Source of the DNA: Ignavibacteria bacterium
GTDB taxonomy: Bacteria; Bacteroidota; Ignavibacteria; Kapaibacteriales; UBA4661
Direction: 5' to 3'
DNA: 64,000 nucleotides
NCBI GenBank assembly: GCA_947459425.1
Contig: CANHDJ010000001.1
Location: 82,103 to 146,102, forward strand
Shown here: piece by piece, positions 1-64,000 of the stretch
Layout: each line of letters starts with the position of its first letter
Numbering within the stretch: position 1 is the first letter of the stretch
Program-made: the position numbers and the translations under genes
The notes under the pieces: generated by a model
Seen by the model: the letters and a program-made list of their open reading frames with translations, nothing else
Databases searched by the model: none
Told to the model about the DNA's origin: nothing

Positions 1-437
1 TCGAAATAATCATAGAAAGAGAGTTTTTTTCCGGCATCATCCTGCTCGTTCCATTCTAAGCCGCCTCTGAGCGTCATATCCCACAAAATACGCTCGTACT
101 CTTCGGTAATAATCATTTTCAGCTTTGGTTTGCCCATAATACGGCGTGCAATATAGCGATTCGCAAGCGCCAGCGACTCCATACCGCCAACATGGTCGGC
201 GTGGCTATGCGTTGGCAAAATCACTTCTAAACCAGACATTTCCAATCCCGCCAAATTGTGCAGCGCCATCGGACCCGTCATACCAAAATCCACAACAACG
301 TGCGTATCACCCTGGACGATGATAAAATTCGTTTGAAACAACGTTTTTGCAAAGGCAGAACCCACACCGAGGAAAAAGATTTCCAGTGTGCCGTCATTTT
401 TCAGGCTAAGTTTGCCGTTTGCTGGGACAATACGCAT
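1..437 (-). CDS. Metallo-beta-lactamase-fold hydrolase (RNase Z-like), C-terminus cut by window edge
   Basis: Own minus-strand translation, absent from the ORF track because the stop is outside the window: MRIVPANGKLSLKNDGTLEIFFLGVGSAFAKTLFQTNFIIVQGDTHVVVDFGMTGP...EVILPTHSHADHVGGMESLALANRYI. Contains the HxHxDH metal motif (HSHADH). Confidence 0.85.
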   Translation of the reverse strand, partial: MRIVPANGKLSLKNDGTLEIFFLGVGSAFAKTLFQTNFIIVQGDTHVVVDFGMTGPMALHNLAGLEMSGLEVILPTHSHADHVGGMESLALANRYIARRIMGKPKLKMIITEEYERILWDMTLRGGLEWNEQDDAGKKLSFYDYF

Positions 438-619
438 ATTATGGCTACAAAAGGAGTTAGGACAAAAACATTCACAAAATGAAATACTATTCACAAGATA
501 AAAATAGGCTGTCAATCTACAATAAATAGAGGAATCTACAAAAAAAATTCACACTCTGGCTGGAACTTATCGTATTTTGTGGTCTTGCCGTTATTTTCCT
601 ATTTTTTGCTGCTTTTTCT

Positions 620-2293
620 ATGGAAACGCTTGTTTCGGTCTTGAATGACATAGCAACTCTTTTGGAATTAGGTGATGAAAATCCATTCAAAATCCGTGCC
701 ATCCAAAGCGCTGCCCGCGCACTAGATGACGCGGATATTGATTCGATGAGCTTGAACGAGATACTTGCGCTGCCTGGCGTTGGCAAAGGCACGGGCGAAC
801 TTATTGCCGAATTTCTGGAAACTGGCTCTATTGCTCAATACCACCAACTTTTGCAACAGATTCCCGAATCGGTGCTAGAAATGACGAGGCTTCGGGGGCT
901 GGGTGCAAAAAAAGTTCGATCGCTTTGGAAAGAACTCGGCATTCAATCTGTGAATGAACTTCACACAGCTTGTGAAACCTCGCGTGTAGCAGCGCTCAAA
1001 GGCTTTGGCGCAAAAACGCAGGCAAATATTCTTGAGGCTATTGTGCAGTATCGGAGTGCCCAATCTCGGTTTCATTTGCACAAAGCCATGCGCGAAGCAG
1101 AGCGTTTATGCGAGATTTGTCGCGCATTTGAGAGCATTCAAATAGCCGAAATTGCTGGCGAACTCCGCCAGGGCGAGGAAACGGCTTCGCGCATTGCCCT
1201 TGTTGTCTGTGGGGCAGATTTTGTGCATTTCGAGCAGCAGTGCAAGGAAAGCGGCTCAGAATTAGCACAGAGCGCATGGGAGGCAGAAACGCTCTGCGGT
1301 ACAAGCGCAAACGACATCCCTTTCACCATTCAATGGTCAACGCCGAGTACATTTGCTCTTTGCCTCCATGAATATTCCTCACAAGCGCCTTTTCATGCGG
1401 CATTTGTGCATCTTCGTCGTGAAAGAGGCATCGCAACTATCGGGGCGGCAAGCGAAGCAGAACTCTACGAACAATCTCATTTGCCGTTCATTCCGCCCGA
1501 ACTCCGCACAAATCCTGAACTCCTCAGTGATTCTCGTTTACCACACACACTGGAAAATCTCATTTCCCTTAGCGATATTCGCGGTACTGTCCACGTTCAT
1601 TCGACGTGGAGCGATGGAAAACACTCCATTCGCCAAATGGCAGAACGCGCAAAGGCACTAGGTTGCGAGTATATTGGCATTTGTGACCATAGCAAAACGG
1701 CAGTATATGCCAATGGCTTGAGCGAGGAGCGCCTCAAGCGCCAGCATGAGGAAATAGATGCACTTAACGCAGAAAATCTTGGTATTCATATTTTGAAGGG
1801 CATAGAATCAGATATTTTGACCGATGGCTCACTGGATTATTCGGACTCGGTGCTGGAAACGTTTGATATGGTCGTCGCGTCTGTCCATTCTGCCTTTACG
1901 CTTTCGCATGAGCAGATGACCAAGCGTCTTACACGCGCATTAGAACATCCGGCAACAACCATTTTAGGGCATCCGACAGGGCGATTACTTTTGAAGCGCA
2001 AGGGCTACACGTTTGATGTGGATGCTATTGTGGAAACGGCACGGAAACACGGCAAAGTCATTGAAATCAACGCAAATCCTTATCGTCTGGATTTTTCGGC
2101 AGAAAACGCGGTAAAAGCCCATAAAATGGGCGTTATGCTCTCTATCAATACCGATGCTCATAACTGCGAGGATTTAGCACAAATGCACTACGGAGTACAA
2201 GTAGCGCGACGGGCTGCACTTCCGCGCACAGCGATTCTGAATACACTGGGGCTGGATGATTTTCAAAAGCAGATTAAATTGATACGCCGATAA
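620..2293 (+). CDS. PolX-family protein: helix-hairpin-helix + degenerate X-family polymerase palm + PHP phosphoesterase
   Basis: HhH motifs (LPGVGKGTGELI, LRGLGAKKVRSLW); PHP motifs HVHSTWSDG, ICDHS, ESDIL, VHS, GHPTGR, NTDAHN. Confidence 0.9.
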   Translation: METLVSVLNDIATLLELGDENPFKIRAIQSAARALDDADIDSMSLNEILALPGVGKGTGELIAEFLETGSIAQYHQLLQQIPESVLEMTRLRGLGAKKVRSLWKELGIQSVNELHTACETSRVAALKGFGAKTQANILEAIVQYRSAQSRFHLHKAMREAERLCEICRAFESIQIAEIAGELRQGEETASRIALVVCGADFVHFEQQCKESGSELAQSAWEAETLCGTSANDIPFTIQWSTPSTFALCLHEYSSQAPFHAAFVHLRRERGIATIGAASEAELYEQSHLPFIPPELRTNPELLSDSRLPHTLENLISLSDIRGTVHVHSTWSDGKHSIRQMAERAKALGCEYIGICDHSKTAVYANGLSEERLKRQHEEIDALNAENLGIHILKGIESDILTDGSLDYSDSVLETFDMVVASVHSAFTLSHEQMTKRLTRALEHPATTILGHPTGRLLLKRKGYTFDVDAIVETARKHGKVIEINANPYRLDFSAENAVKAHKMGVMLSINTDAHNCEDLAQMHYGVQVARRAALPRTAILNTLGLDDFQKQIKLIRR

Positions 2294-2340
2294 AAAAAGC
2301 CCGATATTTTTCGCTTTAAGGGAAAATATCAGGCTTTTTC
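2292..2340. terminator. Bidirectional hairpin terminator between convergent genes
   Basis: aaaaaaagcccgatatttttcgctttaagggaaaatatcaggctttttc: imperfect stem with A-tract and T-tract flanks. Confidence 0.75.
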
Positions 2341-2357
2341 ATTACTGCCGCATTTGT

Positions 2358-2777
2358 TTATTTACCGCGCAATGCCTTGACTTCAGCAACCGTGACAGCG
2401 CCACCCGGATTGCCCCACGTGTTGTAAACGTAGGTAATGACGTTTGCTGCATCTTCATCGGTATAATTTTTGGGCAAAGCCACCATCACGCCATTAAATT
2501 TTTTGCCATTGACCGTGATTTCGCCTTTCAAGCCATTAACCACACTTTTGATAATCTCTTTTTTCGGCTTGCTTTTGATATAATCCGACCCGGCAAGCGG
2601 CGGATATACCGTTGAAAGCCCTTGCCCATTTGCCTGATGGCAGGTCTGGCAATAGGCTTTATAGACTTTTTCGCCTTTAGCAATTTGTGCGGCTTTGTCT
2701 TGAGCCGTAAGCGACGCAGTGTTGCCGAAAGCAATGGCTACTCCAAAGCACAGCAACGATTTCAAGAATGTTTTCAT
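2358..2777 (-). CDS. Class I cytochrome c (secreted, single haem)
   Basis: Signal peptide, then CQTCH haem motif, Y-PPLAGSDY segment and distal Met. Confidence 0.88.
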   Translation of the reverse strand: MKTFLKSLLCFGVAIAFGNTASLTAQDKAAQIAKGEKVYKAYCQTCHQANGQGLSTVYPPLAGSDYIKSKPKKEIIKSVVNGLKGEITVNGKKFNGVMVALPKNYTDEDAANVITYVYNTWGNPGGAVTVAEVKALRGK

Positions 2778-2946
2778 AGAACAATTGAATAAATGAAGCG
2801 AATGAATAGCGTCTGAATATCGAACGGAATATCAGACATTGGATAATTTTGTGTCAATCTCATAAACGTCTGTTGGACGGTTCTATTGCGTGTAAGCGTT
2901 TAATTGCTAACAACAACCTCTGATGTGCAAGTGCCGCGAGACAGCA

Positions 2947-3408
2947 CTACAACTTGGCGGAAGCCTCGTCTTTGGGTAGGCGTACCGCCAAAACGGAACA
3001 AGGCGCTGTCCGTAATACTTTTTCGGTCGTGCTGCCGAAAAGGAGATACTCCAAGCCTCGGCGACCATGCGTTCCCATGGCAATAATATCAATGGAAAAC
3101 TGTTCGGCATATCCATTAATGGCGAGGTCTGGATGGCTTTCCATCACCTTGATTTTCACCGCAAAGCCTTCATCAATAAGTGTTGCGGCGATACCTTGAA
3201 GTTTTTGCTCTGCCTGCTCAAAGGCGCGTCCTACAAGGTCAGCCATTGGAGCGCCTTCCCAAGAACCATAGGTGGAAAGCGGCTCTAAAACGTGCAAAAG
3301 GTGAATAGTCGCTTTGAGCGGTATGGCAATTTCTTTTGCGTATTTGAGTGCTTGCTCAGAATGTTTCGAGAAATCAAGCGGAACGAGAATATTTTGAATG
3401 GGTAACAT
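2947..3408 (-). CDS. Universal stress protein (UspA family)
   Basis: ILVPLDFSKHSEQALKYA... and GTHGRRGLEYLLFGSTTEKVLRTAPCSVLAVR. Confidence 0.93.
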   Translation of the reverse strand: MLPIQNILVPLDFSKHSEQALKYAKEIAIPLKATIHLLHVLEPLSTYGSWEGAPMADLVGRAFEQAEQKLQGIAATLIDEGFAVKIKVMESHPDLAINGYAEQFSIDIIAMGTHGRRGLEYLLFGSTTEKVLRTAPCSVLAVRLPKDEASAKL

Positions 3409-3482
3409 GATGACAATCTCCTAAAGATATGGTCGAAATATGTGTATTTTGTATATATTTTTCTAGACTCTAGTCTTCGTTT

Positions 3483-3565
3483 GGGCTTGATAAATCCGGC
3501 TTCAAGCCCTGTTTATTCCCCTTTATCAAATCTTCCGCGTCATAGATATATGATAAACAGGGCTT
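3483..3565. repeat. Inverted-repeat cluster able to form alternative hairpins
   Basis: aagccctgtttat (3504-3516) is the perfect inverse of ataaacagggctt (3553-3565); gggcttga (3483-3490) also pairs with tcaagccc (3502-3509). Confidence 0.65.
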
Positions 3566-3760
3566 GTCGAACCGGTTTCGGATGGTGTTTCTTTGTAACG
3601 GACACTGCTCAAAATCGCTTCAACTCCGCGCCGTTACCCCCTTCAAAGTGATCACCAATCTTCATAAATCATTTTAACAGTCATTGCGCTTTTCAGACTA
3701 TTTTATCTTTTTTAATCTTGCAATGCTTTGATACAGCATTGCAAGAAACAACTCGGAATC

Positions 3761-4267
3761 CTATTTGGTCTCGACTGGCTTACCTTTGCTGTTAATCGCA
3801 GCAAGCAGCATAGCGGGATTCATGGGTGCATCAGCATTTGCAAGCCGGACATTTAACTGATTCGCACGTTTTCCTAATTCCTCAAGCGTCAGCGATGTAC
3901 AAAGATGCTGCAACCGCGAACGCATTGATGTCCAGTTTTCGTGTGCTGGGCAGGGGTCGGCAACGCCGCATCCAGGCAAGCCAAAAAGACATTCTTTAAA
4001 AATATCTCCGCCATCAATAGCCTCAATCACATCGGCAAGACTAATATCGGACGCCTGACGAGCCAATGCCACACCACCATTGGGTCCGCGATAGGACATA
4101 AGCAATTTTGCTTGCGTTAAATTTTGCAACACTTTTGTCAAAAAGTGGAACGAAATATTGAGTTTTCCGGCAATTTCCTGAATCGAAACATACTCATTTC
4201 GCGGAAGGGAAGCCATATAAATTGCGGCTTGTACGCCGTAAACACAACTTTTCGAGAGCAGCATATC
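3761..4267 (-). CDS. Rrf2-family transcriptional regulator, likely Fe-S sensing
   Basis: MLLSKSCVYGVQAAIYMAS... winged helix, YRGPNGGVALAR, and cysteine cluster CLFGLPGCGVADPC. Start set at MLLSKS. Confidence 0.88.
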   Translation of the reverse strand, partial: DMLLSKSCVYGVQAAIYMASLPRNEYVSIQEIAGKLNISFHFLTKVLQNLTQAKLLMSYRGPNGGVALARQASDISLADVIEAIDGGDIFKECLFGLPGCGVADPCPAHENWTSMRSRLQHLCTSLTLEELGKRANQLNVRLANADAPMNPAMLLAAINSKGKPVETK

Positions 4268-4440
4268 AATCTCCATCAAATCTTAGTGAGAAGCAAATCT
4301 TTATCCTCGTAGTGTGCTTAATTTCCAAGTCTTGAGGTTTACATTAAAAATTTGTTGCTTCAGAATATTTATTCAGACAAAATACTCTTAATACAAATTA
4401 CACAATGCTTGTCAATTTGTCAAATTTTTTTATCGTATTT

Positions 4441-4818
4441 TTACTTATTCGCAGCATCCTCAGTAGCAGCAATAACTTCCAGCCGTTTTGCTTTTGGCAA
4501 ACTTGCTACAACAAGCCCGTAGGAATCATCAATCCACGAATAGACCACCGAATACGGCACAGAGCCATCCAGTGGCACCGTCAGCCAATGTTTTTTGTTC
4601 ATATGGTAGCCCGGTTGGACGCTCTCATACTCTGCACGGCGCTCAACTGCTTCGTCGGGGTCGCATTTTAGGTTCACGTGTCCCCAGTCATCACTTGCTG
4701 CCAGTGCGAACATTTTGCCCATAACTTTGTAAACCAGAGTAACATCGTCGAAGGGCAGTTCCTCCGTCGTATATGGCTTGGAAAGGCAGTATTGGCGAAG
4801 TTCTTCAAGGTGTATCAT
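4441..4818 (-). CDS. MmcQ/YjbR-family protein
   Basis: LRQYCLSKPYTTEELPFDDVTLVYKVMGKMFAL...NLKCDPDEAVERRAEYESVQPGYHMNKKHWLTV. Confidence 0.9.
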   Translation of the reverse strand: MIHLEELRQYCLSKPYTTEELPFDDVTLVYKVMGKMFALAASDDWGHVNLKCDPDEAVERRAEYESVQPGYHMNKKHWLTVPLDGSVPYSVVYSWIDDSYGLVVASLPKAKRLEVIAATEDAANK

Positions 4819-4820
4819 TG

Positions 4821-5912
4821 CTAAAAAGTCCCAAAAGAAGTGAGTGTTTCAATAAGGTGAATATACGCGGCAATGCCGTCTCGAATTTCGTCAAGAAGAA
4901 TAAACTCATTCGCTGTGTGGGAGCGCTCCGACACGCCGGGACCGATTTTTACCGACGGAAACGGCATAACAGATTGGTCAGAGAGCGTTGCTGACGCAAA
5001 TGTCGTTATACCAAGCCGCTCCGCCGAACGTACTATAGGGTGCGCGAGGCTAATACTTGACGGGCGCAATCGTACTGAGCGCGGCAGAACCTCACAATTA
5101 ACATGATCAGCGATAACAGCTAGAACTTCCTCATGCGTGTAAACATCCGTTGTGCGAACGTCCACAACAAAGCTACAACGGTCGGGAATCACATTGTGCT
5201 GCGTCCCAGCATTGATCATCGTCACGCTCATTTTGATGGGACCAAGAAACGGAGAGGTTTTGGGGAACTCAAAGCAATGAAACCACTGAATATTGTGCAT
5301 TGCTTTGTCAATGGCATTAATTCCCGTATTACGTGCGGCGTGTCCCGAAGCCCCGTGTGCCGTACAATCCAGCACCATTAAGCCTTTTTCTGCAACCGCC
5401 AAAGCGCATTCCGTCGGTTCGCCAACGATAGCTGCGCTAATGCTCCCAAGTTCCGGCAAGATAGATTCCACACCATTTTTACCAATAATTTCTTCTTCTG
5501 CCGTTGCCGCCATAATAAGATTAAACGGTAAATCGGGGCGCTCGTAGAAATGCACAAACGTTGCAAGAAGGCTGACAAGCGCCCCGCCCGCATCATTGCT
5601 GCCCAAGCCGTACAGTACGCCATTTTCCTCACTCGCTTCAAAAGGGTTGCGCGTCCAATCTTGATTTGGCTTGACGGTATCGTGGTGAGAATTGAGCAGA
5701 AGTGTAGGCTTGGAGGAATCAAAATGGCGATTGCACGACCAGATATTATTCATTTGCCGCGCCGTCGGGATAGCTCGTTCATGGAGAAATTCTTGAATGA
5801 GCGAAGCCGTTTTGTCTTCCTCGCGGCTCAAGGAAGGCGTAGCGATAAGAAGTTTGAGCAAAGCAATAGCTTCAGGAACAAGGTGTGGTGCGGGATGGGG
5901 AAGATTTAGCAT
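4821..5912 (-). CDS. M20-family deacylase, ArgE/DapE-type (probably N-acyl-citrulline/ornithine deacylase)
   Basis: LNSHHDTVKP, YGLGSNDAGGALVSLL, AATAEEEIIGKNG; next to argB and argF'. ORF start moved from 5990 to the internal Met MLNLPHP, removing the overlap with argB. Confidence 0.82.
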   Translation of the reverse strand: MLNLPHPAPHLVPEAIALLKLLIATPSLSREEDKTASLIQEFLHERAIPTARQMNNIWSCNRHFDSSKPTLLLNSHHDTVKPNQDWTRNPFEASEENGVLYGLGSNDAGGALVSLLATFVHFYERPDLPFNLIMAATAEEEIIGKNGVESILPELGSISAAIVGEPTECALAVAEKGLMVLDCTAHGASGHAARNTGINAIDKAMHNIQWFHCFEFPKTSPFLGPIKMSVTMINAGTQHNVIPDRCSFVVDVRTTDVYTHEEVLAVIADHVNCEVLPRSVRLRPSSISLAHPIVRSAERLGITTFASATLSDQSVMPFPSVKIGPGVSERSHTANEFILLDEIRDGIAAYIHLIETLTSFGTF

Positions 5913-5925
5913 AATATCAATAAAA

Positions 5926-6714
5926 TTATTCCGCAATAATGGTTGTCCCGACGGAGTCTGCGTTCTGCAAACGCCCGATAGAATTTGCACTCATAATCGT
6001 AACCGCTTGAACACCGCGCCGCAGCGCCGCAAAAGCATTATCCATCTTGGGAATCATTCCTTTAGCGATTGCTCCCGAAGCGCGAAGATGCTCATAATCT
6101 TGCGCCGTAATGCGCGGTATGACGGACGCTTCATCGGCAATATCCCGCAAAACGCCTTGTTTCTCGAAGCAATAAACTAAACGCACATCGTACCGACTTG
6201 CCAGTGATGATGCGATCTCGGCGGCAATCGTATCGGCATTCGTGTTGAGTATGTTTCCTGCGCCATCGTGCGTGAGCGGTGCTAAAACAGGCAAAAATCC
6301 TTGCTGGAGCAAGCTATCAAGCCGTTCAGCAGAGACCCTTTCGACATCGCCAACAAAACCATAATCCGTCGTTGGGTGTATCCGCTTTTTTGCACGGATG
6401 ATATCGCCGTCAGCACCCGTCAAGCCCAAAGCATTCACACCATGCGCTTGCAAGCCCGCCACAATGCGCTTATTGACAAGCCCGCCATAGACCATCGTTA
6501 CCACATCCAACGTCGCTTGGTCGGTGACGCGCCGTCCATCAATCATCTGCGTTGCGATGCCGAGGCGGGCACTGAGGTCGGTGGCAAGTTTTCCGCCGCC
6601 ATGGACAAGTATCCATGAGGCTTTCAGCGATGCAAGGTTGCTCAAAAATGCGGCAAGAGCATCGGCACTGTCAATAACATTACCACCGATTTTAATAACA
6701 ATAAGAGGATTCAT
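5926..6714 (-). CDS. argB: Acetylglutamate kinase
   Basis: VIKIGGNVIDS, VHGGGKLATDL, NTNADTIAAEIA, GMIPKMDNAFAAL. Confidence 0.93.
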   Translation of the reverse strand: MNPLIVIKIGGNVIDSADALAAFLSNLASLKASWILVHGGGKLATDLSARLGIATQMIDGRRVTDQATLDVVTMVYGGLVNKRIVAGLQAHGVNALGLTGADGDIIRAKKRIHPTTDYGFVGDVERVSAERLDSLLQQGFLPVLAPLTHDGAGNILNTNADTIAAEIASSLASRYDVRLVYCFEKQGVLRDIADEASVIPRITAQDYEHLRASGAIAKGMIPKMDNAFAALRRGVQAVTIMSANSIGRLQNADSVGTTIIAE

Positions 6715-6743
6715 TGGCAACAATGAGGCTGGAAAAGTGGGAA

Positions 6744-7724
6744 TTAGGACATTGCCGCTACCATTCGCTTGAGAACAGACTGCGCGGCGACAACCCGATT
6801 TTGCGCTTGCTGAATCACCAGTGATGAAGGGCTATCCAAGACTTCATCGGCAACTTCAACGTTTCGGCGCGTCGGAAGGCAGTGCATAAATTTTCCCTCA
6901 CGGGTCAGGCGCATTTTTTCGGCGGTAATTTTCCACGAAGGGTCTTTAGACAAGACTTTGCCGTAATTCTCACCATGAAACGCCGACCAGTTTTTCGCAT
7001 AAACAAAATCAGCATCGCGCAATGCTTCATCCTGATTTGTAATGACAGAAGCGCCTTGCGTGAAGGTTTCATCAAGTTCGTAGCCTTCGGGATGAGTAAT
7101 CACAAAGTCCACATCAGCACGAAGCATCCATTCGGCAAAAGAGTTCGGAACGGCTTGGGGCAATGCCTTCGGGTGAGGCGCCCAGGACAGAACGACCTTC
7201 GGACGGCGTTTCATTCCTTCGCGGCGGCGTACTTCCTCAATGGTGAGCAAATCGCTCAACGACTGGAGCGGGTGGCGAAGTGCGGACTCCAAGCTCACAA
7301 GCGGCTTTGCGGCATACTTTTGGAATTGCGTTAGCGTGTGTTCACTCGTGTCGGCAGCTTTATCCGTCAACGACGCAAAGGCACGAACCCCGATAATATC
7401 TGAGTATGAGCCAATCACGGCTGCGCCTTCTTTGATGTGTTCGACGGTATCGCCATCCATCACTGCGCCATCGTGCATCTCCAATTTCCAGCTTTCTGTG
7501 CCGACATTCACAACCATGGTGTTCATACCCAGATTCCATGCAGCTTTCTGGCTTGAAAGGCGTGTGCGAAGGCTGGAATTAAAAAAAACAAGAGCGAGAG
7601 TTTTATGCCGACCCATTTCGCTCCATGCAAGCGGCGTTTGCTTGATGTGGAGCGCTTCTTCAAGCAGCGAGGCAATATCGGGAACGTCGTGAACGCTTGT
7701 AAAAGCAGCAAAGGTATTGTTCAT
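6744..7724 (-). CDS. argF': N-acetyl- or N-succinyl-ornithine carbamoyltransferase
   Basis: FFNSSLRTRLSSQKAAWNLGMN, RHPLQSLSDLLTIEE, SWAPHPKALPQAVPNSFAEW, FMHCLPTRRN; resembles the Bacteroides-type N-acyl enzyme rather than classical OTC. Confidence 0.9.
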   Translation of the reverse strand: MNNTFAAFTSVHDVPDIASLLEEALHIKQTPLAWSEMGRHKTLALVFFNSSLRTRLSSQKAAWNLGMNTMVVNVGTESWKLEMHDGAVMDGDTVEHIKEGAAVIGSYSDIIGVRAFASLTDKAADTSEHTLTQFQKYAAKPLVSLESALRHPLQSLSDLLTIEEVRRREGMKRRPKVVLSWAPHPKALPQAVPNSFAEWMLRADVDFVITHPEGYELDETFTQGASVITNQDEALRDADFVYAKNWSAFHGENYGKVLSKDPSWKITAEKMRLTREGKFMHCLPTRRNVEVADEVLDSPSSLVIQQAQNRVVAAQSVLKRMVAAMS

Positions 7725-7731
7725 AATGGCA

Positions 7732-8850
7732 CTAGGAAAGAGACTCTCTCATTGAGCGTTCGACAAGCGGGATTTCAAGCCGGACACGGGTTTCGCCTTC
7801 TTCGCTTTGAATAAGAAAATGACCGTCATGGAGTTCAAGGAGTTTCAGCACAATGCTTAATCCTAGTCCAGAGCCTTGCTGCTCATAGACTTGTCGCTCG
7901 AATTGAGTGTATGCGCCGATAGCGGCTATTTGCTCAGAAGTCATTGTCCGTCCAAAATTTTTGACCTCAACAGTGTAGATGCGATCGTTATGACTGGCAA
8001 TAACGGTAATTGGAGTATCAGCACGCGAGTATTTCAGAGCGTTGTCAATAATTTCTTGTATCACTTTTGTAAAATACAGCGAACTCATCGCCAACGGAAC
8101 ATCATCGCATAGCGTCATTGTAACATCGTCAACACGAGATATTTCGTGTGTTTTGGAGAAAACAATCTCCTCAATAATACTCTTTGGTGATAAGACTGCA
8201 TCATAATTTTCAATATGAATTTTCGAGCGCTCACTGGCAAGTGAAACGAGTTTTGCGTAGAGCAAAAAATTCTGGACAAGGTGATGAATACGTCGTGCGG
8301 AGGTATTTAACTGTTCAAGCATTTCCAAGATTTCTTCACGCGAAAGCATATCGTAGCTGGAGAGCAGTAGTTCGGAAAAGCCCAGAATACCGCTCAACGG
8401 CGTTAAAAACTCATGCGGCAAGGACAAACTAATATTCGCCCTCAGTAACCGCAATTTTTCTTCTGCTGATTCCCGCACGGTATCAATCTTAGCGAGTCGC
8501 ATTTCAACGGCTTTGAGCAATTCTGCCACGCGAAAAGGCTTGGTGATGTAATCATCCGCTCCCAGATTCATCCCGTGCCGCAAATCGCTTGTATCGGCGC
8601 GGGCGGTCAGGAAAATAAACGGAATATTTGCCGTCGAAGCATTACCGCGAATCGCCCGTAAAGCGCCGTGTCCGTCCAATTCCGGCATCATCACGTCGCA
8701 AAGAATAATATCCGGCAAATGCTCTTTAGCAAGCGCAACGCCCACCGCACCATTGGGAGCGCTGACAGCCGCATAACCACTTGCTTCGAGGATTTCGACA
8801 ATGTTCTCGCGGACGAATTGTTCGTCTTCAATAACCAAAATTTTTTTCAT
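7732..8850 (-). CDS. Response regulator receiver / histidine kinase hybrid
   Basis: REC domain (ILVIEDEQFVRENIVE, DIILCDVMMPELDG, TKPF), H-box SLPHEFLTPLSGILGFSELL, N-box EIIDNALKYS, GSGLGLSIVLKLLELHDG. Start moved from 9027 to MKKILVIED. Confidence 0.9.
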   Translation of the reverse strand: MKKILVIEDEQFVRENIVEILEASGYAAVSAPNGAVGVALAKEHLPDIILCDVMMPELDGHGALRAIRGNASTANIPFIFLTARADTSDLRHGMNLGADDYITKPFRVAELLKAVEMRLAKIDTVRESAEEKLRLLRANISLSLPHEFLTPLSGILGFSELLLSSYDMLSREEILEMLEQLNTSARRIHHLVQNFLLYAKLVSLASERSKIHIENYDAVLSPKSIIEEIVFSKTHEISRVDDVTMTLCDDVPLAMSSLYFTKVIQEIIDNALKYSRADTPITVIASHNDRIYTVEVKNFGRTMTSEQIAAIGAYTQFERQVYEQQGSGLGLSIVLKLLELHDGHFLIQSEEGETRVRLEIPLVERSMRESLS

Positions 8851-9135
8851 TCTGTCAGAGCAAGAATGATGATAAAGAGTGTGACCGTTGCTGTATTGGA
8901 GTAGAATATACTCGAAACGCAAAGAGCAAAGATACATAAACAAACTTTTTTCTACCAATGCAATACGCAGTTTTTCGGGATTTTTCAGAAATTTTTTCAC
9001 GCTTAACGCAGAGAGAGTTTTCAGCAAAAAACAATTTTTCGTAAGTTTACAGGTTGCAATGATGATGATGCAAAATCAGAACAATAATTCACGTTCATTT
9101 TCAATCTTGTGAAACTCTTGGAAGGAGACCCCACA

Positions 9136-10800
9136 GTGAAAAAACTCGTACTCTCGAAAACTCTCAGCGCAGCAAGCCTTTTGGGTAGCATCGTGCTGTA
9201 TAGTTGCGGCGGCGGTGGCGGAGCAGCAGAACTCACCACAGCGCGTCAGGCAATGACCAAAGCAGAGCAGCAAAAAAGTCTATTGTCCCTGCAAAAAGAC
9301 CCCGCAAAAGTTGCGAAAGCTAAAGATGATATTTCGGCGCTCTACAAAACGGCATACGCCAATTTGCAAAGTGAAGTTCTCAAAGGCTCCACGAGTGCTA
9401 ATATCGGCGAAGCATGGTTTCTGCTCGGCAAAGCAAGCAAGGAACTTGGTAATAACGACAGTATGCTTGTTTCCTTCAAACAAGCAGAAAAATTGCTTGC
9501 CGATGACAAATTAGGCAAACAAGCACGTTCCGAAATTGGTGGTTATATGTTTGAAGGCTGGGCAAACGGCTTCAATAAAGGCGTGGAACTCTATAACGCT
9601 GGCGTTGCGATGGATGACGAAAAAGCCAAAGCTACTAAACTCAAAGAAGCGGCAGCAACTCTTTCGGCAGCTGCCGAGATGAAGCCGGAAAATGCCGATA
9701 TTTACCCAATCGCTGCCGGCGCATATCAGGGCGCGGGCGATACCGTCAACGCGCTTGCTACCTACGAAAAATATATTGAAATGCACCAACCGGCTGTGAC
9801 AGCACTTGCTTCGCGTGGTGTGCTTCTCGGCGCAGAGCGCAGCGAGGCACTTCAGAAACTCGGCACTCCGGCGGGCAGCAAGGGCGTAGCTCCGCCACCG
9901 GACACCGTTGTCATGGACAAATATATGCTTGATGGCAAAGAAATTCTTGCGTATTTCCCACGCAACAAAGATGGTAAATTCACGCTTGAAGGGTTCAAAA
10001 CCGGGCTTCCGGCATCGTGGGCAGATTATGAGCGCGACCGTTTTTATGCGTTCAATAATCAAATCAACTACTACGCTGCTTACAATTACTATTCGCAGAA
10101 AAACTATGACAAAGCGCTGAAGTACACGGACAACGGCTTGCTGATGACCCCAAGCAATGAAGAATTGCTGAACCTGCAAGCAGCCATCTACACCGAAGGC
10201 GGAAAACTCGACCAAGCAATGGCGGCATACAAAGACCGCATTACCAAAAATCCGAACGATAAAAACAGCCTTGCGCAGTATGGTTCGATGCTTTCCAATG
10301 CCGGGAAATTGGACGAATCCATTGATATTTTCAAAAAGGTATTGGCGATTGATCCACAATCCGAAATCGCTACCTTCAACCTCGCAGCAGCCCTGAAAAA
10401 TAAAGCCAGCGCCATTCAAAAAGAAGAGCAGGACAAATTCGACAAAGCTGAAGCTGCCCGCAAAAAAGACAAAAAAGCACCCGAATACAAACTGGACAAC
10501 ACCAAGTATTTCCCCTACTTGAAACAGTCCGCAGAGTATTTCGAGAAATACCGTAAATTGCCGGGCAAAGACCGTGATTTGAACGTTCTCGACCAGCTTA
10601 TCAATACCTACGATGTTATTGATGACAAAGAAGGCTACCGCAATGCGGCTGGTCAATTTGCCGGATTAGAGTACGCAAACGATAAGAACCCTCGTTTCTA
10701 CGAGACAATGGCACGTATTTACGGCAAGCAAAAGAAAAACGATAAAGTAAAAGAATCGCTCGACAAAGCCGATGCACTTCGCAAAGCCGGAGCGAAATAA
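9136..10800 (+). CDS. TPR-repeat lipoprotein
   Basis: GTG start (gtgaaaaaactcgta) after ggaaggag; signal peptide and lipobox LYSCGGGG; TPR-like repeats (YDKALKYTDNGLLMTPSNEELLNLQAAIYTEGGKLDQAMAAYKDRITKNPND). Confidence 0.88.
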   Translation: MKKLVLSKTLSAASLLGSIVLYSCGGGGGAAELTTARQAMTKAEQQKSLLSLQKDPAKVAKAKDDISALYKTAYANLQSEVLKGSTSANIGEAWFLLGKASKELGNNDSMLVSFKQAEKLLADDKLGKQARSEIGGYMFEGWANGFNKGVELYNAGVAMDDEKAKATKLKEAAATLSAAAEMKPENADIYPIAAGAYQGAGDTVNALATYEKYIEMHQPAVTALASRGVLLGAERSEALQKLGTPAGSKGVAPPPDTVVMDKYMLDGKEILAYFPRNKDGKFTLEGFKTGLPASWADYERDRFYAFNNQINYYAAYNYYSQKNYDKALKYTDNGLLMTPSNEELLNLQAAIYTEGGKLDQAMAAYKDRITKNPNDKNSLAQYGSMLSNAGKLDESIDIFKKVLAIDPQSEIATFNLAAALKNKASAIQKEEQDKFDKAEAARKKDKKAPEYKLDNTKYFPYLKQSAEYFEKYRKLPGKDRDLNVLDQLINTYDVIDDKEGYRNAAGQFAGLEYANDKNPRFYETMARIYGKQKKNDKVKESLDKADALRKAGAK

Positions 10801-10825
10801 TTCGAGACTCAAAGCAAGATTTCCA

Positions 10826-10857
10826 GCCCGTACTTCGCAAGAGTACGGGCTTTTTTT
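10826..10857 (+). terminator. Rho-independent terminator
   Basis: gcccgtact-tcgcaag-agtacgggc followed by ttttttt. Confidence 0.9.
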
Positions 10858-10881
10858 CAACGTTTTCACATTTTCTTCTCT

Positions 10882-11427
10882 ATGGAAACTCTTACGACTC
10901 TTTTTCTCACTCCACCGCACAGCATCGAAGAGGCGTTGGAAGAAGCCGATGCAATGCGCCAAACCCTTCTGCAAACGGTGGCAAACACCATTTTTCTTGC
11001 ACCACCCGAAAGAGTGTGGTCGTTGGAGCATAATCTTCATCATCTGCATCTGGTGGAGCGCAGTTCCGCGTCGGTCATTCGGAGAATGGCGGAAGGAGAA
11101 AAACAGGAGCAGTGGAGCGAAGAAGCGGTCATCGCAACATGGCAGCGCATGAGTAAAGTCATCCCGAATCGCTCAACAAAAATTCAAGCACCGGAAGGGC
11201 TTGCCCCCCAAGAAACACCTTCCAAAGCCGATTGCCTCAGACTTTTGGGTGAATCGCGTGAACGCCTCCATCTTAACTGTTCAAAAACGACCACTGATGA
11301 TATGCTGCGCACCGCTTTCCCGCATCCCTTCTTGGGCGCACTGCCAGGGCTGCTCTGGATTACCTTTATCGCCATGCACGAGATGCGGCATTTCAAGCAA
11401 ATATTGGAACTACCGCAGCAACCATGA
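10882..11427 (+). CDS. DinB/YfiT-family protein
   Basis: SLEHNLHHLHLVERSSASVIRRM...LLWITFIAMHEMRHFKQILEL; DinB-like helical bundle with H residues. Confidence 0.75.
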   Translation: METLTTLFLTPPHSIEEALEEADAMRQTLLQTVANTIFLAPPERVWSLEHNLHHLHLVERSSASVIRRMAEGEKQEQWSEEAVIATWQRMSKVIPNRSTKIQAPEGLAPQETPSKADCLRLLGESRERLHLNCSKTTTDDMLRTAFPHPFLGALPGLLWITFIAMHEMRHFKQILELPQQP

Positions 11428-11861
11428 AGCCCGACACAACAGCAACCACGCCGTTTGGCGAGTATGAGCATATTGTCTTTTTCGACGGCGTATGCAATCT
11501 TTGCAATGCTACGGTCAATTGGCTTATTGACCACGACCCGCACCAACGCTTACGCTTTGCACCACTGCAAGGCATCACCTTTGACCTTTTGCGCAAGCAG
11601 CATCACCATCTTCCAACGAATGACCTTTCAACGGTGATTCTCTACACCAATAACCGCTTCACCACCCATTCCAAAGCAATTTTGCAAACAATCGCCGCCC
11701 TCGGCGGATTCTGGCGCATTGCAGTAATTGGTCTCATCGTTCCAGCATTCCTACGAGATGCGGTCTATCGCGCTCTTGCTCGCAATCGGTATCGGTGGTT
11801 TGGAAAAAGCGAAAGCTGCCGCATTCCAACACCAGAACTGGCAAGGCGCTTTCTTCCATAA
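11424..11861 (+). CDS. DCC-family (DUF393) thiol-disulfide oxidoreductase-like protein
   Basis: IVFFDGVCNLCNATVNWLIDHDPHQRLRFAPLQ; start overlaps upstream stop as ATGA. Confidence 0.9.
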   Translation: MKPDTTATTPFGEYEHIVFFDGVCNLCNATVNWLIDHDPHQRLRFAPLQGITFDLLRKQHHHLPTNDLSTVILYTNNRFTTHSKAILQTIAALGGFWRIAVIGLIVPAFLRDAVYRALARNRYRWFGKSESCRIPTPELARRFLP

Positions 11862-11898
11862 TTCTCGTTCCAATCTTCCATCACCTACCCCAGATTTT

Positions 11899-12618
11899 AT
11901 GCGCCTTCTCATTCATCGTTTCACCCAATTGGTCGAAATTCTTCTTGCTATGAGTGGCGTGGTTGTGCGCCGCATGACGATTGCCAGAGCCGCATCAATA
12001 CTGATCTCACTGGCATTATATCTGTGGTTGACACACATAAATAGCGTCACGGTTGCAGTATGGTATTTTGCGGGAGCAACGCTTATTCACTACGTTCTCC
12101 TTTTCGGTATATTCGCCCCGAATGGCTGGGCAAAACGCTTTATTGCTTGCTATGGTGAAGAAGAAGGCTTTCGGCGTTATGAGGCACTCATGGCATTTGT
12201 CTTTTTTCACAATGGCGCAAGTACGGCTCTTGCTTGCACAACATCAGGCGGATTGCTGTTTGGTTATGCGCCGGAATATGCCTGGACGACTCTTGGTCTT
12301 GCGCTTTCGTCCATTGGGCTGCCCACAAAAATTTGGGCGACCCATATCGTCGGCATTGACACGTACTACTACCGCGACCTGTTTTTGCGCCGCCCCGTAG
12401 GAGAATTTCGGGTGGCGGGTCCGTACAAAGTTTTCCGTAATCCTATGTATGGCGTTGGACATCTGCACGGCTATGGTTCGGCGTTCATGGCGGGTTCACT
12501 GATGGGACTCATGATGGTGGCGATTAATCAAGCCTGTGTATGGCTTTTTTACTTGACGATTGAAAAACCTCATGTTGAGGCTGTTTACGGTGCAAATATT
12601 CAAGAAAAACCCGTGTAA
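11899..12618 (+). CDS. Membrane protein, PEMT/ICMT-like phospholipid methyltransferase family
   Basis: Several hydrophobic segments plus C-terminal GPYKVFRNPMYGVGHLHGYGSAF...EKPHVEAVYG. Start set at MRLLIHRF. Confidence 0.62.
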   Translation: MRLLIHRFTQLVEILLAMSGVVVRRMTIARAASILISLALYLWLTHINSVTVAVWYFAGATLIHYVLLFGIFAPNGWAKRFIACYGEEEGFRRYEALMAFVFFHNGASTALACTTSGGLLFGYAPEYAWTTLGLALSSIGLPTKIWATHIVGIDTYYYRDLFLRRPVGEFRVAGPYKVFRNPMYGVGHLHGYGSAFMAGSLMGLMMVAINQACVWLFYLTIEKPHVEAVYGANIQEKPV

Positions 12619-12752
12619 CTTTCTAATGCAGAGTTCGTATAGCGATGGTACTTCCCATTTGTCACCATGTCAATTTTCATCGAAAGCCAGATTGTTACTG
12701 GTTCAGCAACGGCACACCCATCACGTTTTTTTTATCATTAAGGGCGTTTTTC

Positions 12753-15008
12753 GTGAGATTTTTTTCTTTTTTTCGCCATTGCCAAGTTTTTATGATACTT
12801 GGTGTTATGTATGCTGCATCGGGGACACTGGCAGCACAAGACGCTGCGCCAGCACGGGAAAATGGCTCACAACGAGTTCAATCAGCAGCATTTGACAATT
12901 ATGTCCTTCGTATTGTCCCCTCATCAGGTAAAATCACGATTGATGGCAAACCAACCGAGGAAGCGTGGAAACAAGCGCCATTCATTAGTAATTTTTTTCA
13001 GCATTATCCTGTTGACTCTATCCCCACTCGCAACCAAGTCGAGGTGAGGGCGCTGTACGATGCCGAATATATGTACTTTTCGTTTACCTGCTTTGACTCT
13101 ACCGCAGGAAAATATTTTTTTCAATCGCTCCGCCGCGATTTTGCCGCCGATGAATCCGATGGCGTGATGGTTATTCTTGACCCGCTTGGCACGGGGCAGA
13201 CTGGTTTCGGTTTTCGTGTTTCGCCCGTCGGTGTTCAAGGCGAGGGCTTTGTTGCCAATGGCGGAAATTTCGGAATGGACAGGTCATGGGATAATGTTTG
13301 GTTTTCTGAAGTGCATACGGAAAAAGACCGGTGGACGGCAGAATTTGCCATTCCGTTTCGCGCAATCCGTTTTGAAAGCGGTCGCAAGCGCTGGCGTATC
13401 AACATTGCCCGGTGGGATTGGGGACGGAATGAGCTTTCGACGTGGACACGGTTTCCCATCAACTTCAATGCTTTTTCGATGGCACATAGCGGAATTTTGG
13501 AGTGGGACACACCACCGAATGCCAGTGGCTTGAATATGAGTATTATTCCATCCGCCGTGGGAATAGTCAACCATGATTATCAAGGCGCGAACACGCCGAA
13601 ATTTGGGTGGAATCTGGGTGGTGATGTTAAATGGGCGCTCACTCCGTCGCTTAATCTGGATTTGACCGTTTTTCCCGACTTTTCTAATGTCAGCGTAGAT
13701 CGTCAAGTAACAAATTTGCAGCGCTTTAGTCTATTTTTTCCAGAACAGCGCCAATTTTTTATCGAAAATAGCGACCTTTTTGCACAATACGGTTTTTCGC
13801 AGATTCGCCCATTTTTCTCGCGCAGAATTGGCTTGTCCGATGGTCAAAGCGTTGCTATCCCCATCGGCGCACGGCTCAGTGGAAACATTGACGACAACTG
13901 GCGTGTGGGCTTGATGACCATGCAAACATCAGCAAAACCCGAACAAGGGCTTGCCACGCAAAACTATACGGTTGCTGCGGCTCAACGTCGGCTCTTCGGG
14001 CGTTCCAATATTGGGATGATTTTCGTCAATCGTCAAGGTGATAATTTTAAGCAAGAAGATGGCAATAATTTCAACCGCGTTCTGGGCGTGGATTTTAATC
14101 TTCTCAGCAACGACGGTGTTTGGTCGGGGAAGCTCTTTTATCACCAAAACTTTACGCCGATAAGTAAACCCGACCAATTTGCGTCCGCAGGATGGCTCAG
14201 ATACAGCGTTCCGGGGTTGGAAATTAACTGGAACCATGAGTATATCGGCTCGAACTACACTCCAGAAGTAGGTTTTGTACCGCGCACGGGTGTTTGGCGT
14301 GCGCAACCAAACATCGGACAGACCTTTTACCCAAGCGACCGCAGCATTGTGAATGAGCATGGATGGGGCATGGAAGGCGATTGGTACTTCGACAATAGCG
14401 GGCGTTTTGTGCCGCTCGACCGCTCTAATTTTGCGTGGTATTATGTCAGTTTTGCCAATACGGTTTTTGCATCGGTCTTTGGCGGGTCAATTTTCACGAA
14501 ACTCACTTCGCCCTTTGATGCTAGTGGCATGGGCGATGACACGCGGGCGCTTCCCATTGGCGATTATCATTATTATCGGTATGGCGCAGAATTTGGCAGC
14601 GACCGCAGAGCGCCGTTTAATGTGACTGCGTCGGTGCGCACTGGCGGGCATTTTAACGGGCAAAATACACGCTTAAATGGCTCCATGACGTATAGACTCC
14701 AGCCATTTGGGTCAATGACACTAAATTTCCAACGGGATTATATCACACTTCCGCAGCCGTACAATTCCAATGAATTGACACTGATGAGTATGCAACTGGA
14801 TTTTACGCCAACGCGAGAATTGTTTTTTACGACCTTTTTGCAGTACAATACGCAAATCAACAACGTCAACCTCAACACCCGCGTCCAATGGCGCTTTGCA
14901 CCGATGTCGGATGTCTTTTTGGTTTATACCGATAATTACGATGCAACTCGGTGGAGTATTCGTAATCGTGGCGTGGCGCTCAAAATCACGTATTGGCTAA
15001 ATATTTGA
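12753..15008 (+). CDS. Secreted protein with family-9 carbohydrate-binding-like domain and DUF5916-type beta-barrel region
   Basis: GKITIDGKPTEEAWKQAPFISNFFQ...VEVRALYDAEYMYFSFTCFDS; barrel-like C-terminus. Proposed GTG start gives MRFFSFFRHCQVFMILGVMYAASGTLAAQ signal peptide. Confidence 0.78.
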   Translation: MRFFSFFRHCQVFMILGVMYAASGTLAAQDAAPARENGSQRVQSAAFDNYVLRIVPSSGKITIDGKPTEEAWKQAPFISNFFQHYPVDSIPTRNQVEVRALYDAEYMYFSFTCFDSTAGKYFFQSLRRDFAADESDGVMVILDPLGTGQTGFGFRVSPVGVQGEGFVANGGNFGMDRSWDNVWFSEVHTEKDRWTAEFAIPFRAIRFESGRKRWRINIARWDWGRNELSTWTRFPINFNAFSMAHSGILEWDTPPNASGLNMSIIPSAVGIVNHDYQGANTPKFGWNLGGDVKWALTPSLNLDLTVFPDFSNVSVDRQVTNLQRFSLFFPEQRQFFIENSDLFAQYGFSQIRPFFSRRIGLSDGQSVAIPIGARLSGNIDDNWRVGLMTMQTSAKPEQGLATQNYTVAAAQRRLFGRSNIGMIFVNRQGDNFKQEDGNNFNRVLGVDFNLLSNDGVWSGKLFYHQNFTPISKPDQFASAGWLRYSVPGLEINWNHEYIGSNYTPEVGFVPRTGVWRAQPNIGQTFYPSDRSIVNEHGWGMEGDWYFDNSGRFVPLDRSNFAWYYVSFANTVFASVFGGSIFTKLTSPFDASGMGDDTRALPIGDYHYYRYGAEFGSDRRAPFNVTASVRTGGHFNGQNTRLNGSMTYRLQPFGSMTLNFQRDYITLPQPYNSNELTLMSMQLDFTPTRELFFTTFLQYNTQINNVNLNTRVQWRFAPMSDVFLVYTDNYDATRWSIRNRGVALKITYWLNI

Positions 15009-15112
15009 CAGATAGCCTCAAAAAACAATCGTAAAATTTCTGCCGAATTGTCCATTTTTTTTGCGATTTTGCACCGAAGTCAACCAGTGTTTAATTCATT
15101 TGATGAACCGTT

Positions 15113-15403
15113 ATGGCAGCAATGACAACCTATCCTATTTTGAATGTGTCCGAGACTTACATCCGTCAGGCATTGTATGATAACTTACCGGCAGAAGCAC
15201 GACAAAATCTGGATTTCGAGGCATTTCGCCCTTTTGTGAATCATGATGACTATCGTTTTTTTGCTAGTGCATTATCAGACCTGCTTAACGATTATGTCCA
15301 TGAAAATAATATCTTTGCAGAATTTCTTGGACAAGCCGCACTCGACACAATTTCGCAAAGCAATTCCTTATCAAAACTTTATGTTCCTGGTGAGACGGCG
15401 TAA
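15113..15403 (+). CDS. Hypothetical small protein (96 aa)
   Basis: Isolated intergenic ORF with no competing frame: MAAMTTYPILNVSETYIRQALYDNLPAEARQNLDFEAFRPF... Confidence 0.6.
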   Translation: MAAMTTYPILNVSETYIRQALYDNLPAEARQNLDFEAFRPFVNHDDYRFFASALSDLLNDYVHENNIFAEFLGQAALDTISQSNSLSKLYVPGETA

Positions 15404-15473
15404 TACATGAATAGCCTCAAGTTTTTCAGTTTATCTGACTTGTGCGGGACTTTTGCTCTCCTCATCTACCGCT

Positions 15474-16406
15474 TTAGGCAAAGGCACTGTGGCTCTCGCC
15501 GCGAAATCCGCGCACAAAATCACTTGTAGCCATCACACGCTTTCCCTCAGGCTGAATTTCGACAAGTCTCACCATGCCGTTTGCGCAGCCTACAAGCCAC
15601 TCTCCACCAACAATCTGAAATTCTCCCGCCGCTAATTCGTGTTTTGAAGAGCCTTCTGAGGCGCTGCAACGCATAATTTTGAGCATTTTTCCGTCCGGCA
15701 TCATCGTCCACGCGCCCGGATAAGGCGACAATCCATGAATCTGATTCCGCACATCCCGTGCAGACTTGTTCCAATCAATGTGGCAGGTCTCGCGGAAAAT
15801 TTTCGGTGCTTTTGTCGCTTCGCCATCATTTTGAGGAAGCGGTTGAGTATTGCCCGAAGCAAGCATTTGACAGGTTTCCAGAGCAAGTTCCGCACCGAGT
15901 GGCATAAGTGCGTTGTGGAGTTCTCCGGCAGTCATGCCATCGGGAATAGGAATAGTGCGCCTTCCAAGCATAGCCCCTGTATCAACACTATCAGCCAGCA
16001 AAAATGATGTTACACCGGATTCGGTTTCTCCGTTCATAATTGCCCAATTGATGGGCGCTGCACCGCGATATTTCGGGAGCAGGCTTCCGTGAATGTTGAA
16101 TGCGCCTAGACGCGCTGTCGTATAGACTTCGCGGGGCAAAATGCGAAATGCGACAACGGCGATAATATCCGGCTGTAGCCCTCGCAATTCCTCCTGAAAT
16201 GTCGGCTCTTTGAGGGATTCAGGCTGCAAGACGGTCGTGATGCCGAGTTCCAGCGCTACTTGTTTTACCGCCGAAGGATGCACCTCCAGCCCGCGTCCTT
16301 TGGGCTTGTCTGGCACCGTAACAACGGCTCGGACGGGGAATTTTTCGTGAATCGCCCGCAGCGAGGCGACGGCGAAATCGGGCGTTCCCATAAAAATGAT
16401 ATTCAT
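15474..16406 (-). CDS. fmt: Methionyl-tRNA formyltransferase
   Basis: NIIFMGTPDFAVASLRAI, VVTVPDKPKGRGLEV, FNIHGSLLPKYRGAAPINWAIMNGE, LSPYPGAWT. Confidence 0.96.
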   Translation of the reverse strand: MNIIFMGTPDFAVASLRAIHEKFPVRAVVTVPDKPKGRGLEVHPSAVKQVALELGITTVLQPESLKEPTFQEELRGLQPDIIAVVAFRILPREVYTTARLGAFNIHGSLLPKYRGAAPINWAIMNGETESGVTSFLLADSVDTGAMLGRRTIPIPDGMTAGELHNALMPLGAELALETCQMLASGNTQPLPQNDGEATKAPKIFRETCHIDWNKSARDVRNQIHGLSPYPGAWTMMPDGKMLKIMRCSASEGSSKHELAAGEFQIVGGEWLVGCANGMVRLVEIQPEGKRVMATSDFVRGFRGESHSAFA

Positions 16407-16433
16407 AGCGAATCTCCGTTGTTCACATCTCGT

Positions 16434-17477
16434 TTATTCAAGTTCGACCAAGCCCATTTTTTTATACGCCTTGCGCAATGTCCGCATGGCGCGGCGATTT
16501 GCTTCTTCCGCCCCTTTTTTCAAGATGGCGTTTAATGTGGCTTTGTCGTTGCGAATCGTGTGAAAGCGCTTTGTAATTGGCTCTACCATTGCTACCATTG
16601 CATCGGCAAGCTCCGCTTTGAACTCCGCATAGCCTTTGCCGAGAAAATGCTGCTCTGCGGCTTCTACGCTTGTTCCTGTGGCAACGCCGTAGAGTTCGAG
16701 GAGGTTGGTAATTGCGGGGCGGTCGTCGCCAGAGCGAATCTCCGAGCCGGAATCGGTTACGGCACGTTTGATTTTGTTGCGAATTTCATCGGCGCTGTCG
16801 GTCAGAAAGATCGTCGCTTTCGGGTTTTCGTCGGATTTCGACATTTTTTTCGTGGGGTCTTGCAGGCTCATTACTCGTGCGCCAACCTTTGGAATAAAGA
16901 CCTCCGGCACGGTAAATGTTTCGGAATAATGATGATTGAAGCGCTCGGCAAGATTGCGCGAAAGCTCCAAATGCTGCTTTTGGTCTTCACCGACAGGAAC
17001 AAGATTTGCTTGATAGAGCAAAATATCCGCCGCTTGCAGCACGGGATAGGTGAATAAGCCAACTCGTGCGCTGTGTTTTTCCGATTTTTCTTTGAATTGC
17101 GTCATCTTTTGACATTCGCCCATCGAAGCAAAACAATTCAGCAACCATGCGCATTGGGTGTGTGCCGGGACGTGCGACTGCAAAAAGACAAGGCTTTTTT
17201 CGGGGTCAATACCACTTGCAATGTACATTGCCGCTACATCAAGCGTCTGTTTGCGCAGTGCCGCAGGTTCGGGGTGAATGGTCAGCGCGTGCAGGTCCAC
17301 CACGCCATAAACGCAATCGTAGTCTTTCTGCAATTCCACCCAATTTTTAAGCGCACCAATGTAATTACCGATGGTCAAGCCGCCTCCGGAGCCGCTTGTG
17401 GGCTGCATGGCGCTGAAGATAATGGGGCGTTTTGGGGGTTGTGCTTGTGGGGGAGTATTCATAAACAATGCTGTCAA
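16434..17477 (-). CDS. trpS: Tryptophanyl-tRNA synthetase
   Basis: FSAMQPTSGSGGGLTIGNYIGALKNWV; KKMSKSDEN (KMSKS). Confidence 0.96.
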   Translation of the reverse strand: MTALFMNTPPQAQPPKRPIIFSAMQPTSGSGGGLTIGNYIGALKNWVELQKDYDCVYGVVDLHALTIHPEPAALRKQTLDVAAMYIASGIDPEKSLVFLQSHVPAHTQCAWLLNCFASMGECQKMTQFKEKSEKHSARVGLFTYPVLQAADILLYQANLVPVGEDQKQHLELSRNLAERFNHHYSETFTVPEVFIPKVGARVMSLQDPTKKMSKSDENPKATIFLTDSADEIRNKIKRAVTDSGSEIRSGDDRPAITNLLELYGVATGTSVEAAEQHFLGKGYAEFKAELADAMVAMVEPITKRFHTIRNDKATLNAILKKGAEEANRRAMRTLRKAYKKMGLVELE

Positions 17478-17507
17478 ATAATTTCATATCACAAATTTGA
17501 ATTTACG

Positions 17508-18698
17508 TTAATCTTTATACGGGTCAACCTCATCCTCGCCCGCCATTGCTACGCCGAGCGGCGTGAGCGTGTGTAGAACCCGCACCGTTCCTGCATGATG
17601 CGCAAGCACTTCCGGCAAACGCTTGTAACAGTGCGGCGATTCGTCCACACCTGCGCCACGCAATTCCACGCCTTTTCCCGAAACCCATTCGCTCATCATT
17701 TCGCGGCTGATAAGTCCCGGCGAAATAACTTTTTTTGTGTGGTAATTCAGCTTCCCGCGAGCCTTTGTGCGGCTCATCACGCGCCCTGCGCCGTGAATGG
17801 TGGAATAAAGCGCCGTTTGGGATTCTTCCGATTCGACACCTTCCAAAATTACCGAAATATCACCCATGGAGCCGCCCACAAATCCACGTTGTCCCGGAAA
17901 CGCCGGAGTAGCGCCCTTGCGGACGACCCAGTAATCTTCCCCGCCGTGCTGCTCTTTCCAAGCAAAATTGTGGTGATTGTGAACTTCATCCAGAATATTT
18001 GCGCCCAGTATTCGTGCCACTTCTGCGCAAACCCAATCGCGTCCGGCGTAGGCATAGCGTCCCGCAAGGCGCATGGATTCGAGGTAGTCCGCACCCAAAG
18101 CGGAGGATTCGTCAATCACAAGCGGCTCTGCGTTGATAGCATCGTTTGCGCCGCCTTGTTTCAGGAAATACGTCGCAATCGTGTGCCCAAGCCCACGCGA
18201 ACCAAAATGTACGCCGACCCAAACGCGATCTTGCTCATCCACGAAAACGTCCACGTAATGATTGCCACTGCCGACTGTGCCAAGTTGGTTGCGGGCTTTG
18301 TCCTTGATTCCATTGGCAGGACGCAGCTTCCATGCCTCATCGTCGAAAAGTTCGTGATCCACTTTAGTCGCATTTTTGCGCCCCATACCGAAACTGACGT
18401 TTTTCCAGGCATCATCCATAATTGTCGTAATGCTGCGCCGCACCTCGTTTGCATTGGCATCGGTGAGGATGGCTTTGTTGCCACAGGCTATGTCGTAGCC
18501 CACGCCCGAAGGACTGATGCGCCCTTTGTACGCCACCACGCCGCCAATCGGCACGGCATAGCCTTGGTGGTGGTCGCCCATCATCGCGGTTTTGTCGGCT
18601 GTCTGGGCGCAAACGCGGATTTGCTTGAGTGCGCCTTCGTCTATGGGGTCACCCCAGATGGGGATGTTGTCTATGAGTTGCATGAATGAGTTGGACAA
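17508..18698 (-). CDS. rtcB: RNA-splicing ligase RtcB
   Basis: SGVGYDIACGNKA, GSGNHYVDVF, GVHFGSRGLG, NHHNF, STIHGAGRVMSR; catalytic motifs present. Confidence 0.95.
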   Translation of the reverse strand: MSNSFMQLIDNIPIWGDPIDEGALKQIRVCAQTADKTAMMGDHHQGYAVPIGGVVAYKGRISPSGVGYDIACGNKAILTDANANEVRRSITTIMDDAWKNVSFGMGRKNATKVDHELFDDEAWKLRPANGIKDKARNQLGTVGSGNHYVDVFVDEQDRVWVGVHFGSRGLGHTIATYFLKQGGANDAINAEPLVIDESSALGADYLESMRLAGRYAYAGRDWVCAEVARILGANILDEVHNHHNFAWKEQHGGEDYWVVRKGATPAFPGQRGFVGGSMGDISVILEGVESEESQTALYSTIHGAGRVMSRTKARGKLNYHTKKVISPGLISREMMSEWVSGKGVELRGAGVDESPHCYKRLPEVLAHHAGTVRVLHTLTPLGVAMAGEDEVDPYKD

Positions 18699-18717
18699 CA
18701 GGTTTTTAGAAGAATAA

Positions 18718-19140
18718 TTACGACGGCAGTCGAGCCGGAATCAGCTGCCGACTATGCCGACGATAAGCACGAAAATCACTATCAATCGTCAAAACTTCAC
18801 AAGAGGAATAGCGCTCCTGTTCGGTCATAACAACCAAACAGGCATCGGCAAAATCCATCGGCAAATCACGATATTTCTGCATGAGTTCAATAATACGGTC
18901 AATGTGTGGAGCGGTATTGAAATCAAGACGAACAGTTCCATTGCGGACAAATTCAAAGAGATTTGCAACACCCCGCAAGCCAACAGATTTTCGCAACAAA
19001 TGACTTGCTTCGGTAAGAACCGCTTCGCAAGTGTAGAATGGCGGCTTGATATTGCTCACAATAGCAACAGCCCACGAATGATGTTGCTCACTTTTATCCA
19101 AAAGAGCAATCAAAAAGCCTGAGTCGGAGATATACCTCAT
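18718..19140 (-). CDS. PIN-domain ribonuclease, VapC-like toxin
   Basis: ISDSGFLIALLD, VLTEASHLLR, MDFADACLVVMTE, TIDSDFRAYRR (acidic PIN residues present); ATGA overlap with the preceding small ORF. Confidence 0.87.
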   Translation of the reverse strand: MRYISDSGFLIALLDKSEQHHSWAVAIVSNIKPPFYTCEAVLTEASHLLRKSVGLRGVANLFEFVRNGTVRLDFNTAPHIDRIIELMQKYRDLPMDFADACLVVMTEQERYSSCEVLTIDSDFRAYRRHSRQLIPARLPS

Positions 19141-19382
19141 TTGTGTTTACGCGAGATACCAAAATCCTTCATATACTCCTTATTTGTTGCCAAATCAGGA
19201 ACTCCTGACTTCACCGAACCAAGGAGATGTCTGTTTACATCCGCAAAAGAGCCAGGCATAATCACGATTTCAGTTTCTCCTGCCAAATACTTTTTTGCTT
19301 CAATCGTTTTGGTTTTTTTATTGTCTGAAGCGCGACTTTTCAGGCTCTTTTTTGTCGTGCGAGGCTTTACGAGCGTTTGCAT
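19137..19382 (-). CDS. Putative antitoxin partner of the PIN toxin
   Basis: 81-aa Lys-rich protein immediately upstream of, and overlapping, the PIN gene (ATGA); TA gene order. Confidence 0.65.
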   Translation of the reverse strand: MQTLVKPRTTKKSLKSRASDNKKTKTIEAKKYLAGETEIVIMPGSFADVNRHLLGSVKSGVPDLATNKEYMKDFGISRKHK

Positions 19383-19416
19383 AATGGTTTAGAAAATGAA
19401 CATGAAAAATATACCG

Positions 19417-20907
19417 TTAATACTCTTCCTCATCCTTACCCGGCTTCATCGAAAACATACTTTGGAAAAGGTCTTTGAAGCCAGTTCCACCGCGCTCTAG
19501 CTGGTATTTACTGAGAAGCGAATATTCCGCCATGCCGTGCAACGCAAATTCCATCAAGAAAATTTGGTCTTGCGCCGAAGCCTTCGGATGATGCTTTTTC
19601 ACAAGGTCGAAAAGCCCTGGAACGCTGTACAGTGCTTGTTCGTAGGCGGTATTGCCCAAACTGCTCAAAATATCCAGCGAGTTTCCTTTGCGGAACCACT
19701 CCGTAATTTTGAGGTACGGACTGTCATTTGCGCTGCGTTTGAAGGATTCAGGGTCGGGGAAAAACTGCGTGAACTGTGTACGAATAGCTTTTCCAATGAG
19801 GATTTGCGCCACTTTGAAAGGACCTTCCTGTTCGCCTTCATAGACCAATTCCACTTTTCCGGTGATAGACGGAACCACGCCCCAGAAATCGCCTACTCGC
19901 ACGGCGGTCTTGTCATCGCCCGTTACGATAGCCCGACGCTCGGCGGCGCTGTGGAGATTTTCGTACGCAGAAATCGTCAGACGCGCCGACACGCCGCTTT
20001 TTGGGTCAACATATTCGCTACCACGCGCTTCAAAGGCAATTTGCTCAATCAGCGTGTAGGCAAGTGGGTGTGCGGTGATGGTATTTTTCTGCTCGTCGGG
20101 CAATGTTGCCTCTTGCTGCGTGATTTCTTGGGCAATTTCCAATGTTTTCGGATAATGCGTCAAAATCTGGCTATCAATGCGGTCTTTGAGCGGTGTGACA
20201 ATCGAACCGCGATTGGTATAATCTTCCGGATTCGCCGTAAAGACGAACTGAATATCCAATGGCAGACGCAGTTTGAAGCCACGAATTTGAATATCACCTT
20301 CCTGCAAAATATTAAACAGCGCAACTTGAATACGCGCCTGTAAATCTGGCAACTCGTTGATAACAAAAATACTACGATGTGAGCGTGGAATCAAGCCAAA
20401 GTGAATCACACGCTCATCGGAATACGGCAATTTCAGCGTTGCCGCTTTTATCGGGTCGGCATCGCCGATAAGGTCAGCGATGGATATATCGGGCGTAGCC
20501 AGCTTTTCGGTATAGCGCTCCGAACGGTGAACCCATGCGATGGGCGTTTTATCGCCATGTTCTTGCACGAGGTCGCGGGCAAAGCGGGAAAGCGGAAGAA
20601 ATGGGTCGTCGTACATTTCGGAACCTTCGACAACGGGTATCCATTCATCCAGCAAATCCACCATTTGCCGCGCCATACGGGTTTTTGCCTGCCCGCGTAA
20701 GCCCAACAGAATCATGTTGTGTTTGGAAAGAATAGCCCGCTCCACGTCGGGAATAACCGTGTCCTCGTAGCCCAGAATACCGTTAAAAACAGGTTTGCCG
20801 GAACGCATGAGGCGAAGAAGATTGTTGCGGAGTTCTTCTTTGATAGAGCGCGAAACATAGCCGGAACGTTTGAGTTCGCCGAAGGTGGTGATGGTTGGTT
20901 GGCTCAT
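19417..20907 (-). CDS. AAA+ ATPase, magnesium chelatase ChlI/MoxR-like
   Basis: Walker A LLGLRGQAKTRMAR, IFVINELPDLQARIQVALFNILQEGDIQIRGFKLRLPLDIQFVFTANPEDYTNRGSIVTPLKDRIDSQI. Start set at MSQPTITTF. Confidence 0.88.
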   Translation of the reverse strand: MSQPTITTFGELKRSGYVSRSIKEELRNNLLRLMRSGKPVFNGILGYEDTVIPDVERAILSKHNMILLGLRGQAKTRMARQMVDLLDEWIPVVEGSEMYDDPFLPLSRFARDLVQEHGDKTPIAWVHRSERYTEKLATPDISIADLIGDADPIKAATLKLPYSDERVIHFGLIPRSHRSIFVINELPDLQARIQVALFNILQEGDIQIRGFKLRLPLDIQFVFTANPEDYTNRGSIVTPLKDRIDSQILTHYPKTLEIAQEITQQEATLPDEQKNTITAHPLAYTLIEQIAFEARGSEYVDPKSGVSARLTISAYENLHSAAERRAIVTGDDKTAVRVGDFWGVVPSITGKVELVYEGEQEGPFKVAQILIGKAIRTQFTQFFPDPESFKRSANDSPYLKITEWFRKGNSLDILSSLGNTAYEQALYSVPGLFDLVKKHHPKASAQDQIFLMEFALHGMAEYSLLSKYQLERGGTGFKDLFQSMFSMKPGKDEEEY

Positions 20908-20947
20908 AGTAAAGTTATGGGTGAGAAATAAACGAAAAAATTGCGAC

Positions 20948-23830
20948 TTACCGCGAAACAATCAGGGGTTTTGTAAAAATCATTGTTGGTGTGCGAAGCC
21001 GCACAAAATACAGCCCCGAACTTACATTATCAAGTGCAAACGAGGATTGATGCCAGCCACGAGATTTAACACCATTCACAGGCGTTGCAAGGACTTGTCC
21101 GAAACTATTACATAATTCAATAATCACACTTTGCTCATCGCTCAGTTGATATTCCAAAAAAGCACTACCCGCAGCAGGATTAGGATACAAGCGGCTTGCG
21201 ATAGTGTCTGCTTCTGAGAGAGCGCGGAAACTTCTGCGCACGTCTTCCAGGGTTAATCCGGCGGCAATGGCAAAGCGAACCAATACAGACGTTGAGGGCT
21301 GAAGCGTCATGCCACTCGCACCAACAATATGCGCAATATCGCCCGTTTTTCGGCTTGTCACGATGCCGCTCGTCAACGTACGATATTTTTCATTGCGCGG
21401 AAAACCGTTATCCAACGAAATCGCATTCGGCAGCGTGTCGCCTTGGGTAATGGGAAAAAATGCTGGTGTTTGCGGCGAGAGCAACTTTACGCCAACGATG
21501 GGGAAATCACCACCGATATTTTGCGCAATACCGCACTGACACTCATTATCCCAATATGTTTCGTTTGTGGAAAAATTGCCAATATCCCAATCAAAAAATA
21601 AACCCGCCGAAAGATTGGAAAATGTTCGCCGCGTTGTATTGGTGATAACGTAGGACGAGGTAATCATGTTTTGGCGCGACGGCTGGCGATATTGCTGTAC
21701 CGTTTGCTCAACGCTCACTCCCGCTTGACTCTCGCCACCAAGATCAGCAAAAGCGGCACGGGCTGTTAGCAATGCAGAATCTTGCGACACACTGACATCC
21801 AAAAGCGATGTAGCAAGAAACGCGAGGTCGCGCTGCCCACTCCTGTCGCGGACGGACGACGAGACACTATCCTCGCTTTGCGCCACCACCAAACCACCTT
21901 CATAGAGCAGATTGGTTGTGTCTCTGGGTGCATAAAAAAAGCCGTCGCCCTGCGTATTATCGGGGTAATTATTGTAGCCAAAATTGCCGCGACTATTGAT
22001 GGTGACGTTGATGTTGTTGTTGCGCAGGGTTTTGTATGAACGCTCTGCGACAAGCGTGATTGCATCGCGCCCGATAAGATTGCCATTTGCATCGGTCATG
22101 GAAAACAGGAGCGGCACGGAAAAATTTTGCGATAAATTTGTCGTAAGCCGAAAACTAAACACCACAGCGCCCATGCGCACTTCATTTGCCGCAAGCGGCG
22201 CAATTTGCTTTGTCGTATCGTCAAAAAACGGTAGAAAACGGCTATTGGACGCAATCGTCGTGCGGAGCCGCACAGTCATTGGTGCAGTGATTGGCGCGGC
22301 GCTATTGGCAAGGTTCAGGGCGACAGTTACGCGCTCGCCCGACTCTAAAATTCCGTTATTATTTTCGTCCTGCACCGTAAAACTGCGCACCTCAATAAAC
22401 GGCGGGTTCTCAATCTGCACAGCGCGAAGCATATTCAAACGCCCTGTACCGATGCGCCCTGCAACTTCAGGATTGATGCGGTCGTTATTATCGGCAGTGG
22501 CTTTGAGATGCGTAAAAATTTGCATCGGCGAAAGACGTGGAAAGCGCATTTTCACAAGTGCCGCCGCCGCCGCAACCATCGGTGCCGACATCGAAGAGCC
22601 GGGCATACTGCCATACCGATTATCCATGATCGTCGAATAAATACTTGTTCCCGGAGCGCCAATATCGGCTGTTTCGTGATAATTTCCCGTTAAAAGCGCA
22701 TCATCATTTTCTAACCAGACAACCGAACAAACCTTATCGTAAGCACCCGGATAAAGCGCTGCGTATCGTCGGTCGTTGCCAGCCGTAGCTATCACGAGAG
22801 AACCCAGTTCTGTCGCTATTTCAATCGCCTCCTGCTCGGCTTGTGAGCGATTGTAGTCGCCCCAACTGCAATTAATCACCGATGCACCCATTGTGGCAGC
22901 ATAGACAATGCCGCGATAGCCGTGCATAAGTCCGTCGCTGGAACCGTCTGGCAAGCATTTAATAGGCATCAGGCGGATATTGCGTGCTGCGCCTGTAATT
23001 CCAATTCTATTATTCACTACCGCTCCGGCAATGCCAGCGACGTGCGTACCATGCGAACTCAAGACCGGTTTCGGCATATTGTCTTCGCTATCGCCAGCGC
23101 TACCACTGGCAAAATCCCACCCGCGCCAGTCATCCACCCGCCCATTGCGGTCATCGTCCACACCATTCGTGCGTTTATCACGCCCTTGAGCATCCATACC
23201 GCTTTCGCCCGGATTGACGTAAATATTTGCCGCCAAATCCTCATGGTCGTAGTCAACACCGCTATCAACAACAGCCAGAATCACACTTTGCGACGTGTCC
23301 CCCCGAGCCTGAACAACATCCCATGCTTCCAAAGCGCGAATAATGCGCAGATGCTGTTGATTGCCGAGAAAAGGGTCATTCGGTGCATCGGTAAGAGAGC
23401 GATAATAGCGCGGTTCGGCGTACTCCACATCGGGTAGCATCTTCAACTTGCCAGCGAGAAAGGCGGCATCAGCTTTCGAGGCGAAGCGAATGTGACACCA
23501 GCGCGTGAGTGTGGATGCACGTTGCGTCGGGTCGTCCTCCGTTAAACGTCGGAAACGCTCAATCGCGCTATTTATCAAACCATCATCAAAAAGCGCCTCG
23601 CTGCGGTGAGTGCCTAGAAGCGGCTTCCAATCAGGAATTTCGCCCTTTCGCCCCTGCTTCTCCCATAGGCGCAAAAGCGGAGATTCTGCACGAAACTTCA
23701 CAAGCAGCGCACCCGGCTGATATTCTTGGGCTTGCAGGGTTTTTATTGGCAAAAGGATTAAAACAGCAAGCACAGACAACAATGCCTGTGCTTGGGTTGT
23801 GAATGAAGAGAAATGCTGGATACGTCGCAT
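20948..23830 (-). CDS. Secreted subtilisin-family (S8) serine protease with T9SS-like C-terminal sorting domain
   Basis: VILAVVDSGVDYDHEDL (Asp), SSHGTHVAGIAGA (His), GSSMSAPMVAAAAAL (Ser); C-terminus LYPNPAAGSAFLEYQLSDEQ...SSGLYFVRLRTPTMIFTKPLIVSR. Confidence 0.93.
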   Translation of the reverse strand: MRRIQHFSSFTTQAQALLSVLAVLILLPIKTLQAQEYQPGALLVKFRAESPLLRLWEKQGRKGEIPDWKPLLGTHRSEALFDDGLINSAIERFRRLTEDDPTQRASTLTRWCHIRFASKADAAFLAGKLKMLPDVEYAEPRYYRSLTDAPNDPFLGNQQHLRIIRALEAWDVVQARGDTSQSVILAVVDSGVDYDHEDLAANIYVNPGESGMDAQGRDKRTNGVDDDRNGRVDDWRGWDFASGSAGDSEDNMPKPVLSSHGTHVAGIAGAVVNNRIGITGAARNIRLMPIKCLPDGSSDGLMHGYRGIVYAATMGASVINCSWGDYNRSQAEQEAIEIATELGSLVIATAGNDRRYAALYPGAYDKVCSVVWLENDDALLTGNYHETADIGAPGTSIYSTIMDNRYGSMPGSSMSAPMVAAAAALVKMRFPRLSPMQIFTHLKATADNNDRINPEVAGRIGTGRLNMLRAVQIENPPFIEVRSFTVQDENNNGILESGERVTVALNLANSAAPITAPMTVRLRTTIASNSRFLPFFDDTTKQIAPLAANEVRMGAVVFSFRLTTNLSQNFSVPLLFSMTDANGNLIGRDAITLVAERSYKTLRNNNINVTINSRGNFGYNNYPDNTQGDGFFYAPRDTTNLLYEGGLVVAQSEDSVSSSVRDRSGQRDLAFLATSLLDVSVSQDSALLTARAAFADLGGESQAGVSVEQTVQQYRQPSRQNMITSSYVITNTTRRTFSNLSAGLFFDWDIGNFSTNETYWDNECQCGIAQNIGGDFPIVGVKLLSPQTPAFFPITQGDTLPNAISLDNGFPRNEKYRTLTSGIVTSRKTGDIAHIVGASGMTLQPSTSVLVRFAIAAGLTLEDVRRSFRALSEADTIASRLYPNPAAGSAFLEYQLSDEQSVIIELCNSFGQVLATPVNGVKSRGWHQSSFALDNVSSGLYFVRLRTPTMIFTKPLIVSR

Positions 23831-23864
23831 AAAACCTCACGTTTGTTTGGAGTTTGCGTAGGAG

Positions 23865-25652
23865 TTACTTACGAGAAAAAAACGGATGCGGTAGAATTGG
23901 CGGTTTGGTAAAATCGTCTTCGATGGGGCGGATTTCAATATCTTCAAAAAGCAGAGCCGGAAGAATAACCGACGCGGGTATAAACTGCGCTCCGCCTGAA
24001 AAGAACGAGAGCGTGACAGGCAGCGCATAACAATTATACGCCGTTTTGCGGTCGCCGACGGCAAGGATTTCCTTGAATGATTGCACCGTCATGCCCGCAA
24101 CATCGCATCCACGCACGAGTTCTTCGCGCCCGTCAGGATAAACACGATATGCTTCCAACGCGGTCATCTGTCCCGGAGTGCGGGCAAAGGGAAATTCGCC
24201 ATCGGTAATATTATAGAGCGTGGTCATCAAAATACTCGGGTTCAAAATTTTCCGCACGATAATTCCGTAGGGTAAATCGCGGTCTTTGCAGAGCTGTAAC
24301 ATTCTCTCACGAAGTTTGCGCGGAGTCTGTGTGCGGTCTTTGCTGGCGCTAAGTTCCAAGGTGCTGAACATCGCAGCGCCGCCGCGATTATGCCCATTCG
24401 TTAGCTTCACCCGCCTTGTGGGAGTCCGCGAGGACATAAGCCCTTTCAAATAACCACTTTTAACGATTTGAAACGATTCCGCCGGAACTGCTTCATCGTC
24501 AATGCGATACGAGCCAATAAGCTGCGATGCCCCGTAATTCATCAGCGACGGCAACACGGCAACCGAAAGGAATTCAGGCATAACCCTCGCACCGACTTTA
24601 TTTTGAAAGGCTGCATTTTGCGGATTGTCGCTAATGCCTCGCTCGGTAACGGGCGGGCGCTGTGTGGCGAGATTCGGAGCGAAGATTTGTAAAAATGCTT
24701 CCGCAGCCGCTTGATCTTCCAGCAATACCGGACCCGAATACGCCTGAGAAGTAGGCGCTATCAGGCTTTGCGAGAGCTTCAGCGCAATTGCTCTTGTCGC
24801 TTTGAGCAAGGAGTCGCGGCTGGGCAGACCGCTCGGAGTGCGGCTGTATGCGCTGTACACCTGTGCAAGTGGCATCCCATCTTTTGCCTGAGCAACGGCA
24901 ACAACTTCAATACCGCACAACACATCGGTACGCATTGCTTCGCGCCCTTCGGTGTTGACAAAAAATTCTTGTTTGGGCAAAAATTCCACCCCAACGGTCG
25001 AAAGCGTCACAGCAGGAAATTCCCTGAAAATAGCCGATAAATCTACTGCCAAGCGCTCAAAATAGGCTTTGTCAAAGGCAGGAAGCGATACGGTATCGGC
25101 GACAGAAGTTGCCGGAATGAGCGTAAAATCAGGCAGCGTGTCGGTACGGACACGGTTTTTGAGCGCGGCTTGCTTTTTTGCATAGAGTTCGGCAGACTGC
25201 TTGTAGGCGGCATCGGTGGCAAGCCAAAGTTCACGGCGAAGCGCGGTGTAGTCAAGTTCCGCAGGAATGGAGCGGTTTTTGAAGCGCTCTTCGTCATCGC
25301 TTGAACCAAAAAAACCCAATGCTGGGTCGAAAAAATTCGTATTGTCAAATTGCGGCGAGCCAACACGCAGAGCCACACTCAGGCGTTTTTCTTGCGACAG
25401 ATGCGATTCCGTCAGGCTTCCAAAGGATGCTTTGATATTGTGCGAAGCCGTATTCGTTAGAACATATTGGATGTAATACGGTTTTTCCAGCGACGGAAGG
25501 CGTAAATCCTGCATTGAACGACGCAGTTCATCCCGCATTGCGCGAAAAATCTCTTGTGTGGAAGCGGCTTGCACGGGCGCTTGTGCAAAAAGGTACGGAA
25601 AAGAGCAGACAAAACCAACGAATACAATCAATAATTGCTTGAACATAGTCAT
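23865..25652 (-). CDS. Secreted TldD/PmbA-like protein lacking an HExxxH motif
   Basis: Signal peptide MTMFKQLLIVFVGFVCSFPYLFAQ; TldD/E-like segments (YIQYVLTNTASHNIKASFGSL, VGVEFLPKQEFFVNTEG, GYLKGLMSSRTPTR). Start moved from 25715. Confidence 0.7.
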   Translation of the reverse strand: MTMFKQLLIVFVGFVCSFPYLFAQAPVQAASTQEIFRAMRDELRRSMQDLRLPSLEKPYYIQYVLTNTASHNIKASFGSLTESHLSQEKRLSVALRVGSPQFDNTNFFDPALGFFGSSDDEERFKNRSIPAELDYTALRRELWLATDAAYKQSAELYAKKQAALKNRVRTDTLPDFTLIPATSVADTVSLPAFDKAYFERLAVDLSAIFREFPAVTLSTVGVEFLPKQEFFVNTEGREAMRTDVLCGIEVVAVAQAKDGMPLAQVYSAYSRTPSGLPSRDSLLKATRAIALKLSQSLIAPTSQAYSGPVLLEDQAAAEAFLQIFAPNLATQRPPVTERGISDNPQNAAFQNKVGARVMPEFLSVAVLPSLMNYGASQLIGSYRIDDEAVPAESFQIVKSGYLKGLMSSRTPTRRVKLTNGHNRGGAAMFSTLELSASKDRTQTPRKLRERMLQLCKDRDLPYGIIVRKILNPSILMTTLYNITDGEFPFARTPGQMTALEAYRVYPDGREELVRGCDVAGMTVQSFKEILAVGDRKTAYNCYALPVTLSFFSGGAQFIPASVILPALLFEDIEIRPIEDDFTKPPILPHPFFSRK

Positions 25653-25711
25653 AAAGCGGCTTCTGAGGGAAATTGCTGTTGTTGTTTGGGAGCGAATATG
25701 ATAATCACTTC

Positions 25712-27148
25712 TCACTTATCTTTATCGACAATTGCCGCCATAAGCTCTGCTTCAGCAACGACTTCACCCATTACGAGGGCTTTTGCTTCCATTTGAAAGG
25801 TATTCATACGCTGGCGAACCATCTTCACATCGAAAAAGAGTTGGTCGCCCGGAGTCACGGGTTTGCGGAATTTCGCGTTGTTAATACCCATAAAAAAGAC
25901 GAGTTTATTTTTGGGGTCAAAATCGGCACTCGCATTGCCGGTGGCATTAGAAAGCAGCAGCAAACCGCCTGTTTGCGCCATTGCTTCGATAATCAGCACA
26001 CCCGGCATAATTGGTCGCCCGGGGAAATGCCCCTGAAAAAACTGCTCATTGAAGGTAACATTTTTGTAGCCGATGATGCGCTTTTCTTCCGCGTTGACTT
26101 CCGTGATTCTGTCCACCAGCAAAAATGGATACCGATGCGGCATCACCTCAAGAATTGCGTTTATATCCATGATAACTCCATCTTCCTTTTTCGTTTGATA
26201 TTTGCGTAAGATTTTTTTCCGTTCGACCATACGGCGAATTTTGCGGGCGAGTTCGACATTGGCAGCGTGTCCGGGGCGTGCCGCTAGAATATGCGTCTTC
26301 ATTGGTGCGCCCACCAGCGCCAAATCGCCGAGAACATCCAGCAATTTATGACGCGCCGGCTCATTGGCAAAGCGCAATGTTTTGTTATTCAAAAAACCGC
26401 TTGTGCCAACGACGATGTTATCGTCCAAGCCCAAACTCCGCATCAATTCTTGCAATTCGCTGTCATTTGTTTCGTGGTCAATGATAACAACAGCATTATC
26501 CAGATTTCCGCCCTTGATTAAACCGTATTTATGCAGTGCTTCGACTTCTGAAAGGAAGCAAAATGTCCGTGCAGGCGCAATATCGCTCACGTAGTTGCCA
26601 CCAACATCAAAAAGTGAGGCGTGTTGGCTGCCGAGCGCCGGATTGTTGTAATCCACCATCACGGTAATACGGTAATCATCATTCGGAAGCGCCGCCATTT
26701 CGACGTTTCGGGCGGAATCTTGATAGGTAATCGTTTTGTCCAGCACTAAATAATCTTTCGGAGCGCGTTGCTCCTCGAAACCGGCTTTCCAGAGCGCCTC
26801 GACAAAGGGCATAGCGCTTCCGTCGGCTACGGGCGGCTCATTCGCCGAGAGTTCAATTTTGCAATTATCAATTTCTAAACCAGCCAGCGCCGAAAGCACG
26901 TGTTCAACCGTGTGAGCCTTTGCCTCACCGTTCACTGTCGGCACAGCAAGGGTTGTGCCACGCGAAATATCCACAACATTATCCACCAAAGCAGGAATTT
27001 CGGGGCTTCCCTCAAGGTCTATTCGCACGAATTTGTACCCATAACCTTCGGGAGCAGGATGAAAGGTCAATGTCGAAAGATTACCCGTGTGGAGTCCCAC
27101 TCCTTCGACGGAAACAGAGTTTTTCAGTGTTCGTTGGTTGACAAGCAT
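25712..27148 (-). CDS. lpxC-fabZ: Bifunctional UDP-3-O-acyl-N-acetylglucosamine deacetylase / (3R)-hydroxyacyl-ACP dehydratase (LpxC-FabZ fusion)
   Basis: LpxC: NQRTLKNSVSVEGVGLHTG, TVEHVLSAL, HKLLDVLGDLAL. FabZ: MPHRYPFLLVDRI, FNEQFFQGHFPGRPIMPGVLIIEAMAQ. Confidence 0.96.
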   Translation of the reverse strand: MLVNQRTLKNSVSVEGVGLHTGNLSTLTFHPAPEGYGYKFVRIDLEGSPEIPALVDNVVDISRGTTLAVPTVNGEAKAHTVEHVLSALAGLEIDNCKIELSANEPPVADGSAMPFVEALWKAGFEEQRAPKDYLVLDKTITYQDSARNVEMAALPNDDYRITVMVDYNNPALGSQHASLFDVGGNYVSDIAPARTFCFLSEVEALHKYGLIKGGNLDNAVVIIDHETNDSELQELMRSLGLDDNIVVGTSGFLNNKTLRFANEPARHKLLDVLGDLALVGAPMKTHILAARPGHAANVELARKIRRMVERKKILRKYQTKKEDGVIMDINAILEVMPHRYPFLLVDRITEVNAEEKRIIGYKNVTFNEQFFQGHFPGRPIMPGVLIIEAMAQTGGLLLLSNATGNASADFDPKNKLVFFMGINNAKFRKPVTPGDQLFFDVKMVRQRMNTFQMEAKALVMGEVVAEAELMAAIVDKDK

Positions 27149-27217
27149 TAGAGGTTCCAAGCTAAAGTAATGCCACAAAAAATAGTTGATAGTTGGGTGG
27201 CAAAATTCATAATCAAA

Positions 27218-28255
27218 TTATTTGGGGAAATGACGAAGATGTTCCGGCAACTGTTTGAGCGATGCTTGTATGCGAAGTTCTTCTCGAAACGGTTTTGCGG
27301 GCGTACCGAAGTACACACCTTTTTGCGCAATATCCTTCGCAACGCCTGATTGAGCATTCACCGTCACGTCGTCCGCCGTCGCAATATGCCCGACAAAGCC
27401 AACCTGCCCGGCGACACGATTGCGTTTGCCAAGTTTCGTGCTGCCGGAAATGCCTGTTTGTGCGGCTATGGCAGTATTCTCGCCAATCACGACATTGTGG
27501 GCTACGTGAATGAGATTATCCAATTTTACGCCATTTTCGATGCGTGTCGAGCCTAATGCAGCACGATCAATCGTGCAGTTTGCACCAATTTCAACATCGT
27601 CACCAATAACAACATTGCCAACTTGCGGAATTTTTGTAAATGAACCATCATCTTTATTTTCTGCAAACCCAAAACCGTCCGCTCCCAGCACCGTGCCAGC
27701 ATGAATAATGCTACACGACCCAATAATAGTGCGGTCGTAGCACACAACATTCGCATGGAGCGTCGAGTCATTCGCAATATGAACATCGTCGTACAAAATC
27801 ACGCCAGCATGAAGCGTTGTCTTTTCGCCAATCATACAATGCTCTCCGATAACTACATTTGCGCCAATATTTGCCGAAGCGTGTACCTGAGCGCTTTCGG
27901 CGATAATTGCCGATGGATGGCGGAACCCGGCTTGCTTCGGACGGCTGGGATGAAAAAGCTGAACGGCATGAAGAAAGGCGTTGTAAGGGTTTTCTGTGCG
28001 AAGCAGAATGCCTCCGAATGCCTCTGGCGCAACATATTCACCATGAACTATCAGTGCCGAAGCCTGTGTTGAAGCTACAAGCGGAGCATATTTGGGATTT
28101 GCAAGAAAACTTACCTCTCCCGGTTGGGCGGCTTCCAGAGTATTGACACCAATAAGAGTGCTTGCGGCTACACGTTCCGATGTCCCATCAATCCTCGCAT
28201 TGAGTTTATCGGCAAGTTCCTGTACGGTATAATGTTGGGCAAACGATGGCTTCAT
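27218..28255 (-). CDS. lpxD: UDP-3-O-(3-hydroxyacyl)glucosamine N-acyltransferase
   Basis: Hexapeptide repeats; [20 protein letters not shown]-type motif, [34 protein letters not shown]. Start moved to MKPSFAQHY. Confidence 0.95.
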
Positions 28256-28357
28256 TGGCAAAAGTGAGATCGGATAATTCGATAGTGATAGAGTCTGCGA
28301 ACAGTCATAGAAGGCTGCACCAAGACAAAACGTTACAACATTGCTTGCAGCAACCAA

Positions 28358-29812
28358 TTACTGTCCGAAAAGCCGCTCCAATACGTCTTCCAAACGAACA
28401 CCGCGTGAGCCTTTGACGAGCAGAACATCACCAGTCTGCACCTGCGCAGTAATCATTTGAGCGGCTTCCGAATGAGTATCGCAATAGACGAGTTTGGGCG
28501 TTGTTTCGTGTTGTGCCGACGCTCGCAAATATGCTTTGTGCATTTCCGTTCCGATAAGAATTGCCAACGTAAGCCATGAAGCGCTTTTGAGAGCAGCAAT
28601 AAGTGCATCGTGCTCGCTTTCGGAGGCAGCGCCAAGTTCGCGCATATCACCCAAAAGCGCTATACGGCGCGGCGCGGCGGTTGTTTGCAATGTTTCCAAA
28701 GCGGCATACATTGACGTTGGATTGGCGTTGTAACAATCGTTGAGGAGCGTAATGGTGCGGTTTTGCGGCAATTCCCGTGTTTCAGCAACCATGCGTCCGT
28801 ACCCCGTTTCCGACGTTTCAGGGCGGAACCCCTCCAATCCGCGCCGAATCTCCTCTGCTGACATTCCCAAGCCAAATCCGACTGCCGCAGCCGCCAGCGC
28901 GTTTCGTGCGCCCGTTATGCCGACACTCTGCAAATGCGCTTCAACACTGACGTTGTTGGGACGGTGAACAAGATGCAATATCAGATGAGTGCTGCTCTGC
29001 ATTACAAATGTTGCCGTAATATCGACATCAAGCGTCTCATCAGCAAGAGCGTAATGCACCCACCCGGAATGCCCGTATTTCCTGATGCGCTCATCATTAC
29101 AGTTGATAAAAGCTGTACCGCTATGTTCGGCGAGATAGCGGAAAAGCGCCGTTTCTTCTTCTTCAACGCCATCTTCATCAATCAATTTTTCCAGATGCTC
29201 TTTGCCAATGTTCGTAATAATGCCGTGCGTGGGCGCGACTATTGCCGAGAGCTTCGCAATTTCGCCCGGTTCATTGGTGCCGATTTCCACGACTGCTGCG
29301 GTGTGATCACTAGTCAGATGGAGAAGTGTAAGCGGCACACCAACTTGATTGTTAAAATTTCCCTCTGTTTTCAGTACACGAAAATGCTCATCCAGAAGCC
29401 GTGCCGTCATCTCTTTCGTCGTTGTTTTCCCCGCCGAACCAGCAACGGCAACAACAGGAATCGAAAAACGCCGACGATGAAAATTCGCCAACGCGCCAAA
29501 CGCACGTAATGTATCCTCCACAACGAGAATTGGTACGCTGGCATCCGTAATATCAGCATCCAAGAGCGATTCCACCAATGCTACAACTGCTCCCTTTTGC
29601 AACGCCTCTTTCACCAATCTATGAGCATCGAAGCGCTCTCCACGCAGGGCAACAAAACAATTCCCTACCGATAGTGTGCGCGTATCGGTTGAAACGCCGC
29701 ATACTTTCAAGGTTTTGGGAAGATTTTCGCAAGCACGTTCTCCGAAAATGCTCACAAAATCGGCGTAATCAAAAGGCGCAATATTGGTCGTTTGGCTGTT
29801 GTGCATAGACAC
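28358..29812 (-). CDS. murF: UDP-N-acetylmuramoyl-tripeptide--D-alanyl-D-alanine ligase
   Basis: DTRTLSVGNCFVALRGERFD, VVAVAGSAGKTTTKEM, NFNNQVGVPLTLL, NDCYNANPTSM. Confidence 0.95.
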   Translation of the reverse strand: MSMHNSQTTNIAPFDYADFVSIFGERACENLPKTLKVCGVSTDTRTLSVGNCFVALRGERFDAHRLVKEALQKGAVVALVESLLDADITDASVPILVVEDTLRAFGALANFHRRRFSIPVVAVAGSAGKTTTKEMTARLLDEHFRVLKTEGNFNNQVGVPLTLLHLTSDHTAAVVEIGTNEPGEIAKLSAIVAPTHGIITNIGKEHLEKLIDEDGVEEEETALFRYLAEHSGTAFINCNDERIRKYGHSGWVHYALADETLDVDITATFVMQSSTHLILHLVHRPNNVSVEAHLQSVGITGARNALAAAAVGFGLGMSAEEIRRGLEGFRPETSETGYGRMVAETRELPQNRTITLLNDCYNANPTSMYAALETLQTTAAPRRIALLGDMRELGAASESEHDALIAALKSASWLTLAILIGTEMHKAYLRASAQHETTPKLVYCDTHSEAAQMITAQVQTGDVLLVKGSRGVRLEDVLERLFGQ

Positions 29813-29866
29813 GCAAATTACGGATTTTTGTGCAGAGAATGGCAGAAAAACTCTGGCGAGTTGAGT

Positions 29867-32800
29867 TTATCGCACAATGAGTATCTTTCGCATTTCGCTA
29901 AAGCGCTCCGCCCGCATACGGCAGAAATACACGCCCGGCGCAAGATGACCGACATTGATTTCGCCCTCAAATGAGCCTTCGGGAAAGCGATTGTCCGTAA
30001 CGGTCGCTTTCACTTGCCCAAGTGCATCCAGAATTTCCACCATAACGTGTGCCGGATACGCAACATCGAAGCCGACACGGACGTTATCGCTCACGGGATT
30101 CGGCGAAATGGCACTTAAGAGAAAGGTTTTCGTACTATTTAGTTTATTCACATAGTCCACTTTTGCTGCCAAACCGCACACAGAATCCAGTGCAAAAACA
30201 CCATTGATAGCCGCTCCTTCTAGCTGGGCGCGAAGGCAAGGACTTGTGCCAATAGAATCACTAAAGCGGATATTAGCAAGTTCAAGCGTTGTTTGGGCGC
30301 GTCGTCCCAGAAATGTAGAAAAATTCAACATAACCAGCGTTTCATTGCGCGGTCGCAGCGCGGAATCACGTGCCGTAATCGTGAACGTCAGCGTCATTTT
30401 ACCGTCGGCAGTGGTTGTCGTATCGGGATTCGGAACAACAGCATTCGAGCTTGCTGTCAGGTCGGTGATTGCCCGTTCAAAACGGAGCAAACTTTTATCA
30501 AAGGTAAGTTGAAAACGCACGACCTTTACAAAACGCAACGCCTCAGCATTCAGCATTGGCGAGCCATTTTGCCCAGGCTTGACAAGAATGGGAATAGAAA
30601 CGATTTGCCCCGGACTCGCACGAACACTTGCCGCAGATACAACGACACTCGGCTGTGCGCTGGCGCGTCCTTGCAATGGAATGCGGATGGTATCCTTATC
30701 TCGAGGGGCATCAGTCGTAATAAGCAGCGTCGCGGCGTAATCATTGACGTTATTGGGCGAAAACGAGACCGTGAGTGTTGTAGATTGTGCAGGAGCTAAT
30801 GTACCAGAAATAGCGACAAAAGGCAAACGGAACGGTGTTCCCGACTCAAGAATACTCGCCCTATACGACAAGGGTGTTCCGCAAAGTGCCGTTGCTGGAT
30901 TTGTTACCACGACATTGACGGTATTTTGTACTGTGCATTGCGACCCCAAGGGATTATCAGGAAACTGAACGCGGCTTGGCTGAACATCTACATTCGGCAC
31001 AACTCCCGTTCCACGAATCTCGACAATCACCTGTTCGACGCTATCTGGAGCAGTAGGGATGCGACCCATACGCTTGATATCGCTGTTCAAAACGTACTCA
31101 AATATTTTTTCGCCGACGTTGCCCGGGATAAAACGTACCGTCAAAGACGAATCTACCCCTCCAACACCAACCGCCCTGTTTGTCGTGAAATCTCGCACGA
31201 TACGAAATGCCGTATCGGAAGCGGCATTACCAGTCAAGGTGCGTGATGATTCCAAAGCAACAAACGGCAAATTACCATTATTCCGAAAAGCAAGGCGCAC
31301 CGTGCGAGAGAGTCCTACCCGTACACAACCAATATTCACGGTAAATTTGCGATAACCGCTTGGAGTAAACGAGGCTTGGACAGGCATAATCGGGCTATTT
31401 GTGGCAGCATCGGCAGTAGCACTTTCCATATCGAATTGCTGCCGCACACCAACACCGCGCAATCTCACCGACAATTCCTCTGCACCACCTGTTGAATCAA
31501 TACTGCTGGCAAGACGAATATTTGCGCTATCCAAGCCCAACACCTGCGGACGAAAGCGCAAGCGCATCTGCCCGCTTGCACCCACACCGTAACGCCGAGC
31601 AATAAGCGCAGTATCAAATGGCACAGCACTAAAGGCGCGGTCTGCCGTAACAGTCAGTGCTTCGATGCGTTGATTTTGGAGTGTCGCGGCGTGAAGCATG
31701 GAAAGATTGCGAATAAGCGTCGTATCGGTGCGCTCTACACCAATATACACCGAATCGAAATTAACAGTCGTCCGCGCCGGAGCGAGGACATTCGGCAAAC
31801 GCAGGGCGCGAAGTTCATAGTTGCGGCTGATCACATCCTCCCCGGTAATCGCACTTGTCACCTCAATCCGCAATCTTCCGCGCTTTGCTCCGGCAGGAAA
31901 TTCCGTATTGGCACGATAGCGTACACCGACGAGGATGCTTGTGCCTGTTGTTTCGGGAAGGCTGACTGTTTCTTGCAGTGTGGTAAATTCACGGTTATCG
32001 CCGCCAGTGTCGAGAAATGTCCGAATACGCAGGGGAAGATTGCCGACATTGCGCACAAGCACAGTCTGCGTGGCACTTGAACCCGTCACAAACGCGCCAA
32101 AATCAAGAAATTCTTCATCAATCGGTGGCACGGTGCGCTCAGTCGTGGCATCGGCAAGTTCGGCGCGTCCAAGAAAATAAATCGTATAATCTTCTAAATT
32201 TCGCCCGCGAAGAATGATAGAATCACGGTAATTGCCAATGCGGGTTGGGGTGAAATTGAGGGTGGAAGTCGAACGAACGCCCTCAATCGGCAATGGAAGA
32301 TTATTCAGTGGGTCGGGTCGAAATGTATCAAAATCAAAAGGGCTGTTTGGTGTCCGCACCACAGAATCTATCCTAAAAGTGTCTTGAACATCAGCAGCCC
32401 GAAAAAACTGAAATGAACTCCTTCCAAACGAAAATTTCGGTGCCGCCTTGACACTGCCCGTGATTGTTCCGAAATCAATCGTATTATTTTGACCCAACCC
32501 CGATACCGCGAGAACGCCTGCCGCGCCCGTTCCCACAAGCCGTAAGCGAAACACACTTTCCCCGCCACCACTACTCAAAGCAGGGTCATTCGTAATGATG
32601 CGCACGTCAAACGTTTGTGTGCCGAGATTGCGCGGTTGATAGGTTAAAAACAGCACCAGTGAATCACCATCGGGATTGATAAATTGCTGGGTATTGATGC
32701 TTCCCCTTGGCGAAAAAACGGTAAATGTATTGCTAGGATCATCCCCTTCAATCCGCACCGCGAGAGGCTCCAATCCTCGATTGAACAGCACGATACGACG

Positions 32801-33568
32801 TATTTGTAGAGGACTTGTCGGACGGAGCGAGCCGAAGTCTACGACCGTATCACGAAAGGGTTGCCGTGGGCGGTCATCATTGAGGATTCGTGCGGGCTGC
32901 ACGGATGCAACAGCAAAACTCGGTCGCGCCGAAAGGACGAGTTCGGGACTGATTCGGTTAATGCGCATAAGCAGCGTATCGCTGTTATCACGATATGCCA
33001 TATTGCTATTAAAGCCCAATTTATCAACAAACACAGCTTGCAGAGGCAAATTTGCGCCTTGGACGGTAGCAAAATAGCGGTTGTTGGGGTTATAGACATC
33101 GCTTGTGCGGTCAGGCACGAACGCAAAACGGCGCATCTGTACGGCATCGGTGAGGCGAAAATCCGTGCTTTGCGTTGCTGCCAGTAAAGGATTGGTGCGG
33201 GTTGTATTGGTGGCAAGATAGATGAGACACGGCGACGTGTCGGGCGTTGCGGCAAAGGTAGAACAATACTGCTCTGCGGCTGTGCCATTAGCATCAAGCG
33301 GCATCATTGGGCGCTGAATGCCCTGAAGCGGAGAGTTATTGACAAAAAAGCGTCCATCAACAGTGATGGGCGGGTTCTGACCTTCTCCAACAACACCGCG
33401 CCCTGTTACGCTCACGCTATACAGCACATTGCGAAAAAGGGTAATGTCGGATTGAGTCAGTGCTGAACGGCTAAGGGGAATACGCATCGTGGCGCTTGTC
33501 TGCGCGAAGATTGGCTCTGTACCAAGTAGAAACAGCGCCATTGTAAAGCAAAGAAGACGTGTCGGCAT
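29867..33568 (-). CDS. Giant secreted protein with repeated ASH/HYDIN-like Ig folds, cohesin-like region and T9SS-like C-terminal domain
   Basis: Repeated 'F/V-D-F/S-...-G-...-T-I-RN' blocks (VDFGSLRPTSPLQIRRIVLFNRG; LDFGAFVTGSSATQTVLVRNVG); C-terminus ISPNPVSDNVRVGFD...LAPGVYFCRMRAERFSEMRKILIVR. Confidence 0.82.
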   Translation of the reverse strand: MPTRLLCFTMALFLLGTEPIFAQTSATMRIPLSRSALTQSDITLFRNVLYSVSVTGRGVVGEGQNPPITVDGRFFVNNSPLQGIQRPMMPLDANGTAAEQYCSTFAATPDTSPCLIYLATNTTRTNPLLAATQSTDFRLTDAVQMRRFAFVPDRTSDVYNPNNRYFATVQGANLPLQAVFVDKLGFNSNMAYRDNSDTLLMRINRISPELVLSARPSFAVASVQPARILNDDRPRQPFRDTVVDFGSLRPTSPLQIRRIVLFNRGLEPLAVRIEGDDPSNTFTVFSPRGSINTQQFINPDGDSLVLFLTYQPRNLGTQTFDVRIITNDPALSSGGGESVFRLRLVGTGAAGVLAVSGLGQNNTIDFGTITGSVKAAPKFSFGRSSFQFFRAADVQDTFRIDSVVRTPNSPFDFDTFRPDPLNNLPLPIEGVRSTSTLNFTPTRIGNYRDSIILRGRNLEDYTIYFLGRAELADATTERTVPPIDEEFLDFGAFVTGSSATQTVLVRNVGNLPLRIRTFLDTGGDNREFTTLQETVSLPETTGTSILVGVRYRANTEFPAGAKRGRLRIEVTSAITGEDVISRNYELRALRLPNVLAPARTTVNFDSVYIGVERTDTTLIRNLSMLHAATLQNQRIEALTVTADRAFSAVPFDTALIARRYGVGASGQMRLRFRPQVLGLDSANIRLASSIDSTGGAEELSVRLRGVGVRQQFDMESATADAATNSPIMPVQASFTPSGYRKFTVNIGCVRVGLSRTVRLAFRNNGNLPFVALESSRTLTGNAASDTAFRIVRDFTTNRAVGVGGVDSSLTVRFIPGNVGEKIFEYVLNSDIKRMGRIPTAPDSVEQVIVEIRGTGVVPNVDVQPSRVQFPDNPLGSQCTVQNTVNVVVTNPATALCGTPLSYRASILESGTPFRLPFVAISGTLAPAQSTTLTVSFSPNNVNDYAATLLITTDAPRDKDTIRIPLQGRASAQPSVVVSAASVRASPGQIVSIPILVKPGQNGSPMLNAEALRFVKVVRFQLTFDKSLLRFERAITDLTASSNAVVPNPDTTTTADGKMTLTFTITARDSALRPRNETLVMLNFSTFLGRRAQTTLELANIRFSDSIGTSPCLRAQLEGAAINGVFALDSVCGLAAKVDYVNKLNSTKTFLLSAISPNPVSDNVRVGFDVAYPAHVMVEILDALGQVKATVTDNRFPEGSFEGEINVGHLAPGVYFCRMRAERFSEMRKILIVR

Positions 33569-33649
33569 GGAAAATTCCAAGAAAAGTCCAACGGAAGAAT
33601 GTGGAGAGGTTTTGCGAATGTGCGTTTGCACGACAATTTTGCGCACCAG

Positions 33650-34408
33650 TTATGACGCGAATTTACGCATTTGTCCAAGAACAACGCCAATAATGGCAAC
33701 CGTGCCGGAGCCTTCGTGAAAGGAGATTGGCGGGAATGTTTTTGTCGCCGCCTCCAATTCGGAAACACCGCCCATCCGCACAAAACGGCGAACGAGCAAG
33801 GTATCATGGAAAAGTGCAACAACAATATCACCTTCTGAAGCGCTAAATTGCTGCTTTGCCACAACAATATCTCCTTCGCGCAAACTTTCAGCACTCATAC
33901 CGTCATCACCAACAATAGCCGCAAAAAGCTGTGGCGGCGGTGCATCGGGAAGTGGCGCATCGGGAAGAAAAAAATCGGTATCAATTTTTATTTGTCCGCG
34001 CGGCGAAAGGAATGCCGAAAGCGGATTTTGAGCGATTCCGTCGCCAACAATCACCACATTTTTTACGCTTTGAAATTGATGGTTAAGCATTGGTGCTAAA
34101 CTGCGGTGCATCGTTGAAGGCAGAGCGGGAGCGGTTTGCGCGATATGCTTCGGCTGAGGCATAAAATCAACGATTTGAATACCACGCGAAGCACCTTTGG
34201 TCGAGCGCCGAATATAGCCTTTGCGCTCCAACGCCACTAAATACTGCGTCACGGCATTAGTGGAAGCAAACGAAAATTTATCGCCAATCTCTTTCATCGT
34301 TGGCGGAAAACCTCGCTCTTCAGTATAATCCTGCAAAAAACGCAAGACATCATGCTGCTTGGCGGTAAGTGGTTGTTTCGTAGAATCGGTGCTGATAGTA
34401 GCTTTCAT
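33650..34408 (-). CDS. lexA: LexA-family repressor with substituted autoproteolysis residues
   Basis: N-terminal wHTH LTAKQHDVLRFLQDYTEERGFPPTMKEIGDKFSFASTNAVTQYLVALERKGYIRR; C-terminal S24-like fold GDIVVAKQQ...GDIVVALF...LLVRRF...IIGVVLGQMRKF. Confidence 0.88.
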   Translation of the reverse strand: MKATISTDSTKQPLTAKQHDVLRFLQDYTEERGFPPTMKEIGDKFSFASTNAVTQYLVALERKGYIRRSTKGASRGIQIVDFMPQPKHIAQTAPALPSTMHRSLAPMLNHQFQSVKNVVIVGDGIAQNPLSAFLSPRGQIKIDTDFFLPDAPLPDAPPPQLFAAIVGDDGMSAESLREGDIVVAKQQFSASEGDIVVALFHDTLLVRRFVRMGGVSELEAATKTFPPISFHEGSGTVAIIGVVLGQMRKFAS

Positions 34409-34435
34409 AAGGGGGTAATAGACAGGAAAAACGGC

Positions 34436-36373
34436 TTACAAAAGGAGTTTGATGGGTGCGGGTGTATTGCTCGGCAAACTGCCATACGCTCGTGTTTGCG
34501 CGGCATCCAGCGAAAACTGCGCCGTTAAGCGCTGAAGCGCTTCTGCCGTCGAGCGCAGTGATTCTGCGGTTTTGGCAACATCGCGCACCGAGTAAGCAGA
34601 TTGCTCCGAGACGTTCCGAATATGCTCCATGCGCTGTGCAATATCGTCGCTGGCTTTGGACTGCTCTTCACTAGCGGCGGCAACATGGGTAATGGTGTCG
34701 GAGACCGTAGCGGTGCGCTGAATAATTGTTTCAAGCGCTTGTGCGGCATTGGCGGCAGAGCGTTTGCCGTTTTCAACCTGTTCGCGTCCGCCGTGCATCG
34801 CAGCAACAGCGCGGGCAGTCTCTTCTTGGATACGCTGAATTGTTACGGCGATTTCTTTCGTGGCTTTGGTGGTGCGCTCGGCAAGTTTGCGTACTTCATC
34901 GGCGACAACGGCAAAACCGCGACCTTGCTCGCCGGCGCGGGCGGCTTCAATAGCGGCATTCAGCGCCAGAAGGTTTGTTTGGTCAGCAATTTCCTCAATC
35001 GTTTGAATAACTTCACCAATTTGTTCGCTGGATTTGCCCAATTCTTCGATGGTTTTTGCGGAACTCATCACCACGTCGGCAACAGCATTCATGCCTAAAA
35101 TAGTCTCCCGAACAATATTACCACCATGAAGGGCATCTTTGCTTGTTTGTGTTGCTTCCGTGGCAACAAGCATGATTTGATGCGTATTTTCGCTGATAGT
35201 CCGGGTCATTTCCTCAACGGCGGCGGCGACTTGGGAGGTTTCAGCAGATTGTACACTCAGTCCCGAAGCAAGCTCTTCGGCGGCGGCTGAAATCTGCTCG
35301 GCAGCGGCGGCAGTAGTGTCAACGGCGCTAACAACTTTGCCCACAAGATTTCCCATTGTGCCGACCGCGCTATTGAAGCCCTCGAACAGCCGCCCTATCG
35401 TGTCGCGGTGTTCGATAGCCAGTTGCATCGTCAGATCACCCTTTGCCAAGCGTTGCATTTCGCGCAAGATTTCTTCGACTTTTTGCGAGAGATATTCTTG
35501 CTGGCGCACAGCCTCCGTGCGGGCATGGTTGGCTTCCTGCGCAGCGGTTTCGGCGAGAACGGTTTTGGCGCGAACTTCCGAAAGAAGATTGTTGATATTC
35601 CCGGACATGGTGTTGAATGATGTTCCCAGCGAACCGAGTTCGTCCGTCGAGCGCACCGTTGCTTGTGCTTCGGTATTACCGGAGGCAAGCAATTCTGCTG
35701 TCTTTTTCAGGTTTTGGATAGGTTTGAGCAAACTACGCAAAATCAGCCACGCGACACCAATACCGAAAATCAGCCCCACCACACCAATAAGGAGAAGCAA
35801 TGTTTTGAGTCGCTGCCCCCGTGCGGCAGAGTCTTCGTAGAGCTGTTTTCCTATGGTGTCTTGAATATCAATAATGGTGGTAATAGATTTTGCCACTTTT
35901 AAAAGAATCTGATTTTCTTCGCCGAAGTGCATTAGTTCTGCATTGGCGAATTGTTGCGAGCGACTAAGGGCTATTTTTTCATTGAAAATACGACGAAATT
36001 CTGCCAAGTCCGTTCGCAGTTGCTTGAGCGCAACCTCTTCTGCGGGAACAAGGTAAGTAGCGGCATAATCATTAATTTGCTTGTCAAAATCGGCGTTCAA
36101 TGCGGCAATTTTTATTTCCACGTCTTTGATGTCGAGCATACCTTCGGTTTTGATATAGGCAAGCGAATATTCCCGCATCTCAACAAGGTCTTTCGAGGCG
36201 CGATACATTTGAACGGTAGGAACTAGACGGTCTTTGTACATCGAATCAAAATTCGGAATAATCGCATTGATGGCTTGATGCCCCGCCGCAGCACTGATGA
36301 GAATAAGCAGCAACAGTGTTCCGTAGCCAATACGAAGTTTGGTCTTAATACTGAAATTGAAAAACCATTGCAT
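34436..36373 (-). CDS. Methyl-accepting chemotaxis protein
   Basis: N-terminal four-helix-bundle MCP domain between two TM segments, HAMP, and hairpin tip [42 protein letters not shown]. Confidence 0.95.
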
Positions 36374-36446
36374 AATGAGCGTGAAAAAGTCAATATTGAG
36401 ATGAGTTAGGGCAAGAGCGTGTGACCAAGATTATCGTCATGCTGTT

Positions 36447-36707
36447 TTATGCTTCTTCATACATTCGGACAGATTTCACATCGCGGATTTCTTTCCGCAA
36501 TATCCGTTCCACGCCTGATTTTAGCGTAATATTTGCAGCCGCACAGGTGCTACACGCCCCGCTTAACTGCACGAAAACAATGCCGTTTTCGATATGGTGA
36601 AAAGAGATTTTTCCACCGTCGCGTTCAATAAGGGGGCGTATTTTTTCGTCCATAATCATTGTTACACGCTCGAACAATGCCTCGTTGGAAAGAGTAGGGG
36701 CGACCAT
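36447..36707 (-). CDS. NifU C-terminal-domain protein (Fe-S scaffold)
   Basis: IRPLIERDGGKISFHHIENGIVFVQLSGACSTCAAANITLKSGVERILRKEI; CxxC. Confidence 0.93.
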   Translation of the reverse strand: MVAPTLSNEALFERVTMIMDEKIRPLIERDGGKISFHHIENGIVFVQLSGACSTCAAANITLKSGVERILRKEIRDVKSVRMYEEA

Positions 36708-36827
36708 AATAATTGGGGAGGTAGTGAAAAAATACTCGTTTTGCTATGAAACAATCGCAAACTAACTGTATTTTTGTTCACTTCAAAGCGCTTTTGAGTG
36801 TACATTTTATGAAAAATTCTGAACATC

Positions 36828-37457
36828 ATGCACATCCCCTTTTTTTCGGTCATTATCTGCACCTATAATCGCGCCCATCTGCTTCCCCGGGCGCTTGATT
36901 CCTTGCTTGCTCAAACGGAAACTGATTGGGAAGCGATTATTGTGGATGATGGGAGTACGGATGGCACACGCTCGGTAGCAATGGAGTTTATGCAGAGCGA
37001 TACACGATTTCGCTATATGCACCATGAAAATCACGGTATTGGCTACTCTCGAACTGCGGGTATTTCGACTGCACTTGGTCAATACTGCACGTTTTTAGAT
37101 TCTGATGATGAGTACCTAGCAGAACACCTATCTTCACGGCGAAAGCTGCTGGAAGCCTCACCAAATCTCGATATTTTGCATGGCGGCGCAAACGTTATTG
37201 GTAATCCATTTGTGATTGATCGCTTTGATGCGACAAAACACATTCACATTAGCGAATGTGTCATGGAGGGGACAATGATATTGCGCCGCGATGCGGCTTT
37301 GCGGGTCGGTGGCTTTGGCACAGATCGCTATGGAGAAGGCGCGGCGCTTATGGAACGCGCACAAAGACTGGGCTTAACAATCGCTAAGACAGGACTTCCG
37401 ACGTACGTTTACGACCGAACTACGCCGGATTCTTTGTGCAGCAACTTCAAAGGATGA
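36828..37457 (+). CDS. Glycosyltransferase family 2
   Basis: FSVIICTYNRAHLLPRALDSLLAQTETDWEAIIVDDGSTDGT; FLDSDDEY. Confidence 0.92.
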   Translation: MHIPFFSVIICTYNRAHLLPRALDSLLAQTETDWEAIIVDDGSTDGTRSVAMEFMQSDTRFRYMHHENHGIGYSRTAGISTALGQYCTFLDSDDEYLAEHLSSRRKLLEASPNLDILHGGANVIGNPFVIDRFDATKHIHISECVMEGTMILRRDAALRVGGFGTDRYGEGAALMERAQRLGLTIAKTGLPTYVYDRTTPDSLCSNFKG

Positions 37458-38722
37458 CCCACCAAGGACACACAATGCCGAAAGAACAAAGAATTTTACC
37501 GCAAATACCTCTTGAATACTGGCTTTCCGAAGAAGGTCAAACAATTCTTCGTGAAACAGCAAAGCATTTGAACAGCACGAAAAACGATACGTTACGCGCC
37601 ACAACACTTCTCCGAAAAGCAACACATTGTCAGGCAGAAATCGCCTCCGAAGCTCTTGAAATCTCGCTTTGTCGGCAAAAGGCGCGTGTTTTCGGGGAAT
37701 GGACGACGGAGGGCTTTTTCACACGGCAATCCCTCGAACAAGCCACCACGCCAACGGTCGCAAATCACCACGCCGAGAAATTCCATGCCTGCAATCACGT
37801 TCTGGAAATCTGCACCGGAGCGGGCTTCGACACAGCAGCACTCGCAAAAAATGCTCGGCACGTAACAACAATCGAAGCAAATGAGCGCCTTGCGGCAATG
37901 GCACGGCACAATCTCTCGCTGCAAGGCATCACCAATGTTGAGGTTCTTTGCGGCTTGGCAGAAGATATTTGCTCAAACCTTGATTTGACCGATTTCGATG
38001 GGCTTTGGAGTGACCCTTCGCGGCGCACAGCAAGCGGGCAGCGCATTTATACGCCGGAGGACTATACGCCAGCCCTGAGATGGCTTCAAGACTTGGGAAT
38101 ACGCGGACTCAAGGGAATAAAAATTGCTCCGGCGGTGAATTGCGAGGCACATCATCTTTCGGATGGCTGGCAGCGTGAATGGATTGGTTACGATACGGAA
38201 TGCCGTGAACAGGTCTTGTGGCAAGGTTTCCGTGATTTTTGTGATGGTTCTGCAACGCTTCTTCTTTCAAGCGGAGCAAAACTTCTGTGGGAACCGCTGA
38301 CTCACGCTCCAAGCATAAAGGTCTGGAACGGCGACAAAACCTTGCTTGCGGGGGCATTCTTGCTTGAACCACATGGAGCGCTCATTCGCACAGGACATTT
38401 AGCAACATATTTCGCCGAGCAAGATTGTATGCTATTTGATGAACAGATTGCTTACGGAATTGCGCTCCAAAAACCGCCTCAAAGACCTTGGTATCAAGTA
38501 TTCGAGATTTTGGAGGCTCTGCCATTTCATTATGCACGGCTCAGAGAGCGATTGCGGGAGTATTCTTGGGGCAATCGCTTGGAAATAAAAAAGCGCGGTT
38601 TCCCGGAAATGCCGGAAGAAATTCGCAAAAAACTCAAACTGCCAGCCAGCAACGAAGAAGGCGTACTGATTTGTACGCGCAAAGACCAGCAGCACTGGGC
38701 TTTGTTGGCAAAGCGTGTTTGA
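37454..38722 (+). CDS. Class I SAM-dependent methyltransferase with THUMP-like C-terminal domain
   Basis: VLEICTGAGFDTAALAKNARHVTTIEANERLAAMARHNL, DGLWSDPSRRTASGQRI, FPEMPEEIRKKLKL. ATG overlaps the upstream stop (ATGA); MPKEQ at 37475 is the alternative start. Confidence 0.82.
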   Translation: MTHQGHTMPKEQRILPQIPLEYWLSEEGQTILRETAKHLNSTKNDTLRATTLLRKATHCQAEIASEALEISLCRQKARVFGEWTTEGFFTRQSLEQATTPTVANHHAEKFHACNHVLEICTGAGFDTAALAKNARHVTTIEANERLAAMARHNLSLQGITNVEVLCGLAEDICSNLDLTDFDGLWSDPSRRTASGQRIYTPEDYTPALRWLQDLGIRGLKGIKIAPAVNCEAHHLSDGWQREWIGYDTECREQVLWQGFRDFCDGSATLLLSSGAKLLWEPLTHAPSIKVWNGDKTLLAGAFLLEPHGALIRTGHLATYFAEQDCMLFDEQIAYGIALQKPPQRPWYQVFEILEALPFHYARLRERLREYSWGNRLEIKKRGFPEMPEEIRKKLKLPASNEEGVLICTRKDQQHWALLAKRV

Positions 38723-38759
38723 GTGTCACTGAGAAAGAGGTTACGAGCAAAGATGAACT

Positions 38760-39494
38760 TTATGTACAAATTTCGCCCGGCTGACAAACTTCTCCTTGAA
38801 GGGTATCATTGGAAATGACCTGATTTTGATGAGTATTGATAAGATTTTGAGCGTTTTCCTGCTCCCATTCTTCAAAGGATTGCCGGAGAACTTCCGCAAA
38901 AACACTGACCTCCTGAGCGCCAGAGACCGCATATTTTCTATCAAAAACAAAAAATGGCACACCTTGAATACCAAGATGCTCTGCCTCGTGAATATCCCCA
39001 GAGACAGCATCAGCAAATGTGTTTTCTCTCAAAACTGCACGAATTTCCTCCGCCTCAAGCCCCACTTTACTACCGAGCGCAACAAGTGTTTCTGCGTCTT
39101 CTAAATCTTTGCCGTCCGTAAAATGTGCTTTTAAGAGTGATTCTTTCATGGCATTTTGCAGACCCTGAGAATGCGCCAGATGCAAGATTTGATGGGCTTT
39201 GTGAGAATTTGCAACAATAGCTTTTTCAAAATATAGTTGAACCCCCGAACTAGCGCCCATCGCTGCCACATGAGCAAACATCTGCTGTACATGGTCAAGT
39301 GACATCCCTTTTTTCGTTGCCAAAACCTCAGCATATCCTTTGTTTTGCGTACCGGAAATACTTGGGTCAAGTTGAAAACTTTTCCATAGAACGGTAATTT
39401 TGCTTTTATGGTCAAACTGCCTGAGAGCCTCTTCAAATCGGTGTTTTCCGATGTAACAAAAAGGACACATTACGTCCGACCAGATTTCTACGTG
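38760..39494 (-). CDS. DsbA-family (FrnE-like) oxidoreductase
   Basis: VEIWSDVMCPFCYIGKHRFEEAL (CPFC), GIQGVPFFVFDRKYAVSGAQ. Start set at MHVEIWSD. Confidence 0.92.
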   Translation of the reverse strand, partial: HVEIWSDVMCPFCYIGKHRFEEALRQFDHKSKITVLWKSFQLDPSISGTQNKGYAEVLATKKGMSLDHVQQMFAHVAAMGASSGVQLYFEKAIVANSHKAHQILHLAHSQGLQNAMKESLLKAHFTDGKDLEDAETLVALGSKVGLEAEEIRAVLRENTFADAVSGDIHEAEHLGIQGVPFFVFDRKYAVSGAQEVSVFAEVLRQSFEEWEQENAQNLINTHQNQVISNDTLQGEVCQPGEICT

Positions 39495-39851
39495 CATGGT
39501 GCTGTTCATACGTGGAGTTTTTTTATGATAAAGAATGATTTTTTGTTGTTCCGCAATACAAAACTACATATTTTTCCATCAGTATCTTGCCTCTACAAAT
39601 CCTTAAAAAATTGGTCGTGTCTGAAAGAGTAAAAATTGTAGGATTGAAGAGCTGTTCATTCGCATAATACACGAAATGACCATGAACCTGAATGTGGAAT
39701 CGGGATAAGAACTACGATGTACTGTGCTTTCTACAACCAAACATACACGACACCGCCTTATTAGAAATTTCCCACAGCATTAGTACAAGAAAGTGACTCT
39801 TTAGGACACAACCGTATATTTCATCTACACTTTAATTTGAGGGAGTTTATT

Positions 39852-42116
39852 ATGAAAACATCTTGGTACTCATTGCATATTTCGTCTGGAAAATTAGACT
39901 GCCTATGGCACTATTTTTTGCCTCGGTTTATTGGTTTGATTTGTGTTATTATGGCGGTATCAACGTTTTTTGCTCAAGCACAACAATCGGCAACAAAGCA
40001 ACTTGAGGATTTATCACTGGAAGATTTGCTGAATGTAGAAATTATTTCTGCATCAAAAAAAGCCGAAAAACTCTCTGATGCTCCTGCAACAGTCATTGTG
40101 CTTACCTCGCAAGATATTCTCAAGCGCGGCTACATCAATTTGGGAGAAATTTTAGATGACTTGCCGGGGATGGATGTTGTTCGTCCCTATGGTGATGCCT
40201 TCTTGAAAAATTATATGCGCGGCTATCGCAATACTATTGGCTCGCCGTATTTGCTGATGGTGGATAATATTATTCTGAATAATCTTTATTTTAACGAAGC
40301 CGAAGGCATGGGTTCTATCCCGATGTCGAATATTGAACGTGTTGAAGTGGTGTATGGACCTGCTTCATCGGTCTATGGACCAAACGCATTTATGGGGGTT
40401 ATCAATATCATCACCTCGAAAGACAGAGACTCTTCCGGCTTCAGTTCACGCGGTTTGCTTCTTGCGGGTTCGCTCAATAGCCGTGTGGCAGATATGAACG
40501 TTATGTACAAAAACAAAGACTTCCGCGTCTCGGTAACAGGGCGATTTGATTATGGCGTAACGGATAATGTTGTCGCAGAAAATTACGAATATACAAAGAC
40601 GAGTTATTTGAAAAACCGACGTTTGTGGGGCGCACTGTTGGATAATCCCAATTTTGCAGGTACGGCATCGCCACATCAAAATTCCGGCATTGACGCACGT
40701 GTATATTTCGGGAACACAGAAATCGGTTATCTGATGAACACCATGCGCACAGGGTATGGCTATGAATATGCAAGCGACAAAGTGCAGCCCAATGGTGTCT
40801 GGTCGCGCCCGCAATGGAGCATCCATGCACGGCACGTACAGGACTTTTCTGATAAATTCAGCTCTACGACGCTTTTGCGATACCGCGAAAGCGATGTCAG
40901 CAATGATTCTTACTTTGTCGAGGGATACGAAGGCGATGCGCGTGGTAATCGCGTTGTTGATGTTTCATTCTGGCAAGCACTCAATAACAGCTTTTCACTC
41001 TACCAAGACTTCAATTACACCCCTTTACCCGCCCTTTCTATCAACGCGGGACTGAAATTTGAACGCCGCGATTTGCAAAAAGCATACGATATCAATTTTG
41101 GTCCATCACTTTCGCCGGACAGCGTGCGTACGCTCTATCCCATGCCGCCGCCAATTCCAGCTATCAGGCAGTATCAAAACCGCATTTTTGTCAATGACGA
41201 TGGTGCATATCTTCAAGCAAAATATCAAGTACAAAACCTCTTGGGTTCCAGCGATCGACATAATTTTATTGCGGGCTTGCGATATGACAACAACTCAGCG
41301 TATGGCGCGGCTACGACGCTGCGAGCAAGTTATGTTGGCAATTACGGTAATTTTGGAGCAAGGCTCATGTATGGGCAAGCCTTCCAAGAACCTGTCCCCC
41401 GCGTATTGTTTGGCGGTTGGCGCGGTTCAGGCAGTGACCCCAGCTTGAAACCTGAACTTTCCAATACTATCGAAGCAAGCGGCACCTATACTCAATCGAA
41501 CTTCAGTGCAGTATTGAGTTTATACAACGCCAACAGCCAAAACACGATTGTCAATGTCGTGGGGGGCGCACAAAACCTTGGTGAGCGAAGGGTATTGGGT
41601 GCAGATGTTCATTTACAAGCCCGTATTCAGGTGAGTTTTTTGAAGCAGCTTTCGTTGTGGGGATATTATTCCTTCATTACCTCGCAAGAAAAGCAAATTC
41701 GCAATGGTCAAATTACGGACAGCCTAGCACCCATTGGCGATTTGGCAGATCATAAAGTGTACATCGGCGCAAGTGCGGACATCAATGAAGATTTCAACAT
41801 TACCTTACGCAGTCGCTTTATTGGGCAACGCATACCAGTGGCAAGCAATCCTATACGCTCAATTGATGGTTATTTCACTCTTGATGCCACGCTTACCTAC
41901 GAAAACTTGTTCGCAAAAGGCTTTGGCTTGTCTGTACGACTATTTAATTTACTCAATGCACAATATTTCCAGCCGGGAATACGTGATGGCGGTGCTGGCA
42001 CGACTCCGGGCAGATTCGACGCTGCGGGGATTTGGCGCGGCAGTAATAGTTTTTTCAATTCTTTATTGCCGCAGCCCGGAAGAACGGTGCAGATTGCGCT
42101 TATCTTCACGTTGTAG
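39852..42116 (+). CDS. TonB-dependent receptor
   Basis: Plug domain (SDAPATVIVLTSQDILKRGYINLGEILDDLPGMDV, IERVEVVYGPASSVYGPNAFMGVINIITSK), long beta-barrel, terminal aromatic-rich strand. ATG start after gagggag. Confidence 0.93.
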   Translation: MKTSWYSLHISSGKLDCLWHYFLPRFIGLICVIMAVSTFFAQAQQSATKQLEDLSLEDLLNVEIISASKKAEKLSDAPATVIVLTSQDILKRGYINLGEILDDLPGMDVVRPYGDAFLKNYMRGYRNTIGSPYLLMVDNIILNNLYFNEAEGMGSIPMSNIERVEVVYGPASSVYGPNAFMGVINIITSKDRDSSGFSSRGLLLAGSLNSRVADMNVMYKNKDFRVSVTGRFDYGVTDNVVAENYEYTKTSYLKNRRLWGALLDNPNFAGTASPHQNSGIDARVYFGNTEIGYLMNTMRTGYGYEYASDKVQPNGVWSRPQWSIHARHVQDFSDKFSSTTLLRYRESDVSNDSYFVEGYEGDARGNRVVDVSFWQALNNSFSLYQDFNYTPLPALSINAGLKFERRDLQKAYDINFGPSLSPDSVRTLYPMPPPIPAIRQYQNRIFVNDDGAYLQAKYQVQNLLGSSDRHNFIAGLRYDNNSAYGAATTLRASYVGNYGNFGARLMYGQAFQEPVPRVLFGGWRGSGSDPSLKPELSNTIEASGTYTQSNFSAVLSLYNANSQNTIVNVVGGAQNLGERRVLGADVHLQARIQVSFLKQLSLWGYYSFITSQEKQIRNGQITDSLAPIGDLADHKVYIGASADINEDFNITLRSRFIGQRIPVASNPIRSIDGYFTLDATLTYENLFAKGFGLSVRLFNLLNAQYFQPGIRDGGAGTTPGRFDAAGIWRGSNSFFNSLLPQPGRTVQIALIFTL

Positions 42117-42209
42117 ATACACTGAAGAAGGTCGGAAAACTCTTTCTGTCTGGCGGCTGAAGAGAAATTTACTTCAAGGTTAGTTTTGCCAATTTATCAG
42201 AAAACATCC

Positions 42210-42566
42210 ATGTTTCAAGGACTTCGCACTGTTATTTATGCCGCACCAGACCTTGCGGCAGCAAAGGCGTGGTACACCCGCGCTTTTGGCACATCGCCCT
42301 ATTTTGACGAGCCGTTTTATGTAGGCTTTAGTATTGGCGGCTACGAATTGGGTTTAGATCCTGATATTCCACTAACCAATGGCTCAACGGTCACCTATTG
42401 GGGCGTTGGAGATATTGACGACGCTTTTGCGCACTTGATGAAATGCGGTGCCAAAGAGCAATCAGCACCAACAAATGTGGGCGGTGAAATTTGGGTGGCA
42501 ACACTGGAAGACCCCTTTGGCAATACGCTTGGCATTATTGAAAATCCCGAGTTTCGCGCCGAGTGA
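42210..42566 (+). CDS. VOC (glyoxalase-like) family protein
   Basis: FQGLRTVIYAAPDLAAAKAWYTRAFG...TLEDPFGNTLGIIENPEF. Confidence 0.92.
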   Translation: MFQGLRTVIYAAPDLAAAKAWYTRAFGTSPYFDEPFYVGFSIGGYELGLDPDIPLTNGSTVTYWGVGDIDDAFAHLMKCGAKEQSAPTNVGGEIWVATLEDPFGNTLGIIENPEFRAE

Positions 42567-42702
42567 TGAAGTGATGGCAAGAAGTGAAACCCACATTCTT
42601 CTTCAGGTAAAAAGAAAAAATTGGCAGTGTTAATAAAAAATGGTATTTTAGCGTTCTGCACTCAAAAAACTATCGTATCACTTAACTCGTTGAAAAACCG
42701 TC

Positions 42703-42873
42703 ATGGCTAAAACACAGACCTTTGGCGATAAGTCCAAAAAACAGAAAGACACAACGATTCACGTAAAAGTTGTGAAAGGTTACCGCTCCGAAAAAGGAAC
42801 AACCAAGTACGTTACGCGCTTTGTGAAAGTTGCGGACGTTGGTCAAGTAGATAAAATTGATATTTCCAAGTAA
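42703..42873 (+). CDS. Small basic protein, 56 aa, just upstream of rpmE
   Basis: Own translation (below the ORF track cutoff): MAKTQTFGDKSKKQKDTTIHVKVVKGYRSEKGTTKYVTRFVKVADVGQVDKIDISK*. Tightly spaced before rpmE. Confidence 0.72.
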   Translation: MAKTQTFGDKSKKQKDTTIHVKVVKGYRSEKGTTKYVTRFVKVADVGQVDKIDISK

Positions 42874-42894
42874 TTTCAAACCGACTATACGACC

Positions 42895-43122
42895 ATGAAA
42901 AAAGGTATCCACCCTAATTATCGCATCGTTGACGTTGTCATGACCGACGGTTCGACCTTCCAAACCCGCTCTTGCTTCAAGAATGACCGCATGGTGCTGG
43001 AGATTGACTCCAAATCGCATCCATTCTTCACAGGCAAACAAGTTCTTATCGACACCGCCGGGCGTGTTGACCGCTTCAAAAAGCGCTTTGAGAAAACACA
43101 AAAACTCAAAGAAACGAAATAA
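42895..43122 (+). CDS. rpmE: Ribosomal protein bL31, form without the zinc-ribbon cysteines
   Basis: [22 protein letters not shown]...[27 protein letters not shown]. Confidence 0.92.
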
Positions 43123-43169
43123 GAACAACTCTATTAACGAATATTTTTTATACACTTATACCATACCCC

Positions 43170-43460
43170 ATGCGCAGCAATCAGCAGCAAAACAATAATT
43201 CGAGCGCGGTATATGTCGGAGCGCGTACCAAGCGCCAAGAACCGCAACAAAAACGCAAGCGCCGCAACCCGCTTAAAGACTCACGCTATGTTGATTATCT
43301 TGACGTGAAGTTCCTTGACCGTTTTATCAATGACCAAGGGAAAATTCTTCCTCGTCGTATTACCGGCGCAAATGCTCACCAACAACGCCTTTTGGCAACG
43401 GCTATCAAGCACGCTCGCCACTTAGCGCTTATTACATTTGTTGAGCAAGACGTAGCATAA
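43170..43460 (+). CDS. rpsR: Ribosomal protein bS18, cysteine-free N-terminus
   Basis: [51 protein letters not shown]. Confidence 0.93.
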
Positions 43461-43483
43461 AATTAATGCGAACTTTATTCTTT

Positions 43484-43516
43484 AACGCCGTGTTTAGACT
43501 CTCTAAACACGGCGTT
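43484..43516. terminator. Perfect 15-bp stem-loop after rpsR
   Basis: aacgccgtgtttaga-ctc-tctaaacacggcgtt; T-rich flank is weak on the plus strand. Confidence 0.7.
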
Positions 43517-43586
43517 ACTGCTTTACGCACACACCCTTTCGTCAAAACTCTTTTTGCGCAACGGCTTACAAAAAACGACGACCGCG

Positions 43587-44699
43587 ATGGATATTTTGAT
43601 TGATGAACATATTCCGTTTTTGGCAGAATCCCTCCAAAAGAGCGAGGAACAAGGCTTTCATTTAAAAAGGTTTCAAGGGCGCACACTCACGCGGGATGCA
43701 CTTGACAACTGCATAGCCCTTTGCGTCCGCTCGACAACTCGCGTCAATGCCGCATTGCTTCAGGGGTCGCCAGTACGTTTTGTTGGCACGGCGACAAGTG
43801 GCTCAGAGCATATTGACGCAGACTTTTTGCGTGAAGCGGGTATCCTCTTCCGCGATGCGCGGGGCTGCAACGCTAATTCCGTTGCGGAGTATGTTGTTTT
43901 TTCCATGCTGCTATGGGCAGAGCAGCGTGGTTTGATGACGGAAAAGCAACCTTTGCGCGGTAAAACGCTTGGGCTTATTGGCTATGGACATATCGGCAAG
44001 CGTGTTGCAGCTTTGGCATTGAATCTCGGTATGCGTGTACTGGTAAGCGACCCGCCATTGCTCCAATCCGGCGGGCTTTTGGGGCGCTGGGTTCAAAACA
44101 CCAGTCTCGACAACCTTCTCAGCGAAGCCAATGTCGTCACCAATCACGTACCCTACACAACTCAAACCAAACACGCGACAGCAGGAATGTTTGACGACAA
44201 GGCTTTGGCGCAGCTCCGCAAGAAAACCTTGTTTATTCACGCTTCCCGAGGCGGCATCGTTGCAGAAAGCGCATTACTGAAAATATTGGAAGAGCGCGAC
44301 ATCACCGCCGTTGTGGATGTATGGCAAGATGAACCCCTCATCAATTCTACGCTTGCGAAGCACTGTTTGCTGGCTACTCCACACATTGCTGGATATTCAT
44401 TTGAGGGAAAAATTCACGGCTCAATGATCATGGCACGAGAATTAGAGCGCTTTGCAAGCAATATTCTTGGGAAATCCTTGATGATTGATTGGAGTGTTTT
44501 TGAGCAGGCGCTTGCACCAGAGAACCACATAGCCATTGACTTTGCAGACCATCATCTTCTTTTGGAACAACTCCGTGTTTCGCGCAACCTTGAGTCCGAT
44601 ACGGCGCTCTTACGTGCCTCGTTGAATGACCACGACCCCGCAGAGGCTTTTGACCGATTGAGAAAAACGTATCCGAAGAAACGCGAGATTATACTTTGA
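43587..44699 (+). CDS. pdxB: Erythronate-4-phosphate dehydrogenase
   Basis: MDILIDEHIPFLAESL, FVGTATSGSEHIDADFL, GCNANSVAEYVV, LGLIGYGHIGKRVA, ATPHIAGYSFEGKI. Confidence 0.93.
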   Translation: MDILIDEHIPFLAESLQKSEEQGFHLKRFQGRTLTRDALDNCIALCVRSTTRVNAALLQGSPVRFVGTATSGSEHIDADFLREAGILFRDARGCNANSVAEYVVFSMLLWAEQRGLMTEKQPLRGKTLGLIGYGHIGKRVAALALNLGMRVLVSDPPLLQSGGLLGRWVQNTSLDNLLSEANVVTNHVPYTTQTKHATAGMFDDKALAQLRKKTLFIHASRGGIVAESALLKILEERDITAVVDVWQDEPLINSTLAKHCLLATPHIAGYSFEGKIHGSMIMARELERFASNILGKSLMIDWSVFEQALAPENHIAIDFADHHLLLEQLRVSRNLESDTALLRASLNDHDPAEAFDRLRKTYPKKREIIL

Positions 44700-44780
44700 A
44701 GCCATTAAAAACGCAACCGCCGTCCAACACGCAGCTCGCTCCTATAATCCCCACAAAGAACCGTTTCCTTTAAAAAAGTA

Positions 44781-44808
44781 AAGCAGAACTGGAGACCTAG
44801 TTCTGCTT
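44781..44808. terminator. Hairpin downstream of pdxB
   Basis: aagcagaact-ggagacct-agttctgctt; no clear U-tract. Confidence 0.45.
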
Positions 44809-45168
44809 CGGTTATCACGCTATTCAGCACATTTCCCCATCAAGACGTGTATAAATGTGCGCTTTCATGTATAGTTTAAAATTTTCCCCTTAAAGTTCCA
44901 CATTTTCATAGATTATCATTTAAATTTCAACCACGTTCATCATTATTCGACGGTCAGTAGAGACTCAGATTTCGCACAGAAAAAAACCAACCATGAGTTT
45001 GTTTTCATGTCTGCTACAAACTTACAAAAAACGATAGGGGGTGCGCTAGTGTCGCTTGTCACGTTTTTCCCGTTACAATATGCGTTGCAACATCTAATTT
45101 TCGCTCAGAAAAACCCAGCAAGACTCTGTTTTTCAAACACTTCCAAAGAAAAATCAAGTACGATTTTT

Positions 45169-45200
45169 AAGTAAAAAAAAATGATTTTTTTTTACTTTTT
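45169..45200. terminator. A/T hairpin with T-tract downstream of the Ig-like lipoprotein gene
   Basis: aagtaaaaaaaaa-tga-tttttttttactt, a perfect 13-bp inverted repeat of nearly pure A/T. Confidence 0.45.
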
Positions 45201-45249
45201 TGATGATTTTTCTGCTTTTTCCCGAAAAAAACTGCTTGAGGGTAGGAAT

Positions 45250-47382
45250 CTATGGCACAATAATTCGCACATTGTCAATCGTCCAACGCGGACGAACTTG
45301 TAAATCGGTCGGAAAAACAATAAAACGCTCGGCTGGCGAGTAGGGAAATACCGAACCATAATCATAACGACCATTTCCATTCGCATCAACAAATGCTGTT
45401 AGACGATATGATCCTGGTGGCACAGTACTCAGTTCCCATGCGCCGGGCTTTGCAAGACGCAATTCAAATCGTTGCTGCGCAAAGGGCGAAGGTGGTTGTG
45501 TGGGTGTTGAAGCGGGAGATTGGCTGGGCGGCGTTGAAGTTGCTGATTGAGGCGAAGGTGTGCTGTTCGCAGAAGCGCTTTGCGTCAAGAGGGGTGCAGT
45601 TTCCAACACAATGACGAACTGCCCGCCTGTGGAGCGCGTTGCCATCGTAGAGCGTACCAGTGTGGAGCGTGTCAGATTGATGGCGCTCGGCATTGTGGCG
45701 GATGTCGTGCTGATAGTTGCTTGAGTGGCAGTATTTTTTTTGAATACGCCGACACTAGCTATTGTGGAAGGAATGACAACGGAATCTGCTATTGTACCCG
45801 AAATACCGCCATAATCCCGTGCATCCTCTGTTTGGAAACGCAGCAAAACAACGGAATCACGCAATGACCTCCCATCCCACGCTTGTAGGCTTTGAGTCCG
45901 AAAACCGAGCGTGTACCAAGCATTCGGCGCAAGCGCTGTGCGCGGCTCCAGCATGAGCCTGTTATGAGGCGCAAGCGAAGCAGCAAAATCTACTGCTTTC
46001 CCTGAGGCAGACTCCCAGACTATACCACTGGCGCTTGCCGTCGTTACACTCAGCGCTAGTGCTTCCGAGAAGGTAAAGGAAATACGCGGCTTTTGCGGCA
46101 CGTTGCGGACACTATCGGCAAGCACAGGAGCCATAAACGGCGAAAGCGCTCCTGCCGTCAAGATTTGTGTGCGCAAGAGCATTGGAAGAGTGCTATCGGC
46201 AATCGTTGCTTCATTGGATATTTTCCAGAAAGCCGTGTTTGTGCTGTCGGCAATAGTATTTCCGGCTGAATCCCGCACCGCAATAGCTTTTAAGCGCCAT
46301 GTTGACGATTGCTGCTGTGCGCTTGATGGCAACGGTTTATCGGTATAACAGCGAATCACGGCGGGGTTGTTTCCGTCGGGATGCAAGGCGATAATGCGCG
46401 GCAACTCGCTTCCGGCAAGGGTTTCCAAAGAATCTCGGAGTGTGAAATTATCCGATCGCAGCGATGCAGGATGAATTTTTTCACTAAACCGCACCGACAG
46501 GCGTTGTGCCGAAATCTGGCGCACCTCATAGATACGGGGCGGGGCAACATCTTCCACGGGAGCCATTTTTATCAACATTTCTGCCGTGCCGCCCTCTGGC
46601 AACCAAATATCGCTAACAGCGGTGCTGAAGGCATCTACGCCCTTATCCAAAAGGTCATTGCGATATTCATCACGCAACACAAAGAGACGGTATGCTCCGG
46701 CAGCTAAGGCGGGAAATTCAAGAGTTTTATTGGAGCCGATCTGCGTTTTGTATTTGGGTTTCGTCGTACCGGGATTGAGCGTGTCGGGTCTTGTCGTCAA
46801 AGGGTAGAGAAACGCCGTAAGTCCGTCGGGTTTGTCGGTATCAACGCGGGCGCGAATTGTCCCGCTATCAAGTTTGCTACCAGTTGAAAAAATGAGTGTG
46901 TACGCAGCTTCCGGCTTATTGCCGTCCCAATCGCTATACTGCGTCCCAAGCGTCAGTGCCACCGTCGTATTGGAATCGAGCGGCTCCTTGAAATTCACAT
47001 AGACAGTTTTTCCCGACCAGAAGTATTCGGTCTTGATGGGCGGTGTGAGAAAAAGGCTCTGATGCACCTGATTTCGCTGCTGAATGAATTTATTGAACTC
47101 AAGGGCAATATATTGGGGATGAGCATTTAACGCTCGTTGTAAAGGCTCTGTGGCTATAATTGCCGGAGGGGTTTTGTCGGGTTTGCCCCCGCTTGGCGCG
47201 ACGGCATTGGCACAGGCGTTGAGAAACAGGCTCGAAATAAGAAAAATGGCAAGAATAACGCCACCGTTACCAAAGGCACGACCACCATCATCTGTGCAAT
47301 AAAAGCCAGATTGTACGCCCGTGCGCAGAAACAATGCCGTCAAATCTTGTTGATTCACAATATTCACCGACCTATTTTTCAA
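45250..47382 (-). CDS. Ig-like (Big_5-type) domain lipoprotein with Pro/Ser/Thr-rich linker
   Basis: LISSLFLNACANAVAPSGGKPDKTPPAIIATEPLQRALNAHPQYIALEFNKFIQ...; linker STPSPQSATSTPPSQSPASTPTQPPSP. Confidence 0.8.
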   Translation of the reverse strand: MKNRSVNIVNQQDLTALFLRTGVQSGFYCTDDGGRAFGNGGVILAIFLISSLFLNACANAVAPSGGKPDKTPPAIIATEPLQRALNAHPQYIALEFNKFIQQRNQVHQSLFLTPPIKTEYFWSGKTVYVNFKEPLDSNTTVALTLGTQYSDWDGNKPEAAYTLIFSTGSKLDSGTIRARVDTDKPDGLTAFLYPLTTRPDTLNPGTTKPKYKTQIGSNKTLEFPALAAGAYRLFVLRDEYRNDLLDKGVDAFSTAVSDIWLPEGGTAEMLIKMAPVEDVAPPRIYEVRQISAQRLSVRFSEKIHPASLRSDNFTLRDSLETLAGSELPRIIALHPDGNNPAVIRCYTDKPLPSSAQQQSSTWRLKAIAVRDSAGNTIADSTNTAFWKISNEATIADSTLPMLLRTQILTAGALSPFMAPVLADSVRNVPQKPRISFTFSEALALSVTTASASGIVWESASGKAVDFAASLAPHNRLMLEPRTALAPNAWYTLGFRTQSLQAWDGRSLRDSVVLLRFQTEDARDYGGISGTIADSVVIPSTIASVGVFKKNTATQATISTTSATMPSAINLTRSTLVRSTMATRSTGGQFVIVLETAPLLTQSASANSTPSPQSATSTPPSQSPASTPTQPPSPFAQQRFELRLAKPGAWELSTVPPGSYRLTAFVDANGNGRYDYGSVFPYSPAERFIVFPTDLQVRPRWTIDNVRIIVP

Positions 47383-50300
47383 CAGTTATCAAGACAGATT
47401 CCCGTTCACCAGACGGCGTTGTCAGCACAACACCATAGACACCGCTTGGAATGGACTTGAGAGAGATGGTAAGTGTGGAAGCCTCGTTGGGACTGCTCTG
47501 TGCGTTATTCTGCTTCCAGTCTTGCGCAAGAAGGCGGTTTCCAAGCATAGTGACGATTTGCACCGAATACGTGCCGTTTTGCCCCAAAAGCGCTTGTATG
47601 CTCAATTCTTCGCGCACGGGGGTTGGATAAACGGCTATGAGCCTTGTACTTTTGCGCGTAATGGCGTTATTCGGCAAGCGCGGTGTGTTGTTTGCGCCTT
47701 GCAAAACAACATTCATCACAAGCAAGCCGTTGCCAAAGTTTCCCGCCTCGACCTGATACACACTGTCGCGTCGCCCCCAGCGCGTTTGCGTATGCACCCA
47801 TTCCACAGCACTGCGCATGGTGTCGGTCAAAATCGGCGTTCCGCCAATCGTTGCAATCACGGTAGGAGTGTTTGTCAAACGCACATTCGGCACGGTCATC
47901 ACAAAAAAGCGGTCAAGGCTATCGGCGCGGTTAGAATCAAGCGTCGGAGTACCAAACGGCGACGAGAGTGCCTGAGAGCGCGGATAGAACATACCACGCT
48001 GCACCCGCAGTGCTGCACGGAAACTATCAGAACGGTCAATGGCAGCGCCAAGCACTTGCCCCCACACACGAATACTCGTATCGCGGAGCATATTCACACT
48101 CCGCAAGGTATCAAGCCATATCCGGGCTTGCATGGCGATTGGTCCCGTTGGTGTGCCGAGAAGGGGGATACTGTCGGGCTTGAGTGTGCATGGTGCGGCA
48201 ATATTTGTATAACTCAAACGCAGTATTTCTGGCACTGGCACATCGGGCATTTGCGCATCGCTTGGCAAAAGTTCAATAACGATGGAATCACGTGCGCCGG
48301 GAGCCAGTTGCAATAAGCGTTGAGCAGGCTGCACAATGCGATATGGCGCACGAAGAGCGGCAATATTCACCGTCACGGGCGTATTGCCAGTATTCGTTAT
48401 TTGTACAGCGCGTGTGACGGCATTAAAGAAACGTACTGCTCCAAAGCGCACCATATCTTGCGGCACAATGTTCACACGGGCAAAATTGCTCTGCACCTCA
48501 AGAAGAATCGGGATACGCCGCGTCCGCGCTTCAGGACGTGCGTCATTGGTCGTAATGATAACCGTATCGCGGTAAGCCGTGGTCGCTTGGGTACTTGGCG
48601 AAGCTGTGAATCGCACTTGGACTTGCTGCTCATTATTCGGCATCATCGTAAACATCGTTGGCGACAAAACAAAGAAGGAAGCGGTGCTTGCCATGCGGAC
48701 GCTGACGGTTAAAAGGCTGTTTCCGGCACTCGCAATTTTGAATTGCGCTCGTGCCGTAGCGGTGTCGGGGAAGCATATCGGGGCAATCGTCCCAAAACGA
48801 ATAAGGCTGTCCGTATTGGGAATATCCAACTGCGGACGTGTTCCTACGCCCGTGAGCGTAAATTGATAGGAAGCGGTATCGCTGGCGCATATTCCCACGC
48901 CTTGCACACGGACAATCGCTGTCTGCGGCGCAGCAGCGCCTTGTGCTGTTGGCTGAAAGCGAATTCGTACTTGAATGCTATCGGACGTAAGAGAGCGCTC
49001 GGCAAAAATAAATGGTGCCGAAGCAATCGGTGAACGAGCGCTCACTGCATAGCGCACCGCATCACGGCTGGCGTTACGAATTGTTATGACGGTATCACGA
49101 CTGCTGCCAATGGCAACATCACCGAAATCAATAGAATTACTATTAACATCGGGTTGGAGATTAAAAAGAATCGTTTTTAAGGGCGCTTGGAGAGCAATAT
49201 TGATGGGATTAGGGCGCGAACCTTCGCCAACGTCGGGAATGGTGTCATTGTGAAAAATCTGCAAGGTCGTGCGCAATACCAAGCTATCAGCAGGAATAGC
49301 CGCCGTTGCAATGAAACGCAGTCTAACCATGATGGAATCGCCCTTTTTCGGAATAAATCTCGGGCGGTCAACCGTATCCATGCGGAAATATGGACTCAGA
49401 ACGCGCACACTATCAATACGCAACGTACCGCCACGCCTGTTATAAATTTTCACTATTCCCTCCATAGTGCGTGTCTCCAAGCCACAACGCTCTAAGGTCG
49501 GAAAAACAAAATTCTGCCCAGCAGCAACACTCGTTTCAATAAATGGCAAAGGAACGACGCGCACCATGTTCGTACCAGACTGCGACATTATCCACTCGGG
49601 AACAAATTCTTTGTCTCTTGGATTGGGCATAAAGGAGCGTTGTACGGTAACGATAAAAAGCAATGAATCCTGGTCAGCCCGTGGGCGCGTGGTAATGGGA
49701 GTAAAAGAATTATCATTGGGGACACGCGAATTAAAGCCAGTTCCCGGGGGTTCGGTTCCCGGGTCACCTAATTGTACGGAGTCTCCTTTTTGCTCCCAAC
49801 GCCCAGTTAATGTCCGCCGAAAAAAGCGAATCCCGCCTGATGCTCCGCCATACCCATTCAATGGCACAGGTATCGTGTAAGGGCTAACCGCCTCCGTTTT
49901 TGGATCAAGTGTAATGCCCGTATAAGACCGCGATAATGCATCATTCTCTAAAGGAACGATACTCGTATCAGTCTCACTGCCGATACGATTTGGCGTATCG
50001 TAGCGTATGCGGCCCGCACCAGAATATATGCTCCTTGCAAAATCACCACCCAAAACATTGATACGAATATTCCCCGCTCTCGTCCGCGAATGAACCGCGA
50101 TATGCCCACCAGAACCTGCGCCACCATTGACGGGCGGTCCACCAATAATTGGCACTGGATTTCCACGTACCCCCAATGCACCACGCGCCTCGATAGTCAA
50201 ATTCGTAAGCGTACTTGCTGAAATGCGAAGAGCGCCGCCGCCGCCGCCGCCCTCGCCACTACAGCCACCTTGCGGATTACCGCTTGCGCCACCTGAGCCT

Positions 50301-51601
50301 CCGGCAATAGGCATTACGGGGTCGTTTCCATGCCGTTGTCCGCCAGAAAAACCATTCAAAGCCTGAGAATATCCTGTTGTACCGAAACCAGCACCATCTC
50401 CAGCTATTCTATTCAAACGACCAACACCACCCCCAGCACTTTCAGCGACAGTCTGGTCAGCAGCATTTCTTGCATCATAATAACCCGAAGTACCGAATGG
50501 ATGCCCCGTACCACCGCCACTTGCTTCGGGGTTATCTTGGATAGAACCGCGCGAGGTGCCGCCAATGACATCATTGAGCGAATTTCCGCCCGTTGTTTTC
50601 AAGACATTAGGATTTTGTGCAAGAACTGGTGTCTGGGGTGTAAACGCATTTACCCCTGTTCCTTTGCCACTCAAAAAAGACCATTGCTGTTCGCGTGGTG
50701 CAGTAGAATTATTCTGCCCTCCAGCAGCCCCACCTGTAAAGCCATTACCGCCGACCATGCCCGGAGGATCTGAAGAACCAATATCGCACACACGCCCGCC
50801 CCCGCCCCCGCCGCCAGCCCCACCATGCTTGCCGACAGCATTTGCAGAAAGTATTGCGCCACCACCATCAATAGTGCCTACTGCCAGCATGACAAACGGC
50901 AAAAAACCTTGATTTCCATCAGTCACGGCATCGCAATCCACGGTTGAGACGACATAGCGGCGCGTCGTATTACCGCCACCTCTGCCTTCGAGAGTCAGGT
51001 TATTCACGACAAGTGCACCACGCCTTGAACGCACGGATTGTGGCTCGCCGTCTGGTCCGCGAATTTCACCTATCATGATGGAATCGGGGTTATTATTAGT
51101 TGTGCGTGTTATTTGTGAAGCATCGGTATATGGCTGCACAATGTAGAGTGTATCGGCATTGGACACGGAATCCGCCCGACCGCTGACCACGACGCGAAGA
51201 GGAATACGAAACTCAGCAGTAAGATTATTCCAATACTGTGCATTGGGGCGCACATTCGGCAGGACAAAAACTTGAGTAGAAATTAGACGACCATTCCACG
51301 AAACAATGACAGGACCAATCACGACTTTCGTTGAGTCAGCAGGGCGGACAAGTTCAACCCGGACCGCATCATTCGGGTTGTTGAGGTACAAACCATCCTT
51401 ACCAAAGGCGGTTGTATCCCATGTTGCAGCAAAAAACTCAACATACACGCTCATATTGGGAGCGCAAACATCGGGAAGAATGTATTTGATTTCCGGGGGT
51501 TGTTGCTGTGCATCTGCTTCTTTCGGAAGAGCAAAAAACATACTCCACAGCAATCCATAGACGATAAGTTGACGACGACGCATAAAAGAGAACATATTCA
51601 T
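47372..51601 (-). CDS. Giant secreted surface protein: glycine-rich domain, ASH/HYDIN-like repeats, T9SS-like C-terminal domain
   Basis: Gly-rich block (GGAGGGGGGGRVCDIG...GGCSGEGGGGGGALRISASTLTNLTIEARG), IDFGDVAIGSSRDTVITIRNASRD, C-terminus VYPTPVREELSIQALLGQNGTYSVQIVTMLGNRLLAQ...IPSGVYGVVLTTPSGERESVLITVEK. Confidence 0.82.
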   Translation of the reverse strand: MNMFSFMRRRQLIVYGLLWSMFFALPKEADAQQQPPEIKYILPDVCAPNMSVYVEFFAATWDTTAFGKDGLYLNNPNDAVRVELVRPADSTKVVIGPVIVSWNGRLISTQVFVLPNVRPNAQYWNNLTAEFRIPLRVVVSGRADSVSNADTLYIVQPYTDASQITRTTNNNPDSIMIGEIRGPDGEPQSVRSRRGALVVNNLTLEGRGGGNTTRRYVVSTVDCDAVTDGNQGFLPFVMLAVGTIDGGGAILSANAVGKHGGAGGGGGGGRVCDIGSSDPPGMVGGNGFTGGAAGGQNNSTAPREQQWSFLSGKGTGVNAFTPQTPVLAQNPNVLKTTGGNSLNDVIGGTSRGSIQDNPEASGGGTGHPFGTSGYYDARNAADQTVAESAGGGVGRLNRIAGDGAGFGTTGYSQALNGFSGGQRHGNDPVMPIAGGSGGASGNPQGGCSGEGGGGGGALRISASTLTNLTIEARGALGVRGNPVPIIGGPPVNGGAGSGGHIAVHSRTRAGNIRINVLGGDFARSIYSGAGRIRYDTPNRIGSETDTSIVPLENDALSRSYTGITLDPKTEAVSPYTIPVPLNGYGGASGGIRFFRRTLTGRWEQKGDSVQLGDPGTEPPGTGFNSRVPNDNSFTPITTRPRADQDSLLFIVTVQRSFMPNPRDKEFVPEWIMSQSGTNMVRVVPLPFIETSVAAGQNFVFPTLERCGLETRTMEGIVKIYNRRGGTLRIDSVRVLSPYFRMDTVDRPRFIPKKGDSIMVRLRFIATAAIPADSLVLRTTLQIFHNDTIPDVGEGSRPNPINIALQAPLKTILFNLQPDVNSNSIDFGDVAIGSSRDTVITIRNASRDAVRYAVSARSPIASAPFIFAERSLTSDSIQVRIRFQPTAQGAAAPQTAIVRVQGVGICASDTASYQFTLTGVGTRPQLDIPNTDSLIRFGTIAPICFPDTATARAQFKIASAGNSLLTVSVRMASTASFFVLSPTMFTMMPNNEQQVQVRFTASPSTQATTAYRDTVIITTNDARPEARTRRIPILLEVQSNFARVNIVPQDMVRFGAVRFFNAVTRAVQITNTGNTPVTVNIAALRAPYRIVQPAQRLLQLAPGARDSIVIELLPSDAQMPDVPVPEILRLSYTNIAAPCTLKPDSIPLLGTPTGPIAMQARIWLDTLRSVNMLRDTSIRVWGQVLGAAIDRSDSFRAALRVQRGMFYPRSQALSSPFGTPTLDSNRADSLDRFFVMTVPNVRLTNTPTVIATIGGTPILTDTMRSAVEWVHTQTRWGRRDSVYQVEAGNFGNGLLVMNVVLQGANNTPRLPNNAITRKSTRLIAVYPTPVREELSIQALLGQNGTYSVQIVTMLGNRLLAQDWKQNNAQSSPNEASTLTISLKSIPSGVYGVVLTTPSGERESVLITVEK

Positions 51602-51630
51602 AGCCTACACTTTGACGGTATTTTTCGGCA

Positions 51631-53280
51631 TTATTTTTCAAGGATCACAATTTCTGTTCGACGGTTTAAACGCCGTCCGGTATCGGTATCATTCGTAGCA
51701 ATTGGGCGCGATTTGCCAAACCCAAGCGTATGAATGCGATGTGCCGCCACGCGGCGCTGTATCAGATACGCCTTCACCGCCTCTGCGCGTTGGAGCGACA
51801 AACGCAGGTTATATTCCGCGCTACCAACCCCGTCGGTATGCCCTTCGACACGGATGACAACTGTTTTGCGATTCGTCATAAACTCTGCGATTCTCTCAAG
51901 TTGCGGCTGGAAGGTAACAACGGGAATAGATTGATTTGTTGCGAAAAGTAAATCCTCAATAATCAATTTACGACCTATTTGGAGAATAGGTATTGTTCGC
52001 CGCACCAGTTCTAAATTGCGGTCATTGACAATAGCAACATTGATAGAATCTGGTATTGCCGGCTCTTCTGAGCGGTAGGTGATAGCGTACATATTTGCCA
52101 AGGTGCTGGAATAATTATCAAGAATTGTTCCGAAGGGCTTGGTAATATCGAAGGTGGCGGCGCGAGTGGCATCAGCAATTTTTTCGTATTGCTTAAAGAC
52201 CGACTTCGTAATAGGAACAATTTTCATTTCACGAGCTTTTGCCGAATCAATAATGCTTTGCGTTGTAAAGGTTGTTGTCCCATCGCCGTCTTCACCTTTT
52301 TGATGATAAGGCGCATCGGTAATGAGCAAAGCCATTTTGCTGGCGGCAGGGCGAAATTTCAGTTTCATTGCGGCGTTGAGTGCTTCAAGAGCATTCTCTT
52401 TTTCGTCTTTTCCGCCTTTTGCTTGAGCGCTGGAAAGCCACCAGAGAAACTCTTGAACATCGCTTGTAGGCTGGCGGACAACCTCAACCGAGTCGGAGTA
52501 TGTTACCAGACCTAGGCGAAAATCAATACCCTTTGCAAGCAGATTTTTTGCGAATTTGTCAACATTTGCTCGGACAGCATTGATGTAATCACCCATTGTT
52601 GCCGTCACATCCAGAACAAAGACAAAGTCAATGGGAATACGCTTATCGGCAGAGATCTTTTTGACGGAAATTACTTGACGACGTTTGCCATTTTCCACAA
52701 CGGCAAGTTTTTGTTGCTCCAGTGTCGCAAATGCCGCACTATCGGCAGTTGTTGCCTCAACAATCAATCCAACCTCAGGAAAGCGCGTAATATCAACGTT
52801 TTGGATAAATAGTTTTAGGCGGTCGTCAATAGATTCAATTTTTGCACCTTTCTGAACGCCTTGTAAAATGCCCTCGCGCTTGATAGAATCAGCCGCTTCT
52901 ATCTCCCGTCGAAAAAGATTGGGCGGCAAACCTGAATTGCCTGTGCTGACGCGAGGTGTGGTCGTTTTGGGCGCAACACTTGTTGCTGTGGTGCTTTGAG
53001 CTGGTTTGGGTTTCGTCGAGAGTTTGACTGCGCCCGTTTGTACAGGTTTTATTGTCTTGCTTCGACTTGGTAAGATAGGAGAAACTTTCTGCCTTGGAAG
53101 AGGCGGGTTCGCCATTTTTCTAGGAGCAGATGAATTTACCGTCGTATCGCTTACTGATGCTTTTTTAGGTTGTCCCCAGACCATCTGAGTTTGCAAACAT
53201 ATACTTAAAAATACGAATGAAACGATTACGGTATATCTCATTGTTGCCCAAGTATTGTGATTCATCAAAATCTCCATCAA
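51631..53280 (-). CDS. von Willebrand factor A domain + OmpA C-terminal peptidoglycan-binding domain protein
   Basis: IDFVFVLDVTATMGDYINAVRANVDKFAKNLL (VWA); VVIRVEGHTDGVGSAEYNLRLSLQRAEAVKAYLIQRRVAAHRIHTLGFGKSRPIATNDTDTGRRLNRRTEIVI (OmpA). Confidence 0.9.
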   Translation of the reverse strand: MMEILMNHNTWATMRYTVIVSFVFLSICLQTQMVWGQPKKASVSDTTVNSSAPRKMANPPLPRQKVSPILPSRSKTIKPVQTGAVKLSTKPKPAQSTTATSVAPKTTTPRVSTGNSGLPPNLFRREIEAADSIKREGILQGVQKGAKIESIDDRLKLFIQNVDITRFPEVGLIVEATTADSAAFATLEQQKLAVVENGKRRQVISVKKISADKRIPIDFVFVLDVTATMGDYINAVRANVDKFAKNLLAKGIDFRLGLVTYSDSVEVVRQPTSDVQEFLWWLSSAQAKGGKDEKENALEALNAAMKLKFRPAASKMALLITDAPYHQKGEDGDGTTTFTTQSIIDSAKAREMKIVPITKSVFKQYEKIADATRAATFDITKPFGTILDNYSSTLANMYAITYRSEEPAIPDSINVAIVNDRNLELVRRTIPILQIGRKLIIEDLLFATNQSIPVVTFQPQLERIAEFMTNRKTVVIRVEGHTDGVGSAEYNLRLSLQRAEAVKAYLIQRRVAAHRIHTLGFGKSRPIATNDTDTGRRLNRRTEIVILEK

Positions 53281-53396
53281 AATAGAAAGCCCTATGCAGG
53301 TACATTATCTGCAAGGGGCTTTCAAAAATACGGTTCTCTTTCCAGAAAAACAACGTTAATACAAACGCTTATTTTTCCTGTGATTTTCTGCCAAAA

Positions 53397-54983
53397 TTAA
53401 CGTGGTATCAAAACGCGGAATACCGGCGATATCATAAAGTATGCTTGCTGCTCATATGGACGAACCTCTCTTAAAACATGAGCGTATTTTGCTTCCACGT
53501 AAAGCCAGTTGCCGAAAATTGGCAGATACGCAGTACCTAAGAGAATTTGATTGGAGTATTGAAAGCTAAAACCAAAGGGGTATGACGTTTCATTACGGTA
53601 TTCAAATTTTATGAAGAGCCAATCAAGAACACTTTGCGGCCTGTAATTGATAAGCCCGCGTCCGTCACGACTAAGAGGACCCACGCTACTAGGTGTTGCA
53701 AAATATACTGGACCAAATTGCCCGCCAGTTTGTACCAGTGCAGTCTCCGTAACTTCTGAATAATTGATACCAGCATCAACACGGAAGATATTGTCTGGTG
53801 GGTTTTCTGCTCCTTCTACCTCTAACCACCACGTATAGAAGAGGGTTGCCTGAGCAACCGTTCTTAAAAGAGGGGTAATTGTCTGAACATCTATGCCGCT
53901 AGCTTTGCGCTGAGTAATAAACTGGGGCTGCTCACCAAAGCGTGGATGTGACGAAAGAAGTTGGAGACGTTCATTAGAAGGAATCCTGTTATCGCTGTCG
54001 AAATTCACCCGTGAGAAACTCAAAGGTTCAGCCAGTGGGACAGATTGGTTGATGCTCTGAATAGGCTGCTCAAGATTGATTCTTGCGCCTATAACGCTCG
54101 TTTTATTATCCTCACCCAAAGGCAACACACCTTCAAAACTTACGGCAATTTTGGGTTCAGGTCCCATATTCAGCCGACGCTTACCCAAAAAGTCAATAAA
54201 ACGTGGGTTCTGATTGCCCGCATCATCATTAAGACGATAGACAACGCCACCGCTTAATTTCAGAAGGTTAGGAACAACACGACGGGTGTTATTGTCGTAG
54301 TTATCAATAAGTGGGCGCATTGCGGTAATTTTTGCTTCACCGGCATACCAGAAATGATACCCCATGTTATCATTTCCAATGGTGTTATGAATCCACCAAT
54401 TTGTCGAACCAACGCGGAGCATCTGATCAAAGACGGAAAGCGAATAATATTGACGACCGCCGGTAGGCATACGGAAGTTATTCTCGCCGACACCAACTTT
54501 CTTCTCAATTTCATTAGTAACTTTTCCGCCGACATTTGAGACAGCAACAAAATCATGGCAATACTTCTCTTCACCTTCCGCGCCAACAGGCTCTGCAATA
54601 AGGTCTTTGACACCTTGAAGCATAAGCTCGTCAATTTCTTTTTTCACGATAATCGCACTACCGCATTTAATTTGGTAGAGTTCATATTTACCATTTTTTT
54701 TCGGTTCACCCCAGATTGATATTTTTGCCAAATCGGGTCCTGGCTCTCGTCCAGCCGTCTTAAACTGCTGTTGGATAATTTTTTGAACTTGTGCCTCGCA
54801 GACTGTCCAGCGGCTAAGAAACGGTAAAGCCCTGTCATCAATGTTCTTAAAAGCATTGGGAATACCGCCAGGATTAGTAGTGTCTGGAGTTGCAGGTGCA
54901 GCCGACGAGCCTTGTCCAAAAAGAGGAGATATACTCGACACGACAAGCACACAGGCGCTGAGAACCAGAGAGTATCGTTTCAT
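53397..54983 (-). CDS. Predicted outer-membrane beta-barrel protein, unknown family
   Basis: Signal peptide ending SISPLFGQ; alternating amphipathic strands in C-terminal half; terminal aromatic-rich segment YFMISPVFRVLIPR. Confidence 0.6.
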   Translation of the reverse strand: MKRYSLVLSACVLVVSSISPLFGQGSSAAPATPDTTNPGGIPNAFKNIDDRALPFLSRWTVCEAQVQKIIQQQFKTAGREPGPDLAKISIWGEPKKNGKYELYQIKCGSAIIVKKEIDELMLQGVKDLIAEPVGAEGEEKYCHDFVAVSNVGGKVTNEIEKKVGVGENNFRMPTGGRQYYSLSVFDQMLRVGSTNWWIHNTIGNDNMGYHFWYAGEAKITAMRPLIDNYDNNTRRVVPNLLKLSGGVVYRLNDDAGNQNPRFIDFLGKRRLNMGPEPKIAVSFEGVLPLGEDNKTSVIGARINLEQPIQSINQSVPLAEPLSFSRVNFDSDNRIPSNERLQLLSSHPRFGEQPQFITQRKASGIDVQTITPLLRTVAQATLFYTWWLEVEGAENPPDNIFRVDAGINYSEVTETALVQTGGQFGPVYFATPSSVGPLSRDGRGLINYRPQSVLDWLFIKFEYRNETSYPFGFSFQYSNQILLGTAYLPIFGNWLYVEAKYAHVLREVRPYEQQAYFMISPVFRVLIPR

Positions 54984-55182
54984 AGTGCTTACGCTGAAAA
55001 TCGTAAAGTAAAGAATGTTCTAACAGTTAGAAAAAACCAATATGTCAGATTTTTGTGATATAACATTGCCGGAAATAGCAACGAGAAGAAGACAGAAAAA
55101 GAGCATCACTTTTTATGCCATTGTAAGAGGACGATAAACATCTTTGACGAAATGAACAGTAACTGCCGATATTGATAGACTA

Positions 55183-56928
55183 TTACGGTCCCCATCGGAA
55201 GATAAAGCGCAAGGAAGGAAGTGCTACCAAAGAAGACTCCCATTCGTATGGAGCGCGTGCGATTGGCAAAAATATACGTCCATCAAGACGAATAGCAGTT
55301 AAAAAGCCCGTATCGCTAATAGGCACTTGTATCCATCCCATACCCGAACCTGCTCCATCAAAGTATTGAAGATATGCGCCAAATGGTACGGAAAGTCCAT
55401 ACGACATATACTCAATACGAAAGAATGGGTTAAATATCAATTTTGAAGTTCTATCTGTGCCAGGAACGAAATCGGCACCCAATGACTGCGGAACCCACTG
55501 CTCCATTTGATAGCCAGCAGCACCAATTTTAAAGCGGAGATTGTATCCTAAATTTTCCTTGTCAGGATCGTTAATGCCGATAGAAAAAGTGTAATTGACC
55601 AAAGCGTGCCAGCGCATCAGAAAACTTTTACGAAGGCGCATCTCATCGGGAATACCAGTTTCTAACGGATTAACAAATGGACCTCTGTCATTATAGCGAA
55701 TCCCATTACCAAGCATAAAAGAGCCAGAGGCATTGAATACACCACTTCTCTCAATTAACTTAAAGGGAAAGTCAAAATTAAAATTCAGTCCAACGCTATT
55801 GGTTAGGGTCGTAAATCGGCTTGGCAATGTTAAAATAGGAAGAATATTCGGTGCCCAAAGCGCTGTGGGCAAAATAACCCCAAGTTTATTGGCATCCCAA
55901 AGCGCATTGATAGCGACGCGCTCACTCCAAAGGGAAGGATAACCAATATCATCATTCCCGAACCGCATCTCTACGCCATATTGAGGAAGATTTGTTGGTT
56001 CGCCTTGTACATCGGCAGGATTTTGATAATGCCGCCAGCTAATCAAATCAGCTGCACCAATAACAATTTCATCGCTGAATGTTTTATCACCTTCAATAGC
56101 TTTATGCGGCTCACCTTCGGTGATCATAAGATATTCATTAACCTTATCTTCGCCAATCATCTTGGTAACGACTTCTTTATTGATCTTCATGGCAACACTC
56201 TGCGTGGGGCGAATAGCGGAGGTTTTTTCAGCAGGATTCTGCTTAATCATTCCTTTGAGATATTCGTACATATTTTCTGCGCCCGTGCCTTCGATTGACC
56301 CTTTGACAGCAATCATAGACCCTGTGGAATCATCCTTCTCAAATTCCTTAGTTTTGAATTGGCGCAAATCATTTGCATCAAGGACAGCACTAGCAATTGG
56401 TCCGTTCAGAGCATTTTTCAAAAAGTCTGGGTCGGCAGCCTGCTGTTGAGTAGGTGCCTGAATCCCCATAACACCGAGAATGACCGGATCATTGCCGTCG
56501 GTATAGCGCTCACACAAGACATAGACTTTACCAATACGAATAAGACCAGCCAATGCCGTATAATAATTTTTCACTGTCTCGCAATCCGCCGGGCTACCGC
56601 CTTCATCAATCATTGTTTGCGGTACGGGTTGTTTCTTTTGAACCCGCTTTTTAATATCATCGGTATTAGTACACTCTTGCTCCGCTGTCTCTAATGCTGG
56701 TGTTCGAGGATAGCCTGGCGTAATAGACTCGCTCAAACGCTTCACGGCTGAGGCATCCGCCTCATACAGTGAAATGTTTGAATATTTGTAATAATCCATC
56801 TTCCGCAAGAATGCTTTGGTTAATTCTTGTGATTGTAGCTGGCTACCACAAGCTATGAGTATCACCAGAAACGCAGCAGCACACGAGTACAACGATATGT
56901 AACGACGATGAAAGGCATTTGTATGCAT
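55183..56928 (-). CDS. Predicted outer-membrane protein, unknown family
   Basis: N-terminal hydrophobic signal (AAAFLVILIACGSQLQS), barrel-like C-terminal half ending ESSLVALPSLRFIFRWGP. Confidence 0.58.
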   Translation of the reverse strand: MHTNAFHRRYISLYSCAAAFLVILIACGSQLQSQELTKAFLRKMDYYKYSNISLYEADASAVKRLSESITPGYPRTPALETAEQECTNTDDIKKRVQKKQPVPQTMIDEGGSPADCETVKNYYTALAGLIRIGKVYVLCERYTDGNDPVILGVMGIQAPTQQQAADPDFLKNALNGPIASAVLDANDLRQFKTKEFEKDDSTGSMIAVKGSIEGTGAENMYEYLKGMIKQNPAEKTSAIRPTQSVAMKINKEVVTKMIGEDKVNEYLMITEGEPHKAIEGDKTFSDEIVIGAADLISWRHYQNPADVQGEPTNLPQYGVEMRFGNDDIGYPSLWSERVAINALWDANKLGVILPTALWAPNILPILTLPSRFTTLTNSVGLNFNFDFPFKLIERSGVFNASGSFMLGNGIRYNDRGPFVNPLETGIPDEMRLRKSFLMRWHALVNYTFSIGINDPDKENLGYNLRFKIGAAGYQMEQWVPQSLGADFVPGTDRTSKLIFNPFFRIEYMSYGLSVPFGAYLQYFDGAGSGMGWIQVPISDTGFLTAIRLDGRIFLPIARAPYEWESSLVALPSLRFIFRWGP

Positions 56929-57024
56929 GATCTATCCTGCCAGAAAAATGTTCAAAGGAAAATGATATGCGAGATATATTTAATTTGCGACGAGACAAAT
57001 AACGATTAGTGAAAGCCTTGAAAT

Positions 57025-59445
57025 TTACTGATAAGGGATATTAACACTAATCACACATGGCGGACTCGTCGAAGTCGCCGATGCACCTGCTTTGCGATTA
57101 ACAATCTTTGCTCCAACTTTAACAGCAATAGTGCCTCGAAGAATACGGCTTTCTGCTGGCGGTTTTGGTGGAAGATCTTTCACCTGAACTGTCACAGGAA
57201 AAGCACCTGAACTTGCATCAAACGACCCGACAATCACACCGAATGTAGTCGCAGTTGCCGTCCAAGTTGATGTTGCGTCTGGCTCGTCACCATTGTATAT
57301 TCTTAGCTGTGTATCAGGGCTATTATAGTCAATTTCAGCATCGCCAGTTGGCTCAACATCGCCAAGTGTAGCTTTCACGCTCTTACTGGCAGCAATATCC
57401 TTATTATCTGCATCAAGTGGAACTTCAAAATCTACGCCAATACCTTTAATGACGACCTGAAAATTATTCGGTTGAACTGGTTTCTTTCCCGATGCCTTCC
57501 TGCCACCCTTGGCTTCGACAGCACCACTCGACTTTAGCTCAGTAATAGCATTTGAGCAAGAAATTTCAGGCGGAGTCTGTTCAGGGGTTGCCTCTCGTGT
57601 AAAGAGTGGAACGCGCTCTCCTGTCGGTGGATAGACCCAGACAATATCTGTTTTCACTTTTTTCGCTCCAGCAGGAATGTTGGGACCTACCCATGATTCC
57701 GAATAAGCATTATCTTGATTTTTCTTTTCATTACCAAGTTGATAATCAATTTTGAATTGCTGCAACGGCAATTCCGCCTCGGCTAACAAGCGACTTCTCA
57801 ATGCTAGTCGCTTCCCATAATAATACTTTGCACCAGCAAGACCTTTCATACTCTTCGGATCAAGACTGCTTGGCAATACTTTCAAATCCGTCGAAGCTGT
57901 ATCGGTCTTACCTCCACCACTATAGCTTAGTTTGATATTATACAAGCCTGCGGGAATTGGGCTTTCAAAAACAAGCCTATACCGACGCTTTTTGTTATTC
58001 GCTTGCGGATCAGCTGGTGCGCCGCTCGTAGCAGCTTCATCCAACTCTATCTTATATTTACCCGCAAGGGATGGTGTACCCTTAATATCCACAGTAGGAT
58101 TGCCTGGCTTAAAGTATGCTCCAGGCGTTAAGGCAAATGTGACGATGGTTTTCTGAAGTTTATCGAAAATAATAATTTTCGGGTCAAGCTCGCTGATACT
58201 TGGCGCTGGCTGCTGCTGTTCGGGCTTACGAACCTGAACGTCAATGTCCATGGTACCGCTATTCTGGTCAAGGAATGACGAAAAACCTGGCGTTATCAGT
58301 TTAACAATATAATCGTACAATGTAATCTTGTTAAGGATTTCCTCGTTATCCTTATTGTTTTCTCGACCAAGTTTTATTGCCTGATTAAACTCTTCTACTG
58401 CCTTGAAACGCACGTTAAAATCGCCTTCACCATCGTACCACTTATCACGAAGTTCGACTTTACCATCAAGCTCCTTCTGTAATTCACGCATTACCGAACG
58501 CAATGCCCTGACCTTCAATTTAACAACACCAACATTTACTTGGTCTTCATCACTAATGTCTTTTAAACCACCCTCAAAATCCACGCCAAGAATTTTATTG
58601 GTGCTAGAAAAGAAGCGCAACTTATACCAACCATCTTTACGTTCATCACCCGGATCAAAATTTACAGTAAAGGTACGCGAGATTACTTTTCCATTATTGG
58701 CAATATCCTTTTCTGACTTGGTACTATCATAGAAGAATATAGTATCTCTTGCTTGTGTAGATTTATCAACAGGAACAGCATTGTTGACAAGATTATACAA
58801 CGGCTTTCGCCAGCCGCCTTCAGCTTTGTTATATTCGTATGTTTCAGCAACATTCAGTTTTAACTGGCGATTATCAAGCAATGTCCAGTTAAAATTCCGC
58901 CCTGCTTGTGCGTCATTGTATGACGCAACGTCTCCCGTTTTAAATTCACGTAGTCGTTTGCTATTGTAGGTACTATCGGGCAAGCGTGGAGCATTTTCTT
59001 GAGTTTCGCCTTTGGGGGTTTCTGTAAAAAACAACTGATAGGTCAATTCTTGCACATTTGCCAATTTAGTAAAGGTATAGTCTTTCAACCCATCAGCCGC
59101 TGCCTCACCACCGCCTTCTCCGCCTGGCTTTGCTTCGCTAATATCCGTTACCCCAACCTTGACACTATACGTCTTTTGACGCTTAATTCGCTGGTCTTTG
59201 GGCAAAGACTCTACGGTAGCCTTGTCCTGTATAATAATCAAATCATTCGGGGCAACATTCATATTGAAGTTACCCGAACCGCTTTGTAATTGTGAAAGGA
59301 TATTCTGCACAATCTTCATAGACTCTTTCGTCTTTTTGTGCAGACCTTCTTCAGCTTCATCGCGTTCAACGATAATGATGAGAAGTTCCAAGATTACGGC
59401 GAGATACAACACAAAATATACCTTGCCAGCACTGCCTTTCGACAT
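57025..59445 (-). CDS. Large single-TM envelope protein, GldM/PorM-like by architecture only
   Basis: Start set at MSKGSAGKVYFVLYLAVILELLIIIVERDEAEEGLHKKTKESMKIVQNILSQLQSG: one N-terminal TM, then ~770 aa of Ig-like extracytoplasmic sequence. No canonical GldM N-terminal motif. Confidence 0.6.
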   Translation of the reverse strand: MSKGSAGKVYFVLYLAVILELLIIIVERDEAEEGLHKKTKESMKIVQNILSQLQSGSGNFNMNVAPNDLIIIQDKATVESLPKDQRIKRQKTYSVKVGVTDISEAKPGGEGGGEAAADGLKDYTFTKLANVQELTYQLFFTETPKGETQENAPRLPDSTYNSKRLREFKTGDVASYNDAQAGRNFNWTLLDNRQLKLNVAETYEYNKAEGGWRKPLYNLVNNAVPVDKSTQARDTIFFYDSTKSEKDIANNGKVISRTFTVNFDPGDERKDGWYKLRFFSSTNKILGVDFEGGLKDISDEDQVNVGVVKLKVRALRSVMRELQKELDGKVELRDKWYDGEGDFNVRFKAVEEFNQAIKLGRENNKDNEEILNKITLYDYIVKLITPGFSSFLDQNSGTMDIDVQVRKPEQQQPAPSISELDPKIIIFDKLQKTIVTFALTPGAYFKPGNPTVDIKGTPSLAGKYKIELDEAATSGAPADPQANNKKRRYRLVFESPIPAGLYNIKLSYSGGGKTDTASTDLKVLPSSLDPKSMKGLAGAKYYYGKRLALRSRLLAEAELPLQQFKIDYQLGNEKKNQDNAYSESWVGPNIPAGAKKVKTDIVWVYPPTGERVPLFTREATPEQTPPEISCSNAITELKSSGAVEAKGGRKASGKKPVQPNNFQVVIKGIGVDFEVPLDADNKDIAASKSVKATLGDVEPTGDAEIDYNSPDTQLRIYNGDEPDATSTWTATATTFGVIVGSFDASSGAFPVTVQVKDLPPKPPAESRILRGTIAVKVGAKIVNRKAGASATSTSPPCVISVNIPYQ

Positions 59446-59636
59446 AAACTTCGACCAATAAGAGTTCTGAAAATTGTGAGTTTCGGAAGAGATGCAAAGC
59501 GCTTGTTTGCTTGCCCCACTACCAATATGCAAAAATCATAATACAAAACAAAAAATTTGTCATTTTCCACAAAAAGGGGAAAATTTTCTCGGAAGCCGAT
59601 AAAATCACGATACTCATTCGCTCTTAAACAGGCGAA

Positions 59637-59669
59637 AAAGCCTTACCTTTTTGTCAAAGGTAAGGCTTT
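59637..59669 (-). terminator. Terminator hairpin for the LRR gene
   Basis: aaagccttaccttt-ttgtc-aaaggtaaggcttt, perfect 14-bp stem; T-tract on the minus strand. Confidence 0.85.
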
Positions 59670-59698
59670 CGAGTGAATTGTCCATAGAATTTTTTTAG

Positions 59699-60805
59699 CT
59701 ATTTCTTAGTATCAGCATCAACAGATGCTTTGCGTGGTAGTTTTCGTAGTTTTGCTCTAAATTCTGCATCATCTTTTATTGGGTTGTCCGTTACTTTCAG
59801 TTTTTTCAACTTCTCCCATTTGTCGATTGTCGCTGGAATAGTTGTGAGTCGATTGCTACTAATATTGACTCGCTCGATATTCCGAAGATTCCCAACTTCG
59901 TCTGGCAACTCTTTGAGCAAATTAAACCCCAAATCTAATTCTGTCAGTGCGGTGCAACCACCAAGCTCACTTGGAATTTTCAACAAGCTATTCAAACGAC
60001 AATCAAGCATTTGCAACTGCTTGAGTTTACCAATCTCGGAAGGCAATTCTTTCAACTGGTTATTACTAATATCAATCTGCTCTAAAGCGGGCAGGTTCGT
60101 GATAAAGGTAGGAAACTCCGTGAGATTATTGTCATTGATATAGAGATGACGAAGCGATTTTATCTTTGCGATTGCCGAGGGAATGTATTTTAATCTATTT
60201 CCGCCCAACCCCACTGTTTCCAACTGTGTCAAACTATCAATTCCCACCCAAAGCATCTTCAGTTCCTCGCCTGGATCGGCATCCGGTGGAACTTCGCTGT
60301 CTTCCATTTGATTGTAGTTATTCAAATACAATTTTTTCAGATTCCGCAAATTCATCATTTCTCGCGGCAAACGCTTAATCTTGTTTTTATCTAAAACCAA
60401 GACTTGAAGGTTTGCCAATTTGCCAATCTCTGGCGGTAACGTTGTCAGTAAATTACGGTCAACAGCTAATTCTTGCAGATTCACAAGTTGTCCAATAGAG
60501 GCTGGAAGCGACGTGAGATTATTTTCATCCAAACGCAATTTATAGACTTTATCTGCACGGGGCAGAGCATCAAGCAGCGACGTATAGGTGGGCTGGATCA
60601 GTAATTGGGCTGAATCAAGCAGCGCTCCGGGCTTGAGTTCTGGCGCAACCTTAGCTTGATTCTTTGAAGATGCTTGTACCGAAACCGAGGCACTCGTTGC
60701 GGTGCTAGTAGCCTTACCCGCCTTACTTTTTTTCTGCGCAAATGCACCATTGCTTTGCATCAAGGTCAAGAGACAAACAGTAATCACAGCAAAATAGCGA
60801 TGCAT
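59699..60805 (-). CDS. Secreted leucine-rich-repeat protein
   Basis: Signal peptide MHRYFAVITVCLLTLMQSNGAFAQ; tandem LRRs (LRLDENNLTSLPASIGQLVNLQELAVDRNLLTTLPPEIGKLANLQVLVLDKNKIKRLP...). Confidence 0.93.
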   Translation of the reverse strand: MHRYFAVITVCLLTLMQSNGAFAQKKSKAGKATSTATSASVSVQASSKNQAKVAPELKPGALLDSAQLLIQPTYTSLLDALPRADKVYKLRLDENNLTSLPASIGQLVNLQELAVDRNLLTTLPPEIGKLANLQVLVLDKNKIKRLPREMMNLRNLKKLYLNNYNQMEDSEVPPDADPGEELKMLWVGIDSLTQLETVGLGGNRLKYIPSAIAKIKSLRHLYINDNNLTEFPTFITNLPALEQIDISNNQLKELPSEIGKLKQLQMLDCRLNSLLKIPSELGGCTALTELDLGFNLLKELPDEVGNLRNIERVNISSNRLTTIPATIDKWEKLKKLKVTDNPIKDDAEFRAKLRKLPRKASVDADTKK

Positions 60806-61088
60806 GAAACACTCCTCTTTCTTCGCTCAAGAGTTTTGATGGAACAATGGTTATTGACAATATTGGTAGCAATATGCCACGAAGCCCTAAACTACACGTT
60901 TTTTGAAGAAAAGCAAATCAAAATTCTCACGTGCGAAACAATGATGGATAATTGCTTATTGGGCTTAACGCTGAAACAAAAATATTTTCTTTTTCCTGTA
61001 TATTTGATAGCAAACAACACAAAAAAGTTTAAGCAAACAACTTCCCAAACACCTGTTTTTATCGGGGTTTCTCTCCGTATTTTCATAA

Positions 61089-61129
61089 AAAAGGCTGTAT
61101 TGTTTTTTGTCAAAACAATACAGCCTTTT
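61089..61129 (-). terminator. Strong perfect hairpin terminator
   Basis: aaaaggctgtattgtttt-ttgtc-aaaacaatacagcctttt, 18-bp stem. Confidence 0.85.
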
Positions 61130-61153
61130 ATTTTCAACATCGTCAATACTTGC

Positions 61154-61330
61154 TTACGATTTTTTGGTCTCAGCAGTTTTATCGGTTGACTTATCAGCTT
61201 TTTTCGACGTTTTTGCTGCTTTTGTTTTGCAGCAATCTTTGTCTTTGCAGTTATCGCCACCAGCATACACTGTACCGAAACTTAATGCTGCAACAGCAGC
61301 AATCGCAAGCAATGAACGAAGGTTTTTCAT
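61154..61330 (-). CDS. Small secreted Cys/Lys-rich protein (58 aa)
   Basis: MKNLRSLLAIAAVAALSFGTVYAGGDNCKDKDCCKTKAAKTSKKADKSTDKTAETKKS; signal peptide; own terminator downstream. Start moved to MKNLRS. Confidence 0.75.
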   Translation of the reverse strand: MKNLRSLLAIAAVAALSFGTVYAGGDNCKDKDCCKTKAAKTSKKADKSTDKTAETKKS

Positions 61331-61427
61331 AGATTTTTTCTCCAGTTTCAAAAGTTAAACAAAAGGATTACGGAGCAAATATACGAACTTCTTGCAAATC
61401 TGTTACGTCTGTGCCAGAGAATATTGC

Positions 61428-61976
61428 CTACCGACGCGGTGCAAAAATCTGACAGATAAAGTACGTATTGCCTTTTTTCACCACACCAATACCTGTCACG
61501 GCGACTTCACCATTTTCGAGATTGTTTGCTTCGTCGTTTTTGTCTAACCACGTGCGCATTGCATCTAAGGCGGGGCTACCGCTCGTGGATTCAAAAATTG
61601 CGACGTTTCTCAACATCCCTTTTTGGCTGTCCCGTGCCTCAACATCGCGCTTGTTCGATGTTAATGTCAAATTAACGCTTGCTAAATTCGCTTGCAGATT
61701 GCCTTTTGCAATCATCTCACAATAGCGACGCGCCTCGGTGGAAAGCGAATCATTAAGCGTTAATTCTTGTGCATGAATAGATGAACGATGGCTGTTGACG
61801 CGCTCCAATACGCTTTGTTTCACATACTCTGGAAGCGTATATTTTGGTAATTCCACCGATTTGCTTTTCTGAATTTGTAGTGCAAGGCAGATGATAACAA
61901 TACCAATGATAATTCGCGGTAATGTAATGATGCTTTTGCTTTTATTCGACATTGTTGTTGTTCTTTTCATAACCAA
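61428..61976 (-). CDS. Membrane-anchored CAP/SCP-like (YkwD-type) domain protein, divergent
   Basis: N-terminal TM segment; VLERVNSHRSSIHAQELTLNDSLSTEARRYCEMIAKGN...GEVAVTGIGVVKKGNTYFICQIFA. Confidence 0.68.
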   Translation of the reverse strand: MVMKRTTTMSNKSKSIITLPRIIIGIVIICLALQIQKSKSVELPKYTLPEYVKQSVLERVNSHRSSIHAQELTLNDSLSTEARRYCEMIAKGNLQANLASVNLTLTSNKRDVEARDSQKGMLRNVAIFESTSGSPALDAMRTWLDKNDEANNLENGEVAVTGIGVVKKGNTYFICQIFAPRR

Positions 61977-62064
61977 TCTCCAAATAATCTTTATTAGAAT
62001 ACTTCCCTTTGTTCAAATCTCGTGCCAAAGTGTTTTATCACGGTTTTATGCGGGTTTCAAGCGA

Positions 62065-62190
62065 AAAAGTGTCAAGTTTTCCTGACACTTTTCCTGATAA
62101 TGCCCAATTCACCTGACACTTTTCCACAAATGGGCGCTTGCAGTGTCTCATTATGCAAAATTGCAAAACGAGACACTCAAACACTAGTGT
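62065..62190. repeat. Cluster of GTGTC/GACAC motifs forming nested hairpins
   Basis: aaaagtgtca (62065-62074), tgacactttt (62083-62092), tgacactttt (62114-62123), agtgtctc (62142-62149), gagacact (62170-62177), cactagtg (62182-62189). Confidence 0.6.
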
Positions 62191-62239
62191 CTTGGAGTGA
62201 GAAGTTTCTATGACCAGAAGTCACGGAAGGCAGAAGTAA

Positions 62240-62833
62240 TCACAGGCTTTCGTTATCCCTAGCGTTAACCATTACCCTCGTGCGCTCTTCAGTGCCTAAC
62301 TCTCGCCATTGACCCGGCACGAACAATGGCATCTGATACGCACCAATTCTTACCCGCACGAGCCGCAAGGTCGGCAACCCCACCGAAGCAGTCATTTTGC
62401 GGACTTGGCGATTTTTTCCTTCGGTCAATTCCAGGGAAATCCATGATGTTGGAATATTTTTGCGGACACGAATCGGTGGCACACGCTCTGGTAAATTCTG
62501 TACATCTTCTTCAGAAAGTATTCTGGCGACACACGGCTTTGTATCGTAGTTTTGAATGCGCACCCCCATTTCTAGACGCTTCAGCGCATCGGGCGTGGCA
62601 ATTCCCTCTACTTGCGCCCAGTATTCACGCGGATGAGCATATTGAGGTTCCAAAAGATATTTCACGATACTCGCTTCGTCGGATAAAAGGAGTAACCCTT
62701 CTGAATCAGCATCCAAGCGCCCTACGGGATAAATATTGCGCGGAAAGCCAAACTCTGCTAATGGCACATTTGCCGAACCATCACCAGTGAACTGTGATAA
62801 AACGCCAAACGGCTTGTAAAAGGCAATAATCAT
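62240..62833 (-). CDS. rluE: 23S rRNA pseudouridine synthase, RluE/RsuA family
   Basis: YKPFGVLSQFT, YPVGRLDADSEGLLLLSDE, LELTEGKNRQVRKMTASVGLPTLRLVRVRIG. Confidence 0.92.
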   Translation of the reverse strand: MIIAFYKPFGVLSQFTGDGSANVPLAEFGFPRNIYPVGRLDADSEGLLLLSDEASIVKYLLEPQYAHPREYWAQVEGIATPDALKRLEMGVRIQNYDTKPCVARILSEEDVQNLPERVPPIRVRKNIPTSWISLELTEGKNRQVRKMTASVGLPTLRLVRVRIGAYQMPLFVPGQWRELGTEERTRVMVNARDNESL

Positions 62834-62877
62834 CGGGCAAATGCGTATATTTATGCAAGAAATTTTTACCGACGGCT

Positions 62878-63372
62878 ATGCAACACATCATCCTCGACGC
62901 ACATAACATCATGCACAAAGACGCTTCCATGAAGCGCCTGATGGATGTCTCGCTTACCGAAGCGCGACAGGCACTCGTGTTTCTTGTTGAGGGTTTGGCA
63001 AAAAAACGTTCTGATGTTTACTATACGATAGTTTTTGATGGAGTCAATGCTGGTGTGGCAAGTTCGCTCAAAAATGTCGTTGTCCGCGAGACCAGACGCT
63101 TTCAAGAAGCAGATGAGATTATTAAAGACCTCGTGCGCCGCGAGGAGCGCCCGCACTTGGCAACAGTTGTCTCGTCCGATATCGAAGTCCACAATTTTGC
63201 GAAACGCAGCGCCTGCACGGTTAAATCGTCAGAATCATTTTTACGAGAGGCAAGAGCTTCCGTCTCTGGCACAAAATCTAGTCCCCAAGACAAACGCCTC
63301 GCCACCGACGATAAACCCACGCACGTCTCACGGTCGGAGATGGAAGTGATGAAAAAACTCTTTGGCGCGTAA
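62878..63372 (+). CDS. NYN (YacP-like) domain nuclease
   Basis: IILDAHNIMHK, TIVFDGVNAG, EADEIIKDLVRRE, ATVVSSDIEVHNFAKRSACTVKSSESFL. Confidence 0.88.
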   Translation: MQHIILDAHNIMHKDASMKRLMDVSLTEARQALVFLVEGLAKKRSDVYYTIVFDGVNAGVASSLKNVVVRETRRFQEADEIIKDLVRREERPHLATVVSSDIEVHNFAKRSACTVKSSESFLREARASVSGTKSSPQDKRLATDDKPTHVSRSEMEVMKKLFGA

Positions 63373-63389
63373 GGGCGCACGGCATTCCA

Positions 63390-63833
63390 TCAACAGCCTG
63401 TCAAGGCATGAATCTTCTCCACACGCTTTTCGTGTCGCCCGCCCTCGAATGGAGTGGATAAAAATGCCTGCACAATAGATTTTGCTGCATCAAGCGACAC
63501 TAAACGCTCGCCAACGGTAATGACATTGGCATTGTTATGCTGCCGAGCAAGACGCGCCATTTCCTCTGTCTGGCAGTTTGCCGCCCGAACCCCTACCACC
63601 TTATTTGCCGTGATAGCAACGCCAATCCCACTCCCGCACACTAATACGCCATACTCAACCTCTCCGTCAGCGACGCTGCGGGCGACCGCAGCCGCAAAAT
63701 CAGGATAATCAACAGAATCCAGCGAATAGGTGCCAACGTCTTGAATCTTATATCCATTTTCGGTGAGAAAAAGCGCCAATTCTTGTTTATAGCGGAATCC
63801 CGCATGGTCAGAACCGATTGCAATAGTTGTCAT
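63390..63833 (-). CDS. rpiB: Ribose-5-phosphate isomerase B
   Basis: IAIGSDHAGFRYKQEL, DYPDFAAAVA, GVLVCGSGIGVAITANKVVGVRAA, RQHNNANVITVG. Confidence 0.96.
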   Translation of the reverse strand: MTTIAIGSDHAGFRYKQELALFLTENGYKIQDVGTYSLDSVDYPDFAAAVARSVADGEVEYGVLVCGSGIGVAITANKVVGVRAANCQTEEMARLARQHNNANVITVGERLVSLDAAKSIVQAFLSTPFEGGRHEKRVEKIHALTGC

Positions 63834-63897
63834 TGGTATTTGGTAAAATTATTGTAACTGGTCAGGTCAATTAAATTGAGAGAGCAAAATTGTTGCC

Positions 63898-64000
63898 ATG
63901 GAAGGCATCCACCAGAGCGTCCAAGATATTGGCGGCATTTTTACGGACGGTCGAACAGAAGCCGCGCAGCCGACAAAAGACCTTCGCTCCGTCCATCGAA
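63898..64000 (+). CDS. Partial CDS running off the window end
   Basis: ATG then open frame MEGIHQSVQDIGGIFTDGRTEAAQPTKDLRSVHR to window edge; too short for a family call. Confidence 0.4.
   Translation, partial: MEGIHQSVQDIGGIFTDGRTEAAQPTKDLRSVHR

Follow-up and report, generated by a model that had tools for sequence, protein, structure and literature searches.

A LexA subfamily without self-cleavage determinants and with candidate operators at mraZ in Kapabacteria and related Bacteroidota

Introduction

In the textbook account the SOS response is switched by self-cleavage of LexA, which in E. coli requires Ser119 and Lys156. The LexA of Synechocystis sp. PCC 6803 is non-cleavable, without the Ala-Gly site and the catalytic serine, and acts outside the SOS response, where it is described as repressing many genes, those of the salt response among them (PMC7567884). 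In Bacteroidetes, a non-canonical LexA with a CI-like DNA-binding domain, an intact Ala-Gly bond and an intact Ser-Lys dyad controls an SOS regulon (PMC8565304), and the LexA of Balneolaeota binds the direct repeat TTACACATATTTTWTACATA at SOS genes (PMC7739468). In gut metagenomes, a LexA site at mraZ is bound in vitro by B. subtilis LexA, and because of this site a link between LexA and mraZ is known to exist elsewhere with a cleavable LexA (PMC3998124).

Here we describe a LexA homologue encoded in a 64,000-nucleotide stretch of an Ignavibacteria bacterium assembly (GCA_947459425.1, contig CANHDJ010000001.1, positions 82,103 to 146,102; hereafter the window), from the group Kapabacteria within Bacteroidota. 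A first-pass annotation of this DNA had treated the homologue as a single odd protein, and it in fact belongs to a subfamily, deep and conserved, whose members lack the catalytic dyad. We found no description of this dyad-less clade in the literature searched, which lay largely outside subscription journals, and the search returned nothing on LexA in Kapabacteria.

With canonical LexA (E. coli, B. subtilis; TIGR00498) the window protein shares a two-domain architecture, fold and winged helix, a palindromic operator, whose consensus here includes GAAC-N4-GTTC, and likely autorepression. Unlike canonical LexA, it is without Ser119, Lys156 and the Ala-Gly bond, and its candidate operators lie at mraZ-dcw, with none at recA or umuD. 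The likeness to Synechocystis LexA, in the missing scissile bond and catalytic serine, is one of features; the two belong to different phyla and only the serine is named there as lost from the dyad (PMC7567884), whereas here every member has arginine for the lysine and the candidate sites are dominated by one small set at mraZ. The non-canonical LexA of Bacteroidetes is a LexA-like regulator from the same phylum (PMC8565304), but the window protein has a LexA winged helix and no dyad, and does not belong to that group. The gut metagenome site likewise ties LexA to mraZ, but was read as one site in the ordinary SOS regulon of a cleavable LexA, with no dedicated dyad-less protein (PMC3998124), and Balneolaeota LexA, which comes from a related group and whose regulon has been described, differs in binding its direct repeat at SOS genes (PMC7739468).

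Results

The reading frame of the window lexA is open throughout (Table 1). The first-pass annotation had recognised a LexA N-terminal domain and an S24 fold, and both are borne out by Pfam (Peptidase_S24, PF00717, E=1.6e-13, besides the winged helix), by the NCBIfam lexA model (118 bits, above its cut-off of 111) and by the PDB, in which the sequence matches are LexA proteins and LexA structures resemble the AlphaFold model (mean pLDDT 84.9, above 90 across most of the S24 domain, with both domains confident). By descent and fold, the window protein is thus a member of the LexA family, and it is presumably dimeric. It is the sole PF01726/PF00717 (LexA or S24) protein found in the window's assembly (3.4 Mb, 86.6% complete), where a search for a second, canonical lexA, as the annotation had proposed, found none.

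Table 1. Features of the lexA locus, in window positions.
Feature	Position	Strand	Evidence or remark
Dyad-less LexA, 252 aa	33650..34408 (coding 33653-34408)	minus	PF01726 + PF00717, NCBIfam lexA, PDB LexA fold, clade of 36
Arg207 replacing general base Lys156 (codon CGC)	33788..33790	minus	Arg in 36/36
Gly170 replacing nucleophile Ser119 (codon GGT)	33899..33901	minus	Column: Gly 27, Ala 6, Thr 2, Ser 1 (n=36)
Cleavage-site columns Ala126-Gln127 vs E. coli Ala84-Gly85	34028..34033	minus	Alignment; variable across clade
Winged-helix DNA-binding domain, residues 12-76	34181..34375	minus	PF01726 E=2.4e-21; Ser49 and Asn51 invariant in 36 members
Methyl-accepting chemotaxis protein (MCP), probably co-operonic	34436..36373	minus	PF00015, PF00672; 27 bp upstream of lexA
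NifU-like protein, probably heading the nifU-MCP-lexA operon	36447..36707	minus	PF01106
Putative autoregulatory operator ACTGTATTTTTGTTCACT	36765..36782	.	Between TTTG and TAGTTTG, apparent promoter boxes, read on minus strand

Each of the three determinants of self-cleavage is replaced in the window protein. The changes of the scissile Ala-Gly to Ala-Gln and of the general-base lysine to arginine (Arg207) are as first annotated. The change of the nucleophile serine to glycine also stands, and the one-residue insertion proposed with it does not: the window sequence V-G-D-D-G-M matches E. coli V-S-G-M-S-M column for column, and because these motif columns align without gaps Ser119 is simply Gly and an insertion is superfluous. 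Conservation of the three substitutions among relatives is uneven, with Arg207 invariant, the Gly170 column mostly Gly and the cleavage-site columns variable. Asp168 is kept as Asp in 35 of the 36 clade members, and the one member with Ser in the nucleophile column (L016) nevertheless has Arg at the lysine position. Across the C-terminal part of the 36 homologues no column reaches 50% conservation as Ser, Lys, Thr, Cys or His, and therefore no dyad is recovered at other positions. A sequencing error, which had been raised as a possible cause of the substitutions, is excluded by independent assemblies. That the window LexA is a non-cleavable repressor, as the annotation had thought probable, is well supported at the sequence level, all three determinants being gone and the loss conserved clade-wide.

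The 36 dyad-less homologues come from Kapabacteria, Rhodothermia-like and other Bacteroidota-group genomes. In a tree made after removal of the trait columns from the alignment, they form one clade (SH-aLRT 98) nested inside canonical LexA; the tree was a quick one and its deeper branches are weakly supported. In comparison with 40 canonical LexAs that have the dyad, loss of the dyad is confined to this single clade and, separately, to L191, a pattern that on these sequences is not due to chance. L191 (G377:C5) represents a second, independent loss in an LexA of the LQEA type (GEAV, with Cys for Lys), and its genome also carries a dyad-less copy of the DDGM type (L190). Every Kapabacteria LexA read was dyad-less. 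In the same scan the LexAs of other phyla kept Ser and Lys, and kept Ala-Gly except in L110 (Ala-Ser), and the remaining dyad-less LexAs of this first scan were those of a Rhodothermus (L088) and of an entry titled Bacteroidetes (L081). A scan of the phylum (396 genomes, with 87 further stretches read) gave the same split between canonical LexA and a DDGM/Arg type in Kapabacteria, Rhodothermia-like and some other genomes. One canonical and one dyad-less LexA occur together in each of G366, G088, G264, G073, G197 and G097, and six genomes of 96-100% completeness have no S24 protein other than the dyad-less LexA. Many genomes of the same class have two canonical LexA paralogues (GRVAAG and GEVAAG types) with intact dyads (L145, L147, L149, L151, L153, L155, L157, L159, L161, L163), and repeats in front of the canonical copies L189, L192 and L194 resemble the Balneolaeota direct repeat.

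In Rhodothermia-like genomes and several Kapabacteria families lexA is divergent from mraZ, which opens the cluster of division and cell-wall (dcw) genes, and the region between lexA and mraZ holds a tandem pair of palindromes of the form GTGAA-N6-TTCAC or aCTGAA-N6-TTCAGt. Members of the window's genus have lexA in a nifU-(MCP)-lexA operon, to which it has been relocated, and retain the palindrome pair upstream of mraZ. Strict TGAA-N6-TTCA tandem halves were too stringent as a search pattern, matching 1 of 10 genomes. A weight matrix built solely from sites where lexA adjoins mraZ recovered the pair upstream of mraZ in 12 of 15 held-out genomes that encode the protein and in which lexA has moved away, with none of 300 shuffles per genome scoring as high, and in none of 24 genomes of the same order or class without the protein (Fisher p 1e-7 for pair against protein in held-out genomes, kinship ignored). 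Within family f9, three genomes without the protein lack the pair and G025 and G032 have both. Despite the protein, no clear pair is present in G004, G009 and G017, and G012 has one good site only; in G097 (L202) lexA adjoins mraZ and the operator motif is absent. Perfect ACTGAA-N6-TTCAGT sites number only two in the window's assembly, both at mraZ, and G013 has three sites within one mismatch, two of them at mraZ.

Where lexA adjoins mraZ, operators of the one gene are indistinguishable from those of the other. In G013 and G032 the gene upstream is co-directional with mraZ, which leaves mraZ itself, or a transcript within its leader, as the only possible target of the operators in these two genomes. 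Next to the operators, we could assign no promoter reading toward mraZ. The distances between paired sites, searched from 20 to 59 bp, are 22, 30-34, 40-42 and 54 bp, corresponding to 2, 3, 4 and 5 helical turns (Rayleigh p about 1e-5 over 20 lineages). Dimers of S24-family phage repressors meet on one face of the DNA helix, and the phasing of the pair suggests cooperating dimers on one helix face here also. That the pair is owned by another transcription factor, with the dyad-less LexA being non-cleavable and serving an unrelated regulon, would accommodate the lack of a strong operator copy beside the relocated lexA and the four genomes that have the protein and no clear pair; we nevertheless consider this unlikely, since the presence of the pair tracks that of the protein, also within f9, its consensus includes what is a B. 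subtilis-type LexA box, it overlaps the lexA promoter where lexA adjoins mraZ, and in G004 and G005 an altered recognition helix goes with an altered operator site.

Several other elements were observed around mraZ. In the window's genome the place of lexA next to mraZ is taken by a gene for a 367-aa VWA-domain protein (L221 4946-6049), whose start lies about 100 bp beyond the operator pair. About 60 bp past the operators, in the region upstream of mraZ (L221 4464-4800, G000), the block TGTGAACAAAAAATAAC-N-ACAATA is strongly conserved, and after it comes a long inverted repeat (GCCnTTTTTnAGCAAAAAACGGC); the same region is found in other Kapabacteria, and block and repeat are present also in operator-less genomes (G017). 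They are possibly a dcw promoter and leader hairpin. Repeats of GTGGGGAAAAGTGGGGAA or GTGGGAGAAAGTGGGAGA before mraZ (e.g. L088 about 5714-5998, L221) resemble the binding boxes of MraZ itself. ACATAT hexamers, which recall half-sites of the SOS box of Balneolaeota, recur near the operators of Rhodothermia-like dyad-less lexA genes (L081, L175, L181, L188, L190, L200), and a scan for Balneola-type direct repeats at dyad-less lexA promoters gave no clear excess. The long dcw leader of Rhodobacter, which carries an sRNA (PMC5089854), may by analogy be a parallel to the mraZ leader here.

In the window, no operator was found within 300 bp of lexA, and a site instead precedes the first gene of the operon, from which the MCP gene is missing in L038. 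The matrix score of this site is weak (10.6), yet it is conserved at the same place in the genus, and the sequences flanking it look like two Bacteroidota-type promoter boxes. Where lexA adjoins mraZ, 8 of 15 genomes have a TAnnTTTG-like -7 box behind the operator on the lexA side, and none has one behind the operator on the mraZ side; where lexA is relocated, such a box was found in 1 of 12. The promoter-overlapping site and the lexA-side boxes fit autorepression by the dyad-less LexA. Downstream of lexA, at 29867-33646, is the gene for a 1259-aa protein that by eye has repeated immunoglobulin-like stretches and a C-terminus resembling those of type IX secretion.

RecA was found in 20 of 20 genomes searched, and the umuD-like proteins read have all retained Ala-Gly or Cys-Gly together with Ser and Lys. 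In a scan directed at recA and umuD-like genes among the repair genes, neither the 21 recA loci nor the umuD-like loci scanned had an operator scoring at least 12. The window protein therefore has none of three features of an SOS LexA: Gly170 and Arg207 stand in place of the Ser-Lys dyad, Ala-Gln stands in place of an Ala-Gly (or Cys-Gly) scissile bond, and recA and umuD-like loci are without operators; on these sequence features it is not an SOS LexA. The first-pass annotation had suggested that its regulon might escape the usual SOS induction, and this is now more strongly supported than the sequence alone allowed, the likely operators lying at mraZ-dcw and its own operon. It could still be that the protein represses repair genes and after damage is removed by another protease, or is released uncleaved through contact with RecA, as might be argued from the ubiquity of RecA, the assignment of the protein to LexA by family models and the lack of any other LexA in several nearly complete genomes. 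The lack of operators at recA and umuD-like genes, the location of nearly all good sites at mraZ and the second, canonical LexA alongside it in several genomes make this somewhat less likely still than ownership of the pair by another factor.

Between the window lexA and its nearest relatives, dN/dS is 0.016-0.07 (about 0.05), and we conclude from these comparisons that the dyad-less lexA is under purifying selection; the tree gives it a single origin. A decaying, functionless relic, as the missing catalytic residues, the variable linker and the absence of the gene from some families of the order might suggest, is contradicted by this purifying selection across the clade and is highly improbable also given its deep single origin, the invariant Arg207, the conserved DDGM motif and the presence of both intact domains (PF01726 and PF00717) in 36 of 36 members.

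Discussion

We consider it probable, at roughly two chances in three, that the window protein belongs to a non-proteolytic, autoregulated LexA subfamily that is bound at mraZ-dcw and is not an SOS switch. It would be an ancient DNA-binding protein with the LexA fold, incapable of cutting itself, that binds the two tandem palindromic operators in the mraZ (dcw) control region, where its dimers probably cooperate on one face of the DNA, and that represses its own promoter. A non-cleavable LexA on both the mraZ operators and its own promoter would act as a constant regulator at the control region of the division cluster, repressing or activating mraZ, rather than an SOS switch triggered by RecA. 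In this account operator binding, cooperativity, autorepression and the mraZ-dcw target are all things that we infer from patterns in the genomes.

More tentatively, proteolysis may have been lost once, early in the Bacteroidota group, with LexA becoming a dedicated regulator of division and the cell wall and Arg207 and DDGM forming a structural or ligand-sensing pocket; lineages that lack a canonical LexA would then have no RecA-cleavable repressor of the LexA type.

As family models label these proteins SOS LexA, SOS circuits are being assigned to bacteria that possibly do not have them. The dyad-less clade permits a clean test of roles of the S24 domain besides cutting, and relatives of Rhodothermus can be cultured, making the prediction directly testable. 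If it is true, a clade with the LexA fold that lost proteolysis once and remained tied to mraZ-dcw would represent a repressor that has moved from DNA damage to cell division.

Follow-up and report, generated by a model that had tools for sequence, protein, structure and literature searches.

A conserved envelope gene block of the Kapaibacteriales as a candidate module of a divergent GldLM-type motor

The closest described counterpart of the locus analyzed here is the GldLM (PorLM) motor, which belongs to the type IX secretion system (T9SS) of Bacteroidia and in which a ring protein with two transmembrane (TM) segments, GldL, is paired with a single-TM shaft, GldM, and the genes follow the order gldL-gldM. 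The intramembrane glutamate of GldL (E49) is essential in Flavobacterium (PMC8986121). On the outer-membrane side, PorG and SprF are disulfide-linked (PMC12635249). For the class Ignavibacteria, SprA, PorV, and Plug have been reported in Ignavibacterium and Melioribacter, where no other T9SS protein was found (PMC11705866), and we found no description of a motor in the literature on Kapabacteria/Ignavibacteria and T9SS. Here, we describe a gene block, c0-c2-c1-c3, from a 64,000-nucleotide stretch (the window) of a genome of the order Kapaibacteriales. We give about even chances to the reading that it is one module of an ion-driven motor, divergent but of GldLM type, which would have outer-membrane partners of its own and would most likely energize the SprA T9SS of this order.

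Six consecutive minus-strand open reading frames (ORFs) cover positions 45250 to 59445 of the window, in the gene order c0 (806 aa), c2 (581 aa), c1 (528 aa), c3 (549 aa), 1409 aa, and 710 aa (Table 1). They are separated by 96, 199, 116, and 29 bp, and the final pair overlaps by 11 bp. The original prediction had described their products as a single-TM protein with a large extracytoplasmic part, two outer-membrane proteins of no recognized family, a VWA-OmpA protein, a surface protein with a T9SS-like tail, and an Ig-like lipoprotein, set apart from an upstream LRR gene by a terminator, and all of these assignments were borne out. The terminator hairpin, which a simple consensus scan missed, sits immediately 3' of the LRR gene and separates the block from transcription upstream.

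Table 1. Features of the envelope locus, in window coordinates
Feature	Position	Strand	Remarks
Intrinsic terminator after LRR gene	59637..59669	-	15-bp hairpin, -21.5 kcal/mol, z -5.7
Promoter-like site upstream of c0, ATGACA-17-TATGAT	59535..59563	-	Consensus match only
c0, single-TM inner-membrane protein, large periplasmic part, proposed GldM-like shaft	57028..59445	-	Start ATG at 59445
TM helix of c0, VYFVLYLAVILELLIIIVE	59365..59421	-	Glu near mid-membrane, Glu-Arg-Asp at helix end
c2, predicted outer-membrane barrel protein, long N-terminal periplasmic region	55186..56928	-	Collinear orthologues in ten families; shares a homologous barrel half with c1
c1, N-terminal periplasmic domain followed by an outer-membrane barrel (residues ~174-528)	53400..54983	-	Model; three conserved Cys (62, 107, 142) in the N-terminal domain
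c3, VWA + OmpA protein that would anchor the outer-membrane complex to peptidoglycan	51634..53280	-	Pfam matches
1409-aa secreted surface protein, ASH/choice-of-anchor-D repeats, T9SS type A sorting tail	47375..51601	-	Domain matches; accessory
710-aa Big_5 (Ig-like) lipoprotein	45253..47382	-	Pfam Big_5; accessory

The unit of conservation is the first four genes, not six. The order c0-c2-c1-c3 is collinear in all ten Kapaibacteriales families examined (f1 to f10) and in one further family of the class. Among 12 loci from families f2 to f10, 11 have the gene for c3 in third place behind c0; it was not found at locus L057, which leaves one of the ten families without it, or in the broken f1 locus L046. 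Homologues of c0 occur in 115 of 123 Kapaibacteriales genomes. Gene-order conservation, which had been proposed as a check on the original prediction, thus holds for genes one to four and fails for the last two, which were seen at the block only in the window's genus.

The c0 protein has one strong TM segment, at residues 9 to 27, and this helix is nearly invariant across the order, including the mid-membrane Glu and the terminal Glu-Arg-Asp. Family searches with c0 gave no match to any family, a PDB-sequence profile search with its alignment gave none either, and no Pfam MotA_ExbB or ExbD domain was reported for it. Direct sequence homology of c0 to GldM found no support: the GldM models TIGR03517 and PF12081 did not match c0 in its own genome or across the class, the hhalign score was at shuffle level, and neither c0 nor its short class-level relatives aligned significantly with GldM. 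The AlphaFold model of c0, with eight close orthologues in the alignment, is poor (pLDDT 45), and therefore no GldM fold is claimed. It contains an Ig-like sandwich at residues ~411 to 526 (Z about 8 on this weak model); the absence of a GldM/PorM entry among the structural matches listed proves nothing.

The window locus encodes no GldL. A candidate ring partner is a family of GldL-like proteins whose genes are present in 122 of 122 Kapaibacteriales genomes, including elsewhere in the window's genome. In all eight class relatives from other orders, the gene for a GldL-like protein of 160 to 355 aa lies directly upstream of a short c0-like gene, which is the canonical gldL-gldM order. The short c0-like proteins (186 to 222 aa) carry the c0 TM motif, and in seven of these eight relatives the pair is followed by c2-like barrel genes. 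Within the window's own family (f1), a second c0 copy directly follows a GldL-like gene. The window's genome also holds a second GldL-like copy (G000, C5:49632).

Compared with canonical GldL by hhalign, the GldL-like family scored 23.2, against 10.0 +/- 2.2 (maximum, 16.2) for shuffled sequences, with an alignment collinear over both TM segments; another sequence subset gave an hhalign probability of 80.6%. Both families share the motif GA[AGS]-x8-[KR], followed at +18 to +22, or at +34 to +36 where a loop intervenes, by an intramembrane Glu. Arg and Glu are invariant in the GldL-like alignment, at a spacing that matches the basic residue of GldL TM1 and the essential Glu of TM2. The GldL-like proteins have no Pfam/NCBIfam GldL match, no reported Pfam MotA_ExbB or ExbD domain, and no match in a PDB-sequence profile search, and a profile (A8) that combined canonical GldL with the divergent f31 sequences recovered no GldL from the Kapaibacteriales. 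Another GldL candidate, c41 near sprA, was ruled out as an HD-domain/CCA-adding fragment. The c0 and GldL-like families also occur together: among 33 other class genomes, ten have both, one has the GldL-like family alone, and 22 have neither (Fisher P = 1.2e-7).

The original prediction left open whether gldKLN and sprA lie elsewhere in the genome. This proved true of sprA (G000:C18, E = 5e-241) and, in divergent form, of a GldL-like gene, whereas canonical GldK and GldL were not found over cut-off in the class. SprA is present in 49 of 49 class genomes. Proximity of sprA to the block was seen in a single genome (L054). No class genome had a match over cut-off to PF12081, TIGR03517, TIGR03513, or TIGR03525. 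In a 198-genome sample, SprA was found in 154, but GldK, GldL, and GldM exceeded their cut-offs in only 48, the same genomes for all three and all outside the class.

The strongest alternative is a GldLM-type motor that drives a process other than T9SS, such as lipid or protein transport at the outer membrane, movement of the cell surface, or a Tol-Pal-like role in outer-membrane integrity with c3 as a Pal-like anchor. The 22 of 33 other class genomes that possess SprA with neither family are in line with it; their T9SS works without this motor or with a still more divergent one. So are the OmpA-type anchor inside the block and the two or three GldL-like genes of each order genome, which lie in differing contexts, one beside a STAND-type ATPase. 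Against this, a PorU-like C25 sortase gene follows the GldL-like gene in 17 of 24 loci from six families, these genomes revealed no further candidate for a T9SS motor, and in the window's genus a probable T9SS cargo gene belongs to the same gene run. Taken together, we regard a motor for another process as rather unlikely. Counting against the T9SS reading, the PorU-like matches fall short of the curated PorU cut-off, and the GldL-like gene of the window's own genus adjoins an amidase and a TraB-like gene instead of PorU.

On the outer-membrane side, c2 and c1 match no family, while their barrel halves are homologous (hhalign, 96.4%). A structure model of c1 (pLDDT 51, usable for the barrel only) shows an outer-membrane barrel in its C-terminal part. 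The suggestion that these are PorP/SprF-type barrels found no support, since hhalign comparisons with four canonical PorP proteins stayed at or barely above shuffle level; a TIGR03519 search of the window's genome gave no match, as was also the case for the control genomes. Neither c2, c1, nor their relatives aligned with GldN. In c3, Pfam identifies OmpA (E = 1.5e-20) and VWA (VWA_4, E = 9e-13) domains. These features would also suit a static envelope scaffold, a motorless structure whose parts (an Ig-like spacer anchored by its TM segment, the pair of barrels, and the OmpA anchor) would hold the membranes to peptidoglycan: c0, c2, and c1 lack family matches, an OmpA anchor is present, and the GldL-like gene lies outside the operon. 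However, a near-invariant TM segment with an intramembrane Glu is unexpected for a plain anchor, and c0-type proteins tightly co-occur with, and adjoin, a two-TM GldL-like protein, which makes a scaffold improbable.

The remaining two genes are genus-level accessories of ordinary surface-protein types. The 1409-aa protein is above cut-off for both Por_Secre_tail (PF18962; 28.3 versus 27 bits) and TIGR04183 (25.4 versus 23 bits), and by these sequence matches it is probably T9SS cargo. In the 710-aa protein, Big_5 (Pfam, E = 4.4e-21) follows a lipobox-like FLNAC. The idea that all six genes form one machine is therefore not supported, given the confinement of this pair to one genus. An ordinary adhesin or surface-protein operon, grouped merely because all products are exported, would account for this genus-specific pair and stands for it, but is largely refuted for genes one to four by a collinearity far above neighborhood chance, and is very improbable for the locus as a whole.

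Under the preferred reading, a GldLM-type motor for T9SS, c0 would be the single-TM shaft, paired with a ring of GldL-like protein whose gene lies elsewhere in the genome, and the periplasmic part of c0 would reach the barrel proteins c2 and c1. As a peptidoglycan-bound anchor, c3 would join c2 and c1 in standing in for the GldK/GldN ring, and the motor would draw on an ion gradient to energize the SprA translocon. The original suggestion of a divergent T9SS-associated apparatus is partly supported: the trans-envelope block is conserved and GldM-like in architecture, its genomes have SprA, and genomic context links it to T9SS genes, but sequence homology of c0 to GldM is not supported. More tentatively, the Kapaibacteriales and part of the class may have their own line of T9SS motors, with two homologous barrels and a VWA-OmpA anchor replacing the GldK/GldN track. 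If so, motor force from the inner membrane would take a distinct route to the outer membrane. The block supplies named candidate export-motor genes for one lineage with SprA but without GldK/L/M over cut-off, and it invites comparison with the disulfide-linked GldK track proposed recently (PMC12635249).

Compared with GldLM/PorLM, c0 lacks detectable GldM homology, many GldL-like proteins are longer (320 to 560 aa versus about 200 to 290 for GldL), ring and shaft genes lie apart in the Kapaibacteriales, and the operon has two barrels and a VWA-OmpA protein where no GldK was found. Shared with it are a ring protein with two TM segments whose intramembrane Lys/Arg and Glu are spaced alike, a single-TM shaft with an Ig-like periplasmic domain (in the weak c0 model), a ring gene directly before the shaft gene in class relatives, and SprA in the genomes. 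The PorE/PorP, SprF, and PorG side of T9SS likewise places an OmpA-type peptidoglycan-binding protein and barrels beside the motor, although c3 matches the PorE model solely through its OmpA domain and c2 and c1 show no clear similarity to PorP/SprF. The conserved cysteines of c1 are reminiscent of PorG and SprF, which are disulfide-linked, but their pattern differs. Finally, while neither the GldL-like family nor c0 has a Pfam match to MotA/TolQ/ExbB or ExbD/TolR, the general plan resembles that of TolQR, ExbBD, and MotAB: an ion-driven ring with a single-TM dimer carrying a large periplasmic part.

The six consecutive minus-strand genes of the original prediction were all confirmed, as were its single-TM protein (c0), VWA-OmpA protein (c3), protein with a T9SS-like tail, Ig-like lipoprotein and the terminator separating the run from an LRR gene (see the table below). 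The LRR gene lies upstream of the block in most same-genus loci, with a terminator between. Pfam and NCBIfam searches matched no family for c0, c2 or c1, in line with the claim of two outer-membrane proteins of no recognized family (c2 and c1); a barrel could be modeled for c1.

Features of the minus-strand run and its upstream boundary
Feature	Position	Strand	Description
Six-gene run	45250-59445	minus	
c0 (gene 1)	start ATG at 59445	minus	one TM segment, residues 9-27
c3 (gene 4)		minus	VWA and OmpA domains
1409-aa protein (gene 5)		minus	ASH-type repeats; T9SS type A sorting tail, slightly above cut-offs
710-aa protein (gene 6)		minus	Big_5 domains; lipobox-like sequence
Terminator	59669-59637		upstream of c0; folding -21.5 kcal/mol, z -5.7
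LRR protein gene	59702-60805		signal peptide

The genome is a draft (3.4 Mb, 93 contigs, 87% complete), and the nearest named relatives of c0 come from MAGs of Candidatus Kapaibacterium sp. and Ignavibacteria bacterium (identity, 71 to 98%). A c0 homologue is present in 115 of the 123 genomes of the order. In neighborhoods of up to 20 kb, c0-c2-c1-c3 are collinear in loci from families f1 to f10 of the order, and the run recurs in one genome from another family of the class (L117); two loci, one from f10 (L057) and a broken one from f1 (L046), yielded no c3. The 1409-aa gene comes next at six of seven named same-genus loci, while the 710-aa gene is confined to the genus in the neighborhoods examined. 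This distribution marks genes 1 to 4 as a machine-like unit with genes 5 and 6 as accessories, reducing the six-gene machine initially proposed to its first four members.

Comparison of 17 diverse members shows hardly any variation in the c0 TM segment (KVYFVLYLAVxLELLIxIVERDEAE), which places a Glu about halfway through the membrane, even though distant members are only 24 to 33% identical overall to the window protein. Judged from sequence, such conservation would exceed what a plain membrane anchor requires. The predicted c0 model is poor overall (pLDDT, 45), but within it residues 411 to 526 form a sandwich of Ig-like type, with a best Z of 8.4 (rmsd, 3.2; 95 residues). Genomes of the window's family each encode several further proteins that contain the C-terminal part of c0, residues ~417 to 805 (G095:C144, G097:C4, G100:C289, and others), with nine matches to c0 in one genome.

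In that family, a second c0 copy follows c7, a membrane protein of 425 to 474 aa with a GldL-like motif in its C-terminal part. With E values of 2e-8 to 2e-16, the c7 profile retrieves proteins of 160 to 355 aa from other orders of the class. All of these are encoded immediately upstream of a 186- to 222-aa protein bearing the c0 TM motif, and in seven of the eight loci this pair precedes c2-related barrel genes. The alignment of the GldL-like core with canonical GldL spans the two TM helices and scores 23.2 (60 column-shuffled alignments: mean, 10.0; SD, 2.2; maximum, 16.2), and another comparison gave 80.6% probability. Both share the spacing of a basic residue in TM1 (GA[AGS]-x8-[KR]). The TM2 Glu lies at +18 to +22 in GldL and, in GldL-like proteins, at +20 or, with an inserted loop, at +34 to +36; secretion in Flavobacterium depends on the same residue, GldL E49 (PMC8986121). 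In class relatives L110, L111, L113, and L116, the gene just before the GldL-like one encodes a DUF2254-type membrane protein. In several families (L168 to L170, L173), a STAND/AAA-type ATPase gene adjoins a shorter GldL-like protein (~335 to 345 aa), suggesting a second use for a GldL-like ring.

On the outer-membrane side, c1 and c2 have a barrel half in common (hhalign, 96.4%), and class relatives have barrel proteins similar to c2 (85.9%). In the c1 model, residues 174 to 528 make up a barrel that matches OmpG (Z, 14.0; rmsd, 3.9; 212 residues) as well as FadL-type barrels and chain F of T9SS translocon entries (Z, 12 to 13). The periplasmic part of c1 carries three conserved Cys; given that GldK is disulfide-linked to PorG and SprF in Bacteroidia (PMC12635249), these count as a lead rather than as evidence.

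Several genomic links point toward the T9SS. In 17 of 24 loci from families f2, f4, f5, f6, f7, and f8, the gene next after the ~450-aa GldL-like gene encodes a PorU-like C25 peptidase (Peptidase_C25 E, 1e-61; PorU models match below cut-off). In the window's genus, the neighbors of the GldL-like gene are instead an amidase and a TraB-like gene, and the fifth gene of the run encodes a T9SS-tailed protein. One genome has sprA adjoining the block (L054). SprA, which the original prediction proposed to look for elsewhere in the genome, was found on G000:C18. With the PorU-like adjacency, this favors the proposed divergent T9SS-associated apparatus; against it, no direct homology was found between c0 and GldM.

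GldL-like genes occur in all 122 order genomes, mostly two or three each (C22:48620 and C5:49632 in the window's genome). Among 33 other class genomes, 10 encode both c0-type and GldL-like proteins, 1 GldL-like alone, and 22 neither (P = 1.2e-7, without kinship correction). SprA is present in 49/49 class genomes sampled. In a 198-genome sample, one identical set of 48 genomes, all from outside the class, has GldK, GldL, and GldM above cut-off. SprA is also encoded in some 58 Bacteroidota genomes from outside the class that have none of the three Gld proteins above cut-off, and in 22 genomes of the class with neither motor type; T9SS motors go unrecognized in both groups. In L128 (G226, family f31), a cluster of divergent GldL (242 aa), GldM-like (380 aa), 311-aa, and GldK-like (661 aa) proteins is a possible intermediate between canonical and unrecognized motors.

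From the observed parts, linkage, co-occurrence, and residue conservation, we infer the assembly, ion use, force path, and T9SS role of a motor. Ions would pass the TM2 Glu through the GldL-like ring, which would turn or shift a c0 dimer; the c0 shaft would push the c2/c1 barrels, which c3 would anchor to the peptidoglycan, and this push would free carrier-cargo complexes from SprA. What weakens the T9SS-motor reading most is the presence of SprA, but not of the module, in two thirds of the other class genomes, so either a still more divergent motor operates there or the module serves something else. Because neither recognition by GldM models nor a GldK partner was found, we do not place the module in the GldLM family; its likeness to GldLM would lie in its mode of working.
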